Shown: piece by piece, positions 1 to 64,000 of the stretch
Layout: every line of letters starts with the position of its first letter
How positions within the stretch are numbered: position 1 is the stretch's first letter
Source of the DNA: Butyrivibrio sp. NC3005
GTDB taxonomy: Bacteria; Bacillota; Clostridia; Lachnospirales; Lachnospiraceae
Assembly (NCBI RefSeq): GCF_000424545.1
Contig: NZ_AUKC01000006.1
Coordinates: 75,072 to 139,071, forward strand
Reading direction: 5' to 3'
Length of the DNA: 64,000 nucleotides
Notes under the pieces: model-generated
The model's database searches: none
What the model was told of the DNA's origin: nothing
Seen by the model: only the letters and a program-made list of their open reading frames with translations
Made by a program: the position numbers and the translations under genes

Positions 1-885
1 AGCCAGAAGCAAAGAGAAACTTTTCTTTCAAGAGAAGGAAAACTTACAACTGCCGAATACGATACAATTGATCTTATGCGAGGACACGAGGATGAAACTG
101 TAAAAAAGATGGCTGATGCAGAAAATTATCAGAAAAAGATTCGTAAGGATTTGATGAAACTAGATGCAGAGAGGCTCTCCTACAGTGAACGTATGGAAAT
201 CGTAGACAAGGAACTTACTAATACAAGGCATTTGACTATATTTATTGCTATAGCTTTTTTTATTATAGTTTTTACATTATTCATCTGTCATATACTACTA
301 GGACTTGATGTGGCTTTTGGATATATTATTGCTGTTTTGGCGGCAGCACTTTTTAGCGTTTTGCTGTATCAAAAACATATGGGATGCCTTGAAGAAAGAA
401 AACAGGTACATGCAGCCAATGCCAAGCTTGTAAGGCTTCAGAATGCTGTAAAAGTCAGATATGTGAACAATACAAATCTAATGGATTTTCTTTATCTTAA
501 GTATAATGTAACGCATAGCAGTCAATTAAAAGAACTTATATCGCGTTACAGAAAAGAAAGAGAAAGACAAAAGGAGTTTGAACTTGCAGAGAGAAATCTT
601 GATCAGGATCAGAGGGAACTGCTTGCACTTTTAAAAAATGATGGGATACAGGAACCCGACATATGGCTTCATCAAACACAAGCTATCATAAATCACAATG
701 AAGAAGTTGAGGTTAGACATAAGCTTATTACCGAAAGACAAACTCTTAGAAAGAGAATGAATTACAATAGGGAGAACGTAATAGCGGCAGCCAGAACTGA
801 AATCGAGGATTTAGCAAGGGCATATCCAGCTTATGCAGATGTTATTTTGACTCAGGTGGCAAAACATCGTGGCGTAAGAATGTGA
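1..885 (+). CDS. Membrane-anchored coiled-coil protein, 5' end outside window
   Basis: The frame is open from base 1, with in-frame codons and no stop before the first internal ATG at 76, so this is most likely the 3' part of a longer gene and not a gene starting at 76. The visible protein has a charged helical stretch, two adjacent hydrophobic segments (roughly 55-77 and 79-100 counted from the ATG at 76), then a long Glu/Lys/Arg-rich region that looks like coiled coil to the C-terminus. No catalytic motif is visible. It resembles membrane-anchored coiled-coil or exporter-associated proteins only in general design. The family is not recognised. Confidence 0.7.
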   Translation, partial: SQKQRETFLSREGKLTTAEYDTIDLMRGHEDETVKKMADAENYQKKIRKDLMKLDAERLSYSERMEIVDKELTNTRHLTIFIAIAFFIIVFTLFICHILLGLDVAFGYIIAVLAAALFSVLLYQKHMGCLEERKQVHAANAKLVRLQNAVKVRYVNNTNLMDFLYLKYNVTHSSQLKELISRYRKERERQKEFELAERNLDQDQRELLALLKNDGIQEPDIWLHQTQAIINHNEEVEVRHKLITERQTLRKRMNYNRENVIAAARTEIEDLARAYPAYADVILTQVAKHRGVRM

Positions 886-900
886 ATATATAAATATATC

Positions 901-942
901 ATATTACTGCTTACTTGTCATATGATGAGTAAGCAGTAATAT
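901..942. other. 15-bp perfect hairpin between the coiled-coil gene and purB
   Basis: ATATTACTGCTTACT (901-915) is the exact reverse complement of 928-942, with a 12-base loop. No U-tract follows on either strand, so it is not a canonical intrinsic terminator. It may still end transcription or protect the 3' end of the upstream mRNA. Confidence 0.6.
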
Positions 943-954
943 TGTAAAAAACGT

Positions 955-983
955 TTGAATATTTGGTCAAAATCTCTTATAAT
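955..983 (+). promoter_or_regulatory. Promoter for purB (TTGAAT-17-TATAAT)
   Basis: TTGAAT at 955-960 and TATAAT at 978-983 are separated by 17 bases. This would start transcription near 990, about 60 bases before purB. An AAACGTTT palindrome overlaps the -35 edge. Confidence 0.7.
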
Positions 984-1051
984 TATCTACTGTATTTGAT
1001 ATACAGATTTATTTGAGTTTTATCTTTTTATTTTAGGAAGGAGCACTACAA

Positions 1052-2485
1052 ATGGGTACAGATCGTTACATCAGTCCACTTTCTGAGCGTTATGCAAGTG
1101 GAGAAATGCAGTATATTTTTTCTGAGGATAAGAAATTCAGAACCTGGAGAAGGTTATGGATTGCACTTGCCGAGACAGAAAAGGAATTGGGACTTGATAT
1201 AACAAGTGAACAGATTGACGAGATGAAGGCGCATCAGGATGATATTAATTACGATGTTGCTAGAGCTAGAGAGAAGGAAGTCAGACACGATGTTATGAGC
1301 CATGTGTATGCATTTGGTATGCAGTGTCCTAAGGCAAAACCAATTATTCACCTTGGTGCAACAAGTTGTTATGTTGGTGATAATACAGATATTATTATTA
1401 TGACAGAAGGCCTTAAACTTGTACGCAAAAAGCTTATTAATGTAATTGCAAAGCTTTACAGGTTTGCAGATGAATATAAGAATCTTCCAACTCTTGCATT
1501 TACACATTTTCAGCCGGCACAGCCAACAACAGTTGGAAAACGTGCTTCATTATGGCTTCAGGATTTTACTTATGATTTAGAAGATCTTGATTATGTTATA
1601 AATAATATGAAGCTTCTTGGATGTAAGGGTACAACAGGTACACAGGCTTCTTTCCTTGAACTGTTCGAAGGTGATTTGGATAAAGTTGATCAGATTGATA
1701 AACTTATTGCTTCTAAAGTGGGTTTTGATAAATGTGTTAGCGTTTCAGGTCAGACCTATACACGTAAGATTGATATGCGTGTAATAAATGTTTTGGGCTC
1801 AATTGCAGCTTCAGCTTCTAAAATGGCACAGGATATAAGACTTCTTCAGCATCTTAAAGAGGTTGAAGAGCCATTCGAAAAGAAGCAGATTGGTTCTTCT
1901 GCAATGGCATATAAGCGTAATCCTATGAGAAGTGAGCGTATTTGTTCTCTTGCTCGTTATGTCCTCATCGATACTTTGAATCCGGCTATTACTGATGTTT
2001 CACAGTGGTTTGAAAGAACACTTGATGATTCAGCTAATAAGCGTCTGTCCATACCGGAAGGATTCCTTGCTACTGATGGTATTCTTGATTTATGTTTGAA
2101 TGTAGTTGATGGACTTGTAGTATATCCTAAGGTTATTAATAAGCGTCTTATGAGTGAACTTCCGTTTATGGCTACTGAGAATATCATGATGGATGCAGTT
2201 AAAGCTGGTGGAGATCGTCAGGAACTACACGAAAGGATTCGCGAGCTTTCTATGGAAGCTGGCAAGAATGTCAAGGTTGAGGGAAAAGAGAATAATCTCT
2301 TGGAACTTATAGCGGCAGATCCGGCATTTCATCTTTCTCTTGAAGATCTTGAGAAATCAATGGATCCACAGAAATATGTCGGATGCAGTGCACATCAGGT
2401 TGAGAAGTTCCTTAATGATGTAGTAAAACCTATTCTTGACGAGAATAAAGAAGATCTTGGTTTACAGGCTGAAATTAATGTCTAA
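1052..2485 (+). CDS. purB: Adenylosuccinate lyase
   Basis: Cytosolic enzyme of purine synthesis. It cleaves SAICAR to AICAR plus fumarate and adenylosuccinate to AMP plus fumarate. The fumarase/aspartase superfamily signature is visible near residues 280-294 ([15 protein letters not shown]), and the other conserved regions include [10 protein letters not shown] (about 104) and [10 protein letters not shown] (about 151). At 477 residues it is the longer PurB form, with Ala in place of the usual Pro of GSSxMPxKxN, and not the ~430-residue B. subtilis type. An AGGAAGGAG site lies upstream of the ATG. It is monocistronic, with its own promoter and terminator. Confidence 0.95.
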
Positions 2486-2506
2486 TTAAAGATTTATTAT
2501 ACAGGC

Positions 2507-2540
2507 AAAAAAAGAGTGGATTTTTTTCCGCTCTTTTTGT
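2507..2540 (+). terminator. Intrinsic terminator after purB
   Basis: A-rich stem AAAAAAGAGTGGA (2507-2520) pairs with CCGCTCTTTTT (2528-2538) with one G-U pair, followed by T residues. Confidence 0.8.
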
Positions 2541-2553
2541 TATAAAAATATAT

Positions 2554-2592
2554 TGTTCGAAAAAAGTCATATATTGTGATTTTTTTCGAACA
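2554..2592. promoter_or_regulatory. 12-bp inverted repeat upstream of the GH43 gene
   Basis: TGTTCGAAAAAA (2554-2565) and TTTTTTCGAACA (2581-2592) are perfect inverted repeats 15 bases apart, ending about 10 bases before the ribosome binding site. It could be a regulator operator or an mRNA hairpin that controls access to the start. No known consensus is matched. Confidence 0.5.
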
Positions 2593-2612
2593 CAATTATC
2601 TTAGGGGGTATT

Positions 2613-3560
2613 ATGACAAACAGTGTTGCTGCAGAAAGAAAAACTTTTTGTGAAAATCCTATTATTAAGGACATTTACACGGCAGATCCGGCGCCATTTG
2701 TGTATGGAGATACACTTTATCTTTACACAACACATGACGAAGATGAACTTGTAAATGATTTTTACACCATGTATGACTGGAGATGCTTTTCTACAAAAGA
2801 CATGGTGAATTGGACTGATCATGGTTCAATCTTTTCATTGGATGATATAAGGTGGGCAGATGACAGAGCATGGGCTCCTCAGGCTGTTGAAAGAAATGGC
2901 AAGTTCTACCTTTATTGCCCTGTTCACAAGAAAGACGGAGGAATGGCTATAGCGGTTGGGGTATCGGATAACCCGACTGGTCCATTCAAGGATATGGGAC
3001 ATCCTCTTGTGGATGAGGGAGATTGGAATGATATTGATCCAACAGTTTTCATTGATGATGATGGACAGGCTTATTTATATTTTGGTAATCCTGAATTAAG
3101 ATACGTTTTATTGAATGAAGATATGATTTCAATTAATGAAGAAGTTGGAGTGGTGAAAATTCCAATGACAGAAGAATCTTTTGCAAAGGGAGCGCACATG
3201 ACAGGTACTTCTTATGCAGAAGGACCATGGTTTTATAAGAGAGAAGGCTTGTATTACATGGTTTATGCTGCTTTTGGAGAGAACAAGAAGGTGGAGAGTC
3301 TAGCATATTCAACATCTAAGAATGCAACAGGGCCATGGGTATATGGTGGAGTTTTGATGACAGAAGAAGGTGGAACTTTCACTAACCATCCTGGAATTGC
3401 TGATTTCAAAGGACATTCATATCTTTTTTATCATACAGCAGAACTACCTGGAGGAAGCCTGTTTCATAGAAGTGTATGTGTAGCTGAGTTTACATATAAT
3501 AAAGATGGCAGTATAACGACCATAGAAAAATGTAACGGAGTTAATATCATTGATGCTTGA
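2613..3560 (+). CDS. Glycoside hydrolase family 43 (xylosidase/arabinofuranosidase type)
   Basis: A single-domain five-bladed beta-propeller glycosidase of 315 residues with no signal peptide, so probably intracellular and acting on imported xylo- or arabino-oligosaccharides. The three GH43 acidic positions are visible: Asp25 in YTADPAPF (general base), Asp near 143 in DIDPTVF (pKa modulator) and Glu near 204 in YAEGPW (general acid). An AGGGGG-type ribosome binding site precedes the ATG. It is a stand-alone gene between two terminators. Exact substrate (beta-xylosidase, alpha-L-arabinofuranosidase or a galactan-type activity) cannot be read from the sequence. Confidence 0.88.
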   Translation: MTNSVAAERKTFCENPIIKDIYTADPAPFVYGDTLYLYTTHDEDELVNDFYTMYDWRCFSTKDMVNWTDHGSIFSLDDIRWADDRAWAPQAVERNGKFYLYCPVHKKDGGMAIAVGVSDNPTGPFKDMGHPLVDEGDWNDIDPTVFIDDDGQAYLYFGNPELRYVLLNEDMISINEEVGVVKIPMTEESFAKGAHMTGTSYAEGPWFYKREGLYYMVYAAFGENKKVESLAYSTSKNATGPWVYGGVLMTEEGGTFTNHPGIADFKGHSYLFYHTAELPGGSLFHRSVCVAEFTYNKDGSITTIEKCNGVNIIDA

Positions 3561-3591
3561 CTTTTTTGAATATGTCTTGTAGTATTGAAAA

Positions 3592-3700
3592 TAGGTAATT
3601 AGGGAGTAGCTTGCACGTTTTTACGTGTAACATATTATCGTCAGTACGAGAAGATGTTTCTCCGGAATATGTTGTTAAGAAGCGAGACTATTACTGCAAA
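3592..3700 (+). ncRNA. yybP-ykoY (Mn2+) riboswitch aptamer
   Basis: The leader holds the two hallmark loops: AGGGAGTAGC (3601-3610), and CGTCAGTACGAG followed by CTCCGG. A P2-like hairpin GCACG/CGTG and a P3 pairing of ACATATT with AATATGT lie between them. The base helix pairs GGTAAT (3594-3599) with ATTACT (3690-3695), which are also part of the following terminator's 5' arm. Ligand-stabilised P1 would therefore prevent termination, an ON switch. This family senses Mn2+ and commonly precedes cation transporters, as here. Confidence 0.85.
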
Positions 3701-3731
3701 TTGTATGTTTGCAGTAATAGTCTCTTTTTTT
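3684..3731 (+). terminator. Riboswitch-controlled terminator
   Basis: A 17-bp perfect stem (3684-3700 with 3708-3724) has a 7-base loop and is followed by seven T residues. Its 5' arm overlaps the 3' strand of the riboswitch P1 helix, so the two folds exclude one another. Confidence 0.9.
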
Positions 3732-3842
3732 CTAGGCTTTTTTCATTCTGCTCCCATAAAAAAGCGCGTCTAACTCATTATAAGATTTAATGACAATAAT
3801 TCTATAATGGTAAGTACGCATATCTTAGATAAGGAGAAGATG

Positions 3843-4820
3843 ATGGTTGTTCTAAATTTATTGATTCTAGTGGTGGGTTTTTATGCGCTTATTAAGGGCG
3901 CAGATTTGTTTGTGGATGGAAGTTCTGCACTTGCAAAGAATTTCAAAGTTCCGGGAGTTATAATCGGATTGACGATAGTTGCACTTGGAACAAGTGCTCC
4001 CGAGCTTGCGGTTAGTACTTCTGCAGCTCTTTCAGGTTCAAATGAAATTGCAATAAGCAACGTTGTTGGATCGAATATTTTTAATCTTATAGTAGTCCTT
4101 GGAGTGTGTGCAGTTATTCATTCAGTGCCAGTTGACACGATTATTTTGAAGAGAGATTTTCCATTTACTATTATTATTACGTTGCTTGTGCTTTTTGGGA
4201 CAAGTTTTTCATCAATTGCAAATGGTTCTTTTTTGAAGATGAATATGAGCGATAATGCAGGAAATGTAACAAGAGCACTTGCTATTTTATTGCTTGTTAT
4301 TTTTGTTGCATATATTGTATATCTAATTATTGATGCAAAGAGACATCCGGTTCAGGAAGAAGAAATTGAATCACAGCCGGTTTGGAAATGTTTCCTTCTT
4401 ATTGTTATAGGATTGGTTCTTATTGTGGCAGGAGGACAGGCTGTTGTTTATAGTGCCAAAGAAATTGCTAGAGCAGCTGGAATGACAGAGACACTAATAG
4501 GACTTACAGTAGTTGCACTTGGAACTTCACTTCCGGAGCTTGTTACATCAATTGTTGCAGCCAAAAAAGGTGAAACAGGAATGGCAGTAGGAAACGTTGT
4601 AGGATCAAATTTGTTTAACCTTATGTTTATTCTTGGAGTATCATCTGCTATTCATCCTATTGGGGTAAACGTAGCATCTGTATTTGATATGCTTATTTTA
4701 GTTGCAATCAGCCTTATAACATATGTTTTTGCTATTACCAAGAAGAACATTAATAGAGTTGAAGGCTTAATAATGGTTGCTATGTATATTGCTGATGTAG
4801 CATTTGCTATTATGAGATAA
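3843..4820 (+). CDS. CaCA-family cation antiporter (YrbG-like), riboswitch-controlled
   Basis: Inner-membrane calcium/cation:proton or sodium exchanger of about 325 residues with ten hydrophobic segments. The two inverted alpha-repeats of the family are plain: GLTIVALGTSAPELAVS with NVVGSNIFNL in the N-half, and GLTVVALGTSLPELVTS with NVVGSNLFNL in the C-half; the Glu of each PEL motif is an ion ligand. AAGGAG at 3831-3836 favours the ATG at 3843 or 3840 over an upstream ATG at 3807. Control by a Mn2+ riboswitch suggests a role in Mn2+ export, although the family name says Ca2+/Na+. Confidence 0.9.
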   Translation: MVVLNLLILVVGFYALIKGADLFVDGSSALAKNFKVPGVIIGLTIVALGTSAPELAVSTSAALSGSNEIAISNVVGSNIFNLIVVLGVCAVIHSVPVDTIILKRDFPFTIIITLLVLFGTSFSSIANGSFLKMNMSDNAGNVTRALAILLLVIFVAYIVYLIIDAKRHPVQEEEIESQPVWKCFLLIVIGLVLIVAGGQAVVYSAKEIARAAGMTETLIGLTVVALGTSLPELVTSIVAAKKGETGMAVGNVVGSNLFNLMFILGVSSAIHPIGVNVASVFDMLILVAISLITYVFAITKKNINRVEGLIMVAMYIADVAFAIMR

Positions 4821-4941
4821 ATATTGTTTTTGCTGAGAAGTGAGTGGAGTTTTTTATTAAGAGTTTTGCTGGAATAATTTTTAAAAAATATATTTTGGTT
4901 TGATATGGTTCTTGATTTTCATGATGAAAAACAAAAATCTA

Positions 4942-5191
4942 TGACTTCTTGCTGAGATTTAGGATAATCATCAGCAAGAATCCTGCTTCGCAGGACAAAA
5001 TTTGTCTTAACGACAAATTTTGGTCTGGTACGGTTTTGGGTTTTCCTGATGAAAACCAAAACCTATGGCTTCTTGCTGAGATTTAGGATAATCATCAGCA
5101 AGAATCCTGCTTCGCAGGACAAAATTTGTCTTAACGACAAATTTTGGTCTGGTACGGTTATTGATTTTCCTGATGAAAACAATAACCTATG
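4942..5191. repeat. Two tandem 124-bp palindromic repeat units
   Basis: Units at 4945-5068 and 5069-5191 are almost identical. Each holds four stem-loops in order: A (TTCTTGCTGA/TCAGCAAGAA), B (TCCTGC/GCAGGA), C (CAAAATTTGTC/GACAAATTTTG) and D. D is GGTTTTGG/CCAAAACC in the first unit (5032-5063) and GGTTATTG/CAATAACC in the second (5156-5187), so pairing is kept while the bases differ. A decayed D-like piece lies just upstream (about 4906-4942). Further copies are near 37.8, 43.8 and 52.7 kb. No ORF is shared, and the spacer holds nothing else obvious apart from the leader of the next gene. Confidence 0.9.
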
Positions 5192-5291
5192 ATAAATAGA
5201 TAATTCGTGCTATACTTAAAACGACTGTTTGTTGCAAAAAAAGCAAGTGTAACTGGAATCGTTAATGGACTAGAAGGGGAGAAGGCAGGTT

Positions 5292-6527
5292 ATGGAACAT
5301 AAAATGGATGAGAAGAAAGTTCTTCATGTAAGAATGTTAGGACATTTTTCACTCACCTATGATGGACACGAAGTAACGCCGGGGCGAAATAACGCATCCA
5401 AATTCACTCAATTGTTGCAGATTGTATGGCTTCAGGGAGATAAGGGAGTTTCTAAGGATGAACTTGTTAATGCTCTTTATGGCGAAGATGAGACTAGTAA
5501 TATAAGTAATAGTTTCAATAATCTATTGTATCAGATGCGCAAACAGATGGTAGCAGCAGGGCTTCCATCTAAAGCTTATGTTAAAAAGCAAAAAAAGATT
5601 TTTATAATTGATCAGGAAGTTCCAGTATGGATAGATGTCTTAGAGTTTAGAAAACATTATCGTCTTGGACTAAATGCAATGTCTGAACCGGAGCGTTATC
5701 AGCATTATAGAGAAGCTTTTGATTTGTATCAGGGAGAGTTATTACCAGCTTTATCTACAGAGACATGGGTAATAATGGAGTCTGTGTCCTTAAGAAAAGA
5801 GTTTGGAGAAGTAGCAAAATGGCTTGGAAAATATCTCCAGGAGCAAAAAGAATATGATCAGGCCTTTAGAATTTATGGAAGAGCTGCTGATATATATCCT
5901 GAAGATGATTGGCAAGTTGGTCAGATTGAAAGTTTACTTAATAAAGGGGACTATAAAGGTGCTTTGTCAGTCTATGACAAAACCGTTGAATATTATACAG
6001 GCACATTAGGAATTTCAGTTCCTGAAAAACTCCTTGCTGTTTATCATAAGATGAGCGAAAGGATAGATAATGCGCCAGGACAGATTCATGAGATTCAGGA
6101 AGAAATGGTTGAAGATAGAAAATCTGTTCAGGAAGACGAAAATGGTGCATATGATTGCTCATATCCAAGCTTTATTGATGCATATCATATTTTGTCGAGA
6201 AATATGGAACGAACTGGATATTCTGTCTATATGATGTTGTGTACACTTGTTGATTATGAAGGAAAGATGATCCGCAATCAGGACAAACTAAAAATTCGAA
6301 GTGAAGCTTTATTTCAGTCTATAAGAACTACACTTCGAAGGGGAGACACGTTCACAAAATATTCAAATAGTCAGTTCCTTATTTTGCTAGTCGGAACTAG
6401 TCAGGAAGATTGTGATATTATTTATAGAAGGATGAATAAAAAACTTAAAGAAATTGCAGGACCAAGAGCGGATTTCAAGTATAGCGTGGTTTCTTTGGCT
6501 CAACTTCCAAAGATGAATGATGACTGA
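5292..6527 (+). CDS. SARP-like regulator with BTAD/TPR and degenerate GGDEF-like domain
   Basis: Probable transcriptional activator of 411 residues. Residues about 8-105 look like an OmpR-type winged helix, and 110-255 a bacterial transcriptional activator (BTAD) TPR region with DVLEFRKHYRLGL and YDQAFRIYGRAADIYPEDD. Residues about 295-411 resemble a nucleotide-cyclase/GGDEF fold, where RRGDTFTKYSNSQFLILL aligns with the usual R.gD.faRyggdEF.ill; SNSQF replaces GGDEF, so no cyclase activity is expected. It lies directly before the polymer operon in the same direction and may control it. Start chosen at 5292 after GGGGAGAAGG; an ATG at 5304 is possible. Confidence 0.75.
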   Translation: MEHKMDEKKVLHVRMLGHFSLTYDGHEVTPGRNNASKFTQLLQIVWLQGDKGVSKDELVNALYGEDETSNISNSFNNLLYQMRKQMVAAGLPSKAYVKKQKKIFIIDQEVPVWIDVLEFRKHYRLGLNAMSEPERYQHYREAFDLYQGELLPALSTETWVIMESVSLRKEFGEVAKWLGKYLQEQKEYDQAFRIYGRAADIYPEDDWQVGQIESLLNKGDYKGALSVYDKTVEYYTGTLGISVPEKLLAVYHKMSERIDNAPGQIHEIQEEMVEDRKSVQEDENGAYDCSYPSFIDAYHILSRNMERTGYSVYMMLCTLVDYEGKMIRNQDKLKIRSEALFQSIRTTLRRGDTFTKYSNSQFLILLVGTSQEDCDIIYRRMNKKLKEIAGPRADFKYSVVSLAQLPKMNDD

Positions 6528-6562
6528 AAACATAAAAAAGGATAAAAAAATTTAAGGTTTCG

Positions 6563-6582
6563 TGTTCACAGTTTGTTCACAG
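6563..6582. promoter_or_regulatory. 11-bp-phased direct repeat, possible SARP operator
   Basis: TGTTCACAG occurs at 6563-6571 and again at 6574-6582, an 11-bp period, so both face the same side of the helix. SARP-type activators are known to bind direct repeats spaced by one helical turn. The pair lies about 60 bases upstream of the -35 of the polymer operon. The link to the adjacent regulator is inference. Confidence 0.5.
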
Positions 6583-6639
6583 ACTATTAAAATTAACGAA
6601 AATTTTATCAAAAAAAATTTACTTTTGGCAGAATTGTTA

Positions 6640-6668
6640 ATGACATAATTTCGACTTTGTGTTATATT
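6640..6668 (+). promoter_or_regulatory. Promoter for the cell-surface polymer operon
   Basis: ATGACA (6640-6645), a 17-base spacer and TATATT (6663-6668) with an extended -10 (TGT before it). Start would be near 6675, leaving a leader of about 85 bases. Confidence 0.55.
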
Positions 6669-6760
6669 TACCTTTAGTCAGAGTTTGAAAATTTGATAAT
6701 GGGGGTGCGTTGCTGACGTAAATGAAGCAGTAACGGCTTTTAACTGGCTAGAGGATAATT

Positions 6761-7582
6761 ATGAAAAAAAACCAAACTGTAAAGATACTTGTGGCTACCC
6801 AGAAAAAGTACTGGATGCCAAAAAGCAAAATGTATATTCCGATGCAAGTTGGAGCTGTGAACATGAAAGATAAACAGGGTAATCCTGTTGATCTTGGCTA
6901 CCAAAAGGACGATATCGGAGATAATATTTCAGAAAAAAATCCATTATACTGTGAACTAACAGCTCTTTATTGGGCTTGGAAGAACATGGATACGGATTAT
7001 ATTGGACTTTGCCATTATAGACGTTATTTTGGCGGCCAGCGTAGTAACAGAAATCCTAAGGGAAGAGTTCTTTTGCGTAGAGAGATTCAGCCTATGCTTG
7101 GAAAGTATAGAGTATTTCTCCCAGCCAAGAGACATTATATTATAGAGTCATTGTATTCTCACTATCAACATACTCATTACATTGAGCATTTGTATGTGAC
7201 AAGAGGAATTATTTCACAGAAATATCCCGAATACATCGAAATCTATGACAAAGTACTTCGCCAGACAAGCGGCCATATGTTCAACATGATGATTATGGAT
7301 AAAGAACTTCTGAACGAGTATTGCGAATGGCTTTTCTCAATCCTTTTTGAATTAGAGAAAAAAATCGATGTTCGCCAGATGTCTAATTTCCAGGGGCGTT
7401 ATTGTGGAAGAGTGAGCGAGATTATTTTTAATGTTTGGCTTAACTATCAAATAGAGACTGGAAGAATCAGTAAAGATGAAGTTAAGATTCTTCCGTATGT
7501 GTATATGGAAAAGGTTGACTGGCTTAAAAAGGTTTCTAGATTCCTTAGAGCTAAGCTTTTCCATGAAAAATATGAAGTGTAA
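6761..7582 (+). CDS. DUF4422 glycosyltransferase-like protein
   Basis: A 273-residue cytosolic protein of the DUF4422 family, found in capsule, exopolysaccharide and teichoic-acid-like gene clusters and generally thought to be glycosyltransferases. The family start is recognisable (KILVATQKKYW), as is the block NPLYCELTALYWAWKNMD followed by YIGLCHYRRYFGG. No membrane segment is seen. First gene of a tight operon: only 2 bases separate it from the LicD gene. Donor and acceptor sugars cannot be predicted. Confidence 0.8.
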   Translation: MKKNQTVKILVATQKKYWMPKSKMYIPMQVGAVNMKDKQGNPVDLGYQKDDIGDNISEKNPLYCELTALYWAWKNMDTDYIGLCHYRRYFGGQRSNRNPKGRVLLRREIQPMLGKYRVFLPAKRHYIIESLYSHYQHTHYIEHLYVTRGIISQKYPEYIEIYDKVLRQTSGHMFNMMIMDKELLNEYCEWLFSILFELEKKIDVRQMSNFQGRYCGRVSEIIFNVWLNYQIETGRISKDEVKILPYVYMEKVDWLKKVSRFLRAKLFHEKYEV

Positions 7583-7584
7583 TT

Positions 7585-8514
7585 ATGAGTTCCTTGAATT
7601 TTTCAACTGTAAATGCATTTAAGCATATATCTGATGCTGGAAGCGTGGTATTAAATAACGAGGAATTGCTTCAGCTTCAGAAGACGCTGAATGCTATTCT
7701 TGAAGACATAGTTTCTGTATGCGACGAACATAATCTTACGTATACACTTGGCGGCGGTTCAGCTCTTGGAGCTGTTCGCCACCATGGCTTTATTCCATGG
7801 GATGATGATATTGATATTAATATGCCAAGAAAAGATTATGATAAGTTTATTCCACTTTTCAGAGCAAAATTTAAAAATAAATATTGGATTCATACGCCAA
7901 AAGATACAAAAGGTTTTAATCTTCTACTTTCGAGAATAAGATTAAAAGGTACAAGTGTTGTTACAAGAGAAGATTTTGCCAACAAAGAAGCTGGCGCTTT
8001 TGTAGATCTTTTCGTCATTGAAAATACTTTTAACAATGCATTTCTCCGCGCAATTCATGGTATTGGATGTAATGGATTGGGATTTTTGGTATCCTGTCGT
8101 AAGTTTTACAGGGATAGAAAACAAATGATGTCTATTGCCCAAAATGCCGGAAATAAGCATTTGACAAAAATTTTCAAATTGAAGATAATAATAGGATTCA
8201 TGATATCATGGTTGCCAATGGATAGATGGGTAAAGATTGGTGATTCATGGAATAGAATTTGTAAGAATAATAAATCTCGTTATGTTACTGTTCCTACCGG
8301 ACGAAAATACTTTTTTGGAGAAATGTATCGAAGAGAAGATATTTGCAAAACAAGAAATGTGCGGTATGATGGTAAATTGTATAAAGTTCCGAGAAACATA
8401 AAATTGTATCTAAGAAACTTATACGGAGATTATATGAAACTTCCGGATCCCGATTCAATTGAGAAACACGTATTTTTTGAACCGTTCTATCTGGAAAAAG
8501 GAGATAATAAATGA
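7585..8514 (+). CDS. LicD-family phosphotransferase
   Basis: 309 residues. LicD proteins transfer phosphocholine or a similar phospho-alcohol from a CDP-activated donor onto cell-surface glycans. The nucleotidyltransferase-fold core is visible at about residues 54-78: TLGGGSALGAVRHHGF then PWDDDIDINMPRKDYDKF, with the metal-binding Asp cluster intact. It overlaps the next gene, a CDP-alcohol-forming cytidylyltransferase, by 4 bases (ATGA), which fits a shared donor. The transferred group (ribitol-, glycerol- or choline-phosphate) is unknown. Confidence 0.85.
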   Translation: MSSLNFSTVNAFKHISDAGSVVLNNEELLQLQKTLNAILEDIVSVCDEHNLTYTLGGGSALGAVRHHGFIPWDDDIDINMPRKDYDKFIPLFRAKFKNKYWIHTPKDTKGFNLLLSRIRLKGTSVVTREDFANKEAGAFVDLFVIENTFNNAFLRAIHGIGCNGLGFLVSCRKFYRDRKQMMSIAQNAGNKHLTKIFKLKIIIGFMISWLPMDRWVKIGDSWNRICKNNKSRYVTVPTGRKYFFGEMYRREDICKTRNVRYDGKLYKVPRNIKLYLRNLYGDYMKLPDPDSIEKHVFFEPFYLEKGDNK

Positions 8515-9233
8515 ATGTAGCACTTATTTTTGCTGGCGGTACTGGTACTAGAATGAATACCAAGGCTGTTCCAAAGCAGTTTCTTATGCTTTATGGCAAA
8601 CCTCTTATTATTTATACATTGGAAAAATTTGAGAATCATCCTGAGATTGATGGTATAGTAATATCTTGTCTGGATGCATGGATTCCTCAGATGAAAAAAT
8701 ATTGTGAAAAATATGAAATTACAAAGGTTCGCTCAATAGTTCCTGGTGGTTCAACGGGTCAGGAATCTATTTATCACGGTCTTAAGTCTATTTCGTCTAT
8801 GTATAGTGATGATGCAGTAGTACTTATTCATGATGGTGTAAGACCGCTTGTTGATCCAGATACAATAACAAGTGCAATTGAGAAAACAAATGAAAAGGGA
8901 AATGCCGTTACAGTAACACCTGCAATCGAAACTATCTTCCTTGATAATGAGGCAGATGGCGAAGTTGGACGTATTATTGATCGTAAGAAATGTCTTATGG
9001 CAAGAGCTCCTCAGTGTTTTAAACTTGGAGAAATCATGGAGGCTCACCAGAAAGCTATTAGTGAGAATAGAAATGATTTTATTGATTCAGCCAGTATGAT
9101 GAAAGAATATGGACATAAACTCTTTACGATAGAAGGAAAGGCTGAGAATATTAAAATTACCACGCCGATTGATTTCTATTTATTCCGTGCAATCATCGAT
9201 GCACGCGAAAATTCACAGATATTCGGTTTATAA
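8511..9233 (+). CDS. IspD/TarI-family cytidylyltransferase (likely CDP-ribitol forming)
   Basis: 240-residue nucleotidyltransferase with the CTP-binding loop FAGGTGTRM (residues 7-15), PKQF near 22 and LIHDGVRPL near 103, as in IspD and TarI. Within a gene set for a phosphate-containing surface polymer, ribitol-5-phosphate (TarI) is more likely the substrate than methylerythritol-4-phosphate (IspD). No ispF or ispE lies nearby. No TarJ-type dehydrogenase is present either, so the source of ribitol-5-phosphate is unclear. Translation is probably coupled to licD through the ATGA overlap. Confidence 0.8.
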   Translation: MNVALIFAGGTGTRMNTKAVPKQFLMLYGKPLIIYTLEKFENHPEIDGIVISCLDAWIPQMKKYCEKYEITKVRSIVPGGSTGQESIYHGLKSISSMYSDDAVVLIHDGVRPLVDPDTITSAIEKTNEKGNAVTVTPAIETIFLDNEADGEVGRIIDRKKCLMARAPQCFKLGEIMEAHQKAISENRNDFIDSASMMKEYGHKLFTIEGKAENIKITTPIDFYLFRAIIDARENSQIFGL

Positions 9234-9249
9234 TGGGAGGAGTATATTA

Positions 9250-10518
9250 ATGCCAGTAGTTGAAATTGTTAAAAGAAAAGCTAAAAGAATGTATCCTGCG
9301 GCGGTAGAAGGAAGATTTTTTAAGCGTCTGGGAGTTGCTTGGAAACAAACAAAGACTTGGGTAGATAGAAGAATTGGATATGAAAACAGAAAGATTCTTT
9401 CTGAGAATACACCAGTTATTTATAATCAGATAATGTTTATTACTTTTAACCATAGTTATTCTTGTAACCCTAAGTACATTTGTGAAGAACTTATTCGGAG
9501 AAATGCAGATGTAGAAATATATTGGGGAGTTACTAATATGAATACTCGTGGCGGAGTACCAGATCTTCCTAATGTTCATGTTGTTAAGATGAACAGCTAT
9601 GAGTATTTTGAAGCTGCATGTTCTTCAAGAGTTATTATTATTAATTCGCTATTAGGAGACAAGTTTTATCCGTTCCCAGTTAAGAAAGAACAGAGAGTAT
9701 TTGAAACATGGCATGGCAGTCTTGGAATCAAGCGATTTGACCTTGCTCACTATAATACAAATCTTTCATGGCCTGAAGCTGCAAAGAGAACAGGTAAGCT
9801 TACCAATTACTGTATTTCAAATTCCAAGTTTGAAGAAGATGTTTTTCGTGAGACATTCTGGCCACAGACAAAGATTATGCGTCTTGGTCATGCCAGAAAT
9901 GATATTTTCTTTGACACCTATAAATCACGTCGTGCGCAGTGGAAGAAAGACTTCTTTGATGCACATGATTTGAAGGAAGGTACAAAGCTTGCACTTTATG
10001 CACCAACCTTCCGTGATACGCATAACTTCGAAGTATATGATTTGAATGCTGAAAAGGTTGTAAAGGCATTAGAAGATCGTTTTGGCGGAGAATGGAAGCT
10101 TCTTCTTCGTTATCATGACAATGATAAAAAGAATGAGAAAACACAAAATAAGCTTAAGTCCGAAAGTGTAATCGATGTTACAGATCTTCCGGATATTCAG
10201 GAACTTCTTTCTTTTGTTGATTGTGGTATCACAGACTATTCTTCATGGATTTATGATTTTATTCTTGGCAGAAAGCCTGGATTTATCTATGCAAGAGATG
10301 TAGAAGTTTATAATAATGAGCGTGGTTTTTATTTCAAACTTGAAGAGTCTCCATTCCCTGTTGCTTCTAGCAATGAGCAAATGCTGGAGAATATTGCAAA
10401 GTTTGATGAAGATTTATATCAGCAGAAAGTTACTGACTTCCTTAATGAAAAAGGTTGTATGGATGATGGTTATGCAAGTAGAAGAATTGCAGATCGTTTG
10501 ATGAAGCTGCTTGGTTGA
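9250..10518 (+). CDS. CDP-glycerol/ribitol phosphotransferase (TagB/TagF/TarL family)
   Basis: Peripheral membrane glycosyltransferase-fold enzyme of 422 residues that primes or polymerises polyol-phosphate chains. Family motifs: ETWHGSLGIKRF (about residue 153), YAPTFRDTHNF (about 249) and ITDYSSWIYDFILGRKP (about 327). The start is ATG 9250, placed after GGGAGGAG at 9234-9241; an in-frame ORF from 9169 lies inside the previous gene and has no ribosome binding site. Follows the cytidylyltransferase directly, which would supply its CDP-polyol. Whether it is a primase or a polymerase cannot be told. Confidence 0.87.
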   Translation: MPVVEIVKRKAKRMYPAAVEGRFFKRLGVAWKQTKTWVDRRIGYENRKILSENTPVIYNQIMFITFNHSYSCNPKYICEELIRRNADVEIYWGVTNMNTRGGVPDLPNVHVVKMNSYEYFEAACSSRVIIINSLLGDKFYPFPVKKEQRVFETWHGSLGIKRFDLAHYNTNLSWPEAAKRTGKLTNYCISNSKFEEDVFRETFWPQTKIMRLGHARNDIFFDTYKSRRAQWKKDFFDAHDLKEGTKLALYAPTFRDTHNFEVYDLNAEKVVKALEDRFGGEWKLLLRYHDNDKKNEKTQNKLKSESVIDVTDLPDIQELLSFVDCGITDYSSWIYDFILGRKPGFIYARDVEVYNNERGFYFKLEESPFPVASSNEQMLENIAKFDEDLYQQKVTDFLNEKGCMDDGYASRRIADRLMKLLG

Positions 10519-10528
10519 TTTGGATGAA

Positions 10529-11683
10529 ATGACTATGACTGTTTTAAAAAGTGATAGTGCAAGAGAAAATGCAGCTTTGCAGTTTCGTCAAAGCAAAAAG
10601 AGAAATGGCAGGATTGATTTTCTGCGATTTCTCTTTGCATTTATTGTTTTAATGCACCATTCTAGATATCTTCTCGGAGATGACAACTGTTATTTCCTTG
10701 GAGGTTCACTAGGAGTTGAGTTCTTTTTTCTGGTGTCTGGCTACTTGATGATGGCATCACTTGAAAAAATAATTCAAAAAAATGGTGTAGAAATAAAGGA
10801 AAAAAATCTTGCATATGAAACAATAGAGTTTATAAAAAGAAAAATAACATCGATCCTTCCGCAATATCCAATTGCTTGGTTTATTGGATTTTGCGTTGTG
10901 ATGTTTTTACATGAGTATTCTTTAAAAAAAGCTGCTAGAAAATTTGTGGCATACTTTTGGGAATTTTCATTGATGAAAATGACCGGAATATTCGAAAACG
11001 GGATAGATGGTGTAATTTGGTATATTTCAGCTATGCTCATATCTATGGCTATATTGTATCCTTTGATCAGGAAATGGCCAGAAATGATGAGAATGATTTT
11101 ATGTCCTCTTATAGCTTTGATGCTTCTTGGAATAACATGTGGATTGGATGGAAATCCAAGAAACCCAACAAAGTGGTATGGCATAATTTATAAGGGAAAT
11201 TTGCGGGCATTTGCTGAAATATGTCTTGGAATTACAATGTTTCGTATAACACAGAGAATAAAAAAGGTCGATTGGACTTTGTTCTCGAAAATTTTATTTG
11301 AAACTATTCAGATTTTGTGCTATGTTTCTTCAATAATCTACATGTATTATGACAAACCCGGAAAACAAGACTATTTTTACATGTTTTTGTTATACATAGC
11401 GGTTTCACTTTCTTTTGCTCAGGTTGGAATACTCTCGAAATTATTTAATAATTCTCTGAGTTATTTTTTGGGAAGAATAAGTACAGCAATATTCTTTTCG
11501 CATATATATTATGCACAGAACCTTAATATGATACTTCCTGACAACCTTGGTAAAAATGAGAAAATGTTTATTTATATTGCATGCAGCATTGTTACTGCAA
11601 TAATTGTTGAGTATCTCTCCTTTATTTGGAGAAAGTATTCCTGTGCAGATAGAATAAACAGGATATTTGTGAGGAAATTATGA
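10529..11683 (+). CDS. Acyltransferase family 3 membrane protein
   Basis: About 384 residues with about ten hydrophobic segments. The N-terminal signature is present: RIDFLRFLFAFIVLMHHS, with the family His in the first membrane helix, then GGSLGVEFFFLVSGYLM. Such enzymes O-acetylate or otherwise acylate sugars of surface polymers, using cytoplasmic acyl-CoA. The start is uncertain: no clear ribosome binding site precedes ATG 10529, ATG 10535 or TTG 10511 (the last overlaps the upstream gene), so translational coupling is likely. Ends in an ATGA overlap with the ABC permease gene. Confidence 0.83.
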   Translation: MTMTVLKSDSARENAALQFRQSKKRNGRIDFLRFLFAFIVLMHHSRYLLGDDNCYFLGGSLGVEFFFLVSGYLMMASLEKIIQKNGVEIKEKNLAYETIEFIKRKITSILPQYPIAWFIGFCVVMFLHEYSLKKAARKFVAYFWEFSLMKMTGIFENGIDGVIWYISAMLISMAILYPLIRKWPEMMRMILCPLIALMLLGITCGLDGNPRNPTKWYGIIYKGNLRAFAEICLGITMFRITQRIKKVDWTLFSKILFETIQILCYVSSIIYMYYDKPGKQDYFYMFLLYIAVSLSFAQVGILSKLFNNSLSYFLGRISTAIFFSHIYYAQNLNMILPDNLGKNEKMFIYIACSIVTAIIVEYLSFIWRKYSCADRINRIFVRKL

Positions 11684-12456
11684 GTAAGATGATAACGTTG
11701 TACAAAAAATATCAGTTTCTTTTTGAGGAATTGGTAAAACGTGATTTTAAGCAGAAGTATAAGAGGAGTATTTTAGGAATGGGGTGGAGTATTCTTTCTC
11801 CTCTTTTGTCCCTTCTTGTTATGTATGTAGTATTTTCCAGACTTTTTGGTCATAGAATGGAACATTATGTAACTTACCTTTTCTCTGGTCAGTTAGTCCT
11901 TTCTTATTACAAGGAATCTACCAAAAATGGAATGACCAGTTTAGTAAATAATGCAAAAATTTTTACTAAAATAAATGTGCCAAAATATATGTTCTTATTG
12001 TCTAAAAATGTATCCGCTTTGGTTAATTTTGGTTTGACTTTACTTGTTTATTTTGTATTTTGCGCTTTTGATGGTATAACATTTCATCCTCAGCAGCTTT
12101 TGTTTTTCTTTCCGGTTTTATGCCTTCTTTTATTGAATATTGGGGTAGGTCTTATTTTATCGGCAATGTTTGTGTTTTTTAGAGATGTTCGTTATCTTTA
12201 TGATGTACTTCTTACACTTTTGACATACGTTTCTGCGATATTCTATTCAGTTGATAAGTTTGGTGAAGTTGGTAAGCAGCTGTTTTTGTTAAATCCAATA
12301 TATGTCTATATCAAATATATACGTTTGATAATGATTGATGGTATTATACCTTCACTTTCATATCATGGATTATGCGTATTATATGCTGCATTTTATTTGG
12401 GTATAGGTGGTTATATCTATAAGAAGAATAATCATGCATTCTTATACTATTTATAA
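11680..12456 (+). CDS. ABC-2 type polysaccharide/teichoic acid export permease
   Basis: 258 residues with six hydrophobic segments, of the TagG/Wzm/KpsM type. The N-terminus has the amphipathic start typical of the family (FEELVKRDFKQKYKRSILGMGW), followed by the membrane region. Would form the translocation channel with the ATPase domain encoded next, exporting a lipid-linked polymer across the membrane. The ATGA overlap with the acyltransferase gene and the 53-base gap to the ATPase gene fit one transcript. Confidence 0.87.
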   Translation: MSKMITLYKKYQFLFEELVKRDFKQKYKRSILGMGWSILSPLLSLLVMYVVFSRLFGHRMEHYVTYLFSGQLVLSYYKESTKNGMTSLVNNAKIFTKINVPKYMFLLSKNVSALVNFGLTLLVYFVFCAFDGITFHPQQLLFFFPVLCLLLLNIGVGLILSAMFVFFRDVRYLYDVLLTLLTYVSAIFYSVDKFGEVGKQLFLLNPIYVYIKYIRLIMIDGIIPSLSYHGLCVLYAAFYLGIGGYIYKKNNHAFLYYL

Positions 12457-12509
12457 TTATTAGTGGATTATGTGTAAAACAGCAACGTATTTTTTGAAAA
12501 GAGGCTAGT

Positions 12510-14603
12510 ATGTCTGTAATTGAATGTAATAATGTAAGTATCAGATACATAACCGGAGATTTTAAAGCAATAGGTTTAAAGGAATATGTAATAAGACATT
12601 TAACCGGTAAATATAAAGTTAAAGAGTTTTGGGCAGACAAAGATGTCACCTTTAGGCTTGAAAAGGGAGACATGCTTGGAATAATTGGAAGTAATGGAGC
12701 TGGAAAATCTACTCTATTAAAGGCAATAACAGGCATTATGGTTCCAACTTATGGCGATTTGCATACAAAAGGAAATATTGCTGCATTACTTGAACTTGCA
12801 AGTGGATTTGATGGCGATATGACTGTAAGAGAAAATACTTATCTTAGAGGCGCACTTCTTGGGTATACAAGGGAATTCCTTGATGAAAAGTATGATGAGA
12901 TTATTAGATTTGCTGAGCTTGAAGATTTCCAGGAATATGAGTTCAAACAGCTTTCATCAGGTATGAAGAGCCGTCTTGCATTTGCAATTGCCTGTCTTGT
13001 TAATCCGGATATTATTATTCTTGATGAAGTTTTGTCAGTTGGAGATGGAGCTTTTCGTAAGAAATCTGGCGATAAGATGAAAGAAATTCTTAATAGTGGT
13101 GTTACAGGACTTCTTGTAAGTCATAGTATTTCTCAAGTTAGAGAATTGTGTAATAAGATTTTGTGGCTTGATCATGGAAAACAGATTGCTTTTACTGATG
13201 ATGTAGAGCACTATTGTGATGCATATGAAGAGTTTCTAATGACTAAGAAACTTCCAAAGAGTGCAGCTGATATCGATAAACTTGCTGAAGGCTATAAAGT
13301 ACGTAAGCTTCAGGAAGAGCAGGAAAAAGAAGCTCAAGAAATTGAAAGAGCTAGAAAAAAACTTGAAAAAATCGAGAAAGATAGTGCAAAAAAAGCTGAA
13401 GCAAAGAAGAAGGCAGAAGATAATAAGAAATCAGAATCTGATAATAAGGCAACTAGTACAAAGTCTGTGAAGGAATTTGAAGTTAAAATCGATGATTATG
13501 ATTTGATTTTGGAAAGCCCAGATGATGCATTTCTTCAGGAGGATTTAGAAAAAACAGCAAATTATGATAAGATTCCTTTTGAAATGCTTAAAGATTCCCA
13601 GATTCTTGTTACAGGTGCAACAGGTCTTGTAGGTTCGCAGATGGTCAAGAGTCTTGCAGCAATGAATCGTATAAAGAAGCTTAATATGAGGATTCTTGCC
13701 CTTGTTAGAAATGAGAAAAAAGCAAAAGAAATCTATGGAGATTTGCTTACAAGAAGCGATATTCTTCTTGTTAATGCAGATCTTAATGATAAGGAACAAC
13801 TTGTTGTAGGTGTTAAGTCTGCACTTCAGGAAGATAGGAAGTTCTATGTTATTCATGGAGCAGCAGTTACTACTTCGAAGACAATGATAGAACAACCTGT
13901 CGGAACAATTGATACATCTCTTAGAGGGACTGAAAGTATCCTTAAACTTGCTTCAGAATGCAATGTTGCATCTTTTGTATATCTTTCATCAATGGAAGTA
14001 TATGGAACATGGGATGGAAGCAGCATTGTTACAGAAGATAAGATGGGATATGTTGACCCGATGGCCGTTAGAAGTAATTATCCTTTAACCAAAAGAATGT
14101 GCGAAAACATGTGCATTGCATATAATAAGCAAAATGGTGTACCTGTAAAGATTGCACGTTTATCACAAACTTTTGGAGCAGGTACTCTTCCTAAGGAAAA
14201 TCGTGTGTTTGCTCAATTTGCAAAGAGTGCAATGCATAAAAAGGATATCGTACTTCATACTAAGGGGCAGTCTGAAGGAAATTATTGCTATACCGCAGAT
14301 ACAATAAGAGCGCTTCTTATCATTCTTTTAAAAGGAGAAAATGCAAGTGCCTATAATATCAGTAATGAATCTACTCATACTACTATTGCCGGAATGGCTA
14401 AGTTTGTTGCAGAGAAACTTGCTGATAATAAGATTAAAGTTATATTTGATATTCCAGAAGAAAATACTTTTGGTTATGCAGCGGATACTAAGATGAAACT
14501 TTCAAGTAAGAAACTTCAATCTCTTGGATGGAATCCAGAGTATGATCTTGAAACTGCATATAATCGAATGATTGGAAGTATGCGTGAACGCGGAATTGAT
14601 TAA
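12510..14603 (+). CDS. Fusion of TagH/Wzt-type ABC ATPase with an extended SDR (NAD epimerase-like)
   Basis: One 697-residue frame. Residues 1-240 are a polymer-export ABC ATPase: Walker A GSNGAGKST (about 60), signature LSSGM (about 148), Walker B IIILDE (about 167-172) and switch His in VSHS. Residues about 255-320 are a Lys/Glu/Ala-rich helical linker. Residues about 363-697 are an NAD(P)-dependent extended SDR with GATGLVGS (369-376), YLSSMEVYG and YPLTK as the YxxxK pair. Wzt proteins often carry a C-terminal glycan-binding domain; here an enzyme-like domain takes its place. The ATPase should pair with the preceding permease. The SDR may modify the exported polymer or its precursor; substrate unknown. 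A sequencing artefact seems unlikely, as the linker is continuous and the downstream terminator normal. Confidence 0.85.
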   Translation: MSVIECNNVSIRYITGDFKAIGLKEYVIRHLTGKYKVKEFWADKDVTFRLEKGDMLGIIGSNGAGKSTLLKAITGIMVPTYGDLHTKGNIAALLELASGFDGDMTVRENTYLRGALLGYTREFLDEKYDEIIRFAELEDFQEYEFKQLSSGMKSRLAFAIACLVNPDIIILDEVLSVGDGAFRKKSGDKMKEILNSGVTGLLVSHSISQVRELCNKILWLDHGKQIAFTDDVEHYCDAYEEFLMTKKLPKSAADIDKLAEGYKVRKLQEEQEKEAQEIERARKKLEKIEKDSAKKAEAKKKAEDNKKSESDNKATSTKSVKEFEVKIDDYDLILESPDDAFLQEDLEKTANYDKIPFEMLKDSQILVTGATGLVGSQMVKSLAAMNRIKKLNMRILALVRNEKKAKEIYGDLLTRSDILLVNADLNDKEQLVVGVKSALQEDRKFYVIHGAAVTTSKTMIEQPVGTIDTSLRGTESILKLASECNVASFVYLSSMEVYGTWDGSSIVTEDKMGYVDPMAVRSNYPLTKRMCENMCIAYNKQNGVPVKIARLSQTFGAGTLPKENRVFAQFAKSAMHKKDIVLHTKGQSEGNYCYTADTIRALLIILLKGENASAYNISNESTHTTIAGMAKFVAEKLADNKIKVIFDIPEENTFGYAADTKMKLSSKKLQSLGWNPEYDLETAYNRMIGSMRERGID

Positions 14604-14610
14604 AATATGT

Positions 14611-14646
14611 AAAAAAGGCATCGAAAGAATTTTCGGTGCTTTTTTT
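14611..14646 (+). terminator. Terminator of the polymer operon
   Basis: AAAAAAGGCATCGAAA pairs with TTTTCGGTGCTTTTTT (G-U included) around a 3-base loop. The T-run ends at 14646. Confidence 0.85.
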
Positions 14647-14778
14647 ATCACAAAAAATGTTGAAAATATGATATTTTTTGTGATGAATGTTTTGTTATAT
14701 TAATAACATAGATATCTAAGATATCGAAAAATTAAGGGGAAAAGTTGTGAAATAACTTGAAATAGGAGGAGATTTACC

Positions 14779-15000
14779 ATGAGCATGCAAAGGCAACATG
14801 GAAATAGAGATGGAAAAGGAACATTTATCGTTGAAATCAGACACCAAGATGGGGATACTTGGCAAGGTAAAGTGACTTGGGCAGAAGGAAATAGGCGCGA
14901 AAATTTTCGTAGTACGCTAGAACTTATGAAAATGATGGATTCTGCAGTTAATTCAGTAGTCGAAAATGATGATTTTGATGAGCGATATTCAACGCTTTGA
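14779..15000 (+). CDS. Small 'TWQG' domain protein, unknown function
   Basis: 73 residues, not assigned to a named family. The core (about residues 14-60) reads GTFIVEIRHQDGDTWQGKV then TW, and aligns with the C-terminal half of the next gene's product (ATFVVQVKY...ATWQGEVIW). The pattern is a beta-hairpin-like TF-V-V/I, then TWQG-V-W-E, then a helix (STLELMKMMDSAV). No membrane segment or signal is present. AGGAGGAG precedes the ATG. Paired with 15052-15489 and probably cotranscribed (51-base gap). The AT-rich region upstream holds small palindromes (TGTTATATTAATAACA). Confidence 0.65.
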   Translation: MSMQRQHGNRDGKGTFIVEIRHQDGDTWQGKVTWAEGNRRENFRSTLELMKMMDSAVNSVVENDDFDERYSTL

Positions 15001-15051
15001 TTGTCCCAAAACTAATTGAATAAAAAAGTAATAATAAGACAGGAGAAGTGA

Positions 15052-15489
15052 ATGAAAGAAATGCTTTATGCACCAAATCTTGTTAGCATAGGAGTTGATG
15101 GAAAAACAGCAGGAGACTACTATGGTAGATTATGGATACCGTATGCGGAAGAGGCTGAGAATTTTTCTGGAATGAAACAGCTTCTTATGATGCTTGATGA
15201 TCAGTATGACAAATGGAATTATCCTCAAAGGTCAGTAAATTATCGTAGTTTAGTGAAAAAAGCGGACGAAACAACTAATGAAGAAAAAATAAATAACAAA
15301 TTTCTTTTTGTTGAAAAAGTCAATGATATGCAGCAGAAACGGGGAAAAATGGCAACCTTTGTCGTACAGGTTAAGTATAGACAACGAGCGACTTGGCAAG
15401 GGGAAGTAATATGGTCAGAAAAGGATACTAAAGAAAGCTTTTTGAGTGCTTGGGATTTAGTGAAAAAAATAGATAAGTATTGTAATTAA
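15052..15489 (+). CDS. Two-part 'TWQG' domain protein, unknown function
   Basis: 145 residues. The N-terminal half (about 10-65) contains GDYYGRLWIPYAEEAENF and LLMMLDDQYDKWNYPQRSV, a compact region that looks like a separate small domain. The C-terminal half (about 98-144) is paralogous to the 73-residue protein just upstream, with TWQGEVIWSE and a terminal helix. The linker between them is charged. No catalytic residues or membrane segments can be picked out. An AGGAG site at about 15042 precedes the ATG, and a terminator follows. Confidence 0.65.
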   Translation: MKEMLYAPNLVSIGVDGKTAGDYYGRLWIPYAEEAENFSGMKQLLMMLDDQYDKWNYPQRSVNYRSLVKKADETTNEEKINNKFLFVEKVNDMQQKRGKMATFVVQVKYRQRATWQGEVIWSEKDTKESFLSAWDLVKKIDKYCN

Positions 15490-15494
15490 ATGTT

Positions 15495-15525
15495 AGCCAT
15501 AGAGACATTCTCTATGGCTTTTGCT
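15495..15525 (+). terminator. Terminator after the TWQG pair
   Basis: AGCCATAGAGA (15495-15505) and TCTCTATGGCT (15509-15519) form an 11-bp stem with a 3-base loop, followed by a T-rich stretch. Confidence 0.75.
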
Positions 15526-15596
15526 TTAAATTGTTAGAGTATTCTGCTATAATTCAATCATAGTTTGAATAATGCTTGATTGGAAAAGAGGAAATA

Positions 15597-16547
15597 ATGG
15601 AAAATAGTTATAACATTGATCATATCATCAAAGTTATTCTTCAAGACTATGATAAAGGGCGCGATGTAGACAAAATGGATGCATTTGCCCAGCCTGATAA
15701 GAAGGCAATTGAGGACATAACAAATAAACTATTGAATGTGATTTTTCCGGGATATTATAGAGATAAGTTTTATAAAAGCTTTAATGATCGTAACCGCATT
15801 TCTGTTCTTATAGAAGATGTGATTTATAATTTGGAAAAACAGATTACTATAGCGCTTAATTATCACAAAGATTTTGAAGATACAGATGAACAGCTAAGAA
15901 AAAATGCAGCCAGACATTTGACTTCAGCATTCGGTGAAAGAATACCGGTTATTAGAGAATACGTAGATACAGATGTTCAGGCTACTTTTGATGGAGATCC
16001 AGCTGCTTATGGTAAAGAAGAAATAGTTCTATGTTATCCAGGACTCTTAGCAACGACAATTAATCGAATTGCACATGAACTGTTTTTGCTAAAAGTTCCA
16101 TTTATTCCAAGAATGATGACAGAATATGCGCATAGCAGAACAGGAATTGATATTCATCCTGGAGCTACAATCGGAAAATATTTTATGATAGACCATGGAA
16201 CTGGTGTAGTAGTAGGAGAAACATCTATTATCGGTGCAAATGTTAAAGTTTATCAGGGAGTAACAATCGGTGCGTTATCTACAAAAGGCGGACAAGCATT
16301 GAAGGGCGCAAAGAGGCATCCTACAATCGAAGATAATGTAACTCTATATTCAGGAGCATCAATTTTGGGTGGTCAGACAGTAATTGGTCATGATAGCATA
16401 ATTGGCTCGAACTGTTTTATTACTGCATCAGTACCACCACAGACAAGAGTGACCATTCGAAATCAGGAACTTCTTTATAAAGATGGCAACGGAAAGGAAT
16501 GTACATCCGATGAGTTTCATCAGGGAGCCTGTTGGGGGACGCCATAA
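15597..16547 (+). CDS. cysE: Serine O-acetyltransferase
   Basis: Makes O-acetyl-L-serine from serine and acetyl-CoA, the first step of cysteine synthesis. 316 residues: a helical N-terminal region, then a left-handed beta-helix of hexapeptide repeats from about residue 180 (GIDIHPGATIGKYFMIDHGT, GVVVGETSIIGANVKVYQGV, SILGGQTVIGHDSIIGSN). The catalytic His of DHGTG and the His of IDIHPGA are present. AGAGGAAATA sets the start at ATG 15597 and not the in-frame TTG at 15576. Lies 47 bases before the aminopeptidase gene. It is the longer EpsC-like form and not the ~270-residue enterobacterial CysE. Confidence 0.9.
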   Translation: MENSYNIDHIIKVILQDYDKGRDVDKMDAFAQPDKKAIEDITNKLLNVIFPGYYRDKFYKSFNDRNRISVLIEDVIYNLEKQITIALNYHKDFEDTDEQLRKNAARHLTSAFGERIPVIREYVDTDVQATFDGDPAAYGKEEIVLCYPGLLATTINRIAHELFLLKVPFIPRMMTEYAHSRTGIDIHPGATIGKYFMIDHGTGVVVGETSIIGANVKVYQGVTIGALSTKGGQALKGAKRHPTIEDNVTLYSGASILGGQTVIGHDSIIGSNCFITASVPPQTRVTIRNQELLYKDGNGKECTSDEFHQGACWGTP

Positions 16548-16594
16548 GCTTTGATTTTTAATAAATGATATATAATTTTTTTAGGAGTAAAGAA

Positions 16595-17878
16595 ATGTTT
16601 AGTGAAGTAACAAAAGAAATGCTTGATTTTATTGACGCATCACCAAGCTGCTACCATGTAGTAGAAAACCTTGCAAAAGAACTTGATAAAGCTGGTTTTA
16701 CAAAGCTTGATGAGAAAGAAGAATGGAAACTTGAATCAGGAAAGTCATATTATGTGACAAGAAATGGTTCATCTATTATTTCCTTTAAACTTCCAGTAAA
16801 GGATTATAAGGGATTTCGCTTTATGGCAAGTCACAGCGATTCACCTTCTTTTAAAATAAAAGAAAACCCTGAAATGGTAACAGAAAAGGCATATGTACGC
16901 CTGAATGTTGAAGGATATGGCGGAATGCTTGATGCACCTTGGTTTGACAGACCGCTTTCAATAGCAGGAAGAGTTTTAACTGTGGAGAATGGACATATTA
17001 AGAGCCGTCTTGTAAATGTAGATAAAGACCTCTTGATGCTTCCATCTCTCGCAATTCATATGAATAGAGAAGCTAATAAAGGATATAGCTATAATGCACA
17101 GAAAGATATGCAGCCAATATTTGGTGATGAAGAAGCAAAGGATTGTTTTTGGAAGATAATCGCAGACGCAGCTGGAATTGAAGAAAAAGACATCTTTGGT
17201 AGTGATTTATTCTTATATAACAGAGTAAAACCAACAACATGGGGTGCTAATGGCGAGTATATATCTTCTTCAAGGCTTGATGATCAAGAATGTGTTTATA
17301 CTACGTTTAAAGGATTTATGAGCGCAAAAGCAAAAGAATATGTGCCTGTTCATGTTGTATTTGATAATGAAGAAGTTGGAAGTGGTACAAAACAGGGTGC
17401 TGCATCAACATTCCTTAAAGATACACTTGAAAGAATAAATGAATCCCTTGGAAAATCAAGACAGGAATATCATATGGCTCTTGCAAATAGTTTCATGGTA
17501 TCTGCTGATAATGCACATGCAGTTCACCCAAACTATACAGATAAAGCAGACCCTGTTAACCGCCCTGTTATGAATAAAGGCATTGTCATTAAATTTAATG
17601 CAAATCAGAAATATACAACTGATGGTGTTTCACAGGCGTTTTTTAGAACAGTATGTGAAAACGCAGATGTTCCATATCAGATTTTTACTAATAGAAGTGA
17701 TATGCCAGGCGGTTCAACACTTGGAAACATATCTACTACCCAAGTGGCAATCAATACAGTTGATATAGGACTTGCACAGCTTGCAATGCACTCACCATAT
17801 GAGACAGCTGGTGCAAAAGATCCTGTTTATCTTGCTAAAGTTTCTAAAGAGTTCTACGAAGCGGATATTGAACTCTAA
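16595..17878 (+). CDS. M18-family aminopeptidase
   Basis: Cytosolic zinc aminopeptidase of 427 residues that prefers acidic or hydrophobic N-terminal residues. Two-zinc ligand motifs of the family are all visible: ASHSDSPSFKIK, SSRLDDQECV, FDNEEVGSGTKQGA, VSADNAHAVHPNY and MHSPYETAG. TTTAGGAG before ATG 16595 defines the start; an in-frame ATG at 16565 would add ten residues, but has no ribosome binding site. It may be cotranscribed with cysE. Confidence 0.92.
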   Translation: MFSEVTKEMLDFIDASPSCYHVVENLAKELDKAGFTKLDEKEEWKLESGKSYYVTRNGSSIISFKLPVKDYKGFRFMASHSDSPSFKIKENPEMVTEKAYVRLNVEGYGGMLDAPWFDRPLSIAGRVLTVENGHIKSRLVNVDKDLLMLPSLAIHMNREANKGYSYNAQKDMQPIFGDEEAKDCFWKIIADAAGIEEKDIFGSDLFLYNRVKPTTWGANGEYISSSRLDDQECVYTTFKGFMSAKAKEYVPVHVVFDNEEVGSGTKQGAASTFLKDTLERINESLGKSRQEYHMALANSFMVSADNAHAVHPNYTDKADPVNRPVMNKGIVIKFNANQKYTTDGVSQAFFRTVCENADVPYQIFTNRSDMPGGSTLGNISTTQVAINTVDIGLAQLAMHSPYETAGAKDPVYLAKVSKEFYEADIEL

Positions 17879-17891
17879 AAATATATGCAAG

Positions 17892-17920
17892 TTGCCACAA
17901 AAGAAAAGATAAAGTATAAT
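17892..17920 (+). promoter_or_regulatory. Promoter (TTGCCA-17-TATAAT) for the SseB-like gene
   Basis: TTGCCA at 17892-17897 and TATAAT at 17915-17920 with a 17-base spacer, about 60 bases before the start codon. Confidence 0.7.
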
Positions 17921-17979
17921 ATTATTAGTGCGTTTGTACTATTTTTTCTAAAAATATAAGAGGAAAGCAGGATATTTTA

Positions 17980-19344
17980 ATGGCGTTATTTGGGTTGTTT
18001 GGGGGAAATAAGAGAAAAGAAGATGAGGAAGCTGCTAATCTTGAGTTGAAGCTTGAAGCAAGCAAGAAACTTGTAGAACAGCAGAGAAAAGAGCATGAAA
18101 ATTTGCCGTGGCCTCATCCTGTTCCACTTTCACATATTAAGGTTTCAGGTGGAGAACCTGAGACAATGGAAGATCCAGTGTCTTCTGATAGAAAGGATGA
18201 AATCGGACCTTTAGTATTTGAAGAAAAGATTTCACCAGAAGTTTTGAAGGAAATGACTCTTCAGGAATTGTTATTTGTTTTAACTACTCAAGAAGTATTT
18301 AATGCAAAGGCAAAACTTGCAAATTTTTCTGATAATCACAGAATTATTTATAACGAACTTCTTAATAGAATTCGTGATGCCAAAACATATTATGCAATAT
18401 ATGATGCACGTACGAATTATCCTTTTATAGAAGGTGGATTTGCATATATTTATCTTGACGAAGAACTTGCTAATAAAGCGGTTGAAGCATATAACCGTCA
18501 ATATAGAAAGCTTGTGGTTAAAAATTGTCCGGCAAGACCAGACGGTGCATCAGACACTGATAGAGGATTTTTTGACTACCTTTACTATCTTGGAATTGAG
18601 AGAATTATTATTGATAATGGACAGTATAGAGCAAGATTTCTTAGAAGTGAGATTGTTGCAGCACCATGGCAGGACAATGAAAAGCGCCCGCCTATAAATC
18701 CTTCGCTTAGACTTGCTATGTTGGATTTCCTTTCTGAAGTTCGTTGGCCTGTAAAATATGAAAAACGTCCAGCAATAGTACATGCCAAGGAGATGAGAAT
18801 GATAAGTCTGGTACTAAATGGCATGTATATCGTACCGCTTACTCATGAAGGTCCTGTTGAAATGTCTGAGGATGGAAAAGTTCGTTTTAATAAAGATACA
18901 AGACTTCGTTTTCCAATTCTTAAGACAAAGGATGATAAAGTTTATCTTCCGGTCTTTACTGATGGAATTGAATTCGGGAAAAAGTTTGGAAGAGAGGGAT
19001 TTGAAGGAGCAGTATTTGCTTTTCGTGATATTCTAAGATTTGTCGAAGATAAAGATGGCATTACTATTAATCCTATGGGAGAAAATATCATGCTCCCGAA
19101 AGAAAAAATGTTAGAACTTCAGGCAGCAGCAGAGTCAGCAATGTCAGCTAATGCTAATCAGGGATCAGTAGCAGGAAATGTATCTGATCAGGACATGATT
19201 AAGCGTGCAAGTGCAGAAGAAGTTGCTGATACAATAGCTAAAGTTGTTCAGAAAAATGCACAACTAGCAAAAGATGTTAAGGAGTCAACATCTGACGAAG
19301 ATTATAAAGAAGATGTTTCTGAAGCTGATGTAAATACAATATAA
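17980..19344 (+). CDS. SseB-like domain protein, unknown function
   Basis: 454 residues, no signal peptide or membrane segment. It begins with a charged coiled segment (about 10-50). The central part holds a repeat of lysates such as TYYAIYDARTNYPFIEGG with YIYLDEELANKAVEAYN (about 125-170). A second related block (about 270-350) contains VPLTHEGPVEMSEDGK and YLPVFTDGIEFGKKF, followed by a GITINP block typical of SseB N-terminal-like domains. The last 60 residues are Ala/Glu/Ser-rich and probably disordered. The molecular role of this domain in Firmicutes is not known. It lies upstream of a chemotaxis-like pair, but has a 123-base gap to it. Confidence 0.65.
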   Translation: MALFGLFGGNKRKEDEEAANLELKLEASKKLVEQQRKEHENLPWPHPVPLSHIKVSGGEPETMEDPVSSDRKDEIGPLVFEEKISPEVLKEMTLQELLFVLTTQEVFNAKAKLANFSDNHRIIYNELLNRIRDAKTYYAIYDARTNYPFIEGGFAYIYLDEELANKAVEAYNRQYRKLVVKNCPARPDGASDTDRGFFDYLYYLGIERIIIDNGQYRARFLRSEIVAAPWQDNEKRPPINPSLRLAMLDFLSEVRWPVKYEKRPAIVHAKEMRMISLVLNGMYIVPLTHEGPVEMSEDGKVRFNKDTRLRFPILKTKDDKVYLPVFTDGIEFGKKFGREGFEGAVFAFRDILRFVEDKDGITINPMGENIMLPKEKMLELQAAAESAMSANANQGSVAGNVSDQDMIKRASAEEVADTIAKVVQKNAQLAKDVKESTSDEDYKEDVSEADVNTI

Positions 19345-19467
19345 CATTTTAATGGCGCACAAAATAATAAAAATTACTCAAGTTTTTTAGGTTTGGATAC
19401 GATAATCATCATATAAACATTGCGACTTAATGGCTTTCTGAACACAAATGAGAGGAAAGGCGAAAAC

Positions 19468-20355
19468 ATGTTTGATCGAATGATGGGACAGTTTCTGGTG
19501 GAAAGAGGAAGAATTACCACACAGCAGCTGGAACAGGTTTATGAAAGACAGGCTAAAAGCAGAGCTAGAATCGGAGTAATTGCAGTTGCAGAACAGTTAA
19601 TGACAATTGCACAGGCAGAAGAGATCAACAATATGCAGACCATGCAAGATGCACCTTTTGGTGAACTGGCTATTCAAAAAGGATATCTTTTGCCGGAACA
19701 AGTGGAAAGGTTGCTGGAACGACAGGGAAGCGAATTTTTGACATTTACGCAGGCTTTAATTGATTATGGAGTTGTTTCGCTCGAACAGGTAAGTAAAGAA
19801 ATAACTGAATTTCAGAAGTCACATGGACTTATGGAATCAGAAATGACAGCACTAAGAGCTAATGACATAGAAAAAATCGTTCCTATATTTGTTAGAGATG
19901 CAAATGAAGAAGTTCGTAAACTATATACAGTCATAGTAAAAAGCTGGTATAGACTTCTCAATACTCACGTTACAATTGGTTTTGTTGAAAAAAAGCAAGT
20001 TGTAAGTGGTGATTGTATAGGATTCCAGAGAATGACAGGAAAAGATGCTTTTTGTGTTGGAATTACTGGAAACTATGAAGATTTAAGAAAAACAGCAATG
20101 GATTATACCAAAGAAGATTTCATTGAAACCAAAGAAGATACTTTGGATGCGTTATGTGAAATGATTAATTGCATGAATGGAATCTATGTTACCAAAGTTT
20201 GCGAAGATGAGGAATTAACAGATTTAGATCCACCTGAATATGTCACAAAATATTGTAGTATTTCAGCGGAAGAGATTTATTCATTACCTATTTGTTGCGA
20301 TGATACAGTTGTATACATTACGATTTCAGATGCAGCTGCAACTAAAATTGTGTGA
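19468..20355 (+). CDS. CheX/CheC-like chemotaxis phosphatase with N-terminal MshEN-like domain
   Basis: 295 residues. The N-terminal part (about 5-110) contains two similar helical units, GQFLVERGRITTQQLEQVYE and GELAIQKGYLLPEQVERLLE, resembling the MshEN/GspE N-terminal domain, a c-di-GMP- or nucleotide-binding module in other proteins. The C-terminal part (about 155-295) resembles CheX/CheC. The ATG at 19468 follows AGAGGAAAGG; the frame opens earlier from a TTG without support. The next gene, 18 bases on, encodes a lone receiver, its likely partner. It may tune motility signalling. Function assigned by resemblance and context. Confidence 0.65.
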   Translation: MFDRMMGQFLVERGRITTQQLEQVYERQAKSRARIGVIAVAEQLMTIAQAEEINNMQTMQDAPFGELAIQKGYLLPEQVERLLERQGSEFLTFTQALIDYGVVSLEQVSKEITEFQKSHGLMESEMTALRANDIEKIVPIFVRDANEEVRKLYTVIVKSWYRLLNTHVTIGFVEKKQVVSGDCIGFQRMTGKDAFCVGITGNYEDLRKTAMDYTKEDFIETKEDTLDALCEMINCMNGIYVTKVCEDEELTDLDPPEYVTKYCSISAEEIYSLPICCDDTVVYITISDAAATKIV

Positions 20356-20373
20356 AGCTTGGAGGTAGCGAAG

Positions 20374-20745
20374 ATGGCAAAAATCCTTATTGTTGATGAT
20401 TCTAGAACTTCGAGAAGAATTCTGAAAGATATTTTGGAGCGTCATGGCCATACGATTGTTGGTGAAGCTGTAAACGGAAAGGAAGGATACGAAATGTATC
20501 AATCCACTAACCCGGATATAGTTACAATGGATATTACAATGCCGGTTATGGATGGTATAGATTCATTGAAGCTTATTATGAGGCTTAATCCTGAGGCAAA
20601 AGTCATAATGGTTACAGCTGCCGGACAAAAACAAAAAATGCTAGAAGCATTAAAAGATGGCGCATCAGAGTATATTGCAAAACCTCTTGATGAAGAAGCA
20701 ATCGTAAAGACAGTTGATGAAATATTAAAGAAAATGGGTCATTGA
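20374..20745 (+). CDS. Stand-alone CheY-like response regulator
   Basis: 123-residue receiver domain with no output domain. Key residues are visible: the acidic pair in ILIVDDSRTSRR (residues 5-16), phospho-acceptor Asp in TMDITMPVMDG (about 54), Thr in MVTAAG (about 83) and Lys in EYIAKPLDEE (about 105). GGAGGTAGC precedes ATG 20374. Cotranscribed with the CheX-like phosphatase gene, so it probably acts in chemotaxis or a related phosphorelay and not on DNA. A terminator follows directly. Confidence 0.88.
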   Translation: MAKILIVDDSRTSRRILKDILERHGHTIVGEAVNGKEGYEMYQSTNPDIVTMDITMPVMDGIDSLKLIMRLNPEAKVIMVTAAGQKQKMLEALKDGASEYIAKPLDEEAIVKTVDEILKKMGH

Positions 20746-20760
20746 GACCATTGGAATAAC

Positions 20761-20799
20761 AAAAGCTGACAGTAAGATATGTTTTTACTGTCAGCTTTT
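20761..20799. terminator. Bidirectional terminator
   Basis: AAAAGCTGACAGTA (20761-20774) is the exact reverse complement of 20786-20799. It lies between the convergent cheY-like and SDR genes, and has A- and T-rich flanks on both strands. Confidence 0.75.
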
Positions 20800-20810
20800 G
20801 CTGCATTAAC

Positions 20811-20840
20811 TGTCTACAAGAGGAGATGTTGTTGTAGACA
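20811..20840. other. Second hairpin between convergent genes
   Basis: TGTCTACAA (20811-20819) pairs with TTGTAGACA (20832-20840). It has no T-run. It may be an extra 3' structure. Confidence 0.5.
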
Positions 20841-20950
20841 AAGACCTTAATACATTTTCTGATTACCATTTTGACTGAAATTATTTATTTCTGCATATTT
20901 TCTCATATATTTTTTTCCTAGTTATTATGAGAATAGTCAGTAATTAAGAA

Positions 20951-21673
20951 TTATATCCATCCGCCATCAAAACTAATAATCTGACCAGTCAAATATCCTG
21001 GGGCATTAGCTATAGTAAAAACCATATCGGCCACTTCATCTGGAGTAGCAATTCTATCTGCTGGTATTTCTTCTTTTAAGCACTCAAGTTCTTCATTTGA
21101 TAAATGTTTTCGATTCATATCTGTATCAATAACACCACAAGCAATTGCGTTTACCGAAATGTTAGATATAGCAAGTTCTTTAGCAAGAGCTTTAGTAAAA
21201 GCGTTAACACCACCTTTACTTGCAGAATATGCAACCTCGGTTGAGGCTCCAACATTTCCCCATACAGAAGAAATGTTAATGATTTTACCAGAGCCTTGTC
21301 TTAACATTAAAGGAACTGCAAAATGAGAAGTATTATAAACAGAAGTGAGATTGGTTTGGATAATCTTGTTCCAATCATCTATACTCATGTCTGTAAAAAG
21401 TCCTAACCACGCGATCCCGGCATTATTAATAACTATATCAACATGTCCTATAGTAGAAAAAAGTGTTGCTACTTCTTCATAATTTCCAACATCACATTTA
21501 TATGGGGTGCACATAATATTATATTTTTCTGAAAGTTCAATTGAGAAATTACAAAGACTTTCATAACTATTTAAGCAGGTCAGATAGAGATTGGCACCTT
21601 CTTTAGCAAAGCGAGCAGCAATAGCCTTGCCTATTCCTCGACTGGCGCCAGTTATTAATACATTTAAACTCAT
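20951..21673 (-). CDS. SDR-family oxidoreductase (FabG-like)
   Basis: 240-residue classical short-chain dehydrogenase with Rossmann motif TGASRGIG (about residues 8-15), NNAG (about 87-90), catalytic Ser in ISSVWG, the YSASKGG pair (Tyr-x-x-x-Lys) and a substrate/C-terminal FDGG. Close to 3-oxoacyl-ACP reductases in length and motifs, but there are no fatty-acid synthesis genes near it, so it may reduce another carbonyl substrate. AAGGAAAA lies ahead of the start at 21673. Transcribed alone, divergently from trxB. Confidence 0.82.
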   Translation of the reverse strand: MSLNVLITGASRGIGKAIAARFAKEGANLYLTCLNSYESLCNFSIELSEKYNIMCTPYKCDVGNYEEVATLFSTIGHVDIVINNAGIAWLGLFTDMSIDDWNKIIQTNLTSVYNTSHFAVPLMLRQGSGKIINISSVWGNVGASTEVAYSASKGGVNAFTKALAKELAISNISVNAIACGVIDTDMNRKHLSNEELECLKEEIPADRIATPDEVADMVFTIANAPGYLTGQIISFDGGWI

Positions 21674-21715
21674 AAAATTTTCCTTAAACCTTTATAATTG
21701 TATTTTTTTAGTTAC

Positions 21716-21743
21716 TTGAAAAGTAAACGCAAATATGTATAAT
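21716..21743 (+). promoter_or_regulatory. Candidate trxB promoter (TTGAAA-16-TATAAT)
   Basis: TTGAAA at 21716-21721, TATAAT at 21738-21743. The leader to the trxB ATG would be about 130 bases. Confidence 0.55.
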
Positions 21744-21880
21744 ATGATTCAAAAGTCATACAAACTAGTTGATTACTTAAGAACCATCCAAAAATCTACA
21801 CATATTTTGAAAACTAAAAATATGATGTGAAATAAATTTAATTTATTATAACACAATGTTGTTAACAGAAAGGAGAATAC

Positions 21881-22828
21881 ATGTCAAAAGAGTTGTACGA
21901 TGTAATAATAATAGGTAGTGGACCTGCAGGTTTGTCTGCTGCTGTTTATGCTCAAAGAGCAGAATTGAAAAATATTGTAATTGAGAAAAATCCAATATCT
22001 GGCGGACAAATAATTAATACTTATGAAGTTGATAATTATTTGGGATTACCAGGAATAAACGGTTTTGATCTTGCAATGAAATTTAGGGAACATGCTGATA
22101 AACTTGGGACGGTTTTTGTGACAGAAGATGTTTTGTCAATTGAAAAGATTACAGAAGATAAAGATTTAAATAAGAATATATTTCGAATCAAAACAGATTC
22201 AAACGAATATGAAAGTAAAAGTGTTCTAATTGCAACAGGTGCTTCTCATTTGAAACTTGGAGCTTTTGGAGAAAATGAATTTGGCGGAAGAGGCGTTTCT
22301 TACTGTGCTACATGTGATGGTGCTTTCTTTAGAAAGAAGACAGCAGTTGTAGTTGGTGGCGGAGATGTTGCAGTTGAAGATGCAATTTTTCTTTCCAGAA
22401 TATGCAGTAAAGTTTATTTAATTCATAGACGTAATGAACTAAGAGCTACTAAAATACTGCAAAAAGAATTGCTTTCGATTGATAATATTGAAGTGATATG
22501 GGACAGCGTTGTTAAAAAAATCGAAGGAAACGAAAAGGTAGAAGATGTTCTTGTGGAGAATATTAAGACAAAAGAAGAAAAAAAGATACAAACAGATGCT
22601 TGTTTTATAGCTGTCGGAATTAAACCTGATACAGATTTTGTCAGAGATTTAGTTGAATGTGATGAGAAAGGGTATGTTAAAGCCCCCGAGTCAGGAGAAA
22701 CAAGTGTTGAAGGAATCTATGTAGCTGGAGATTCCCGTAAAAAGAAGCTTAGACAAATTGTTACAGCTGTTGCGGATGGTGCAAATGCAATTACAAGCAT
22801 TCAAGAATATTTAGTTGTCAAATCGTAA
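21881..22828 (+). CDS. trxB: Thioredoxin reductase
   Basis: FAD-dependent disulfide reductase of 315 residues that passes NADPH electrons to thioredoxin. FAD motif GSGPAGLSAA (about residues 12-21), redox pair CATC (about 144-147) in SYCATCDGAFF, NADPH motif GGGDVAVEDA and a C-terminal GIYVAGDSR (FAD) are all intact. Standard low-molecular-weight TrxB length. AAAGGAGAA precedes the ATG. No thioredoxin gene is next to it. Ferredoxin-type variants of this fold exist in clostridia, but the conserved NADPH motif argues for NADPH. Confidence 0.92.
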   Translation: MSKELYDVIIIGSGPAGLSAAVYAQRAELKNIVIEKNPISGGQIINTYEVDNYLGLPGINGFDLAMKFREHADKLGTVFVTEDVLSIEKITEDKDLNKNIFRIKTDSNEYESKSVLIATGASHLKLGAFGENEFGGRGVSYCATCDGAFFRKKTAVVVGGGDVAVEDAIFLSRICSKVYLIHRRNELRATKILQKELLSIDNIEVIWDSVVKKIEGNEKVEDVLVENIKTKEEKKIQTDACFIAVGIKPDTDFVRDLVECDEKGYVKAPESGETSVEGIYVAGDSRKKKLRQIVTAVADGANAITSIQEYLVVKS

Positions 22829-22875
22829 TAATTATTATTTGGTTTTAGCAAACTATTCGTACATAATGGAGATAA

Positions 22876-22909
22876 CTGGACTAATTGTTTGAAAATTAGT
22901 CCGGTTTTT
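22876..22909 (+). terminator. Terminator after trxB
   Basis: CTGGACTAATT (22876-22886) pairs with AATTAGTCCGG (22894-22904) with one wobble, then five T residues. Confidence 0.8.
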
Positions 22910-23006
22910 ATTTGTGCAAAATACATAAAAAAGCACCCATAAAAGGCATGTAATTCGACAACAATGAAAAACTCCGAATATTTTTTCACGAAAATTGGTT
23001 ACAGTA

Positions 23007-23035
23007 TTGACAAAATTTACTTAGAAGAGTATATT
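23007..23035 (+). promoter_or_regulatory. Strong promoter (TTGACA-17-TATATT) for the NlpC/P60 gene
   Basis: Perfect -35 at 23007-23012 and near-perfect -10 at 23030-23035, 17 bases apart, about 40 bases before the start codon. Confidence 0.8.
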
Positions 23036-23079
23036 AAAACAAGATGTAACAAATCCGTAACATACTATGGAGGCCAAAA

Positions 23080-24453
23080 TTGAAGAATGCGAATATGCGG
23101 CTTGCAGCTTGTGCGCTGACAGCTGCCGTAACATTTACAAGTATGGGTTTTGAAGCTTTTGCAGGATCATCAAAGGCAACAAAAGTTCTTCCATCCGCAG
23201 GAATTGGATATGAGCTTGCCGATGCACAGCTTTCATTATCAGAACTTGAAGAAAAGAGTAATACGTCAGGAAAGAGCGATAGTAGCTCATCAGCTAATAC
23301 AGAATCATCTAAGTCTTCTAATAATAGTTCTACAAGTGCCAGTGGTACTTCTAAGAATGATTCAGGAAAGACTATCACAGATACAACACCTTTAGCATCA
23401 AGAGTTGATGAAGATGTCCTTAATGATATTGAGAAGGCAACTGGTGCTACAAAGGATGATAAAAGTGAATATTCCAACCTCGTAATCGCTCAGGTTAACA
23501 ACTATGTTAACGTTAGAGAAAAAGCAAGCGAGGATTCTGAAATACTAGGTAAGTTGTACAACAAATCAGTGGGTACATTTCTTGGTGAAGAAAATGGTTG
23601 GTATAAGATTAAATCCGGAAGTGTAACTGGTTATGTTAAAGCTGAGTTTTGTGTAACAGGTGAAAAGGCAGTTGAACTTGCCCCTAAGGTGGGTAGACGT
23701 ATTGCAACTGTAACTACTACAACACTTAAGGTTCGTAAGAAACCGGGTACAGACGCAGAAGTGCTTGGACTTATTCCAATTGAAGATGAACTTGTTGTTA
23801 AAGAAGAACTCGACGGTTGGGTTAGAGTCGAAATCGAGGAAGGTGAAGGTTACGTATCAATGGATTACGTAAAACTTTCAACTGAATTCGTAAAAGCAGA
23901 GTCGAAGGCTGAAGAAGAAGCAAGACTTGCTGCAGAAGAAGCAGAGAAAGAAGCGGCAAGAAAAGCAGCTGAGAAGGCTACAAAGAAGAATGATTCTAAT
24001 AAATCTTCATCTAAGTCTGGCGGTAAGAGTTCAGGTAAGTCTTCTGGAAAGTCATCTGGTTCTTCAAAGAGTGTTAAGTCTGCACAGTCATTTACAACTC
24101 AGACAAGCTCAATTGGAGAAGCAGTCGCAAGATTTGCATGTCAGTTCGTAGGAAATCCATATGTATACGGTGGAACCAGCCTTACACATGGTGCTGACTG
24201 TTCTGGTTTCGTTATGAGTGTATTTGCAAACTTTGGAGTATCTCTTCCTCATAGCTCTGCTGCTGATAGAAATGTTGGTGCAGCAGTTGATGGACTTGCT
24301 AATGCACAGCCTGGAGATATTGTATGTTATTCAGGTCACGTAGCAATTTACATTGGTGGAGGACGTATTGTACACGCATCTACTTCAAGAACCGGTATTA
24401 TCATTTCTAATGCTGGATATCGTACACCACTTGCTGTACGTAGAATTTTCTAA
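23080..24453 (+). CDS. Secreted SH3-NlpC/P60 peptidoglycan endopeptidase
   Basis: Extracellular cell-wall hydrolase of 457 residues. The start is TTG 23080, chosen because TGGAGG ends 6-7 bases before it; the first ATG (23095) is too far. Signal peptide about 1-28 (LAACALTAAVTF...EAFA), then a Ser-rich linker, two bacterial SH3 domains (about 135-195 and 205-265, each with a VNVREK or LKVRKK type motif), an Ala/Glu/Lys stretch, a Ser/Gly/Lys-rich linker, and the NlpC/P60 domain (about 345-457). The catalytic Cys (ADCSGF, about 374), His (SGHVAIY, about 419) and His (HAS, about 431) are present. It probably cleaves gamma-D-glutamyl-diamino acid bonds. Confidence 0.92.
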   Translation: MKNANMRLAACALTAAVTFTSMGFEAFAGSSKATKVLPSAGIGYELADAQLSLSELEEKSNTSGKSDSSSSANTESSKSSNNSSTSASGTSKNDSGKTITDTTPLASRVDEDVLNDIEKATGATKDDKSEYSNLVIAQVNNYVNVREKASEDSEILGKLYNKSVGTFLGEENGWYKIKSGSVTGYVKAEFCVTGEKAVELAPKVGRRIATVTTTTLKVRKKPGTDAEVLGLIPIEDELVVKEELDGWVRVEIEEGEGYVSMDYVKLSTEFVKAESKAEEEARLAAEEAEKEAARKAAEKATKKNDSNKSSSKSGGKSSGKSSGKSSGSSKSVKSAQSFTTQTSSIGEAVARFACQFVGNPYVYGGTSLTHGADCSGFVMSVFANFGVSLPHSSAADRNVGAAVDGLANAQPGDIVCYSGHVAIYIGGGRIVHASTSRTGIIISNAGYRTPLAVRRIF

Positions 24454-24477
24454 TATATAATAATATTGATATACTAA

Positions 24478-24510
24478 GGCCTGTCTGCAGAGATGTGGAT
24501 GGGTCTTTTT
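24478..24510 (+). terminator. Terminator after the NlpC/P60 gene
   Basis: A 12-bp stem with several G-U pairs (24478-24489 with 24494-24505) around GAGA, followed by five T residues. Confidence 0.7.
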
Positions 24511-24566
24511 AGTGAAAGATAAAGTTGAAAAATAATATGAAAAAATAATATTATTACAGTAAATAG

Positions 24567-24596
24567 TTGCACAATTCATGTATAAAATGGTATAAT
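24567..24596 (+). promoter_or_regulatory. Promoter for hpf (TTGCAC-18-TATAAT)
   Basis: TTGCAC at 24567-24572 and TATAAT at 24591-24596. Transcription would start near 24603, giving a leader of about 134 bases. Confidence 0.7.
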
Positions 24597-24602
24597 GTAC
24601 AT

Positions 24603-24736
24603 ATTAAAAAGCTGATGCTCTCGTATTACAAATGTTTTATCATCTATAATTACGGGAACATAATCCGCGAAAAGAAGAGGGATGTAAGGAAGGAGCCCTC
24701 GGGTCGCACTCAAAAAAGAATAAGGTGGTGACTATT
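24603..24736 (+). ncRNA. Structured leader upstream of hpf, possibly raiA-type RNA
   Basis: The untranslated leader is unusually G-rich for this genome in its 3' half. GAGGG (about 24677) can pair with CCCTC (about 24696) around an AAGGAAGGAG-containing loop, followed by GGGTCGCACTC. A conserved raiA RNA motif is known upstream of raiA/hpf genes in Firmicutes. I cannot confirm a match by eye, and this leader is shorter than I would expect for that RNA. Confidence 0.3.
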
Positions 24737-25267
24737 ATGAGATTCACAATCGTAGGTAAAAACATTGATGTAACACCTGGACTTAGAGATGCAGTTGAAG
24801 ACAAGCTTGGAAAACTTGCAAAGTATTTCAACGAAGATACTAACGTGAATGTTACACTGAATGTCGATAAAGATCGTCATAAAATTGAGGTAACCATCCC
24901 GATGAAGGGAAAGATTATACGTTCTGAACAGGTTAGCAGTGACATGTATGCTTCAATTGATCTTGTTGAAGAGGTTATTGAGAGACAGCTTAAGAAATAT
25001 AAGAATAAGCTGATTGACAAGAATCAGGCCGAGCGTACTGCATTCAAACAGGAATTTATTGATCAGGATTATGTTGATGAAGACGAGATTCGTATTGAAC
25101 GTGTTAAAAAGTTCGATATAAAGCCAATGTATCCTGAAGATGCATGCGTGCAGATGGAACTTTTAGGTCATAGCTTCTATGTTTTCATTAATGCAGAAAC
25201 AGATGAGACAAATGTAGTTTATAAGAGAAAAGGCAATACTTATGGTTTGATAGAGCCGGAAGCATAA
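24737..25267 (+). CDS. hpf: Long-form ribosome hibernation promoting factor
   Basis: 176 residues. Binds the 30S decoding region and drives 100S ribosome dimer formation in stationary phase. The N-terminal S30AE domain (about 1-100) begins MRFTIVGKNIDVTPGLRDAV and includes KLGKLAKYF; the C-terminal dimerisation domain (about 120-176) has the DACVQMELLGHSFYVFINAE block and a VVYKRKGNTYGLIEPE ending. The ATG at 24737 is preferred, with AAGGTGGTG as ribosome binding site; in-frame GTG codons at 24725 and 24728 belong to that site. Flanked by its own promoter and terminator. Confidence 0.93.
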   Translation: MRFTIVGKNIDVTPGLRDAVEDKLGKLAKYFNEDTNVNVTLNVDKDRHKIEVTIPMKGKIIRSEQVSSDMYASIDLVEEVIERQLKKYKNKLIDKNQAERTAFKQEFIDQDYVDEDEIRIERVKKFDIKPMYPEDACVQMELLGHSFYVFINAETDETNVVYKRKGNTYGLIEPEA

Positions 25268-25340
25268 TTATATAATTGAACAGTTGAATTGATTTACAAA
25301 AAGATAACAGTAATGTCAATTGCTAAATAATTGTTAAAAA

Positions 25341-25376
25341 ACATAGAGAAGTTTATATACTTCTCTATGTTTTTTT
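25341..25376 (+). terminator. Terminator after hpf
   Basis: ACATAGAGAAGT (25341-25352) and ACTTCTCTATGT (25359-25370) form a 12-bp perfect stem, followed by six T residues. Confidence 0.88.
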
Positions 25377-25441
25377 GTTATAATATTGACGTTGGGACGT
25401 TTAAATCAAAAAAAAGAATCTCCAGCGTAATAAAAGTAAAA

Positions 25442-25455
25442 TGTAAGCGCTTACA
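25442..25455. promoter_or_regulatory. cre-like palindrome upstream of the butyrate operon
   Basis: TGTAAGCGCTTACA is a perfect 14-bp palindrome that fits the CcpA catabolite responsive element (consensus near TGNAANCGNNNNCA). Its centre is about 58 bases upstream of the predicted transcription start and it lies ahead of the -35 box, a position typical for activation and not for blocking. Confidence 0.75.
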
Positions 25456-25469
25456 CTTTGTTAAATTTA

Positions 25470-25499
25470 TTGCAATCTCAAAGTGGTGTGTGTTATAAT
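25470..25499 (+). promoter_or_regulatory. Butyrate operon promoter (TTGCAA-18-TATAAT, extended -10)
   Basis: TTGCAA at 25470-25475 and TATAAT at 25494-25499, with TGT directly before the -10. Start near 25506, leaving a leader of about 190 bases. Confidence 0.75.
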
Positions 25500-25542
25500 G
25501 CTATTGTTCTGATAAAAAATTAACAAGCAGGACAGGATTCAA

Positions 25543-25647
25543 ATGACAGACTTGTTGCAGATAATAATATCTGAAACGTTTGGTTTTGCTGGATTTTTGG
25601 AGCATAGCTACAAAAATATTTATAAATTTAATAATGTTTATTATTGA
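25543..25647 (+). CDS. Possible 34-residue leader ORF upstream of thl
   Basis: ATG 25543 to TGA 25645-25647, inside the leader of the butyrate operon. Upstream CAGGACAGGA could serve as a weak ribosome binding site. The peptide begins MTDLLQIIISETFGFAG and ends FNNVYY; it is hydrophobic-aromatic, with no run of one regulatory amino acid. Could be chance, a leader peptide or a small protein. Low confidence. Confidence 0.25.
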   Translation: MTDLLQIIISETFGFAGFLEHSYKNIYKFNNVYY

Positions 25648-25698
25648 AGGAACTTCAAATATTCAGTCACAAAGAGTGAAAAGTATGGAGGTAAGAGA

Positions 25699-26892
25699 AT
25701 GGCACAGAAGGTAGTAATAGCAAGCGCATGTAGAACAGCAATTGGTAAGATGGGTGGAGAGCTTTCCACAACACCAGCTCCAGTATTGGGTTCAATCGTA
25801 ATCAAGGAAGCTCTTAAGAGAGCAAATGTTCCAGCAGATCAGGTTGACGAAGTTCTTATGGGTTGTGTAATTCAGGCAGGTCAGGGACAGAACGTTGCAC
25901 GTCAGGCATCTATCAAGGCAGGTCTTCCTGTTGAAGTACCAGCTGTTACTGTTAACGTTGTATGTGGTTCTGGTTTGAACTGTGTAAACATGGCAGCAGA
26001 GATGATTAAGGCAGGTGATGCAGATATCGTTGTTGCAGGTGGTATGGAGAACATGTCTATGGCTCCTTACGCAGTAATGCAGGGACGTTATGGTTACCGT
26101 ATGAACAACGGTACACTTGTTGATACAATGGTTAACGATGCACTTTGGGATGCATTCAATAACTACCACATGATGATTACAGCAGAGAACGTTGCTGAGC
26201 AGTGGAACTTAACACGTGAAGAACTTGATGAGTTTGCAGCAAACAGCCAGCAGAAGTGTGAAGCAGCTATGAAGGCTGGTAAGTTCAAGGATGAAATTGT
26301 TCCTGTTGAAATCAAGAAAAAGAAAGAAACAGTTATTGTTGATACAGATGAGGGCCCTCGTCCAGGTACAACAGTTGAGACACTTGCAAAGCTTAAGTGC
26401 TGCTCTGGCAAGAAAGAAGGCGGTGTAGTTACAGCTGGTAATGCTTCTGGTATTAACGATGGTGCAGCAGCAGTTGTAGTTATGAGCGAAGAGAAAGCTA
26501 AGGAACTTGGCATTAAGCCAATGGCTACTTGGGTTGCTGGTGCTCTTGGTGGTGTAGATCCTTCTATCATGGGTGTAGGTCCGGTTGCAGCTACACAGAA
26601 GGTTCTTAAGAGAACAGGTCTAACAATTGAAGACTTTGATCTTTATGAAGCAAACGAAGCTTTCGCTGCTCAGTCTGTAGCAGTAGGAAAAGATCTTCAC
26701 TTCGATCCAGCGAAGCTTAACGTTAACGGTGGTGCTATTGCACTTGGTCACCCGGTTGGAGCTTCAGGATGTCGTATTCTTGTAACACTTCTTCACGAGA
26801 TGCAGAGAAGAGATGCTAAGCGTGGTCTTGCAACCCTTTGTATCGGCGGTGGTATGGGATGTGCTACTGTTGTTGAGAAGTACGAAGGATAA
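25699..26892 (+). CDS. thlA: Acetyl-CoA acetyltransferase (thiolase)
   Basis: Condenses two acetyl-CoA to acetoacetyl-CoA, entering the butyrate pathway. 397 residues, cytosolic homotetramer type. The acylated Cys is in NVVCGSGLN (about residue 90), and the C-terminal active-site motifs [14 protein letters not shown] and CIGGGMGCA carry the His and the second Cys. ATGGAGGTAAGAG precedes the ATG. First gene of the operon, followed by 159 bases with two small hairpins before crt. Confidence 0.95.
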
Positions 26893-26921
26893 TTATATAA
26901 ATAATCCATTTTAATAAATCC

Positions 26922-26950
26922 GCGCTGCTGCGTAGACAACGTAGCAGCGC
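26922..26950 (+). other. Intercistronic hairpin after thlA
   Basis: GCGCTGCTGCG (26922-26932) pairs with CGTAGCAGCGC (26940-26950), 11 bp with one wobble and no T-run. A second short stem GATGGCA/TGCCATC lies at about 26992-27010. More like an mRNA processing or stability element than a terminator. Confidence 0.55.
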
Positions 26951-27051
26951 AATAAATTGATTAGAGTTAAACGTTTTTTGTTTTTAACTTTGATGGCAAA
27001 AAGTGCCATCTATAACATCCAATGATTGGATAAAGAGAAAGGAATAACAAC

Positions 27052-27846
27052 ATGGGATTCGTTAAATACGAAGTTCAGGATGCAGTAGGTATCATTACTA
27101 TAGATCGTGAAAAGGCATTAAATGCACTTAATAGCGAAGTTCTTGATGATCTTAATGCGGCATTTGATAACGTAGATCTTGATACAGTTCGTTGCCTTAT
27201 TCTTACAGGTGCAGGTGACAAGAGTTTTGTAGCTGGTGCTGATATAGGAGAAATGAGCACTCTTACAAAGGCTGAAGGCGAAGCTTTCGGTAAGAAGGGT
27301 AATGATCTTTTCCTTAAGATTGAATCTTTCCCTATTCCTGTAATTGCTGCTGTTAATGGTTTTGCTCTTGGTGGCGGATGCGAGATTGCAATGAGCTGTG
27401 ATTTCCGTATTTGCTCTGAAAATGCAATGTTTGGACAGCCTGAAGTAGGTCTTGGAATTACACCAGGATTTGGTGGAACACAGAGACTTGCTCGCCTTGT
27501 AGGCATGGGTATGGCTAAGCAGATGATTTACACAGCAAGAAATATCAAGTCTGATGAGGCTCTTCGTATCGGTCTTGTAAATCAGGTAGTATCTAGTGAA
27601 GAACTTCTTCCTACAGCTAAGAAAATTGCAAGTACAATCGCTATGCAGGCACCTATTGCTGTTCGTGCTTGTAAGAAAGCTATTAATGATGGTTATCAGA
27701 CAGATATTAATAGTGGCGCAGCTATCGAAGAGAAGCTTTTTGGTTCTTGCTTTGAAACAGAGGATCAGAGAGAAGGAATGGGCAACTTCCTTAAGAAAAA
27801 GGATGATCCTACCAAGGTTAAGCACGTAGCATTCCAGAATAAATAA
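27052..27846 (+). CDS. crt: 3-hydroxybutyryl-CoA dehydratase (crotonase)
   Basis: Converts 3-hydroxybutyryl-CoA to crotonyl-CoA. 264 residues, enoyl-CoA hydratase fold with oxyanion-hole segments KSFVAGADIGEM (about 59-70) and NGFALGGGCEIAM (about 102-114). Both catalytic Glu positions are present: GGGCEIA and FGQPEVGLGITPGFGGTQ. AAAGGAATAAC precedes the ATG. Second gene in the butyryl-CoA operon, 72 bases before hbd. Confidence 0.95.
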   Translation: MGFVKYEVQDAVGIITIDREKALNALNSEVLDDLNAAFDNVDLDTVRCLILTGAGDKSFVAGADIGEMSTLTKAEGEAFGKKGNDLFLKIESFPIPVIAAVNGFALGGGCEIAMSCDFRICSENAMFGQPEVGLGITPGFGGTQRLARLVGMGMAKQMIYTARNIKSDEALRIGLVNQVVSSEELLPTAKKIASTIAMQAPIAVRACKKAINDGYQTDINSGAAIEEKLFGSCFETEDQREGMGNFLKKKDDPTKVKHVAFQNK

Positions 27847-27918
27847 TTTGGAATTTTATAATACAGAATGTCAGATATGGCTTTCTGAACATGAATTTAT
27901 TTAAGGAGGACTTATACA

Positions 27919-28797
27919 ATGAAAGTTGCAGTCATTGGAGCAGGAACAATGGGTTCCGGAATAGCACAGACATTCGCACAGTGCGATGCATTTGATACCG
28001 TATATCTTTGCGATATTAAGCAGGAGTTTGCAGATGGTGGTAAGGTTAAGATTGAGAAGAATCTTGCTCGTCTTGTAAAGAAGGAAAAAATGACTCAGGA
28101 TCAGGCTGACGCAATTCTTGCAAAGGTTAAGACTGGTCTTAACACAATTGCTACAGATCCAGATCTTGTAGTTGAGGCAGCACTTGAAGTTATGGATATT
28201 AAGAAGAACTGTTTCAAGCAGCTTCAGGATGAGATTGTAAAGAATCCAGATTGCATTTATGCTTCTAACACATCTTCTCTTTCTATTACAGAGATTGGTG
28301 CTGGTCTTACAAAGCCTGTAATTGGTATGCATTTCTTCAATCCAGCTCCTGTTATGAAGCTTATTGAGGTTATTTCTGGTGCTAACACACCTAAGGAGAC
28401 AACAGAGCGCGTAGTTGAGATTTCCAAGACTCTTGGAAAGACTCCTGTTCAGGTAAACGAAGCACCTGGATTCGTTGTTAACAGAATTCTTATTCCACTT
28501 ATCAACGAAGGTATTTTCGTTTATAGCGAAGGCGTTTCTGACATCGAAGGTATCGATAGCGCTATGAAGCTTGGAGCAAATCACCCAATGGGACCTCTTG
28601 AACTCGGTGACTATGTTGGTCTTGATATCGTTCTTGCAATTATGGACGTTCTTTATCATGAGACTGGCGATTCCAAGTATCGTGCATGCACACTTCTTCG
28701 TAAGATGGTTCGTGCTAAGCACCTTGGTGTTAAGACAGGTATCGGTTTCTACAAGTACAATGAAGATAGAACAAAGACACCTGTAGATAAGCTTTGA
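27919..28797 (+). CDS. hbd: 3-hydroxybutyryl-CoA dehydrogenase
   Basis: NAD(P)H-dependent reduction of acetoacetyl-CoA to (S)-3-hydroxybutyryl-CoA. 292 residues. N-terminal dinucleotide motif GAGTMGSGIA (about 7-16), SNTSSLSITEI, catalytic His in GMHFFNPAPVMKLIE (about 138), and a C-terminal domain with NHPMGPLELGDYVGLD and KTGIGFYKY. AAGGAGGA precedes the ATG. The start is otherwise unambiguous. Confidence 0.95.
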   Translation: MKVAVIGAGTMGSGIAQTFAQCDAFDTVYLCDIKQEFADGGKVKIEKNLARLVKKEKMTQDQADAILAKVKTGLNTIATDPDLVVEAALEVMDIKKNCFKQLQDEIVKNPDCIYASNTSSLSITEIGAGLTKPVIGMHFFNPAPVMKLIEVISGANTPKETTERVVEISKTLGKTPVQVNEAPGFVVNRILIPLINEGIFVYSEGVSDIEGIDSAMKLGANHPMGPLELGDYVGLDIVLAIMDVLYHETGDSKYRACTLLRKMVRAKHLGVKTGIGFYKYNEDRTKTPVDKL

Positions 28798-29087
28798 TAA
28801 ATAGTTTTTTGTAGAATTAAGACTTCTTACATTTATAAATTCATTATATATGTAAGAAAAATATAATGTTACTGCTTTGATATATAGGAAGTAGTAATCA
28901 TATAATTGCTTTCAAAGGTGATTAAAAGGCTTTCATCTTAAAACTTATGTTTGAAAGGTGAAAGCCTAAAGAATTGTTAAAAAAGTTTCAAATTGAAATT
29001 TTAAAAAGCAGAAATGTAAAAAGCTTTTTGCTATAATATTTTAAAACGTTTCTGTAAATATTTGGAAACAAGAAAAAGGAGAAAAAC
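28798..29087. promoter_or_regulatory. Intergenic region with hairpins and possible internal promoter (hbd-bcd)
   Basis: 290 bases without a gene. It holds TTCTTACA/TGTAAGAA (28824-28858), a 13-bp stem at 28927-28939 with 28955-28967 (one wobble, no T-run), and TATAAT at 29032-29037 with a poor -35 (CAGAAA, 17 bases upstream). An AAACGTTT lies just after it. bcd-etfBA may therefore have its own start as well as read-through. Confidence 0.45.
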
Positions 29088-30248
29088 ATGGATTTTCAGC
29101 TGGATCAGAAGCATGAAATGGCAAGATCTCTTTTCAGAGATTTTGCAGAAAAAGAAGTAAAGCCTCTCGCAATCGACACAGATGAGACAGAGACTTTCCC
29201 AAGAGAGACAGTTACAAAGATGGGTAAGAGTGGCTTTCTTGGTATTCCTGTACCAAAGGAATATGGCGGACAGGGATGCGATCCTCTTACATACGTTATG
29301 TGCGTAGAGGAACTTGCAAAGGTATGCGGAACAACATCTGTTATCGTTTCTGCACATACATCACTTTGTATTGATCCTATTCTTACATATGGTACAGAAG
29401 ATCAGAAGAAGAAGTATATTCCAGATCTTGCATCTGGTAAGAAACTTGGTGCATTCGGTCTTACAGAGCCTGGTGCTGGTACAGATGCTCAGGGCGTACA
29501 GACAAAGGCTGTTCTTTCTGAAGACGGCAAGACTTGGACTCTTAATGGTTCTAAGTGCTTCATCACAAATGGTAAGGAAGCTGATGTTTATATCATCATC
29601 GCTTATACAGATATCATTACAGATGCTAAGGGAAGAAAGAGCAAGAAGTTCACAGCATTCATCGTTGAGAAAGATACTCCTGGTTTCACATTTGGAACAA
29701 AGGAACATAAGATGGGTATTCGTGGATCAGCTACATATGAGCTTATCTTCCAAGATTGTGTAATTCCAGCAGAGAACCAGCTTGGAGCTCGTGGAAAGGG
29801 ATTCCCTATCGCTATGCACACTCTTGATGGTGGACGTATTGGTATTGCTGCTCAGGCTCTTGGTCTTGCAGAAGGCGCACTTGACAGAACAATCGCTTAT
29901 GTAAAAGAGAGAAAGCAGTTCGGCAGAAGCATTGCTCAGTTCCAGAATACACAGTTCCAGCTTGCTAACCTTGCTACAGAAGTTGAGGCTGCTCAGCTCC
30001 TTGTTTATAAGGCTGCAGAAGCTAAGAGAACACAGTCCAGATATTCTGTTGAAGCAGCAAAGGCTAAGTTATTTGCAGCAGAGACAGCTATGGATGTAAC
30101 TACAAAGTGCGTACAGCTTCTTGGTGGTTATGGTTATATTAGAGAATACGAAGTTGAGCGTATGATGCGTGATGCTAAGATTACAGAGATTTACGAAGGA
30201 ACTTCAGAAGTTCAGCGTATGGTTATCTCTGGTGATCTTTTGAAATAA
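29088..30248 (+). CDS. bcd: Butyryl-CoA dehydrogenase
   Basis: FAD enzyme of 386 residues that reduces crotonyl-CoA to butyryl-CoA. With the ETF encoded next it forms the electron-bifurcating Bcd-EtfAB complex known in butyrate producers, which couples NADH oxidation to crotonyl-CoA and ferredoxin reduction. Acyl-CoA dehydrogenase motifs: FGLTEPGAGTDAQG (about 124-137), KCFITNG, GIRGSATYE, and the catalytic base Glu in EIYEGTSEVQRM near the C-terminus. AAAAAGGAG precedes the ATG. Confidence 0.95.
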   Translation: MDFQLDQKHEMARSLFRDFAEKEVKPLAIDTDETETFPRETVTKMGKSGFLGIPVPKEYGGQGCDPLTYVMCVEELAKVCGTTSVIVSAHTSLCIDPILTYGTEDQKKKYIPDLASGKKLGAFGLTEPGAGTDAQGVQTKAVLSEDGKTWTLNGSKCFITNGKEADVYIIIAYTDIITDAKGRKSKKFTAFIVEKDTPGFTFGTKEHKMGIRGSATYELIFQDCVIPAENQLGARGKGFPIAMHTLDGGRIGIAAQALGLAEGALDRTIAYVKERKQFGRSIAQFQNTQFQLANLATEVEAAQLLVYKAAEAKRTQSRYSVEAAKAKLFAAETAMDVTTKCVQLLGGYGYIREYEVERMMRDAKITEIYEGTSEVQRMVISGDLLK

Positions 30249-30306
30249 TATCGCTTCTAATTCGTAAATACTGTTTAGTTACAGAACATAAATAAGGAGA
30301 ATACAA

Positions 30307-31098
30307 ATGAAAGTTGTAGTTTGTGTTAAGCAGGTCCCTGATACAAAGGGCGGCGTTAAATTCAAACCGGATGGAACATTGGACAGAGGTGCAATGCTTA
30401 CAATCATGAATCCGGATGATAGAGCAGGTCTTGAAGCTGCACTTAGACTTAAGGATGAGTACGGCGCTGAAGTTACAGTTGTAACTATGGGTCTTCCAAA
30501 GGCTGAAACAGTTCTTCGCGAAGCTCTTGCTATGGGTGCTGATAAAGCAATCCTTGTTACAGACAGAGTACTCGGCGGTGCAGATACATGGGCAACATCA
30601 ACAACAATTGCTGGAGCAATTCGTAATCTTGAGTATGATATCGTTATCACAGGTCGTCAGGCTATCGATGGTGATACAGCTCAGGTTGGTCCTCAGATTT
30701 CTGAGCATCTTGGAATTCCAGTTATCTCATATGCTGAAGAAATTTCAGTTGATCAGAATGAGAAGACTGTTACAGTTAAGAGACAGTTCGAAGACCGTTA
30801 CCACATGGTAAAGGCTAAGATGCCTGTTCTTATCACAGCTCTTTCAGAGCTTGGTGAGCCTAGATACATGACTCCTGGTGGAATCTTTGATGCATTCGAT
30901 ACAGAAGTTACTGTATGGGGCAGAGCTGATCTTAAGGACGTTGATGATTCAAACATCGGTCTTAAAGGTTCTCCTACACAGATTGCTAAGGCTTCAGATA
31001 AGGTTAAGAAGGGTGCTGGTGAAAAGGTTACTCCTGATAGCACAGATGAAGCAGTTAAGTACATTCTTGGCAAGCTTGAAGAGAAGCATGTCATCTAA
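30307..31098 (+). CDS. etfB: Electron transfer flavoprotein, beta subunit
   Basis: 263 residues. Motifs include CVKQVPDT at the start, MNPDDRAGLEAALRL, VTMGLPKAE and TGRQAIDGDTAQVGPQ, as in clostridial EtfB that carries the bifurcating FAD and NADH site. Follows bcd by 58 bases and precedes etfA by 49 bases, with AAGGAG ahead of its ATG. Function follows from homology and the operon. Confidence 0.94.
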   Translation: MKVVVCVKQVPDTKGGVKFKPDGTLDRGAMLTIMNPDDRAGLEAALRLKDEYGAEVTVVTMGLPKAETVLREALAMGADKAILVTDRVLGGADTWATSTTIAGAIRNLEYDIVITGRQAIDGDTAQVGPQISEHLGIPVISYAEEISVDQNEKTVTVKRQFEDRYHMVKAKMPVLITALSELGEPRYMTPGGIFDAFDTEVTVWGRADLKDVDDSNIGLKGSPTQIAKASDKVKKGAGEKVTPDSTDEAVKYILGKLEEKHVI

Positions 31099-31147
31099 TT
31101 TTTGTTTTAGATGCAAAATATAATTGATTTTCAAAAGGAGAAAGAAC

Positions 31148-32203
31148 ATGTCTTTAGAAGAATATAAGGGCGTATATATCTTTGCTCAGCAGGTTGATAA
31201 CGAGATTAGCACAATCGCACTCGAGCTCTTGGGCAAAGCTAAGGATCTTGCAAAAGATCTTGATGAAAAGGTAACAGCTATCCTCTGCGGATCTGAAGTA
31301 GGATCACTTGCAGGAAAGCTTGGTGAGTACGGTGCAGATCGTGTTATCGTAGTAGACGATCCAGAACTTAAAGAGTATAGAACAGAGCCTTATGCACATG
31401 CACTTGCATCTGTTGTTAAAGAGTTCAAGCCAGAAATCCTCTTAGTAGGTGCTACAGCTATCGGACGTGACCTTGGTCCTCGTGTTTCTGCACGTATCCA
31501 CACAGGTCTTACAGCTGACTGTACATCTCTTGAGATTGGTGATTTCCCAATCAATGCTATCCCAGGACAGGAACAGAAGCACAATCAGCTTCTTATGACA
31601 CGTCCTGCATTCGGTGGTAACACAATTGCTACTATCGCTTGCCCAGAGTTCCGTCCACAGATGGCAACAGTTCGTCCTGGTGTTATGCAGAAGATTGCTC
31701 CTATTGCTGATGCAAATCCTGAAATCATCAACTATAATCCAGGATTTGAGAAGAATGACTGCTACACAGAAATCCTTAAGGTAGTTAAGGAAGTATCTAA
31801 CGTTGCTAACATCGCTGATGCAAAGATTCTTGTATCTGGTGGTCGTGGTGTTGGAAGTGCTGAGAACTTCAAACTTCTTGATGATCTTGCCGAAGTACTT
31901 CATGGAACAGTTTCATGTTCTCGTGCAGTAGTAGATAATGGCTGGAAGCCAAAGGAACTTCAGGTTGGTCAGACAGGTCAGACAGTTCGTCCTCATGTTT
32001 ACTTTGCAATTGGTATTTCAGGCGCTATTCAGCACGTTGCTGGTATGGAAGAGTCTGATATCATCATCGCAATTAACAAGGATGAGAATGCTCCTATCTT
32101 CGATGTAGCTGACTATGGTATTGTAGGAGATCTTAACAAGATTCTTCCTGAACTTACAAAGTCTTTGAAGGCTGCACTTGAGGCAAAGGGACAGACAGCA
32201 TAA
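31148..32203 (+). CDS. etfA: Electron transfer flavoprotein, alpha subunit
   Basis: 351 residues. N-terminal half LGKAKDLAKDLDEKVTAI; C-terminal FAD domain with SGGRGVGSAENF, PKELQVGQTGQTVRPHVY and FAIGISGAIQH. AAAAGGAGAAAG before ATG 31148 fixes the start; the frame is open to a TTG at 31124 with no support. No N-terminal ferredoxin domain is present, so it is the short form. Last gene of the operon before a strong terminator. Confidence 0.94.
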   Translation: MSLEEYKGVYIFAQQVDNEISTIALELLGKAKDLAKDLDEKVTAILCGSEVGSLAGKLGEYGADRVIVVDDPELKEYRTEPYAHALASVVKEFKPEILLVGATAIGRDLGPRVSARIHTGLTADCTSLEIGDFPINAIPGQEQKHNQLLMTRPAFGGNTIATIACPEFRPQMATVRPGVMQKIAPIADANPEIINYNPGFEKNDCYTEILKVVKEVSNVANIADAKILVSGGRGVGSAENFKLLDDLAEVLHGTVSCSRAVVDNGWKPKELQVGQTGQTVRPHVYFAIGISGAIQHVAGMEESDIIIAINKDENAPIFDVADYGIVGDLNKILPELTKSLKAALEAKGQTA

Positions 32204-32243
32204 TCTAAGAATTCTGTTTTAAAACAAAATAATTAGATTTTTT

Positions 32244-32281
32244 AAAGCCCTCAAAAGGTTAATAATCTTTTGAGGGCTTTT
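32244..32281 (+). terminator. Terminator of the butyrate operon
   Basis: AAAGCCCTCAAAAG (32244-32257) with CTTTTGAGGGCTTT (32267-32280), a 14-bp perfect stem ending in T residues. Confidence 0.9.
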
Positions 32282-32300
32282 GTAAGACGAGGGTAATGAT

Positions 32301-32960
32301 TTGCAACAGATACAAGAAATAGTTCAATGGTTTCGTATTAATAATTATTTTACAACAGCTTTATTAAATACAATCTTTGTTCCAATCGCATTTATTGCAT
32401 TCGGCAGAATAGTAGAGATACTGGATATGGCATTGCTGACTTTTTTTAGTAAACTAATTGGACAGCAAGGTGCCTATGCATTTCATAATTATGGGCTTTA
32501 TTTGGGAACGGTACATCATGAGCTTGCTCATGCTGCAGTCGCAGCATTGACAGGTGCAACAATAAAAGAAATAACATTGCTTCCAAATGGAAATACACTT
32601 GGTAGCGTTACCTATATTCCAAAGGGAAATGTATTATTTACATCATTACAGAAAACACTTGCCAGCACTGCTCCTGTCTATTTGGGAAGTATAAGCTTGT
32701 ATTATTTATTTACCTGTTGTTACGCCAAATGCGGAATATGGTGGCAGTTTATTATATTTGGATATGTGGTATTAAGCATTTTTACACATATGAACATGAG
32801 TAGTGTAGATGTTAAAGGAGCATTGTCCGGACTTCCGGTATGTATGGTCGTAATGTTTGCAGTATTCTATTTTACGAGATTTGATTTGATAAACTTTGCA
32901 TTGAATATGCAGTGTGTCAAGTCAGTCACAGAGTTCTTTGAAGTGGTTTCCTCATATTGA
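32301..32960 (+). CDS. Membrane protein with HExxH motif (M50-like)
   Basis: 219 residues with about five hydrophobic segments. VHHELAHAAVAALTGA (about residues 73-88) contains an HExxH zinc-binding motif at the start of a membrane-proximal helix, as in site-2-type (M50-like) proteases; NGNTLGSVTYIPKGN follows. A second zinc ligand such as NxxPxxxLDG is not evident, so protease activity is unproven. The start is TTG 32301 after GAGGG; the nearby ATG is out of frame. Lies 20 bases beyond the butyrate operon terminator. It may rely on read-through. Confidence 0.6.
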   Translation: MQQIQEIVQWFRINNYFTTALLNTIFVPIAFIAFGRIVEILDMALLTFFSKLIGQQGAYAFHNYGLYLGTVHHELAHAAVAALTGATIKEITLLPNGNTLGSVTYIPKGNVLFTSLQKTLASTAPVYLGSISLYYLFTCCYAKCGIWWQFIIFGYVVLSIFTHMNMSSVDVKGALSGLPVCMVVMFAVFYFTRFDLINFALNMQCVKSVTEFFEVVSSY

Positions 32961-33006
32961 AAAAAATCCAGGAAGATGAATTTTATTCGTACTTCCTGGA
33001 TTTTTT
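32961..33006. terminator. Bidirectional terminator
   Basis: A 15-bp perfect stem (32961-32975 with 32992-33006) with A-run and T-run arms, between the convergent HExxH and niaR genes. Confidence 0.85.
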
Positions 33007-33122
33007 ATTTTCAGGCCAAAATTTTAAATACGACTGTCATTCATAGTCTTTTTCCTTGATGAAAGAACAGAATCAACTAAATCTTGACCATAAAACTTAC
33101 AAGAAAGCGATTAAAGTGGCTA

Positions 33123-33683
33123 TCAGATATTTGAGTAGTTTTTGGGCTCATAGATAACAGGAGCTTTTCTTGTTTCGATAAGATATCCTTTTTCGCGTAG
33201 AGCATCTTCGATTTCATCTAGAATACGTTCGCTGCGAGCTTCGATAGTATGATAATGATATCCGTCAGTCAGACTTGAAAGTGGAGACGAGACGCCGCTC
33301 TTCATGTCTTTTAAATAGTTTTGAATATCGCGTTTAGAACTAATCTGCAAAGGAGCGGTAATTGTACCATAAACCTTATGTTCTACATAAACATTCTGGA
33401 CGCTTCCGCCTAAATCTACAATAGTAGTAAGTTCATCTTCAATTTGTAAATCTGTATGCCTGACTTTATAAACTCGTCTTGTGTTTGATGCATGCATCAA
33501 AATGTATCCTGAACTAGTTGAGACAAGGTCTGGCCTAGTTGCTTTTAAAAGTGCAATGTCTGTTACAATAACCTGTCTGCTAACGCTAAGTTTTTTGGAA
33601 AGCTGGCTTCCAGAAATAGGACTATCGGCCTGAGCTAGTAATTCAATTATTCGATTTCTACGTTCCTCACCGCTAATTCGCAT
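33123..33683 (-). CDS. niaR: NiaR-type niacin-responsive repressor (HTH plus 3H domain)
   Basis: 186 residues. An N-terminal winged helix (RRNRIIELLAQ to VSRQVIVTDIALLK, about 6-60) is followed by a 3H domain (about 75-180) with its histidines in VRHTDLQ, YVEHKVYG and YHYHTIEARS, which bind metal and nicotinate. In Firmicutes NiaR represses NAD synthesis genes when niacin is present. AAAGGA lies 8 bases before the ATG at 33683; a start at 33692 would sit directly on that site. Last gene of the nad operon, so it probably controls itself. Confidence 0.88.
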   Translation of the reverse strand: MRISGEERRNRIIELLAQADSPISGSQLSKKLSVSRQVIVTDIALLKATRPDLVSTSSGYILMHASNTRRVYKVRHTDLQIEDELTTIVDLGGSVQNVYVEHKVYGTITAPLQISSKRDIQNYLKDMKSGVSSPLSSLTDGYHYHTIEARSERILDEIEDALREKGYLIETRKAPVIYEPKNYSNI

Positions 33684-33704
33684 AAACAACATCCTTTCTT
33701 GGTC

Positions 33705-34592
33705 TTACAAAATAGGATGAAGGTTCTTCATTGATAAATCGAGTATCGGAGCAGAATGAGTAAGAGCACCACTGCTAATATAATCGACACCAAGGTCAGA
33801 TAAGATGGAAATATTTTCAGCGGTTACGTTTCCAGAAACTTCTACTTCACACTTACCATTTATTATTTTCATAGCTTCCTCAATCTCTTTGTGAGACATA
33901 TTGTCGAGCATGATAATATCGGCGCCTGCTTCAACAGCCTCTTTTACCATGTCAAGATTTTCGACTTCAACCTCGATTTTTCGTACAAATGGAGCATAGT
34001 CTTTAGCCATTTCGATGGCTTTTTTTACACTGCCAGCTGCACCAATATGATTGTCCTTAAGAAGAACTCCATCAGATAGATTATAACGGTGATTTCTTCC
34101 GCCGCCAACTGTTACAGCATATTTTTCGAAAACTCTCATGTTAGGAGTTGTCTTGCGAGTATCCAAAAGTTTTATTTTAGAACCTTTAAGGAGATTGACT
34201 ACATTCGCAGTATAAGTAGCAATACCACTCATTCTCTGCAAATAGTTAAGTGCAACTCTTTCACCAGATAAAAGGACTCTAATATCGCCTTCAACTTCAC
34301 CGATTTTCTGACCATTTGTGATTTTGTCACCATCATTTACAAAGAAACTGACTTTTGTTGTATCATCTAATAATGTAAAAACACGTGCATAAACGTCGAG
34401 TCCAGCAACTACTCCATCCTGTTTGGCAATTAAATCTACATGCCCGTTTGTAGACACTGGCATAACAGCATTTGTAGATACGTCTTCAGAAGTAATATCT
34501 TCTTTAAGCGCTGACCAAATCAGTTCGTCTGCCTGAAGTTTCATTGTGATTGGAGACAGGTGTGCTGTACTTCTTTGTTGTGTGTTGTTCAT
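33705..34592 (-). CDS. nadC: Nicotinate-nucleotide pyrophosphorylase (carboxylating)
   Basis: Converts quinolinate and PRPP to nicotinate mononucleotide. 295 residues with GERVALNYLQRMSGIAT (about 109), DTRKTTPNMRVFEKYAV, GGGRNHRYNLSDGVLLKDNH, EVEVENL and MLDNMS, all family-typical PRPP and quinolinate sites. The first ATG (34592) overlaps the end of nadB by 89 nt, with AAAGGA 12 bases upstream. The next ATG, at 34544, has no ribosome binding site, so the longer form is kept. Confidence 0.93.
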   Translation of the reverse strand: MNNTQQRSTAHLSPITMKLQADELIWSALKEDITSEDVSTNAVMPVSTNGHVDLIAKQDGVVAGLDVYARVFTLLDDTTKVSFFVNDGDKITNGQKIGEVEGDIRVLLSGERVALNYLQRMSGIATYTANVVNLLKGSKIKLLDTRKTTPNMRVFEKYAVTVGGGRNHRYNLSDGVLLKDNHIGAAGSVKKAIEMAKDYAPFVRKIEVEVENLDMVKEAVEAGADIIMLDNMSHKEIEEAMKIINGKCEVEVSGNVTAENISILSDLGVDYISSGALTHSAPILDLSMKNLHPIL

Positions 34593-35946
34593 GATAATGT
34601 TTCATCCTTTCAATTTCATCTAGTACTATTTTTCTATATGAAGAAAACAGGCTGTTCTCGTCTTTGTATTCTTCAAGATTAACATCCTTTGGATTTGTCA
34701 AAGAAATAGTATATTCAAAAAAGTTTTTTTCAATTGTAAGCGCAGCTTTTTTTGCCCATACAAGACTCTCTAACAAAGAGTTGCTGGCAAGTCTGTTCTT
34801 ACCATGAACTCCATTGCAGCAGGTTTCACCGATTGCAAAGAGCATGGGAAGAGAAGTTTGACCATTCAAATCTACCTTTATCCCGCCCATAAAATAGTGC
34901 TGGGCAGGAACGACCGGAATAGGTTCTTTAGTGCAGTCATAGCCTTCTTCGAGACATTTTTCATATATATGGCAAAAATGAGTAAGGATTTCTTCTTTAG
35001 GTATATTTTCCATTGAAAGCCATACATGACTTGAGCCTTCTTTTTTCATTTCTGCAAAAATAGCATTACTAACAACATCTCTTGGAAGAAGCTCGTCCAC
35101 GAATCTTTGCTTTTTCGAATTAAGTAGGATTCCGCCTTCTCCTCGAACAGATTCAGTTATAAGGAATGCTCTTTCGTTCTTTGTTGTGAAAAGAGTAGTA
35201 GGGTGAATCTGTATATAATCGGGGTTTTCAAGTTTAATGCCATGTTTTAGGCAAACAGCTAGTGCATCTCCTGTAAGAATAGGATAGTTTGTGCTGTGAT
35301 TAAACAAACCGCCAATTCCTCCACATGCAAGAATAGTGGCGCTTGCTTCGATACAGACAAGTCCATTGCCCTCTTTGCTTGTATCATTGCTATATTCATA
35401 AAGAGGACTTCTTGGAGAACAGAGGCATAGAATGCCTGAGCAAAATTCTTTGTTATCATTTGCACAAGTCAAAATATCAACCATTGTAACGTTTTCATAG
35501 ATGGTGATATTAGAACGGGTTTTAACTTCTTCTAGTAAATGTGAAGTGATTTCTTTTCCGGTGATATCTTCGTGAAAAAGAATTCTCTTATTCGAATGAG
35601 CACCTTCTCTAGTAAAGTCTAGTTTGCCATCTGCAGTTCTGGCAAAACGTGTACCATAGGAAATAAGATCGTCTATGACAAAAACAGACTCTCTAATCAT
35701 CTGGTCTACAGCTTTTGTATTGTTTTCATAATGTCCGGCTCTCATTGTATCTTCAAAATAGCTGTCATAATCGTTTTCATCTCTTAACATACAGATGCCG
35801 CCTTGTGCAAGATAACTATCACATTCATCAGCAGCACCTTTGGATATAATAGTTATTTTGCGCTCCTTAGGGAGTTTCAAAGCTGTATAAAGACCAGCAA
35901 CACCACAACCAACTATAACTATATCAGTAAGAAATGATTTTTTCAT
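34504..35946 (-). CDS. nadB: L-aspartate oxidase
   Basis: FAD enzyme that oxidises L-aspartate to iminoaspartate, used by NadA. 480 residues: FAD motif VGCGVAGLYTA (about 12-22), YLAQGGICM, the active-site REGAHSNKRILFHEDITGKE, IQIHPTT, and C-terminal GLARC-like block GVHGKNRLASNSLLESLVW. The C-terminal helical domain is shorter than in E. coli NadB (540), as in other clostridia. It overlaps nadA by 4 bases (ATGA) and runs 89 nt into nadC. CGGAG is 7 bases before the start. Confidence 0.93.
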   Translation of the reverse strand: MKKSFLTDIVIVGCGVAGLYTALKLPKERKITIISKGAADECDSYLAQGGICMLRDENDYDSYFEDTMRAGHYENNTKAVDQMIRESVFVIDDLISYGTRFARTADGKLDFTREGAHSNKRILFHEDITGKEITSHLLEEVKTRSNITIYENVTMVDILTCANDNKEFCSGILCLCSPRSPLYEYSNDTSKEGNGLVCIEASATILACGGIGGLFNHSTNYPILTGDALAVCLKHGIKLENPDYIQIHPTTLFTTKNERAFLITESVRGEGGILLNSKKQRFVDELLPRDVVSNAIFAEMKKEGSSHVWLSMENIPKEEILTHFCHIYEKCLEEGYDCTKEPIPVVPAQHYFMGGIKVDLNGQTSLPMLFAIGETCCNGVHGKNRLASNSLLESLVWAKKAALTIEKNFFEYTISLTNPKDVNLEEYKDENSLFSSYRKIVLDEIERMKHYHEQHTTKKYSTPVSNHNETSGRRTDLVSA

Positions 35947-36872
35947 ATAAGGCTCCGTTCTGGAACACTTCCAAGTTCCAACATTCGTTCAAGAGGAGAA
36001 TCAGCTAAATCTCTTAGGCTTTCATCAACTGTGATTTCGCCTTTATTGTACTTAAGACAGTCACGAATCTTCTCTAAAGTTACTTTTTTCATATTCGGGC
36101 AGATCTGATAAGAATTTACAGCATAAAAGTTCTTTTCAGGTGAACGCTTTTTCATTTCATGTATAACACCAAGTTCAGTGCATATAATGAAATCAGTGCA
36201 GTCACTTTCTTGGGAATATTCAATAATATCTTTTGTTGAACCGATGAAATCTGCGAGATTACAGACTTCTTCTTTACACTCTGGATGAACCAGAACTTGT
36301 GCATTTGGATGTAAATTAAAAGCGCGTTCAACGTCATCAGCTGTAATAGTTGAATGTACATGACAGTGACCAGGATTTAAAATGACGTTTTTCTCTGGAC
36401 ACATATTTGCAATGTATCTGCCAAGATTTCCATCAGGAATAAAGAAAATATTCTTATTTGGAAGATTCTTTACAATATTGAGTGCATTGGAACTTGTTAC
36501 ACAGACATCAGATAAAGCTTTAATTTCTGCCATAGAATTGATATAGCATACAACTGCAAGGTCATCATATTGTGCTCTCATTTTTTGGATATCTTCTGCA
36601 TTTACCATAAGTGCCATAGGACATACTGCATTAAGGTCTGGCATAAGAACTGTCTTGTCAGGGCTAAGAATATTGGCAGACTGTCCCATAAAAGTTACAC
36701 CACAAAAAACAATAGTCTTGCAAGATGCAGATTTTGCAACCTTGGCAAGATAGAAAGAGTCGCCTATATAATCAGCTATGTCTTGAACCTTTTCATCAAC
36801 ATAGTAGTGGGCCAGAATCAAAGCATCTTTTTCTTTACATAAATCTCGAATTTCCTGAGTTAATTCGTTCAT
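35943..36872 (-). CDS. nadA: Quinolinate synthase
   Basis: 4Fe-4S enzyme condensing iminoaspartate with dihydroxyacetone phosphate to quinolinate. 309 residues with ALILAHYYV, FCGVTFMGQSANIL (cluster Cys), SNALNIVKNL, HPGHCHVHSTI, HPECKEEVCNLADFIGST and a third Cys in YQICPNMKK. The start is ATG 36872, placed by GGAGGAG; an in-frame ATG at 36911 would add 13 residues without a ribosome binding site. First gene of nadA-nadB-nadC-niaR. Confidence 0.94.
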   Translation of the reverse strand: MNELTQEIRDLCKEKDALILAHYYVDEKVQDIADYIGDSFYLAKVAKSASCKTIVFCGVTFMGQSANILSPDKTVLMPDLNAVCPMALMVNAEDIQKMRAQYDDLAVVCYINSMAEIKALSDVCVTSSNALNIVKNLPNKNIFFIPDGNLGRYIANMCPEKNVILNPGHCHVHSTITADDVERAFNLHPNAQVLVHPECKEEVCNLADFIGSTKDIIEYSQESDCTDFIICTELGVIHEMKKRSPEKNFYAVNSYQICPNMKKVTLEKIRDCLKYNKGEITVDESLRDLADSPLERMLELGSVPERSLI

Positions 36873-36934
36873 AATCTCCTCCGTGTCATAGTCTGCTTTA
36901 TATAGAATCAAAGCATTTGTGATACATTGAGAAT

Positions 36935-36963
36935 ACTTTACTCCTTGGAAAAGAATAAGTCAA
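36935..36963 (-). promoter_or_regulatory. nadA promoter (TTGACT-17-TAAAGT, minus strand)
   Basis: On the minus strand, the -35 TTGACT is at 36963-36958 and the -10 TAAAGT at 36940-36935, 17 bases apart. The -35 is inside a TGTCTTGAC element, which a repressor could cover. Confidence 0.6.
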
Positions 36964-37000
36964 GACATATGTAAAAATATTAAATACACCTGACAAGACA
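36959..37000 (-). promoter_or_regulatory. Candidate twin NiaR operators
   Basis: GTCAAGACA at 36959-36967 and GACAAGACA at 36992-37000 (plus-strand reading) are near-identical direct repeats exactly 33 bp apart, about three helical turns. One covers the nadA -35 and the other lies upstream. Assignment to NiaR rests on the operon's own regulator; I did not match a database motif. Confidence 0.5.
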
Positions 37001-37220
37001 GTTGGATTCTTTTGGAATTGATGCGTCGTTATGTTTATTATCAGGAAAATGTGTTTTCTACAAAATCAGCAAACAGCAAGTGGATCATAGTTAATTACAA
37101 AAGTGATTCAAAACTGTATTTTTAACATTAAAGAAGAAAAGTGGTATTATTATCATGCTGTAAGTACTATGGTATTTATAGCAACAGATTTAGTAGTGTA
37201 ATTTATTCAGGAGTATTAAA

Positions 37221-37703
37221 ATGGCTAAAAAAGAAGTTAAAACAAATGCAATGAGAATTTTAGATACTATGAAGATTCCTTATAAACACCATGAATATGA
37301 GTGCAAAGAATTTGTGGATGGAATTCAGATAGCAGATAGCCTTGGACAAAGTCATGAAAAGGTGTTCAAGACACTTGTTACAATAGGAGCTGATCATAAC
37401 TACTACGTATTTGTTCTCCCGATAGAAAAGGAACTTGATTTTAAAAAATGTGCTAAGAGCGTAGGAGTTAAAAATGTTGAGATGATACCTGTAAAGGATA
37501 TCAATAAGGTTACAGGGTATATAAGAGGCGGTACAACGTCAATAGGAATGAAGAAACAATATGTAACACGAGTTGCTATAGAGGCAAAAGAACAAGATAC
37601 AATTTATGTCAGCGGAGGAAGAATAGGCTCACAGCTTGAACTTGCTCCCGATGATCTTCTTAAAGCAGATAAAGGAGAGTATGCCGATATAACAAGAAAT
37701 TGA
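37221..37703 (+). CDS. ybaK: Cys-tRNA(Pro) deacylase (YbaK/EbsC)
   Basis: 160-residue trans-editing enzyme that hydrolyses mischarged Cys-tRNA(Pro). The YbaK fold is recognisable from KTNAMRILDTMKIPYKHHEY, the catalytic-region Lys in HEKVFKTLVTIG, and the end block GYIRGGTTSIGMKK to YVSGGRIGSQLELAPDDL. CAGGAG is 8 bases before the ATG. Its stop codon TGA begins TGACTTCT, the same sequence that opens nearby repeat elements. Monocistronic. Confidence 0.92.
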   Translation: MAKKEVKTNAMRILDTMKIPYKHHEYECKEFVDGIQIADSLGQSHEKVFKTLVTIGADHNYYVFVLPIEKELDFKKCAKSVGVKNVEMIPVKDINKVTGYIRGGTTSIGMKKQYVTRVAIEAKEQDTIYVSGGRIGSQLELAPDDLLKADKGEYADITRN

Positions 37704-37754
37704 CTTCTAAAAGATTAAAGATAAGAAGTTGAATTTTCTTAATTAATTTATCTA

Positions 37755-37874
37755 TGACTTCTTGCTGAGATTTAGGATAATCATCAGCAAGAATCCTGCT
37801 TCGCAGGACAAAATTTGTCTTAATGACAAATTTTGGTCTGGTACGGTTCTTGATTTTCGTGAGAACAAAAGTCA
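37755..37874. repeat. Palindromic repeat element, copy with TGACTT...AAGTCA ends
   Basis: The same A, B and C hairpins as the 4.9-kb copies (C loop TTAAT here), but stem D is cut after GATTTTC and replaced by GTGAGAACAAAAGTCA, which closes the element as an inverted terminal repeat with the opening TGACTT. The rest of the 321-base spacer holds only the sigma-28-like promoter. Confidence 0.85.
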
Positions 37875-37942
37875 TGCATTTACTCATAAAAAATAAAACT
37901 AATCCGATAAATTAATCGTACAGATGCTATTTGTTTTTTTGG

Positions 37943-37969
37943 TAATTTTTTCACATAAAATGCCGATAT
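37943..37969 (+). promoter_or_regulatory. Sigma-28 (SigD/FliA)-type promoter
   Basis: TAAT (37943-37946), 15 bases, then GCCGATAT (37962-37969), close to the motility sigma consensus TAAA-N15-GCCGATAA. Lies 55 bases before the FapA-like gene. No sigma-70-type alternative was found there. Confidence 0.7.
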
Positions 37970-38024
37970 ACTAAGAAAGCTGATGTTTTATTAAAGGATT
38001 AATAACAGTAAGGGACAGGTGAGT

Positions 38025-40403
38025 ATGAGTACAGTGCAGACAAGGGATTTATCTGTTACATCTGAAAATAATAAACAAACTGTAAACAAAGAAGAAAAAA
38101 TTGCGCAGGAGTTGCGACTTTGTCAGCAGGCTGGTGGAGATTTAGAGTTAATTCGCAAAGAAGGTCTGAATTTAAATCAGTTGATTGAAGTCCGTCAGGG
38201 ACTTCAAAAAAAAGTAGATGTTTCCCTTTATTGTAAAAAAGAATATGCATCTGCTCAGATGAGAGAAATAAGATTAGGATTGGAAAGTGACATACCTGTC
38301 ATTTTCTATCTTAACGTTGCTTTTGATTGGACTCAAATGCGTGAAATTAGGCTTGGGCTTTCAGAAAATCTTGATATTTCAAGTTATGCTTATCCTAATA
38401 TCACTCATTTGAAGATGCATGTGATTCGTGAAAGTCTTAAGGATAGTTGCGTTTTCACGAAAGAACAGATAAAAAAATTTTCAGCGTCAGTTCTTGACCA
38501 GATTCATCAAGCATATCTTAGCAAAATTGATTTATCACAATATTTGGCTTTGGATTATGATGAAGAACAACTTGAGCAGATTCGCCTTGCTCTTGAGCAA
38601 AAACTCCCAATGGAACCATATTTTGACCCAATAATTCGAGGTGAAAGTTTAAAAGAAATAAGACTAGGACTTAGTGAAAATCTTGACGTAAGTATATATG
38701 CAAATACAGAGTTCACTTGGCAGCAGATGCATCAAATTAGAATAGGTCTTGAAAGAAAAGTTGATGTCAGTGTATATGCAAAGCCGTTATATTTGCCGAC
38801 GCAGATGCGAGAAATTCGCAAAGGTCTTGAGAAAAACGTTGATGTCAGCCAGTATTCGAGTATGATGTATACGGCAAAGGAGATGCGCCAGATAAGGCAT
38901 AGACTCGAAAATGGTGAAGATATAGTTAAAGGTCAGCAGGCTGTTGATCCTCTTGTACCTGGTGGAGCACCCGCAATTAAGACACAGACGCTTACTGAAG
39001 AGCGTATGCGAACAGGGGAAACTAAAGATATCTTAAGCAGCAAGAATGGATACAGCGAAGTTGTAGATCAGGAGCACTTTGTTAAGATAACTCCTGATAA
39101 TATGAAAGTTTTCCTAAAATTGCCAAGGCTTCTTAATGGAAAAAATTATACTACAAAATTTATTGTTAATCTGCTGAATAAAATGCAGATTGTTCGTGGT
39201 GTCAAAAAAGATGTCATCGAGGATATGCTGACTAAGCAGATGTTTGATGAGGATGTACTTGTTGCCGAAGGACAAGGTCCTAAGTTTGGAAAAGATGGCT
39301 ATTATGAGTATTTTTTTGACAGAATGATACCTTCCCAGCCAGAATTTAACAAAGATGGAACAATGAATCTTTATAGAGTTAAGTATTTTGTTACGGTAAA
39401 AGCAGGAGCGAAACTGGCAGAATATCATCAGGCTATTCCTGGACGAGATGGATTTACAGTAAAAGGCGTAACTTTGCCAGGAAAGAACGGAAGAGAGTTA
39501 GATAATCTCAAAGGCTATGGCTTTATGGAAATGAAAGATAGAGTTTATTGCTCTGCGGTGTCAGGTACAGTACGAATAGAGCCGGGATTCATGTATGTTG
39601 ATCCTTTGATGACTATAGAGAATACAGAAAATACTCCTCTTAACATAGATCATGCTGGAAGTGTGTGGGTGAAAGCGGATGTTCCTCCAAGATCAGTTAT
39701 AAAAGCTAGAGGCGATGTAATAATAGATGGTCTTGCTGAAAATGCTGTGATTGAATCCGGTGGTAATGTTGTATTTAGAGTTGGAGCAAATGGCTTGGAG
39801 AGAAGAGGAAGTATTAAGGCAGCAGGATGTGTATATGCTGGATATCTTCTTCAAATGGATATTATCGCAGAAAAGTCAATTTATACGAATGAGTGTATTA
39901 ACTGCAAGGTTCATACAAAAGGTGAAATAATAGCGTATGGCGACAGTGGAAGAATATTTGGCTGTGAGATAATTTCACAGATGGGCGTTAATACTGCATA
40001 TCTTGGTAATGATGTTAACTCTAAGACTGTAGTATCTATAGGTGCAACACCTGAAGTGGAAGCTTCTTACAATGAGTGCAAAGAAAAACTTGAAAAGCTA
40101 AAAGAGGAATTAAAAACACTATCAAAAGAACAAAAGAAAGCAGCTGGACTTGATACCAAAATTGCGAAGAATCTTCAATGGAAAACAAAAATTACTATTG
40201 CAGTATCCATGAAAGAAAAAGAACTAGAAGCTTGCAAACAGAAAAAGCATGAATTAGAAGAATTGATTTCCAGAATAAATAATGCAGTTGTTGAAGTGCG
40301 AAGAACTGTATATGAGGGATGCCTGCTCATCATAGCTGGAACAAAAATTCCGGTTAAGAAAACCAGGAGTGAAAAAGGTGGGATTATTTTCACCAAAGAA
40401 TAA
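38025..40403 (+). CDS. FapA (DUF342) protein with N-terminal ~24-residue repeats
   Basis: 792 residues, cytosolic. Residues about 45-300 hold about ten units of roughly 24 residues built on QMREIRLGLExxxDVSxYA; two middle units are divergent. Residues about 340-792 are a FapA/DUF342 flagellar-assembly-type polymerisation region, with the beta-rich block YHQAIPGRDGFTVKGVTLPG and a C-terminal coiled coil (about 680-745). ATG 38025 is used; a GTG two codons earlier is possible. Leads the HD-GYP regulator and chemoreceptor genes and has a sigma-28-like promoter, so a role in motility or cell polarity is plausible but unproven. Confidence 0.75.
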   Translation: MSTVQTRDLSVTSENNKQTVNKEEKIAQELRLCQQAGGDLELIRKEGLNLNQLIEVRQGLQKKVDVSLYCKKEYASAQMREIRLGLESDIPVIFYLNVAFDWTQMREIRLGLSENLDISSYAYPNITHLKMHVIRESLKDSCVFTKEQIKKFSASVLDQIHQAYLSKIDLSQYLALDYDEEQLEQIRLALEQKLPMEPYFDPIIRGESLKEIRLGLSENLDVSIYANTEFTWQQMHQIRIGLERKVDVSVYAKPLYLPTQMREIRKGLEKNVDVSQYSSMMYTAKEMRQIRHRLENGEDIVKGQQAVDPLVPGGAPAIKTQTLTEERMRTGETKDILSSKNGYSEVVDQEHFVKITPDNMKVFLKLPRLLNGKNYTTKFIVNLLNKMQIVRGVKKDVIEDMLTKQMFDEDVLVAEGQGPKFGKDGYYEYFFDRMIPSQPEFNKDGTMNLYRVKYFVTVKAGAKLAEYHQAIPGRDGFTVKGVTLPGKNGRELDNLKGYGFMEMKDRVYCSAVSGTVRIEPGFMYVDPLMTIENTENTPLNIDHAGSVWVKADVPPRSVIKARGDVIIDGLAENAVIESGGNVVFRVGANGLERRGSIKAAGCVYAGYLLQMDIIAEKSIYTNECINCKVHTKGEIIAYGDSGRIFGCEIISQMGVNTAYLGNDVNSKTVVSIGATPEVEASYNECKEKLEKLKEELKTLSKEQKKAAGLDTKIAKNLQWKTKITIAVSMKEKELEACKQKKHELEELISRINNAVVEVRRTVYEGCLLIIAGTKIPVKKTRSEKGGIIFTKE

Positions 40404-40532
40404 ATATAATTTAGTTACTGTTGTCCACTAGATTCATGTTTTCACAAAACATACGGTAAATGTGAGTTTCTCGAGGAAAGTGGCAAGAACCGTATTAGAC
40501 AAAAAACACTCATTTTTAGAAAGGAACAGATT

Positions 40533-41681
40533 ATGGCAGCTTCTTGGGCGATTCTTATTGCGGATGATTCAAAGGTAAACCGTGATCTGCTTAAAGGAAT
40601 ATTTGAGAAAGATTACGAAATCCTTGAAACAGATAATAGTCAGGATGCATTGCAGCTTATGGCATCTCATTTGGACAAATTAGCATCTGTCCTTATAGAT
40701 ATTAATCTGTCAGGACTGGACGGATTCGAGATATTAGATCAAATGAAAAAGCTTGGTATCATGGATCAGACACCGGTTATTGTAATAATGGTGGGAAGTT
40801 CCATAGATATAGAAAGAAAGTGTTATGAACGAGGCGTACTCGACGTCATTCCCAAGCCCTTTGATTCCAATATTGTCAAATATAAAGTTAATCGCGCTGT
40901 AAACCTTATTAGAAGAAATAAGGAATTGCAGGACAAAAACAATGCCCAGGCAGCGCTTATGAATAAACAAAATGACTTGATGAATAAGCAAAATGAAGAA
41001 ATCAAGGTTAAAGAAAATTACTTTAAGACAAATAATATCAGAATAATTGATACTATTTGCGGAGTAATTGAATTTAGAAATCTTGAATCGCGCTTTCATC
41101 TTGTCAGAATACGTGGATTTGTAGAGATACTTGCAAGGTATTGTATGTCAATGTATCCAGAATATAAATTGGATGAGACAAAAGTTAGTATGATTGCAAG
41201 GGCTTCTGCAATGCATGATATAGGCAAGATAGCTGTTCCTGACAATATTCTTCTGAAACCAGGTCGCCTTACTCAGGATGAATTTGAAGTAATGAAATCT
41301 CATACAACAAGAGGCTGTGAGATTATCAGGATGATGAGTGATGTACAGGAAAAGGATTTCTACATCATTTGCTATGATATTGTGCGCCACCACCATGAAA
41401 GATACGATGGAACAGGTTATCCGGATGGATTGAAAGGAGAGGAAATATCTATTGCATCCCAGCTCACTGCGCTTGCAGATGTATATGATGCGCTTTTGAG
41501 CCAGCGAGTTTATAAGGCTGCGATTGCTCCGGATAAGGCATTCTCAATGATAATGAATGGAGAGTGCGGAGTGTATTCAGCAAAATTATTAAATTGTTTC
41601 AGAGCCGCGCAAAAAGAACTGAACACACTTTTTTATGAAACCAGAAACAGGGAAGTAAAAGAAAATGCAGAAGAAGACTAA
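40533..41681 (+). CDS. Response regulator with HD-GYP c-di-GMP phosphodiesterase domain
   Basis: 382 residues. Receiver domain about 5-125: acidic pair in LIADDSKVNR, phospho-Asp about 56 in LIDINLSGLDG, Lys in VIPKPFD. A Gln/Asn/Lys coiled linker with two MNKQND repeats follows (about 140-165). The HD-GYP domain (about 175-370) carries HDIGK (about 228-232), a HHERYDGTGYPDG block and LADVYDAL. All metal ligands look intact, so it should degrade c-di-GMP when phosphorylated. GAAAGGAAC precedes the ATG. Cotranscription with the FapA-like and MCP genes is likely. Confidence 0.92.
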   Translation: MAASWAILIADDSKVNRDLLKGIFEKDYEILETDNSQDALQLMASHLDKLASVLIDINLSGLDGFEILDQMKKLGIMDQTPVIVIMVGSSIDIERKCYERGVLDVIPKPFDSNIVKYKVNRAVNLIRRNKELQDKNNAQAALMNKQNDLMNKQNEEIKVKENYFKTNNIRIIDTICGVIEFRNLESRFHLVRIRGFVEILARYCMSMYPEYKLDETKVSMIARASAMHDIGKIAVPDNILLKPGRLTQDEFEVMKSHTTRGCEIIRMMSDVQEKDFYIICYDIVRHHHERYDGTGYPDGLKGEEISIASQLTALADVYDALLSQRVYKAAIAPDKAFSMIMNGECGVYSAKLLNCFRAAQKELNTLFYETRNREVKENAEED

Positions 41682-41756
41682 AATCTGATGCTTGTAAGCT
41701 TTTTAAGAAGCTAGTGACAAATAAGGATATTAGTCAAGCATTAAAGGAGAAAGTGT

Positions 41757-43478
41757 ATGGACTCCAAGGTAAAAAAAGGTAAACTGGTTCAGAAAATTGT
41801 ATTGATAGCGATAGCAGCTATTGTGGGAATTTCGATTGTTCTGACAGTAATAAGCGGATTGGAAATCAATGGGATTTATGATGAAATAGTCAAAGAGGAG
41901 TTAAAGGTTGCATCTCAGCAGCTTGAGAGTGAATTCTCCAATTCCATTGAAGGAGACTGGAGAGTAGATGGAGAAAAAGTTTATAAAGGTGATACAGATG
42001 TTACAGAAAAATTCCAGAATATTTTGGATGAGCTTAAGTCCAAAACAGATATAGAATATTCTTTATTTGCAGGAAATGTCCGCATGATAACAACTATGAA
42101 AGTTAATGGGCAACGAATTACCGGATTTAAAGTACCTGACAAGATAAAGAGCGTAGTATTAGATTCTAATAAAGAGTATTATTCGCCTGGTGCAACACCT
42201 GCAGGAGCTGAAATAGAGTATTATTCATATTACACTCCTTTATTGCAGGATGATGGAACTCCATTTGGAATGGTATATTCAGGCCGAGGCAAAAGAGATG
42301 TAGATATCAAGCTTTTAAGAGTAATAATGACAATGGTAGTAATATCATTTGTAATCGCCGTCGTTTTGTCTGTTTTAGGAATGGCTGTATCTGCGAAAGT
42401 TTCTAAGAAGATGAAAGATATAGCACATGAACTTTCAAGTCTTTCAAAAGGTGATTTGAATCTTCATATTGATAAAGATTCTATTACAAGAAGAGATGAA
42501 ATCGGGCTTTTGGCCGATGGAGCGCAGACTTTATCTGATAAATTGGGAGACGTAGTAAGCAAAACAGTACATATGTCAAGAGAACTTGAAAAGTCAAGTG
42601 AAGGATTATCGGATTCTGCCAGTCAGGCATCAAGCGCTTCGAGTCAGGTTGGAATAGCGATTGAAGAAATATCAAAAGGTGCTTCCACTCAGGCTCAAAG
42701 TGTAGAAACGGCTTCGGGAAGAACACAGGACATTGAACTGGATATTGACGAAGTATCATCTAATATAAATGAGCTTAACAATTATTCAGAGCAAATGAAA
42801 ACATCCTGTGAAGCAGCTATGGATGCTCTTAAAAAGCTGATAGAACAAAGTACTGAAGTTAAAGAATCTGTTAAAGACATTGGACAGACAATTGAGTCAA
42901 CTAATGAATCTGCAAAAGAAATATCCAACTTTACACAGGCCATTACGGAAATAGCATCACAGACCAATCTGTTATCACTTAATGCCAGTATAGAAGCAGC
43001 TAGAGCAGGTGATGCAGGAAAGGGATTTGCAGTAGTTGCAACAGAGATAGGACAGTTGGCCGTACAGAGTAGCCAGAGCGCAGAAGAAATAAAGAAAATA
43101 GTTGAAAAACTTGTTCTTGATTCGGAAGAATCTGTAAAAGTTATGCAAAGACTTAATACAAATTTCGAACAGCAGGCACAACAGTTAGAGGATACCAAAT
43201 CTAATATGCAGGATATGTCTGAAAATGTTGAAAATGTATCAAGCAGTACAGAAAATATTGCAAAGCATATTGATACTCTAAATACAGCCAAGAACCATTT
43301 AGTGGAAATAATAACAGATCTTTCAGCTATATCACAGGAAAATGCAGCTTCTGCAGAAGAGACAAATGCGTCAATGCAGGAACTTGCTGCTACGTTTACA
43401 GTTATTACAGATGAAGCAATCAAGCTTCAAAGCCTTGCTTCTAATATGACTGAAACTATTAGTTATTTTAATGCATGA
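41757..43478 (+). CDS. Methyl-accepting chemotaxis protein (single Cache-like sensor)
   Basis: 573 residues. TM1 about 12-36, an extracellular sensor of about 150 residues resembling a single-Cache domain ([19 protein letters not shown], GKxYYSPG-like), TM2 about 187-210, HAMP about 212-265 ([11 protein letters not shown]), and a signalling domain whose hairpin tip [20 protein letters not shown] is standard. The ligand is unknown. AAAGGAGAAAG precedes the ATG. Its TGA stop is the first base triplet of a repeat element (TGACTTCTTG). Confidence 0.93.
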
Positions 43479-43539
43479 CTTCTTGTCACTTACATTCAGA
43501 AACTCGCATTTACTGCGAGTTTCGTGAGAACAAAAGTCA
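43476..43539. repeat. Short repeat element with TGACTT...AAGTCA ends and swapped hairpin
   Basis: Opens TGACTTCTTG (sharing the chemoreceptor's stop codon) and closes TTTCGTGAGAACAAAAGTCA, as the 37.8-kb copy does, but the centre is a different hairpin: ACTCGCA/TGCGAGT (43502-43520). It is the clearest sign that the ends are constant and the inserts interchangeable. Confidence 0.75.
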
Positions 43540-43807
43540 AGCGGCAAACTGGTCCAAGGCGAAGCCTTTTCAAATGGCCAGATTGCGTAGTTTTTGGAAC
43601 GTAGTGACAAAAAACTATACTTTATTGTTTCTATATAGTCCGTTTTACTATTTGTATATTTCGTCGCAGACACGCTTTCGCTTGATTATAAACGTAGTGG
43701 TACGTAATGCGCTAAAAAACAGCGCATAAGTACCAACGTTTATAAACAGTTCTGCTCATGAAATATTACAAGCCAGTAAAACTAATCTACTAAGTATTCA
43801 AATCAAT
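43540..43807. repeat. Palindrome-rich spacer containing the 111-bp repeat R2 (43620-43730)
   Basis: No gene. It holds small hairpins (AAGGC/GCCTT at about 43558; TAGTTTTTG/CAAAAAACTA at about 43589-43618) and then R2, 111 bp that recur inverted at 60233-60343 with three mismatches. R2 includes GTAGTGGTAC-type and GCGCT/AGCGC hairpins. The 84-residue ORF crossing it has no family resemblance and is rejected. Confidence 0.8.
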
Positions 43808-43897
43808 AACCGTACCAGACCAAAATTTGTCGTTAAGACAAATTTTGTCCTGCAAAGCAGGATTCTTGCTGATGATTATCAAAAATCTCAGCAAGAA
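43808..43897. repeat. Palindromic repeat copy, inverted orientation
   Basis: Reverse complement of the 4.9-kb unit: AACCGTACCAGACC then hairpins C, B (loop changed to AAA) and A in that order. Ends just before the first tRNA-Arg promoter. Stem D is absent apart from its AACCGTACC edge. Confidence 0.85.
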
Positions 43898-43920
43898 AAC
43901 AAAAAATATCAAAAAAGGTG

Positions 43921-43949
43921 TTGACAAGAACTCCATGATGGTATAAAGT
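43921..43949 (+). promoter_or_regulatory. tRNA-Arg promoter (TTGACA-17-TAAAGT)
   Basis: TTGACA at 43921-43926, TAAAGT at 43944-43949; the second tRNA-Arg copy has the same arrangement. A leader hairpin TTGTCGCCGAC/GTTGGTGCAA (one bulge) follows. Confidence 0.75.
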
Positions 43950-43991
43950 ATTTTTTGTCGCCGACGAGAGTTGGTGCAAATGAATACAGAT

Positions 43992-44065
43992 GCGTGCGTA
44001 GCTCAGCTGGATAGAGCGTCTGGCTACGGACCAGAAGGTCGTGGGTTCGAATCCTGTCGCACGCA
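43992..44065 (+). tRNA. tRNA-Arg (anticodon ACG), copy 1
   Basis: 74 bases. Acceptor GCGTGCG/CGCACGC, anticodon loop CTACGGA, T-loop TTCGAAT, discriminator A. The T-stem (GTGGG/CCTGT) has three wobble pairs. CCA is not encoded. Identical to 45974-46047. Confidence 0.97.
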
Positions 44066-44072
44066 TTGTTGA

Positions 44073-44104
44073 AAAAGCAGGTCGTTTGACCTGCTTTTTT
44101 TCTT
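44073..44104 (+). terminator. Terminator after tRNA-Arg copy 1
   Basis: AAAAGCAGGTC (44073-44083) with GACCTGCTTTT (44088-44098), followed by T residues. Confidence 0.9.
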
Positions 44105-44199
44105 ATAAGGAATTGCAACATTTGTGCTAATTATTGAAATCGCAACTGTTAACAGTTATACTAGGAAGGAATACATAACATTAGATAGAGGAGATTTTT

Positions 44200-44943
44200 A
44201 TGTTAGAGATAAAAGACCTCACATATGAAGTTGAAGATAATGGTAAGAAACTTACTATAATAGACCGCTTAAACCTTACGGTAGGTGATGGAAAATTTGT
44301 AGTTATTACAGGACCTAATGGTGGTGGTAAGTCTTCTTTGGCTAAGCTTATTATGGGCGTAAATCCTATTACTTCCGGTAAGATTATATTGGATGGGGAG
44401 GATATTACTGATAAGAATATTACAGAAAGAGCAAAGCGCGGTATCAGCTTTGCATTTCAGGCTCCAGTACATTTTAAGGGAATCAAAGTTGTTGATTTAT
44501 TAAGACTTGCTGCAGGAGAGAAGATTTCAGTTGCCACAGCATGCGAATATCTTTCCAAAGTAGGACTTTGTGCAAAAGATTATGTAAATAGAGAAGTTAA
44601 CTCTTCACTTTCGGGCGGAGAGCTAAAGAGAATAGAAATTGCAACAGTACTTGCCAGAGGAACAAAGTTTTCTATCTTTGATGAGCCAGAGGCTGGAATT
44701 GATTTGTGGAGCTTCCAGAATCTTATCAAAGTTTTCGAGAATATCAGAGAGTCTATAAATGGTACTATTCTGGTAATATCACATCAGGAGCGAATACTTA
44801 ATATTGCAGATGAAATTGTAGTTATAGAAGATGGACATGTTAAGAGTCAGGGAAGTAAGGAAGAAATTCTTCCTGAAATTTTAGGAACATCATCTGCTAG
44901 AAAAATTGCTTGTGAGAAGCTAGGAGGTACTATCAATGGATGA
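44200..44943 (+). CDS. sufC: SufC-like Fe-S assembly ATPase
   Basis: 247-residue ABC-type ATPase of the SUF scaffold (SmsC in the two-gene minimal system). Walker A GPNGGGKSS (about 38-46), SufC-type signature SSLSGGELKRIEIA (about 143-156), Walker B FSIFDEPEAGIDL (about 165) and His in VISHQER. It lacks membrane segments. GAGGAG precedes the ATG. Its end overlaps the sufB start by 8 bases. No sufS, sufU or sufD follows, so sulfur delivery must come from elsewhere. Confidence 0.93.
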   Translation: MLEIKDLTYEVEDNGKKLTIIDRLNLTVGDGKFVVITGPNGGGKSSLAKLIMGVNPITSGKIILDGEDITDKNITERAKRGISFAFQAPVHFKGIKVVDLLRLAAGEKISVATACEYLSKVGLCAKDYVNREVNSSLSGGELKRIEIATVLARGTKFSIFDEPEAGIDLWSFQNLIKVFENIRESINGTILVISHQERILNIADEIVVIEDGHVKSQGSKEEILPEILGTSSARKIACEKLGGTING

Positions 44944-45853
44944 GATTCAAAGACAGTTAATTGCAGAAGTGGCTGATTTGCATGAGATGCCAGAGGGAGC
45001 ATATAACATCCGTACAGATGGTGAACTTGCTGCTCGTAATACAACATCTAATATTGATATTGTTACCAAAGAAGATAAATCTGGTATTGATATTCGTATT
45101 AAGCCAGGGACAAAGAGAGAAAGCGTTCATATTCCTGTCGTTCTTAGTAAGAGCGGAATTAAAGAAACAGTATATAATGATTTCTACATAGGCGATGATA
45201 GTGATGTAACAATTGTAGCAGGATGCGGAATACATAATTGTGGAACTCAGGATTCAGAGCATGATGGTGTACATAGATTCTTTGTCGGGAAAAATGCTAA
45301 AGTACGTTATGTAGAAAAGCATTATGGAGAAGGCGATGGACAAGGTAAACGAATCCTCAATCCTGTCACGGAAGTTTATCAGGAAGAAGGAAGCTATGTT
45401 AATATGGAGATGGTGCAGATAAAGGGCGTAGACTCAACTGTTCGCACCACCAAGGCAGAGCTTGCATCAAATGCTACACTTATCGTTCATGAAAGACTCA
45501 TGACACATGGAAGTCAAAAGGCTACAAGTGTTTATAATGTTGAACTTAATGGAGAAAACTCCAGTACAGATGTAATTTCACGTTCCGTTGCCAAAGATGA
45601 TTCTGAGCAGATTTTCGAGGCTGCAATAGTTGGAAATACACTTTGTTCAGGTCATGCTGAATGTGATGCTATTATTATGGGAAATGCTCATGTAGTTGCT
45701 ATACCAAGACTTGATGCTAACAACGTTGATGCGGCTCTTATTCACGAAGCAGCCATTGGTAAGATTGCGGGAGATCAGCTCATTAAGCTTATGACACTTG
45801 GTCTTACAGAAGAGGAAGCAGAAGAGCAGATTATAGCCGGATTCCTTAGATGA
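44936..45853 (+). CDS. sufB: SufB-like Fe-S scaffold, short form (SmsB)
   Basis: 305 residues, well below the ~470 of E. coli SufB. It keeps the beta-helix core and the C-terminal block DAALIHEAAIGKIAGDQL then LMTLGLTEEEAEEQII. Possible cluster ligands include Cys in GCGIHNCG and in LCSGHAECDAI, and the Glu/His near HEAAIG. AGGAGGT at 44924 precedes the ATG. In the minimal two-gene (SMS-type) systems of anaerobes one SufB/D-like protein dimerises with SufC; this pair fits that layout. Confidence 0.9.
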   Translation: MDEIQRQLIAEVADLHEMPEGAYNIRTDGELAARNTTSNIDIVTKEDKSGIDIRIKPGTKRESVHIPVVLSKSGIKETVYNDFYIGDDSDVTIVAGCGIHNCGTQDSEHDGVHRFFVGKNAKVRYVEKHYGEGDGQGKRILNPVTEVYQEEGSYVNMEMVQIKGVDSTVRTTKAELASNATLIVHERLMTHGSQKATSVYNVELNGENSSTDVISRSVAKDDSEQIFEAAIVGNTLCSGHAECDAIIMGNAHVVAIPRLDANNVDAALIHEAAIGKIAGDQLIKLMTLGLTEEEAEEQIIAGFLR

Positions 45854-45894
45854 ATTTTTTAGAAAAATAAAATCAAAATAATTCAAAAAAAGTA

Positions 45895-45923
45895 TTGACA
45901 TAATTAGTCTATTGGTGTAAAGT
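45895..45923 (+). promoter_or_regulatory. tRNA-Arg promoter, copy 2 (TTGACA-17-TAAAGT)
   Basis: TTGACA at 45895-45900 and TAAAGT at 45918-45923. A hairpin GTTGTCGA/TCGGCAAC follows near 45931-45952. Confidence 0.75.
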
Positions 45924-45973
45924 ATTATTTGTTGTCGATGAGCGTCGGCAACAGATAAAACTTTATAGTAGAT

Positions 45974-46047
45974 GCGTGCGTAGCTCAGCTGGATAGAGCG
46001 TCTGGCTACGGACCAGAAGGTCGTGGGTTCGAATCCTGTCGCACGCA
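45974..46047 (+). tRNA. tRNA-Arg (anticodon ACG), copy 2
   Basis: Identical in all 74 bases to 43992-44065, including the three wobble pairs in the T-stem. CCA is not encoded. Downstream of sufB, same orientation. Confidence 0.97.
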
Positions 46048-46050
46048 TAG

Positions 46051-46086
46051 AAAAAGAAGCAAATCATAAGATTTGCTTCTTTTTTG
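46051..46086 (+). terminator. Terminator after tRNA-Arg copy 2
   Basis: AAAAAGAAGCAAATC (46051-46065) pairs with GATTTGCTTCTTTTT (46070-46084), then T residues; it may also serve the convergent acyltransferase gene. Confidence 0.88.
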
Positions 46087-46117
46087 ATGAAGAGATATAA
46101 AAATGATTAAGTCTCCA

Positions 46118-47314
46118 TTATGCAGTCTTCTTTTCTATATTCTTATCAATATCTGTTTTCTTCTTGTTTGTTCTAAGAATTATATGGTGAAGCTTTTGTA
46201 ATAAAAGTGCTGAAGGAATTCCTAGTGCATATACAGCAACAACATATAAGAAAACGTTTTTGATCGGCAATGGAGCAGGTACAACACTGCAGAACTCATG
46301 GTCGAACAATTCTACAAAAAGTCCGTGGATAAGATAGAATTCAAGGGTTATTTTTCCCATAAAGTCCAACAGTTTATTTCCAATTTTAACCTTCATGCTA
46401 AGTAGAAGGAAACAGAATACAAAATCACAAGTTACATACATCTGAGAAAGCAGGCAAATACGTCTTCTGAATACCTTATCCAAAGCATTAAAGTTTTCCC
46501 CATAGTAAGACACAATATTAAGTACATAATCAGAACGAAGATAAAGAGGATAGAAAAGACCAAATGCAAGTATTAGATACAGCAAATAGTGTCTTTTTAA
46601 ATGAGGAACAATTCTATTCTCAAACTTTGCAAAAATCATTCCGATAGGGAAAAGATGTACGCAGTTGTACCACCATTCACCTCTTATCCAATAATCATTG
46701 TGGTCAACTCTTGTTGCTGCAAGCATATATACAACAACAAATAGAACAGAAGTAAAAAATGCTGTGTCTTTGTTTTTGAAAAACTTAAAAGACAAATAGA
46801 AAGCAAGGTAGAAAAAAGGAAGAACAATAACGTACCATGTATTCGGGTTGCAAAGTTTAATACTGCTAAGATAAAGTGCCATTTGACTTCCGTTCATTTT
46901 CTCGCCTAATATCAGTCTTGCGATAAAAAATATTAATCCGGTAGTGTATAAAGATAAGACAACCGGAAGAATTCTTTTCTTTACAAATCCGTTAAGGTAA
47001 TTTGGTTTTGAAGAATAGCTTTTATAAATACCATAACCATTGAAGAAAAGGAATACAGCAACAAACAGATATCCATTAGGTGCAAAAATTTCAAGTCCCG
47101 GAATAATTCTGCTTTTGGGAAAGAGCCATGAAGCACAGGTTTTCTGTGCAATATGATGCAGCATAATGCATATTGCTAAAAATCCCTGCAAAGCTTTAGT
47201 CTGCTTTAGTGAAAGAAATTCATCATTCCACTTCCCTCGCCCGATAACTGGTTTTGCCCGCCAAAAGAAAATAAGCGGTAGAATAAAGTACACACTGTAG
47301 ATTAGTTTGTTCAT
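46118..47314 (-). CDS. Acyltransferase family 3 membrane protein
   Basis: 398 residues, about ten hydrophobic segments. The catalytic-region His lies in QGFLAICIMLHHIAQ (first helix), followed by a YGIYKSY-type loop. Likely O-acylates a surface sugar or polymer. GGGAGGTG precedes the ATG. The gene stands alone on the minus strand, convergent with the tRNA-Arg copy and about 390 bases divergent from the lipoprotein gene. The acyl acceptor is unknown. Confidence 0.83.
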   Translation of the reverse strand: MNKLIYSVYFILPLIFFWRAKPVIGRGKWNDEFLSLKQTKALQGFLAICIMLHHIAQKTCASWLFPKSRIIPGLEIFAPNGYLFVAVFLFFNGYGIYKSYSSKPNYLNGFVKKRILPVVLSLYTTGLIFFIARLILGEKMNGSQMALYLSSIKLCNPNTWYVIVLPFFYLAFYLSFKFFKNKDTAFFTSVLFVVVYMLAATRVDHNDYWIRGEWWYNCVHLFPIGMIFAKFENRIVPHLKRHYLLYLILAFGLFYPLYLRSDYVLNIVSYYGENFNALDKVFRRRICLLSQMYVTCDFVFCFLLLSMKVKIGNKLLDFMGKITLEFYLIHGLFVELFDHEFCSVVPAPLPIKNVFLYVVAVYALGIPSALLLQKLHHIILRTNKKKTDIDKNIEKKTA

Positions 47315-47704
47315 TAAAGAACACCTCCCATAAGAAATTTTGACCTCTTAAGATAATCATAGATTTGAATTGAGGCTCTGACAATCTCATGTTTTGCTAT
47401 CTTTTCATCAAATCTTGCTATCTTTATTAAGTGCAAAAAAACACACAAAATCGGACATCTGTTTTTGTTGAAAATAATTAAAAATAAAAAAATCATAAAA
47501 TAAAAGTGTACAAAAAATTAACTTCAAAATCAGTAATAATAAAAAGCTGATTTTGTGTAAAAAAGAATTTTAATGAAAAACGTCAGTAAATATGCGGAAA
47601 AAACGTTTTACTATCGCAAAAACAAGCGAGAATTAATTTTGTTTAATAAATCTATGATTATTTGTGTATAAAAATACGATAAACAAAGTATGGAGGGATA
47701 ATTT
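47315..47704. other. AT-rich divergent intergenic region
   Basis: 390 bases with no supported gene. It contains one 9-bp stem (CAAAATCAG at 47525-47533 with CTGATTTTG at 47547-47555). No strong promoter was recognised, although both flanking genes must start here. A 60-residue minus-strand ORF abutting the acyltransferase start was rejected. Confidence 0.6.
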
Positions 47705-48604
47705 ATGGTTAAAAACGGATTTTTTAAAAAGTTATGTGTATTAATGGTTTTGTTTTTGTGTTTTACTTCTTTTGTCAGTTTAAATGCTTGCTCTAAGGAA
47801 GGAAATCAGTTTGCGGATGTTTTTGATGCAAATTACTATGCTACAACCAATAAAGATGTAGCATTATTGTGCGGAAGTGACGAAAAAGCTCTTCTTAATC
47901 ATTTTATAAACTATGGAATGAAAGAAGGCAGAAAAGGCAATCAGGAATTTGATGTCATAGCATATAAGACGAGATATAAAGATTTGCAAGAAGCCTTTGG
48001 TGATGATCTTACTAAATACTATATGCATTATTTAACTCGTGGAAAAACAGAAGGAAGAAACGCTTCTGCTGACGGATTGGTAACAGTTAATGATGAAGAA
48101 ACAGCAAAAAGTGCTTTAAACGCAACTGACAACGAGACGAATAGTAAACCAGATAATAATAAAAAAACAAAATACGAAGAATATCCCCAAGCAGTAGCTG
48201 TCCTTAATAAAGTAGGATGGAAGTTGGAAAATGCTTTCAAGTGGTCTTCCAGTCTTACCTATTATGGGCACGGAGCACCCGGAATGCCAGCAGAACCGTC
48301 ACCGGGAGTAAAGTGGTTTGCAGATTTTGGATTTACTAATCATAAAGGAAACTGCTATGTTATGGCTGCCACTTTCTATGAAATGGCAAAGTGTCTAGGG
48401 TATTCACCAAGACAGATGTCAGGACTTGTTCCCAGCAGAAAAAGAGGTCTTACACCTCACTCATGGGTAGAAATCGATGTTAACGGTCAAACTTATGTAT
48501 TTGATCCTGATTATACATATGGAACAGGTAAAAATGGTTTCATGATTCAGTATGGTCAGAAAGGTACATGGAGGTATCAAAGTTATAGTGTTATGTCTGA
48601 ATAG
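47705..48604 (+). CDS. Lipoprotein with transglutaminase-like domain
   Basis: 299 residues. Signal peptide about 1-28 ending in LNAC, a lipobox, so probably anchored to the outer face of the membrane by Cys29. Two ~40-residue repeats follow (FDANYYATTNKDVALLCG and FDVIAYKTRYKDLQEAFG, each ending near EGR), then a Lys/Asn linker and a transglutaminase-type fold (about 190-299): Cys in NHKGNCYVMAATFYEM, His in LTPHSWVEI and Asp in YVFDPDY form the usual triad. Probably acts on wall proteins or peptides. ATGGAGGG precedes the start. Confidence 0.82.
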   Translation: MVKNGFFKKLCVLMVLFLCFTSFVSLNACSKEGNQFADVFDANYYATTNKDVALLCGSDEKALLNHFINYGMKEGRKGNQEFDVIAYKTRYKDLQEAFGDDLTKYYMHYLTRGKTEGRNASADGLVTVNDEETAKSALNATDNETNSKPDNNKKTKYEEYPQAVAVLNKVGWKLENAFKWSSSLTYYGHGAPGMPAEPSPGVKWFADFGFTNHKGNCYVMAATFYEMAKCLGYSPRQMSGLVPSRKRGLTPHSWVEIDVNGQTYVFDPDYTYGTGKNGFMIQYGQKGTWRYQSYSVMSE

Positions 48605-48654
48605 CACTATAAGAGCTTTAAGTGCTTAGGCTTGAATAAACAGGAGGTGATTAT

Positions 48655-49161
48655 TTGAGTAAAAAGATAAGGCTTATGACAGGAATTATTGCAATTGTAT
48701 TTGTGCTTGGTATTTCTTTGAAGGCAGAAGCTTTTTCGAAAGCTTCCTACAAACTAATTGTAACTAAAAAGAATGTAGACAATTTGACAATAGTTGAAAT
48801 TAAGGATTTCTCAGAGGCAAAGACAGCAAAAAGTAAGGATTCCTCAGAGGTAAAGATAGTAAAAAACAAAGAATCATCAAAGAAGGATGCTGAAAAGAAT
48901 AAAAATTCTTCAAAGTCATCTAGTTCTTCTGAGATGAAGGATAAAGCTTCATCAAACGAAGATGACAATAAGTTACAAGGTAGCAAAAAAACTTCCAAAA
49001 ACAAAGCTAATAAGAAATCAGATAACGCTAAGAAAAAGAGTTCTTCTAAAAAAGGTAAAAAATCAATAGATGATGAAGATTCACCGCTTGGTGACAATCC
49101 GTCAAAAGAATTAGATGATAATGATCAGGGGTGCATAGGTGATGATGGACTTACATGGTAA
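48655..49161 (+). CDS. Secreted Lys/Ser-rich low-complexity protein
   Basis: 168 residues beginning at TTG 48655, directly after a textbook AGGAGGTGA site. Signal peptide about 1-27 (ending AEAFS). The mature part is almost entirely Lys, Ser, Glu, Asp and Asn with repeated KSSS/SSK runs and no fold visible; a short SxxEVK unit repeats near residues 50-75. It is likely a disordered, extracellular spacer or matrix-like protein. The stop overlaps the start of the next gene. Function unknown. Confidence 0.7.
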   Translation: MSKKIRLMTGIIAIVFVLGISLKAEAFSKASYKLIVTKKNVDNLTIVEIKDFSEAKTAKSKDSSEVKIVKNKESSKKDAEKNKNSSKSSSSSEMKDKASSNEDDNKLQGSKKTSKNKANKKSDNAKKKSSSKKGKKSIDDEDSPLGDNPSKELDDNDQGCIGDDGLTW

Positions 49162-50278
49162 ACCGTTAAATAGAAACTATTCGTTATCTTTGATAAGGGT
49201 TATTTCATGTCTGGCTATTATTGTCCTACATACTGCTAACGTATCTGAAATGCTGTATCGTGATGATATATCACTGTATGAGCAAACATGTTCAATGGGA
49301 ACTGTCTACATTATGATGTGGGCAGTTCCGTGTTTTCTTATGACATCAGGTGCCCTTATCTTAGAACCTTCCAGAGAACTTCCTTTAAAAAAGCTCTTTA
49401 AAAAATATGTTCCTAAGGCATTAATTCCTCTTGTTTTCTTTGGGATAGTATTTCAGATAATAGATGAAGTTATGGATGGTAATGAAATATCGATTGATAC
49501 TTTGAAAAGAGGTATATATGAGATTTGTACAGGAAAAAGTTGGGCGCATTTATGGTATTTATATCTTTTGCTTGGAATATATCTGCTCCTTCCTTTCTAT
49601 CGGATGATTGCAAAGGGAAGTGATGAGAAAATGCTAAGATATTTGCTAATTGTTTATTTTGTTTTTTTGTCGATTATACAAGCGGTCAAATCTACAGGAA
49701 TTCCTATAGCTTTCAATATACAGGTCTCAGGAATTTATATTTTTTATCTTTTTGCGGGATATGCATTTAGTCAAAAAATAATACGTATTAATAAAGTGGC
49801 TTCTTTTTTTATTTTTTTTGTTTCGACTGCCTTTATAGCTATTCTTACATATAGAAGTTATTACTATGAAATCGAGACTTTTGATGGAATTTTGGAAAGT
49901 TATGCATCTCCTTTTGTGGTATTACAGTCTATTGGTTTTTTTTCGTTTTTTTATTCAGATGTAGGTAAAGAGACTGGTGACAAATTATCTTTGAAAATTT
50001 TGAATTTTTTTGATGAAAACAGTTTTGGTGTCTACCTCATACATATGATTTTTATCAGAATAGTACTTAGATATCAAGAGGTGAATTTGTATGAAAAAGG
50101 TATTCTAGGATTTGTTTTCTATTGCCTTTTATTGTTTGTTGTGACCACGGTTTTAACCGGAATACTAAGAATCCCGCTAAAGTTCTTTAGAAAAGTCTCA
50201 GCTTTTATTATACAGACCCAAAATCAAGATAATTTAAAGGCTAAAACTTTTGCAAGAACAAATATAAGTGGTAAATGA
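49142..50278 (+). CDS. Acyltransferase family 3 membrane protein
   Basis: About 378 residues with ten hydrophobic segments. His in SLIRVISCLAIIVLHTANVS and a GGVYIMMWAVPCFLMTSG-like second helix match the family. Starts at GTG 49139, ATG 49142 or ATG 49145; 49142 is chosen, ribosome site weak, coupled to the upstream gene by overlap. The residue after the last helix is short and basic. Second enzyme of this family within 4 kb; likely modifies a wall polymer handled by its neighbours. Confidence 0.8.
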   Translation: MMDLHGKPLNRNYSLSLIRVISCLAIIVLHTANVSEMLYRDDISLYEQTCSMGTVYIMMWAVPCFLMTSGALILEPSRELPLKKLFKKYVPKALIPLVFFGIVFQIIDEVMDGNEISIDTLKRGIYEICTGKSWAHLWYLYLLLGIYLLLPFYRMIAKGSDEKMLRYLLIVYFVFLSIIQAVKSTGIPIAFNIQVSGIYIFYLFAGYAFSQKIIRINKVASFFIFFVSTAFIAILTYRSYYYEIETFDGILESYASPFVVLQSIGFFSFFYSDVGKETGDKLSLKILNFFDENSFGVYLIHMIFIRIVLRYQEVNLYEKGILGFVFYCLLLFVVTTVLTGILRIPLKFFRKVSAFIIQTQNQDNLKAKTFARTNISGK

Positions 50279-50288
50279 AAGAGGAGTT

Positions 50289-52514
50289 ATGGGACAGAAT
50301 AGTAAAAAAAGAAACAAAAGGAGATTAAAAAAAAGGGTAAAACTATATTTATTCATTTTTTTAATGTCTTTTATAGCCTTTGCTTTGCTTGCAGTATCTC
50401 CATGGATTGTGAATACTGCAAGGATGAATTTTAATGCAGTTGTTAAAATCAAAGTGAATTCGTCCAAGCAGAGAGTTTTGACTTGGGATAGAGCTGATAA
50501 GGCAGATGGCTATGTAGTGGAATTGCAAAAAAAAGAAGGCAAGAACTCAGAGATTTTGTGTAAAGCTGATGTAGAAAAAGAAGAGTTTATAGTTCCTGAC
50601 AATGTTCCCCTGGATAAAAAAATCTCCATATGCATTAAAGCAAAGAGCAGCTGGTCGTTCATGGATAAAGAGTACCATTTCACAGAGCAAAGAGGACTTA
50701 AAATATCAGTGTATCTGGATGAACCTGAGATAGCAGATGTTGAGACTAATATTTCAATGGCAGATGAAAAAATGTATATTACCTGGAAAGGTTATTCTAC
50801 AGATACATTTCTACTTGTTCAGACTTTTGAAGATGGCAGCAGAAAAATAATTAAGAGGTATGGCTATTCGAAAACGAATCCGCTTAATTTTTTTTCAAAC
50901 GAAGGAAGAAAAATAAGAAACTACGCAGCGTTATTATACTTTGGTGAAGGTAAAAATCTTCCGATTCCTAAAAAAGATGACAAGTATAATCTGGAAATAA
51001 TAGCGGTTCGAAAAGAGTCTCATTTGGAATTTTTTGGTGATGATAAACTTGCAGCAACTATTACTGCGAATGAATTTTTACCGGCAGAAACAGAGCTTGC
51101 TTATGAAGAAATATCACAGAATAATTATAAATTAATGTGGACAGAATTTCAGGCGAATGGATATGAGATTCAGATGAGGGGAAATGACAATCAAGAATGG
51201 AAGACTCTTCGTAAATTGTCTATAGGAAGCGAATGTGAATATGAGACAGGAAGATTATCTCCGGGTAAAAAATATATATTCAGGATAGCGCCAGGAGGAA
51301 TAGACACGGGTAAAAAGGACTATTCTGAAAAATCGGGAAATCCTGACATAGTTGTAATAAATACTCAGGCTTCACCAATGTATGCAACAATATGGCCTAC
51401 TAAACAGCTCGTAGTGTATTCTGATGCCAAAAAAACTTCTAGGATTGATAATGTCAAATCTCAAAAGGCTTTGTGCGTATTAGGCGAAGATTCTGGCATG
51501 TTTAAAATACAGACAGAAAGAGGAAAAGGATATATAGATAGTAGCTACTGTATGATTAATCTTCCGGAGTATCTTGGAGATATTTGCGAATATGATATAA
51601 CAAACAGTTATGCATCGATTTATCTTATACATAATTTTGCAATACCTAATGTATCAGCAACTGTAATACCGGGATATGAAAATATCCTTCTTGATGATGA
51701 TACATTTCTTGTTCCTCTTTTGTATCCATGTGCTAAAAAGCTATTAAATGCAGCTAATGCAGCCAAGGCTGATGGACATAAAATCAAAATATATGATTCT
51801 TTCAGACCTCACAAAGCTACAAGATATATATACGATGAAACGGCTAAAATACTGGATTTTGAAGTTCCATCACATGAATATAGTAGGATAACCTTGGACA
51901 TGTATAGAAAACTTATAGATCAAGGTTATCGACAGGCATCCGAAGCAGTACCAGAAGATGAATGGCCTCAAAAATCCATCGAAAGCAGTTCTGCAAGCCA
52001 AGATTACACTATAATTGATAATACTGTTTTTTATATAGATGAAAGAGTATTGGGTAAAAAAAGAGTAACCTATAGGAGAACAATGACAAATGGTTCGTAT
52101 TCGCTTGGAAATTTTCTTGCGGCAAAAGGATCTACTCATAATTACGGTATAGCAATGGACATGACACTTGTGTCTGATAAGGGAAGAGATTTTGACATGC
52201 AGACCAATATGCATGATCTAAGCTATTATTCTGCACTTAGCAAGAATAACAGTAATGCCAATCTTCTGCAAAAATATATGAAGGCAGCAGGTTATGGAAT
52301 ACTATCAAGTGAATGGTGGCATTTTCAGGATAATGAGACAAGAGCAAAGACGAAAGCAGTGCCACTTGAAGAGGGTGTAAGCATTGAAGGCTGGAAAAAA
52401 GATGATAAAGGTTGGAAATATAGACTTTCAAGCGGAAAATATTATAAAAATCAAAAAATCAAAATAGGAGATAAAGAATATGCTTTCGATGAAAGCGGAT
52501 ATACGTCAAGATGA
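50289..52514 (+). CDS. Membrane-anchored D-Ala-D-Ala dipeptidase/carboxypeptidase (VanX/VanY-like) with wall-binding end
   Basis: 741 residues. Basic N-terminus and one membrane segment (about 22-42), then two Ig/FN3-like beta regions (about 55-160 and 255-345), an SH3-like stretch (about 360-425), and an M15-type zinc peptidase (about 480-700). Zinc ligands: His and Asp of GSTHNYGIAMDMTL, and the Glu/His of SSEWWHF; DSFRPHKATRY is the family Arg region. The last 45 residues (EGWKKDDKGWKYRLSSGKYY...) form one choline/wall-binding-type repeat. It probably trims D-Ala peptides at the wall. Start ATG 50289 follows AGAGGAG. Confidence 0.8.
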   Translation: MGQNSKKRNKRRLKKRVKLYLFIFLMSFIAFALLAVSPWIVNTARMNFNAVVKIKVNSSKQRVLTWDRADKADGYVVELQKKEGKNSEILCKADVEKEEFIVPDNVPLDKKISICIKAKSSWSFMDKEYHFTEQRGLKISVYLDEPEIADVETNISMADEKMYITWKGYSTDTFLLVQTFEDGSRKIIKRYGYSKTNPLNFFSNEGRKIRNYAALLYFGEGKNLPIPKKDDKYNLEIIAVRKESHLEFFGDDKLAATITANEFLPAETELAYEEISQNNYKLMWTEFQANGYEIQMRGNDNQEWKTLRKLSIGSECEYETGRLSPGKKYIFRIAPGGIDTGKKDYSEKSGNPDIVVINTQASPMYATIWPTKQLVVYSDAKKTSRIDNVKSQKALCVLGEDSGMFKIQTERGKGYIDSSYCMINLPEYLGDICEYDITNSYASIYLIHNFAIPNVSATVIPGYENILLDDDTFLVPLLYPCAKKLLNAANAAKADGHKIKIYDSFRPHKATRYIYDETAKILDFEVPSHEYSRITLDMYRKLIDQGYRQASEAVPEDEWPQKSIESSSASQDYTIIDNTVFYIDERVLGKKRVTYRRTMTNGSYSLGNFLAAKGSTHNYGIAMDMTLVSDKGRDFDMQTNMHDLSYYSALSKNNSNANLLQKYMKAAGYGILSSEWWHFQDNETRAKTKAVPLEEGVSIEGWKKDDKGWKYRLSSGKYYKNQKIKIGDKEYAFDESGYTSR

Positions 52515-52554
52515 AGATTGCGGGATTTTTTGATGATTTTTGCTGTTTTGTTTC

Positions 52555-52610
52555 AAAAAAGCCAACTGGTTATTATAAACGGTATTACCTTGAACCAGTT
52601 GGCTTTTTAG
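52555..52610. terminator. Terminator after the VanX/VanY-like gene
   Basis: AAAAAAGCCAACTGGTT (52555-52571) with AACCAGTTGGCTTTTT (52593-52608), 16 bp, ending in T residues. Symmetric enough to act on both strands. Confidence 0.85.
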
Positions 52611-52634
52611 TTTGCCTATGAAAACAATACATTA

Positions 52635-52724
52635 TGACTTCTTGCTGAGATTTAGGATAATCATCAGCAAGAATTTTGTCCTAGTACGGTTCTTGATTTT
52701 CCTGATGAAAACAAGAACCTATGC
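52635..52724. repeat. Palindromic repeat element, short copy lacking hairpins B and C
   Basis: Hairpin A is intact, then TTTTGTCCTAGTACGG replaces hairpins B and C, and stem D is GGTTCTTG/CAAGAACC, a third version that keeps its pairing. The cellobiose phosphorylase stop codon (TAG, 52721-52719 on the minus strand) lies at the edge of stem D. Confidence 0.85.
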
Positions 52725-55157
52725 TTTCATAGTTACTTCTACAGTGACATCTTTTTTCGATGAATCAAATGGAATTACATTACCTTCAATTTTCTTACCA
52801 TCAACTACGATTTCCTTAACACCTTTTCTGATATTGTCAGGGTTGTTGATGGAGATGTGATAGTTTACACCACGATATGTACGGTCTACCTTAAAGTTTC
52901 CGAATCCATCAGGAATACATGGATTTACAGAAAGTCCATCAAGTGTTGGATAAATTCCCAAAATATACTGAGAAATATTTACAAATGTCCATGCTGCAGT
53001 TCCTGTAAGCCAGCTATTCTTGCCCTGACCAAAGAATTTTGCATCTTTACCTGCTACCATCTGAGAATAAACATATGGCTCAGTGCAGTGGATTTCACTT
53101 ATATCTTCAATATAAGCAGGACATGTCTTCTTATAAATTTCAAAAGCTCTGTCACCATCACCAATAACAGTTTCAGCGATAGATACCCAAGGATTGTTGT
53201 GACAGAAAATACCGGCATTTTCTTTGTATCCTGGTGGATATGAGCTGATTTCACCAAGTTCGAGATGGTACTTTGTATATGCGGGCTGTAGAATCATAAT
53301 TCCATACTTGGAGTCAAGATGCTTTTTGACTGAATCCATAGCCTTTTGAGCAAGACCTTCTTTGACACCTATTCCTGCGAGTACGCAGAATCCCTGAGGC
53401 TCAATGAAAATCTTACCTTCCTCACATTCATTTGATCCAACCTTGTTAGAGTTTGCATCATAAGCTCTAATGAACCATTCTCCATCCCAACCAGCAGTTA
53501 CAACTGCATCATACATCTTCTTGACTTCGCTTCTTGCATAGTCAGCCTCTTTTTGATTGCCTGTAAGTTCGCATAGTTTAGCATATTCTTCACCATATTT
53601 TACGAACATACCAGCGATGAATACTGATTCTGCAACAGGTCCTTCAGAAGGTCCGAAAGTCTGAAAAGATTCACCAGGGTGAGCTGAAAAACAGTTAAGG
53701 TTAAGGCAGTCATTCCAGTCGGCTCTTCCGATAAGAGGAAGATTGTGAGGACCTTTGTGAGTTACTGTGAAATCAAATGAGCGCTTCAAGTGATTCATTA
53801 ATGGAGTAGCAATGCTTTCGTCATTATCAAACGGAACCATTTCGTCCAGTATGGAAGTATCACCTGTTTCACGAATATAAGCACTTGTTCCAGCGATAAG
53901 CCACAACGGATCATCGTTGAATCCAGAACCGATATCAGCATTTCCTTTCTTTGTCAAAGGCTGATACTGATGGTATGCGCTTCCATCAGGAAACTGGGTA
54001 GAAGCGATATCAATGATACGTTGTCTTGCCCTATCTGGAATAAGATGTACAAAACCAAGAAGATCCTGACAGGAATCGCGGAAACCCATGCCCCTACCGA
54101 TACCAGATTCATAATAGGATGCGCTTCTTGACATGTTGAAAGTAACCATACACTGATACTGGTTCCAGATGTTAACCATACGATTGGCTTTTTCATTATC
54201 ACTTTCAATGTGGAAGCGAGAAAGAAGGCCGTCCCAGTATTCACATAACTTTGAAAAAGCATCATCTACAAGGGCAGTATCTTTATAACGTTCGAGCATA
54301 GCATGAGCTTTTTCTTTATTAACGACATTTGGAGCTTCCCATTTATTATCATCAGGATTTTCAATATATCCAAGAATGAAAACGAAAGTTTTTTCTTCAT
54401 TTGGAGCAAGAGAAACGTTAAGCTGATGAACTGCTACAGGAGACCAGCCGCTTGCAACAGAGTTTGTGCATTCTCCATTTACTACAACGCTTGGAGTATC
54501 GTTTCCGTTGTAAGCGCCAAGGAAACTCTCGCGGCTGGTATCAAAACCGTCTATTTTGGCATTTACAGAATAGATTGCGTAATGATTACGTCTCTCACGA
54601 TATTCAGTTTTGTGGTAAATAGTTGAACCCTCAACTTCAACCTCACCAGTTGAAAGATTTCGCTGGAAGTTTCTCTCATCATCATCTGCATTCCACAAAC
54701 ACCACTCAACATAAGAAAAGAGTTTAAGTTCTTTTGATGTAGAAGAGTTGTTTTTTAAAGTAACCTTACTGATTTCACAAGTATCGTTCATAGGAACGAA
54801 AGTAAGCACATTGGCAGTTACACCATTCTTTTCGCCCTTAAACTTTGAGTAGCCCATACCATGACGACATTCATAGCTGTCAAGACTGGTGCGTGTAGGC
54901 TGCCAGCCAGGATTCCAGATAGTCTCACCATCTTTGATATAGAAATACTTACCATTATTATCATATGGAATATTGTTATAACGGTATCGTGTAAGTCTTA
55001 ATAGTTTCGCATCTTTATAGAAACTGTATCCACCGCAGGTATTGGATATCAGAGAAAAAAAGTCCTGATTTCCAAGGTAATTAATCCAAGGGAGTGGAGT
55101 TTTAGGAGTTGTTATAACATATTCGCGATTTGTATCATCGAAAAAACCGTATTTCAT
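52719..55157 (-). CDS. Cellobiose phosphorylase (GH94)
   Basis: Intracellular enzyme of 812 residues, the length of clostridial cellobiose phosphorylases; phosphorolyses cellobiose to glucose 1-phosphate and glucose. N-terminal beta-sandwich begins MKYGFFDD, with the [20 protein letters not shown] block. The (alpha/alpha)6 barrel has [13 protein letters not shown] (about 357-369), and the catalytic Asp is in [10 protein letters not shown] (about residue 480). AAAGGGGC precedes the ATG. No signal peptide. Cellodextrin phosphorylase is less likely because of length. Controlled by the divergent LacI-type regulator. Confidence 0.9.
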
Positions 55158-55195
55158 GTTCTGCCCCTTTCAACGTGATTACATTTAATAATCTA

Positions 55196-55210
55196 ACGAA
55201 AACGTTTAAG
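55196..55210 (-). promoter_or_regulatory. LacI-family operator at the phosphorylase promoter
   Basis: ACGAAAACGTTTAAG, centred on the AAACGTTT palindrome, starts about 3 bases downstream of the predicted minus-strand start. It differs from the regulator's own copy (55357-55371) at one base of 15. Confidence 0.7.
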
Positions 55211-55219
55211 TATAAGAAC

Positions 55220-55248
55220 ATTATAATTATTTAATCGAAATAACGCAA
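55220..55248 (-). promoter_or_regulatory. Cellobiose phosphorylase promoter (TTGCGT-17-TATAAT)
   Basis: On the minus strand, -35 TTGCGT at 55248-55243, -10 TATAAT at 55225-55220, 17-base spacer. Start near 55213. Confidence 0.72.
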
Positions 55249-55321
55249 TCATGCAATTTTGACAAAAAAACGTTGAATTCTTCGTTAATATTGGGAAAAA
55301 TCAGAATAATAATATACTTAA

Positions 55322-55350
55322 TTGCATTGAAATAATAAAAGGTTTATAAT
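55322..55350 (+). promoter_or_regulatory. Regulator promoter (TTGCAT-17-TATAAT)
   Basis: TTGCAT at 55322-55327 and TATAAT at 55345-55350. Start near 55357, inside the operator. Confidence 0.72.
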
Positions 55351-55356
55351 AAAAAC

Positions 55357-55371
55357 ACGTAAACGTTTAAG
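55357..55371 (+). promoter_or_regulatory. LacI-family operator at the regulator's own promoter
   Basis: ACGTAAACGTTTAAG begins at the predicted start site, so the regulator probably represses itself. Confidence 0.7.
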
Positions 55372-55534
55372 AATGATATTCATAATATTTTTTCGAAAAA
55401 AAATAAGAATATATATGGATTTATGAATTATACTCTCGTAAAAAGTGTTTTATGAGTTTTGGAAAAAGGATTGTATTCAAAAAACGAAGTTATGACATAT
55501 AGAGGTTTTAATTCTACTGAAAGGAGAATCGGCT

Positions 55535-56566
55535 ATGGGGCAGAAGGTATCAATGAAGGATATCTCAAAAGCCTGTGGAGTTTCGGTTGCGACTATCTCG
55601 AAGGCGTTAAATGATAGAGGTGATATAAGCGAGGAGACCAAGCAGAAAATTCGTAAACTTGCACAGGAAATGGGATATTTTCCAAACTCTGCTGCTAAAG
55701 CGTTAAAGACCAGCACATCCAATAACATTGGAGTGCTGTTTGTAGATGATGCAAGATCAGGTCTTACGCATGATTATTTTGCTGCAGTGCTTGATTCCTT
55801 TAAACGAAGTGCAGAGCATAGCGGATATGACATTACTTTTATTAATACAGGTGGAAATCAGCGAAGTTATATAGAACATGTTTTATATAGAGGATTTGAT
55901 GGAGTCATGATAGCCTGCGTGGATTTTTATGATCCGAAAGTAATAGAACTGGTAAGAAGTAATATTCCTATAGTGACTATTGACCATGTCTTTGATAGCA
56001 GAATATCCATTATTTCCAACAATGTTGAAGGAATTCAGCAGTTGCTTACCTATTGTTATGAACAAGGGCACAGGAAGATAGCCTATATACACGGAGCACA
56101 ATCATCAGTTACACAGAGTCGTTTATCAAGTTTTTACAAGACAGCTGAAACACTTGGAATAGAAATTCCACCAGAGTATGTCAAGGAATCTGATTATAGA
56201 AATACAGCTCTTACGTTTGAGTGTACCAAAGAGTTGTTGGAATTACCTAATCCGCCGACCTGTATACTGTTTCCAGATGACTTTTCTGCTATAGGTGGTA
56301 TAGGAGCAATAAGACAAAGGGGACTTAGTATTCCCAAAGATATATCAGTTGCAGGATATGACGGAATACCACTTGCAACCAGAATGCAGCCTCCAATGAC
56401 AACTTTTCATCAGGATTCCGAGACCATCGGAAGAATGGCAGCTGAAAGACTGATATCACTGATTAATTCTCCCAAAACTACGGTAATTGGTCAGGTAATG
56501 GTAAGTGGTCAGCTCTTTACCGGAGCAACAGTTAGGAAGATAAACGAATCAGAAGAAGAGTTTTGA
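55535..56566 (+). CDS. LacI/GalR-family transcriptional regulator
   Basis: 343 residues. N-terminal HTH SMKDISKACGVSVATISKALNDRGDISEETKQKI (about 6-39, written here in parts) followed by the hinge helix KALKTSTSNNIGVLF, then a periplasmic-binding-type sugar-sensing domain (about 62-335) with VDHVFDSRISIISNN and a PDDFSAIGGIGAIRQRGLSIPKDISVAGYDGI block. AAAGGAGAAT precedes the ATG. Divergent from the GH94 gene, so cellobiose or a product such as glucose 1-phosphate is the probable effector. Confidence 0.9.
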   Translation: MGQKVSMKDISKACGVSVATISKALNDRGDISEETKQKIRKLAQEMGYFPNSAAKALKTSTSNNIGVLFVDDARSGLTHDYFAAVLDSFKRSAEHSGYDITFINTGGNQRSYIEHVLYRGFDGVMIACVDFYDPKVIELVRSNIPIVTIDHVFDSRISIISNNVEGIQQLLTYCYEQGHRKIAYIHGAQSSVTQSRLSSFYKTAETLGIEIPPEYVKESDYRNTALTFECTKELLELPNPPTCILFPDDFSAIGGIGAIRQRGLSIPKDISVAGYDGIPLATRMQPPMTTFHQDSETIGRMAAERLISLINSPKTTVIGQVMVSGQLFTGATVRKINESEEEF

Positions 56567-56872
56567 TGACTGTTTGGTAAAGTTGCAATTAATAAAGAAG
56601 AAAACTGTTTTTATTAGAACAAGGCAAAGAAAGTGTATTAGATTTTATATATAGTAGTATTTTTACATAAAAGGTATATAGTTTAAGGAAAGCTTGTGTA
56701 TTAACTTTTGTTAAATGCATAAGCTTTTTTGTTTCTAGCAGTTTGTTGATATTTCGACTGATTTTTCGTATGATTATTGTGAAGAGAAAAAGTAAATGTT
56801 CTTTATTTCTAAGAAATGAGATGGTAATTGAACATTTACATAATCAATGAATTTATAGTAAAAGGAAATAAT
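56567..56872. terminator. Intergenic region with terminator (56689-56732)
   Basis: AAAGCTTGTGTATTAAC pairs with GTTAAATGCATAAGCTTT (one bulge), followed by T residues to 56732. The remaining 306-base spacer is AT-rich; no strong promoter for the methyltransferase gene was recognised. Confidence 0.7.
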
Positions 56873-58018
56873 ATGACACATTATGAACTTGTTGCTCCAT
56901 GCCATATGGGGCTTGAAGCCGTATTAAAAAGAGAAATAATTGATTTAGGTTATGATATTACCGAAGTTGCAGATGGACGAGTTACATTTGCAGGAGATGC
57001 AGATGCAGTGGTACGAGCTAATATCGGGCTTCGAACTGCTGAAAGAGTTCTTATTAAGATTGGATCTTTTCATGCAGAATCCTATGAAGAATTATTTCAG
57101 GGAACAAAAGCGCTTCCTTTAGAAGAATTTATTCCAGTTGATGGAAAATTCTGGGTTACAAAAGCATCTACAGTCAAAAGCAAAGTCTTTTCACCAAGCG
57201 ATATCCAAAGAGTTATGAAAAAGGCTATGGTTGACAGAATGAGTCAAGCATATCATACAACTGTCTTCGAAGAAAATGGCCTAGAATTTCCAATAAGAGT
57301 ATTTTTATATAAAGACGAAGTAACAGTTACACTTGATTCTACTGGAATGTCACTTCATAAGAGAGGCTATAGAAGACTTGAATCTCAGGCTCCTATTGCA
57401 GAGAATCTTGCGGCAGCTCTTATTATGCTTACACCTTGGCGTAAAGATCGCATTTTGATTGATCCTTTCTGCGGTAGTGGAACTATTCCAATTGAGGCTG
57501 CTATGATTGCAGCTAATATTGCACCTGGAATGAATAGACATTTTAATGCAGAGGCATGGACTCACCTTATAACACCTCAAAACTGGAGTGATGTCAGAGA
57601 AGAGGCGATGGAAGATATAGACCTTAATATTGAGACTGATATTCAGGGATATGATATAGATTCGTCTGTAATAGAGATAGCTAGAATAAATGCAGAGAAA
57701 GCAGGTGTTGGTGATCTTATTCACTTTCAGGCAAGAGATGTAGCAAAGCTTTCTCATAGGAAAAAATATGGATTTGTTATTACCAACCCTCCATATGGTG
57801 AAAGAATTGGTGATAAGAAAGAACTTGATAGTCTTTACCGAGTACTGGGTGAAAGGTACAAAGAACTTGATGACTGGTCAATGTTTATGATTACTTCTTA
57901 TGAAAAGGCACAAGAGGCAATAGGTAAAAAAGCAGATAAAAACCGTAAGATTTATAACGGAATGATAAAAACATATTTCTATCAATACTTAGGAGCAAAA
58001 CCACCAAGAAGAAAGTAA
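56873..58018 (+). CDS. THUMP-domain class I rRNA N2-guanine methyltransferase (RlmL-N/YpsC type)
   Basis: 381 residues. A THUMP-like RNA-binding region (about 5-155) starts MTHYELVAPCHMGLEAVLKR. The SAM-dependent methyltransferase domain (about 165-380) has the FDPFCGSGT-like block LIDPFCGSGTIPIEAA and the catalytic TNPPYGERIGD (NPPY). It methylates a guanine at N2 in 23S rRNA in homologues. AAAGGAAATAAT before ATG 56873 places the start; an in-frame ATG at 56828 has no ribosome site. The next gene is 12 bases away. Confidence 0.9.
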   Translation: MTHYELVAPCHMGLEAVLKREIIDLGYDITEVADGRVTFAGDADAVVRANIGLRTAERVLIKIGSFHAESYEELFQGTKALPLEEFIPVDGKFWVTKASTVKSKVFSPSDIQRVMKKAMVDRMSQAYHTTVFEENGLEFPIRVFLYKDEVTVTLDSTGMSLHKRGYRRLESQAPIAENLAAALIMLTPWRKDRILIDPFCGSGTIPIEAAMIAANIAPGMNRHFNAEAWTHLITPQNWSDVREEAMEDIDLNIETDIQGYDIDSSVIEIARINAEKAGVGDLIHFQARDVAKLSHRKKYGFVITNPPYGERIGDKKELDSLYRVLGERYKELDDWSMFMITSYEKAQEAIGKKADKNRKIYNGMIKTYFYQYLGAKPPRRK

Positions 58019-58030
58019 AAGGGGCATAAT

Positions 58031-59257
58031 ATGACAGGACAAAAAAAGTCTTTGTCAAAGCGTCCGGTTAGTTCTATTGAGGAGTCTTTGTCAGAGTCTG
58101 ATGAAAAATTAGAAGTTAATTTGAATCGATTACTTAAAAGAACATCTTTTTTTACTATTATTTTCTGTATCATGGCTTTTTTGTGCATGATTCCGGTTAT
58201 GGCTGCCCATACAGGAAAAGTTAACATGAATAATGCAGGAGGACAGGCCGCAAAAAATGCTCAGATACAAGATACTCTTCCTGTCACAATTCACAAAAAA
58301 AGCCTTATGCCCACTAAGGATTCGGCAGGAATAACAATTCCTTTGCCCCAGCAAACTTTGAAAGAAAACACAAAGGTTGTCAAACGATATGATCTTCAGC
58401 AGTTGTGGGTATATATAGACAATGGAAAAAATCTATATACTGAAGATTTTAAAATTAAGACTTCTTCACAGGTTGTAGAAGCATATTGTTATGATGCAGA
58501 GGAAATAAAAAAGGCGGCAGCAGGACGGGCAGCCAATGGATCACAGGAACTTGTAAAAGTTATTGCAAAGAATATACCGGACAATTTTAATGAAGCGGTA
58601 TGTATTATATTGCAACTTGATAAAGTATATGAGACAGATACGCTTTTTTCTGAGGGTGAACTTACAATGTCTCTAAAAAAACCTACAGATATTTATGATA
58701 AGATAATCGTAATTGATCCGGCTATTTCGAAAACACCTCTTTTAAATGGAGAAGGAACTACTAATAAAGAAGTCAAAGAGGATATTCCTCTCGAAATTGC
58801 TCAAAAAGTAAAGGAAATATTGGAAAAAGAAAAAATCCATGTATATCTTTGCCGAATAGATGAAGTTGACCATACAGCCAAAGTTAAAGAGAATTTCGTA
58901 AGTTCTTTAAATCCTAATTATCTTCTGACAATAGGTAACGGAGAAAAGCTTTGTGCCTACTACAATGGAGAAATTTATCTTAGAAAAGAAGGGAGTGATA
59001 TGTTTGCAGAACAGATGTCTGCAGATATAGCATATCTTTTTGGAGAAGAAAAAGCAGAAGTTGCAACCTATGAGTCTATAAATAATCTTATAGAACAGGA
59101 TGCTTCACTGGAATTTATCTTGAGATATTCCTCACATATCCAGAACCCTTCGGCTTTTCTTTCACTGCCTTCGAAAGAGATTATAGATGGCGATGAAAGT
59201 CTTGATAGCTATGCTATAGCTATTTGCAGAGCTTTTAAATATATGTTTAGACAGTAA
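58031..59257 (+). CDS. Membrane-anchored amidase_3-like protein, probably inactive
   Basis: 408 residues. One membrane segment (about 37-60) after a charged cytosolic N-terminus; the rest is likely extracellular. The C-terminal part (about 225-405) aligns by shape with N-acetylmuramoyl-L-alanine amidases (DKIIVIDPAISKTPLLNGEG, where DPGHGG is normal; NPNYLLTIGNGEK, where SIHxN is normal). Both zinc histidines are missing, so it is probably a pseudoenzyme that may bind wall or a partner. AAAAGGGGC precedes the ATG. Twelve bases behind the methyltransferase gene, 23 bases before rdgB. Confidence 0.65.
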   Translation: MTGQKKSLSKRPVSSIEESLSESDEKLEVNLNRLLKRTSFFTIIFCIMAFLCMIPVMAAHTGKVNMNNAGGQAAKNAQIQDTLPVTIHKKSLMPTKDSAGITIPLPQQTLKENTKVVKRYDLQQLWVYIDNGKNLYTEDFKIKTSSQVVEAYCYDAEEIKKAAAGRAANGSQELVKVIAKNIPDNFNEAVCIILQLDKVYETDTLFSEGELTMSLKKPTDIYDKIIVIDPAISKTPLLNGEGTTNKEVKEDIPLEIAQKVKEILEKEKIHVYLCRIDEVDHTAKVKENFVSSLNPNYLLTIGNGEKLCAYYNGEIYLRKEGSDMFAEQMSADIAYLFGEEKAEVATYESINNLIEQDASLEFILRYSSHIQNPSAFLSLPSKEIIDGDESLDSYAIAICRAFKYMFRQ

Positions 59258-59280
59258 ATGAATAAAGGCGGTATAGTATT

Positions 59281-59889
59281 ATGAGAATTGTAGTTGCAAC
59301 TGGAAATAAAGACAAAATGCGTGAAATCCATGAGATAATGGATCATTTCGGAGTAGATATTATCTCTATGAAAGAAGCAGGCGTTTTTGAAGATGTTGAA
59401 GAAAATGGAACAACTTTTGCAGAAAACTCTCTTATCAAGGCAAGTTCAATATCAAAATCACTCAAAGAAAAAGGTATTGATGATGCAGTTGTTCTTGCCG
59501 ATGATTCAGGTCTTGTGATTGATGCACTTAACGGAGAACCTGGAATCTATTCAGCTCGTTATATGGGAAAGGATACTCCATATCCGGAAAAGAATGCAAA
59601 AATTATAGAAAGACTATCTAATGTAGAAGATGACAAGAGAACAGCACGCTTTGTATGTGCGATAACAGCAGTTCTTCCAGATGGAAGGCATTTATGTGCA
59701 GAAGATACGATGGAAGGCGTAATTGCCAAAAAAATAGCAGGAGAAAATGGATTTGGCTATGATCCTATATTCTTCCTCCCTCAATTTGGCAAGACTTCAG
59801 CTCAGCTTCTTCCAGAAGAAAAGAATAAAGTTAGTCATAGAGGAAAAGCACTTAGAAAAATGGAAGAACTTCTTTCAAAAGAACTGTAA
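59281..59889 (+). CDS. rdgB: XTP/dITP diphosphatase (RdgB/HAM1)
   Basis: 202 residues. Removes non-canonical purine nucleotides (ITP, dITP, XTP) from the pool. VATGNKDKMREI (about 4-15), ENSLIKASSI, ADDSGLVIDALNGEPG (about 76-91), GIYSARYMGKD and the C-terminal GFGYDPIFFLP with KNKVSHRGKAL are all family motifs. AAAGGCGG precedes the ATG. Last gene of the methyltransferase-amidase-rdgB group. Confidence 0.94.
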   Translation: MRIVVATGNKDKMREIHEIMDHFGVDIISMKEAGVFEDVEENGTTFAENSLIKASSISKSLKEKGIDDAVVLADDSGLVIDALNGEPGIYSARYMGKDTPYPEKNAKIIERLSNVEDDKRTARFVCAITAVLPDGRHLCAEDTMEGVIAKKIAGENGFGYDPIFFLPQFGKTSAQLLPEEKNKVSHRGKALRKMEELLSKEL

Positions 59890-59997
59890 TAAGCAAAATG
59901 AAACAGTGATAATAGTTTTACATGATATGTGATTTGTGAAGGAATTAAGCAAGCTAAGACAATGCTTATTGAATAAAAAAGACTGAAAAACAAATAG

Positions 59998-60031
59998 AAA
60001 AGGGATTTCGTTTGAAAACGAAATCCCTTTT
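59998..60031 (-). terminator. Terminator of the tRNA-Leu gene
   Basis: 15-bp stem AAAAGGGATTTCGTT (59998-60012) with its complement at 60017-60031. On the minus strand it follows the tRNA-Leu and ends in a T-rich stretch; it can also act for rdgB. Confidence 0.8.
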
Positions 60032-60035
60032 AAAG

Positions 60036-60117
60036 TGCGGATAGAGGGACTTGAACCCTTACACCATTCGGTACAGGAACCTAAATCCTGCGCGTCTGCC
60101 AATTCCGCCATATCCGC
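60036..60117 (-). tRNA. tRNA-Leu (anticodon TAG)
   Basis: 82 bases with the long variable arm of class II tRNAs. Acceptor GCGGATA/TATCCGC, anticodon loop TTTAGGT, T-loop TTCAAGT, discriminator A. Read on the minus strand. CCA is not encoded. Confidence 0.95.
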
Positions 60118-60538
60118 ATGCAAGAACTATTTTATACCAGAAAATCAGTGTTTGTCAATGAAAATCACAAAACAGGAAGATATAAATTTGTCAGGGCGAC
60201 ATAATTTAAAAGTGTTTAAATTATGCCGCATTCTTATGCGCTGTTTCTTAGCGCATTACGTACCACTACGTTTATAATCAAGCGAAAGCGTGTCTGCGAC
60301 GAAATATACAAACAGTAAAACGGACTATATAAAAACAATAAAGTCATGATAAGAAATGTATCGGAAAATACCAGTAAAAATGCGTTTTTTGATGGTTTCG
60401 ACTACTAGAAAAACATGATAGAAAAAAACAAAATAAAAAAATATGATTTTTTTTAAAAAAAGTGTTGACATATTTAGAGAACGTGATAGAATATATCTTG
60501 TCGCCGCGAGAGAGCGAGGCACACAAAACACTTCACTT
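60118..60538. other. Spacer with inverted R2 repeat (60233-60343) and tRNA promoter region
   Basis: 421 bases without a supported gene. R2 here is the reverse complement of 43620-43730 with three mismatches over 111 bp. Short ORFs in it lack ribosome sites and are rejected. Its 3' part leads into the tRNA promoter at 60465-60492. Confidence 0.8.
60465..60492 (+). promoter_or_regulatory. Promoter of the first tRNA array (TTGACA-16-TAGAAT)
   Basis: TTGACA at 60465-60470, TAGAAT at 60487-60492. A TTGTCGCCGCG-containing leader hairpin follows, as in both tRNA-Arg operons. Confidence 0.75.
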
Positions 60539-60613
60539 CGGGGTGTGGCTCAGTTTGGCTAGAGCGCCTGCTTTGGGAGCAGGAAGTCGCAGGTTCGAGT
60601 CCTGTCACCCCGA
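60539..60613 (+). tRNA. tRNA-Pro (anticodon TGG)
   Basis: 75 bases: acceptor CGGGGTG/CACCCCG, anticodon loop TTTGGGA, discriminator A. First gene of the array; not present in the duplicated copy. Confidence 0.97.
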
Positions 60614-60666
60614 CTTTGCAAGTTTGTAAATTGTGTTAAGTGGAATAAGAAAGAGAATTCTACCGT

Positions 60667-60737
60667 GCGGGTGTAGTTCAATGGTAGAACACCAGCCTTC
60701 CAAGCTGGATACGTGGGTTCGATTCCCATCACCCGCT
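60667..60737 (+). tRNA. tRNA-Gly (anticodon TCC), copy 1
   Basis: 71 bases: acceptor GCGGGTG/CACCCGC, anticodon loop CTTCCAA, T-loop TTCGATT, discriminator T. CCA not encoded. Confidence 0.97.
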
Positions 60738-60760
60738 TCACATCGAAAGATGCGAGGTAT

Positions 60761-60834
<74 letters not shown>

Positions 60835-60871
60835 TTTTGTATGAAGTTCATCTTCATATATTTTACCTTAC

Positions 60872-60946
60872 GGTGGGTATGGCGCAGTTGGTTAGCGCGC
60901 CAGATTGTGGTTCTGGAGACCGTGGGTTCGAGTCCCACTACCCACC
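60872..60946 (+). tRNA. tRNA-His (anticodon GTG), copy 1
   Basis: 75 bases including the encoded extra G at position -1, opposite discriminator C. Acceptor GTGGGTA/TACCCAC, anticodon loop TTGTGGT. Confidence 0.97.
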
Positions 60947-61016
60947 CTTAGTAATTCAGTAAGGCAAACCTGATTGCGACAGCTAATAAGTCAAGTTCGC
61001 AAACTTGCCACCACAT

Positions 61017-61088
61017 TGGGCTATCGCCAAGCGGTAAGGCACAGCACTTTGACTGCTGCATACGACGGTTCGAATCCGGCTAGCCCAG
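61017..61088 (+). tRNA. tRNA-Gln (anticodon TTG), copy 1
   Basis: 72 bases: acceptor TGGGCTA/TAGCCCA, anticodon loop CTTTGAC, discriminator G. A small hairpin CAAGTT/AAACTTG lies in the spacer upstream. Confidence 0.97.
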
Positions 61089-61105
61089 CTCGAATAATTA
61101 AATAT

Positions 61106-61178
61106 GAGATACTAGCTCAGTTGGTAGAGCACTTGACTTTTAATCAAGTTGTCGTGGGTTCGATTCCCACGTGTCTCA
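61106..61178 (+). tRNA. tRNA-Lys (anticodon TTT), copy 1
   Basis: 73 bases: acceptor GAGATAC/GTGTCTC, anticodon loop CTTTTAA, T-stem GTGGG/CCCAC, discriminator A. Confidence 0.97.
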
Positions 61179-61191
61179 TTTTTTTCAGAAG

Positions 61192-61222
61192 AACGCTGAA
61201 ATAACTTTTTTCAGCGTTTTTT
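61192..61222 (+). terminator. Terminator of the first tRNA array
   Basis: AACGCTGAA (61192-61200) pairs with TTCAGCGTT (61210-61218), followed by T residues. Confidence 0.82.
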
Positions 61223-61330
61223 ATTTGCTCGATATAGTATGATTAGTTTATATCATTGTAAGTAAGCGTCTTCACGAAGACTTAGGCGAGTAAACAGTGT
61301 CGCTTATGGATAACTAATAAATATTAAGTA

Positions 61331-61359
61331 TTGACAAATAAGCTGAAATGGTATATAAT
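61331..61359 (+). promoter_or_regulatory. Promoter of the second tRNA array (TTGACA-17-TATAAT)
   Basis: TTGACA at 61331-61336 and TATAAT at 61354-61359. It is unrelated in sequence to the first array's promoter outside the boxes. Confidence 0.82.
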
Positions 61360-61399
61360 ATCCAAGTCGGTATGACATTTGATTGAAATTTTCTGCTAT

Positions 61400-61470
61400 G
61401 CGGGTGTAGTTCAATGGTAGAACACCAGCCTTCCAAGCTGGATACGTGGGTTCGATTCCCATCACCCGCT
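61400..61470 (+). tRNA. tRNA-Gly (anticodon TCC), copy 2
   Basis: Identical to 60667-60737, displaced by 733 bases. Confidence 0.97.
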
Positions 61471-61493
61471 TCACATCGAGAGATGCGAGGTAT

Positions 61494-61567
<74 letters not shown>

Positions 61568-61602
61568 TTTTGTATGGAGTTCATCTTCATATACTACCTT
61601 AC

Positions 61603-61677
61603 GGTGGGTATGGCGCAGTTGGTTAGCGCGCCAGATTGTGGTTCTGGAGACCGTGGGTTCGAGTCCCACTACCCACC
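61603..61677 (+). tRNA. tRNA-His (anticodon GTG), copy 2
   Basis: Identical to 60872-60946, displaced by 731 bases. The spacer before it lost two bases relative to copy 1 and carries a few substitutions. Confidence 0.97.
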
Positions 61678-61747
61678 CTTAGTAATTCAGTAAGGCAAAC
61701 CTGATTGCGACAGCTAATAAGTCAAGTTCGCAAACTTGCCACAACAT

Positions 61748-61819
61748 TGGGCTATCGCCAAGCGGTAAGGCACAGCACTTTGACTGCTGCATACGACGGT
61801 TCGAATCCGGCTAGCCCAG
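61748..61819 (+). tRNA. tRNA-Gln (anticodon TTG), copy 2
   Basis: Identical to 61017-61088, displaced by 731 bases. The 5' spacer differs by one base. Confidence 0.97.
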
Positions 61820-61836
61820 CTCGAATAATTAAATAT

Positions 61837-61909
61837 GAGATACTAGCTCAGTTGGTAGAGCACTTGACTTTTAATCAAGTTGTCGTGGGTTCGATTCCCA
61901 CGTGTCTCA
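61837..61909 (+). tRNA. tRNA-Lys (anticodon TTT), copy 2
   Basis: Identical to 61106-61178. Sequence similarity to copy 1 ends just after the gene, in the T-run. Confidence 0.97.
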
Positions 61910-61915
61910 TTTTCG

Positions 61916-61946
61916 AAACACTTAAGAATACTCTTAAGTGTTTTTT
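61916..61946 (+). terminator. Terminator of the second tRNA array
   Basis: AAACACTTAAG (61916-61926) with CTTAAGTGTTT (61933-61943), followed by T residues. Confidence 0.88.
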
Positions 61947-61949
61947 GTT

Positions 61950-62215
61950 GCATACTATAAATACAATAAACTCCTGTTGCTAAATGACAGAAAACAGGAG
62001 CTGAAAGATATCGTTAAGGAACTTGTTTTTTAAGTCAATAATACTTTTTTAGGGGCCGATGTGAATGGTATCACATCGGCTATTTATATGCTTATCTTGT
62101 TGAATAATGTACTTAAACTGTTTGGCGATAATTTTTTAATCGGATATTGATATACGGAATTGCGTGTATGGTGTTATAATATTTTTGAAGTCTATTATTA
62201 TAAACAGGAGGCAAT
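61950..62215 (+). other. Spacer before the second chemoreceptor gene, two hairpins
   Basis: No gene is seen. CTCCTGTT pairs with AACAGGAG (about 61972-61999), and GCCGATGTGA (62055-62064) with TCACATCGGC (62071-62080), 10 bp with a 6-base loop. Neither is followed by a good T-run. It also holds the sigma-28-like promoter below and a TGTTATAAT extended -10 at 62172-62180. Confidence 0.55.
62105..62131 (+). promoter_or_regulatory. Sigma-28-type promoter candidate for the second chemoreceptor
   Basis: TAAT (62105-62108), 15 bases, GGCGATAA (62124-62131), one mismatch from GCCGATAA. The spacing equals that of the 37.9-kb promoter. An extended -10 TATAAT at 62175-62180 is an alternative start. 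Confidence 0.5.
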
Positions 62216-64000
62216 ATGAGTATTATGAAAAAGAAGCAGGATAATGCAAGCGGACTTAAAATCGAAGGTATGAGCATCAAGATGGAATTGATAATAGCAA
62301 TAGTTCCTATCGTTGCTATATTGCTAATCTTGCTGACTGTGGTAACTTCTATGATAAGTCGTAGTATTATCATAGATCGTTCCAATAGCGAAATGCAGGC
62401 TACTTTGGGAAAATATTCAAATTATATCTCTGGTGAGCTTAACGAAATAAAGTCTCAGACTGATACTTTGGCAATGATGGTGGGAGCAACGTATCAAACA
62501 GCATCTATTGATGAGTTAAGTGAAGGTATTACATCTATCGTTACCAGCAATGACATGGTATTGGGGGCAGGACTTTGGTTTGAGCCTAATGTATATGATC
62601 CTGAAAAAAAATACTGTGGCCCATATTGGATGAAAAAAACAGATTCAAACGGTAAATGGGATGGCAGTGCGCTAGAGGCTTCCTGGGATTATTCAAATGA
62701 AAGCTATGATTATTTCAATCAGGAATACTATATAAATGCCAAAAAATCTGCTAGTGCTACCATTACAGATCCATACTATGATTCATCATCAGGTATGGTC
62801 ATGGCTTCCTGTTCTGCACCTATTAAAAAAGCTGATGGTACTTTTGTAGGATGCGTTACTGTAGATCTTATGTTGGATGAAGTAAATGCAGAAGTAGCTA
62901 ATGTTCGAATTGGTAAAACAGGAACTTTATGGCTCACTGATACAGCTTTTAACTATGTATATCATCCGGCTTATCCAAATGCGATAATTGATGGACTTGG
63001 CATTGATGATTCAACTGAAATGGAAAATTACATTTCAACAATTAAAGCAAGTGAAACAGGTAAGGGAAACTTTAAATATCAGGGCGTTAAAAGACTATTG
63101 TATTGGGATACTATTCCGGGCATGAATTGGAGAATCGGACTTACAATTTCTCAAGATGAAGTATTTGAAAAGGTCACAATGCTTCTGCATATATCAATTA
63201 TCGTATGTATAGTAGCTATTGTAATGACCACTATTATGATAATCTATCAGGCAACTGGAATAGCAAAAGCTGCTGCTGTTGTGGCTAACTCTCTTGCACA
63301 TTTGCGTGATGGAGAATTTGTAAAGATAACAGGAGCTAAAAAGAGAACTGATGAAATCGGATTGATGACTCAGGCAACAAATGAAGTAATAGAAAAGCTT
63401 GACAGCATAGTATCAAATATTAAAGAATCAGCTACCTCGCTTGGTTCATCTTCAGAAGAACTGGCAGATATGGCAAATCAGATCTCACAGACAGCAGAAG
63501 ATGTTTCTAATGCAGTGCAGGAAATTGCAACAGGTGCTACACAGCAGGCAGATGAGATTCAGAGTGCGACAGAAAATGTCGGACGAATTGGCGAAGCTAT
63601 TAATGATGTTCAGAATTCTACAGAAAACCTTTCCGGTATAACGCAGAGGATGAAAGAAGCTTCAGAGATTTCAAGCAGTTCTCTTGCTTCGCTTCAGGAA
63701 TCATCGCTTGAAATGACTGCAAAGATCGATGAGATTTCCAGCACCATTGAGACTACACAGAATGCGGTTCTTAATATAAATGATAAGGTTGAGGGAATTA
63801 CATCAATTGCTACTCAGACGAATCTCCTTTCTCTTAATGCTTCTATTGAAGCTGCACGTGCAGGCGAGGCTGGAAAAGGATTTGCTGTTGTAGCAGAAGA
63901 GATTGGCCAGCTTGCTGCCAATTCAAGGCAGCTTGCAGATGATATTAAGATTGAGATGGAGAAACTTCTCAATGAATCAAAGGCTGCTGTAACAGCTTCT
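62216..64000 (+). CDS. Methyl-accepting chemotaxis protein (double-Cache sensor), 3' end outside window
   Basis: 595 codons are open from ATG 62216 (after ACAGGAGG) to the window end, so the gene continues beyond it. TM1 about 23-45; extracellular sensor about 50-318 with [20 protein letters not shown] and a second lobe with TGTLWLTD, resembling dCache_1 domains that bind amino acids or other small ligands; TM2 about 322-345; HAMP about 347-400 ([11 protein letters not shown]); then the signalling helix with [36 protein letters not shown] and QLAANS. Not related in its sensor to the 41.8-kb receptor. Confidence 0.92.

Follow-up and report, generated by a model that had tools for sequence, protein, structure and literature searches.

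Does a single gene of Butyrivibrio sp. NC3005, a bacterium of the gut and rumen type, really join the ATPase of a polymer exporter to an extended SDR enzyme and, if so, what would this enzyme make and what could its tethering to the exporter mean? We addressed this question in a window of 64,000 nucleotides, the whole stretch of DNA that was analysed. Positions 12510 to 14603 of its forward strand form one unbroken frame from ATG to TAA, which encodes 697 amino acids (78.0 kDa), and a Shine-Dalgarno sequence, GAGG, is located 5 nt upstream of the ATG. Two Pfam domains score far above their cut-offs in the fused protein: ABC_tran at residues 44-174 (E 1.1e-22) and Epimerase (PF01370) at residues 365-617 (E 5.8e-37). 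The motifs of both halves are intact: GSNGAGKS, LSSG, IIILDE and VSHS, which are the Walker A, LSGG-type signature, Walker B and H-loop of the ATPase, followed by GATGLVG and by YPLTK, the YxxxK motif of the SDR. The parts of the gene are as follows.

12510-14603, + strand: fused gene, exporter ATPase of the TagH/Wzt type, linker and extended SDR resembling CDP-alditol synthases (697 aa)
12510-13244, + strand: ABC nucleotide-binding domain, residues 1-245 (Pfam, PDB matches, motifs)
12687-12710, + strand: Walker A
12951-12962, + strand: LSSG signature
13011-13028, + strand: Walker B
13116-13127, + strand: H-loop
13245-13526, + strand: charged linker rich in Lys and Glu, residues 246-339, a prolonged Wzt tail that continues into the N-terminus of the SDR
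13527-14600, + strand: SDR domain with its N-terminal helix, residues 340-697
13614-13634, + strand: GATGLVG
13986-14006, + strand: SSMEVYG
14079-14093, + strand: YPLTK

The first half has all the features of a Wzt/TagH export ATPase, namely Walker A, an LSGG-type signature, Walker B, the H-loop and a neighbouring ABC-2 permease. Its best PDB matches are TarH/TagH proteins (6jbh, 7dd0, 9cfl), and its top NCBIfam models are teichoic-acid export ATPases, with scores below their cut-offs; the second half best matches 8v4g/8v4h. Wzt proteins of the O9a type end in a carbohydrate-binding domain. No Pfam match to such a domain was found in the fused protein, whose C-terminus is the SDR. Pfam, the motifs and the 697-aa frame confirm what the first-pass annotation had claimed, that an ABC exporter ATPase and an intact extended SDR share a single frame; the gene belongs to a polymer operon, and the genome is a Lachnospiraceae one of Butyrivibrio type.

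Relatives of this gene are split. In a sample of 79 genomes of the genus, the own genome included, five others have the window's operon, each with the ATPase and the SDR as adjacent but separate genes (ATPase, first 260 aa, 87-92% identical to that of the window; SDR 54-70%). Three of these five correspond to loci L069, L070 and L079, with which they have a 400-base stretch in common. Weaker SDR matches in genomes G008, G068 (twice) and G075 have frames of 343-397 aa. Among the best 80 of 463 candidate SDR loci, none has the SDR fused to an ATPase; in 17 of these 80 an ATPase gene ends at most 400 nt upstream of the SDR, and 14 of the 17 ATPases are at least 79% identical to that of the window. 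These 14 loci, together with genomes G001 and G002, both outside the 80, make up 16 split syntenic orthologues. Genome G344 has a further separate ATPase-SDR gene pair; there, directly behind the ATPase gene, the SDR orthologue (L161:3085-4440) reaches 451 aa and has an apparent insertion of about 90 aa before its catalytic half.

Wider samples gave the same picture. At E 1e-60, 397 genomes of the family yielded 51 SDR matches in 49 genomes, with a long frame (701) only in the window and frames of 331-462 aa for the other 50; at E 1e-50, 36 genomes of an order sample (392 genomes, overlapping the family sample) matched, again with the long frame only in the window and with 330-390 aa for the other 36 matches. 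None of the best 5000 matches in a plasmid collection covered 80% of the query. One candidate for a second fusion, a 673-aa frame over both halves in G053, was rejected, as direct reading revealed two in-frame stops; the search of the order sample gave a frame of 371 for its SDR. Since all the syntenic orthologues found are split and no second fusion occurs in these samples, the split form is likely to be the ancestral state, and the ATPase-SDR fusion has so far turned up in no examined SDR locus other than that of the window. The first-pass annotation had asked whether the fused form is widespread in Lachnospiraceae; for this pair it does not seem to be, even if exporter fusions with other enzymes do occur (see below).

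The same annotation had held that consistently split orthologues would reveal a frame or assembly error. That every syntenic orthologue found is split, that the fused frame is known from one assembly of one genome, and that a single-base change near 13500 could soon close the ATPase frame would indeed suit an error of sequencing or assembly, or a frameshift of very recent date, in which case the cell would make two proteins. The region between the two halves speaks otherwise. In the split relatives, the stop, the Shine-Dalgarno sequence and the start codon fall in the region matching the linker, and in 5/5 of them a Shine-Dalgarno sequence of 5-6 nt (GAGGT, GGAGGT or AGGAGG) lies 5 nt before an SDR start, which in G077 and G001 is the second ATG. 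No start codon with a comparable Shine-Dalgarno sequence exists between 13240 and 13545 of the window in any of the three frames: the sole start there with more than 3 nt is a TTG, with AAGG just 3 nt before it, in a frame that ends at 13504, and the in-frame starts GTG 13467, TTG 13503 and TTG 13509 have none. A one-base error would not erase these signals. Moreover, by codon-usage log-odds, frame 0 is the best frame in every 25-codon segment (step 8) along the whole ORF, with +8 to +15 across the linker, although a long ATPase tail alone would also fit this unbroken signal; the test was trained on the 38 other ORFs of at least 250 aa in the window (32 on the + strand, 6 on the - strand), some of them possibly spurious. 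When the test was applied to two split relatives, G077 and G053, the signal broke down in the stretch that separates the ATPase gene from the SDR gene.

The fused frame is not due to chance. Given the loss of the internal Shine-Dalgarno sequence and start in every frame, together with the continuous coding signal, we judge a one-base error unlikely, and the reading of the frame as an artefact or fresh frameshift is improbable. Consistently split orthologues, which the annotation had named as refuting its reading, are indeed what the relatives show, but the error that it would have deduced from them is unsupported. The linker itself resembles a lengthened form of the charged tail of the split orthologues, which extends 31-80 aa past residue 245 (n=13). 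We also considered and rejected decay of the SDR under relaxed selection: its branch length (0.226) is close to that of split G053 (0.230) and below that of G020 (0.515).

The fusion is the last gene of a tight block, composed of the following genes and closed by a probable terminator.

6761-7582, + strand: DUF4422 protein, first gene of the block (Pfam; block conserved in relatives)
7585-8514, + strand: LicD-family phosphotransferase (Pfam)
8511-9233, + strand: IspD/TarI-type cytidylyltransferase, expected partner enzyme of the SDR (Pfam, NCBIfam, PDB)
9169-10518, + strand: TarF-like CDP-alditol phosphotransferase, which more probably begins at the ATG at 9250, preceded by the Shine-Dalgarno sequence GGAGG
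10511-11683, + strand: acyltransferase family 3 (Pfam), probably for O-acetylation
11680-12456, + strand: Wzm-type ABC-2 permease (ABC2_membrane, E 1e-8)
14609-14648, + strand: hairpin with U tract 3′ of the fused gene, likely transcription terminator (-19.8 kcal/mol, z -6.9)

The hairpin is absent from the list of a simple terminator scan, yet folds strongly. Just upstream of the operon, window positions 5292-6527 encode a protein in which a transcriptional activator domain of the BTAD type is accompanied by weak matches to TPR and GGDEF; it is conserved along with the operon (59-77% identity in G001, G002, G020 and G053) and is a possible regulator. Downstream, positions 15052-15489 encode a 145-aa protein without Pfam match; in relatives, this place is occupied by one or two ORFs related to it.

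The cytidylyltransferase (PF01128) lies in the same operon as the SDR, at a non-adjacent position. It scores 170.3 bits with the D-ribitol-5-phosphate cytidylyltransferase model NF001183, narrowly over the cut-off of 166, and its second and third PDB matches are ribitol-5-phosphate cytidylyltransferases. A point against its assignment to a CDP-alditol pathway is its score of 180.5 bits with the isoprenoid ispD model TIGR00453, barely under the cut-off of 181.3. The genome encodes two further full-length IspD-like proteins (33% and 30% identical to it), so the enzyme of the operon need not serve isoprenoid synthesis. In the TarIJ pathway to CDP-ribitol, the cytidylyltransferase TarI works with TarJ, a reductase of the alcohol-dehydrogenase type. 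None of the ten proteins scanned (window 5292-17875) is an alcohol dehydrogenase, although a TarI-like enzyme is present.

What, then, does the SDR half do? By sequence, its nearest PDB structure is 8v4g/8v4h (E 2e-43), which is HS5.17 of the C. jejuni HS:5 locus; the second PDB protein is human UDP-glucuronate decarboxylase (UDP-xylose synthase). According to the excerpt of PMC10918830 on which we rely here and below, HS5.17 is a CDP-6-D-glucitol synthase that converts CDP-6-fructose to CDP-6-glucitol with NADPH, is paired with a PF01128 cytidylyltransferase and crystallised as a dimer; it has an unusual 20-residue helix ahead of the Rossmann fold, and Met139-Glu140 replaces the dehydratase pair. 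The same excerpt describes Mnp1/Mnp2 of S. pneumoniae 35A, a cytidylyltransferase followed by an SDR reductase, Mnp2 giving CDP-mannitol.

An AlphaFold model of the window SDR (pLDDT 90.8) points to the same enzyme. Foldseek placed 8v4g/8v4h at ranks 1-4, and VIA-align gave HS5.17 a Z of 39.9 (rmsd 2.2, 331 residues) and the next different protein a Z of 35.4; the absence of a family from these lists is not counted as exclusion. In the model, a helix (20-30) precedes the strand 43-47, as an extra N-terminal helix ahead of the first Rossmann strand; residue 1 of 8v4h aligns at model residue 18 and the other proteins listed by VIA-align start at 31-43. Where dehydratases have Asp-Glu or Asp-Lys, the window SDR has M495-E496, the Met-Glu pair also reported for HS5.17 in the excerpt.

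Of the 16 side-chain contacts of HS5.17 named in that excerpt, 13 are identical in the window SDR: among the NADP(H) contacts N34, R56, K60, T98, Y167, K171 and R208, six of seven are retained (N34 is Thr), and among the CDP contacts S100, R164, D212, T227, R233 and Y295, four of six (D212 is Gln, R233 is Gly). In 24 homologues, the Thr and the Gln are invariant and the Gly nearly so; the whole subfamily would therefore depart from HS5.17 at these three contacts. In five further extended SDRs encoded by this genome, 1, 2, 3, 3 and 6 of the 13 retained contacts recur; among IspD-linked homologues, that of L. plantarum has all 13, that of Parabacteroides 12 and two others 7 each. The remaining SDR-like matches in the genome are merely 24-26% identical to the window SDR, which is thus the sole close copy.

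The gene neighbourhoods of SDR homologues agree. Of the best 80 of 463 candidate SDR loci, 66 contain an IspD gene, which adjoins the SDR in 46 of the 80; the 14 loci without an IspD match comprise two short contigs and 12 with 9.6-13 kb of DNA. Three plasmid homologues, labelled only epimerase/dehydratase or oxidoreductase in the databases, sit immediately after ispD/tarI, and in one of these loci (Parabacteroides) the next genes encode a ribulose-phosphate 3-epimerase and two CDP-glycerol phosphotransferases. A pentulose substrate, which the ribulose-phosphate 3-epimerase might suggest, was not adopted: this epimerase is present in the Parabacteroides plasmid locus only, and none of the best 80 of 463 SDR loci has a match to it at E 1e-8, so that the substrate may be a pentulose or a hexulose.

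From the likeness to HS5.17, the 13/16 contacts, the helix, the Met-Glu pair and the partner cytidylyltransferase in the operon, we read the window SDR as probably a CDP-alditol synthase, that is a CDP-ketose reductase, which would feed an alditol-phosphate polymer; its substrate class and the type of polymer are predicted from these resemblances. Two points count against this assignment: the three changed contacts, two of which are in the CDP site, and the 14 of the best 80 of 463 SDR loci without an IspD match. The first-pass annotation had called the SDR epimerase-like, and an epimerase, a 4,6-dehydratase or a decarboxylase acting on another nucleotide sugar might modify the precursor or the chain end at the exporter. 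The Pfam profiles Epimerase and GDP_Man_Dehyd do match, and the human decarboxylase follows directly in the PDB sequence ranking. We nonetheless hold this to be very unlikely, as the CDP-glucitol synthase is clearly nearer by sequence and fold, the dehydratase pair is Met-Glu as in HS5.17 (excerpt of PMC10918830), and enzymes of a CDP pathway surround the window SDR and its relatives. Of the two roles that had been offered, precursor or end-group modification, a part in making the precursor is thus the most likely, and end-group modification is unsupported.

Altogether, we consider it likely that the gene is a true translational fusion, that its operon builds and exports a surface polymer of alditol phosphate, similar to teichoic acid, and that the SDR half is a CDP-ketose reductase. 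The fusion would have arisen when the stop, the Shine-Dalgarno sequence and the start between two neighbouring operon genes were lost. Its first half is the ATPase of the Wzm/Wzt exporter. The TarI/IspD-type enzyme of the operon would join a ketose phosphate to CTP; with NADPH, the SDR half would then reduce the resulting CDP-ketose to a CDP-alditol, which the LicD- and TarF-like transferases would consume for the polymer. Tethering of donor synthesis to the exporter is our best reading: the tether might simply concentrate donor supply at a membrane site shared by the transferases and the exporter. Gating of export by chain completion, also suggested at first, is unsupported. The exporter ATPase is dimeric within Wzm2Wzt2. 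The long linker could join an ATPase dimer and an SDR dimer in a 2:2 assembly, which is plausible because both partner folds act as dimers. The fusion is not required, since syntenic relatives have the operon with separate genes.

Does such a tether have precedents? We took 16 regions from the ATPase match list, eight of them chosen for a long open frame. Four of these eight (L156 to L159) encode a Wzt fused to UDP-galactopyranose mutase, as do L121 and L148, which are among the best 80 of 463 SDR loci:

L156:4342-6258, - strand: Wzt-UDP-galactopyranose mutase, C-terminal fusion
L157:2901-4880: same fusion
L158:3455-5389: same fusion
L159:2613-4583: same fusion
L121:1753-3723: same fusion
L148:616-2664: same fusion

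Mutases are nearly all stand-alone among the matches listed. In the ATPase tree, all six Wzt-mutase fusions group together in a single clade (support 1.00), to which the window ATPase does not belong; this argues that the Wzt-mutase fusion is old and maintained. Locus L159 carries both a Wzt-mutase fusion and an IspD-SDR pair; L121, which also has an IspD-SDR pair, encodes a 626-aa protein (8091-9968) whose first half weakly matches SDRs and whose second half contains a LicD domain. Among the other long-frame regions, the exporter ATPase is fused to a polysaccharide pyruvyltransferase in L154:2964-4736 (591 aa) and follows a glycosyltransferase in L153:155-3148 (998 aa); L155 turned out to encode an ordinary 245-aa ATPase. 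The exporter ATPase of L160:2479-4662 (- strand, 728 aa) begins with nearly 490 extra residues, for which Pfam gives no more than a weak cadherin-like match.

The own genome holds two Wzt-acyltransferase-3 fusions, L002:1450-3498 (contig C32) and L003:1438-3534 (contig C9), with the acyltransferase Pfam match above the cut-off in the former and just below it in the latter. These paralogous ATPases each directly follow their Wzm gene, and the acyltransferase-3 domain is of the membrane type. In L078:3207-5096 (630 aa) and L082:2921-5056 (712 aa), an acyltransferase is fused to the Wzm permease; both loci, which belong to the best 80 of 463 SDR loci, are orthologues of the window operon, fused at another junction. 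All these counts are lower bounds and not rates, and they come mainly from one bacterial family.

The window fusion is apparently one case of a recurrent habit. One may tentatively go further and picture the polymer-export ATPase of Lachnospiraceae, or its permease, as a recurrent docking hub, linked in independent fusion events to enzymes that produce or modify the building block of the polymer. Donor synthesis, assembly and export would then be united in one membrane-bound machine that couples the ATPase cycle to donor supply; we regard this as conceivable rather than probable. Neutral drift, a stop loss without gain, competes only with the tethering part of our explanation, and there it is a serious contender, if somewhat short of probable: the fusion has been seen in a single genome, relatives get by with two genes, and the linker has no demonstrated special fold. 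The retention of the Wzt-mutase fusion over a long divergence argues against drift in general, but what it tells us is that tethering can persist, not that the tether of the window does.

That an exporter ATPase and a donor-making enzyme are naturally linked in one chain suggests that both can work side by side, and the fused polypeptide is a single molecule on which the coupling of export and donor supply can be measured. It bears on whether ABC-dependent surface polymers are made in complex with their exporter. In mycobacterial galactan synthesis, an interaction of the polymerase with Wzm-Wzt has been proposed and was still under study, according to the excerpt of PMC10951656 consulted. We found no description of a Wzt-SDR or Wzt-mutase fusion in the titles and abstract openings listed from the open-access literature. 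A CDP-ketose-type reaction has already been predicted for about 400 PF01128-PF01370 pairs (excerpt of PMC10918830), and our reading would extend it to an SDR that is labelled just epimerase/dehydratase or oxidoreductase in database records.

Compared with known systems, the window SDR shares with HS5.17 the fold, the N-terminal helix, Met-Glu, YxxxK, most NADPH contacts and a PF01128 cytidylyltransferase as partner within a polymer locus; it is only about 30% identical to it, differs in three contact residues and is fused where HS5.17 stands alone (HS5.17 as described in the excerpt of PMC10918830). The split Wzt-SDR pairs of Butyrivibrio and other Lachnospiraceae (L069, L070, L079 and others) have the operon of the window in two-gene form. 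Abp1/Abp2 of S. pneumoniae 17F are said, in the title of 2012 work by Wang and colleagues (cited in PMC10118250), to produce CDP-D-arabinitol. Likened by pathway, Mnp1/Mnp2 and Abp1/Abp2 follow the two-enzyme logic proposed here, a cytidylyltransferase and then an SDR reductase, and their reductases are not known to be fused to an exporter. TarH/TagH (6jbh, 7dd0, 9cfl) have, as in the window, an ATPase domain with full motifs and a Wzm-type permease alongside. TagH and Wzt are known with other C-terminal tails, unlike the window protein, which ends in an enzyme. The Wzt-mutase fusions resemble it in that the ATPase is joined at its C-terminus to an enzyme for an activated sugar donor, yet they involve a different enzyme family and a separate ATPase clade. 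The domains and the pathway logic are known, and it is their combination in the Butyrivibrio gene that is new.
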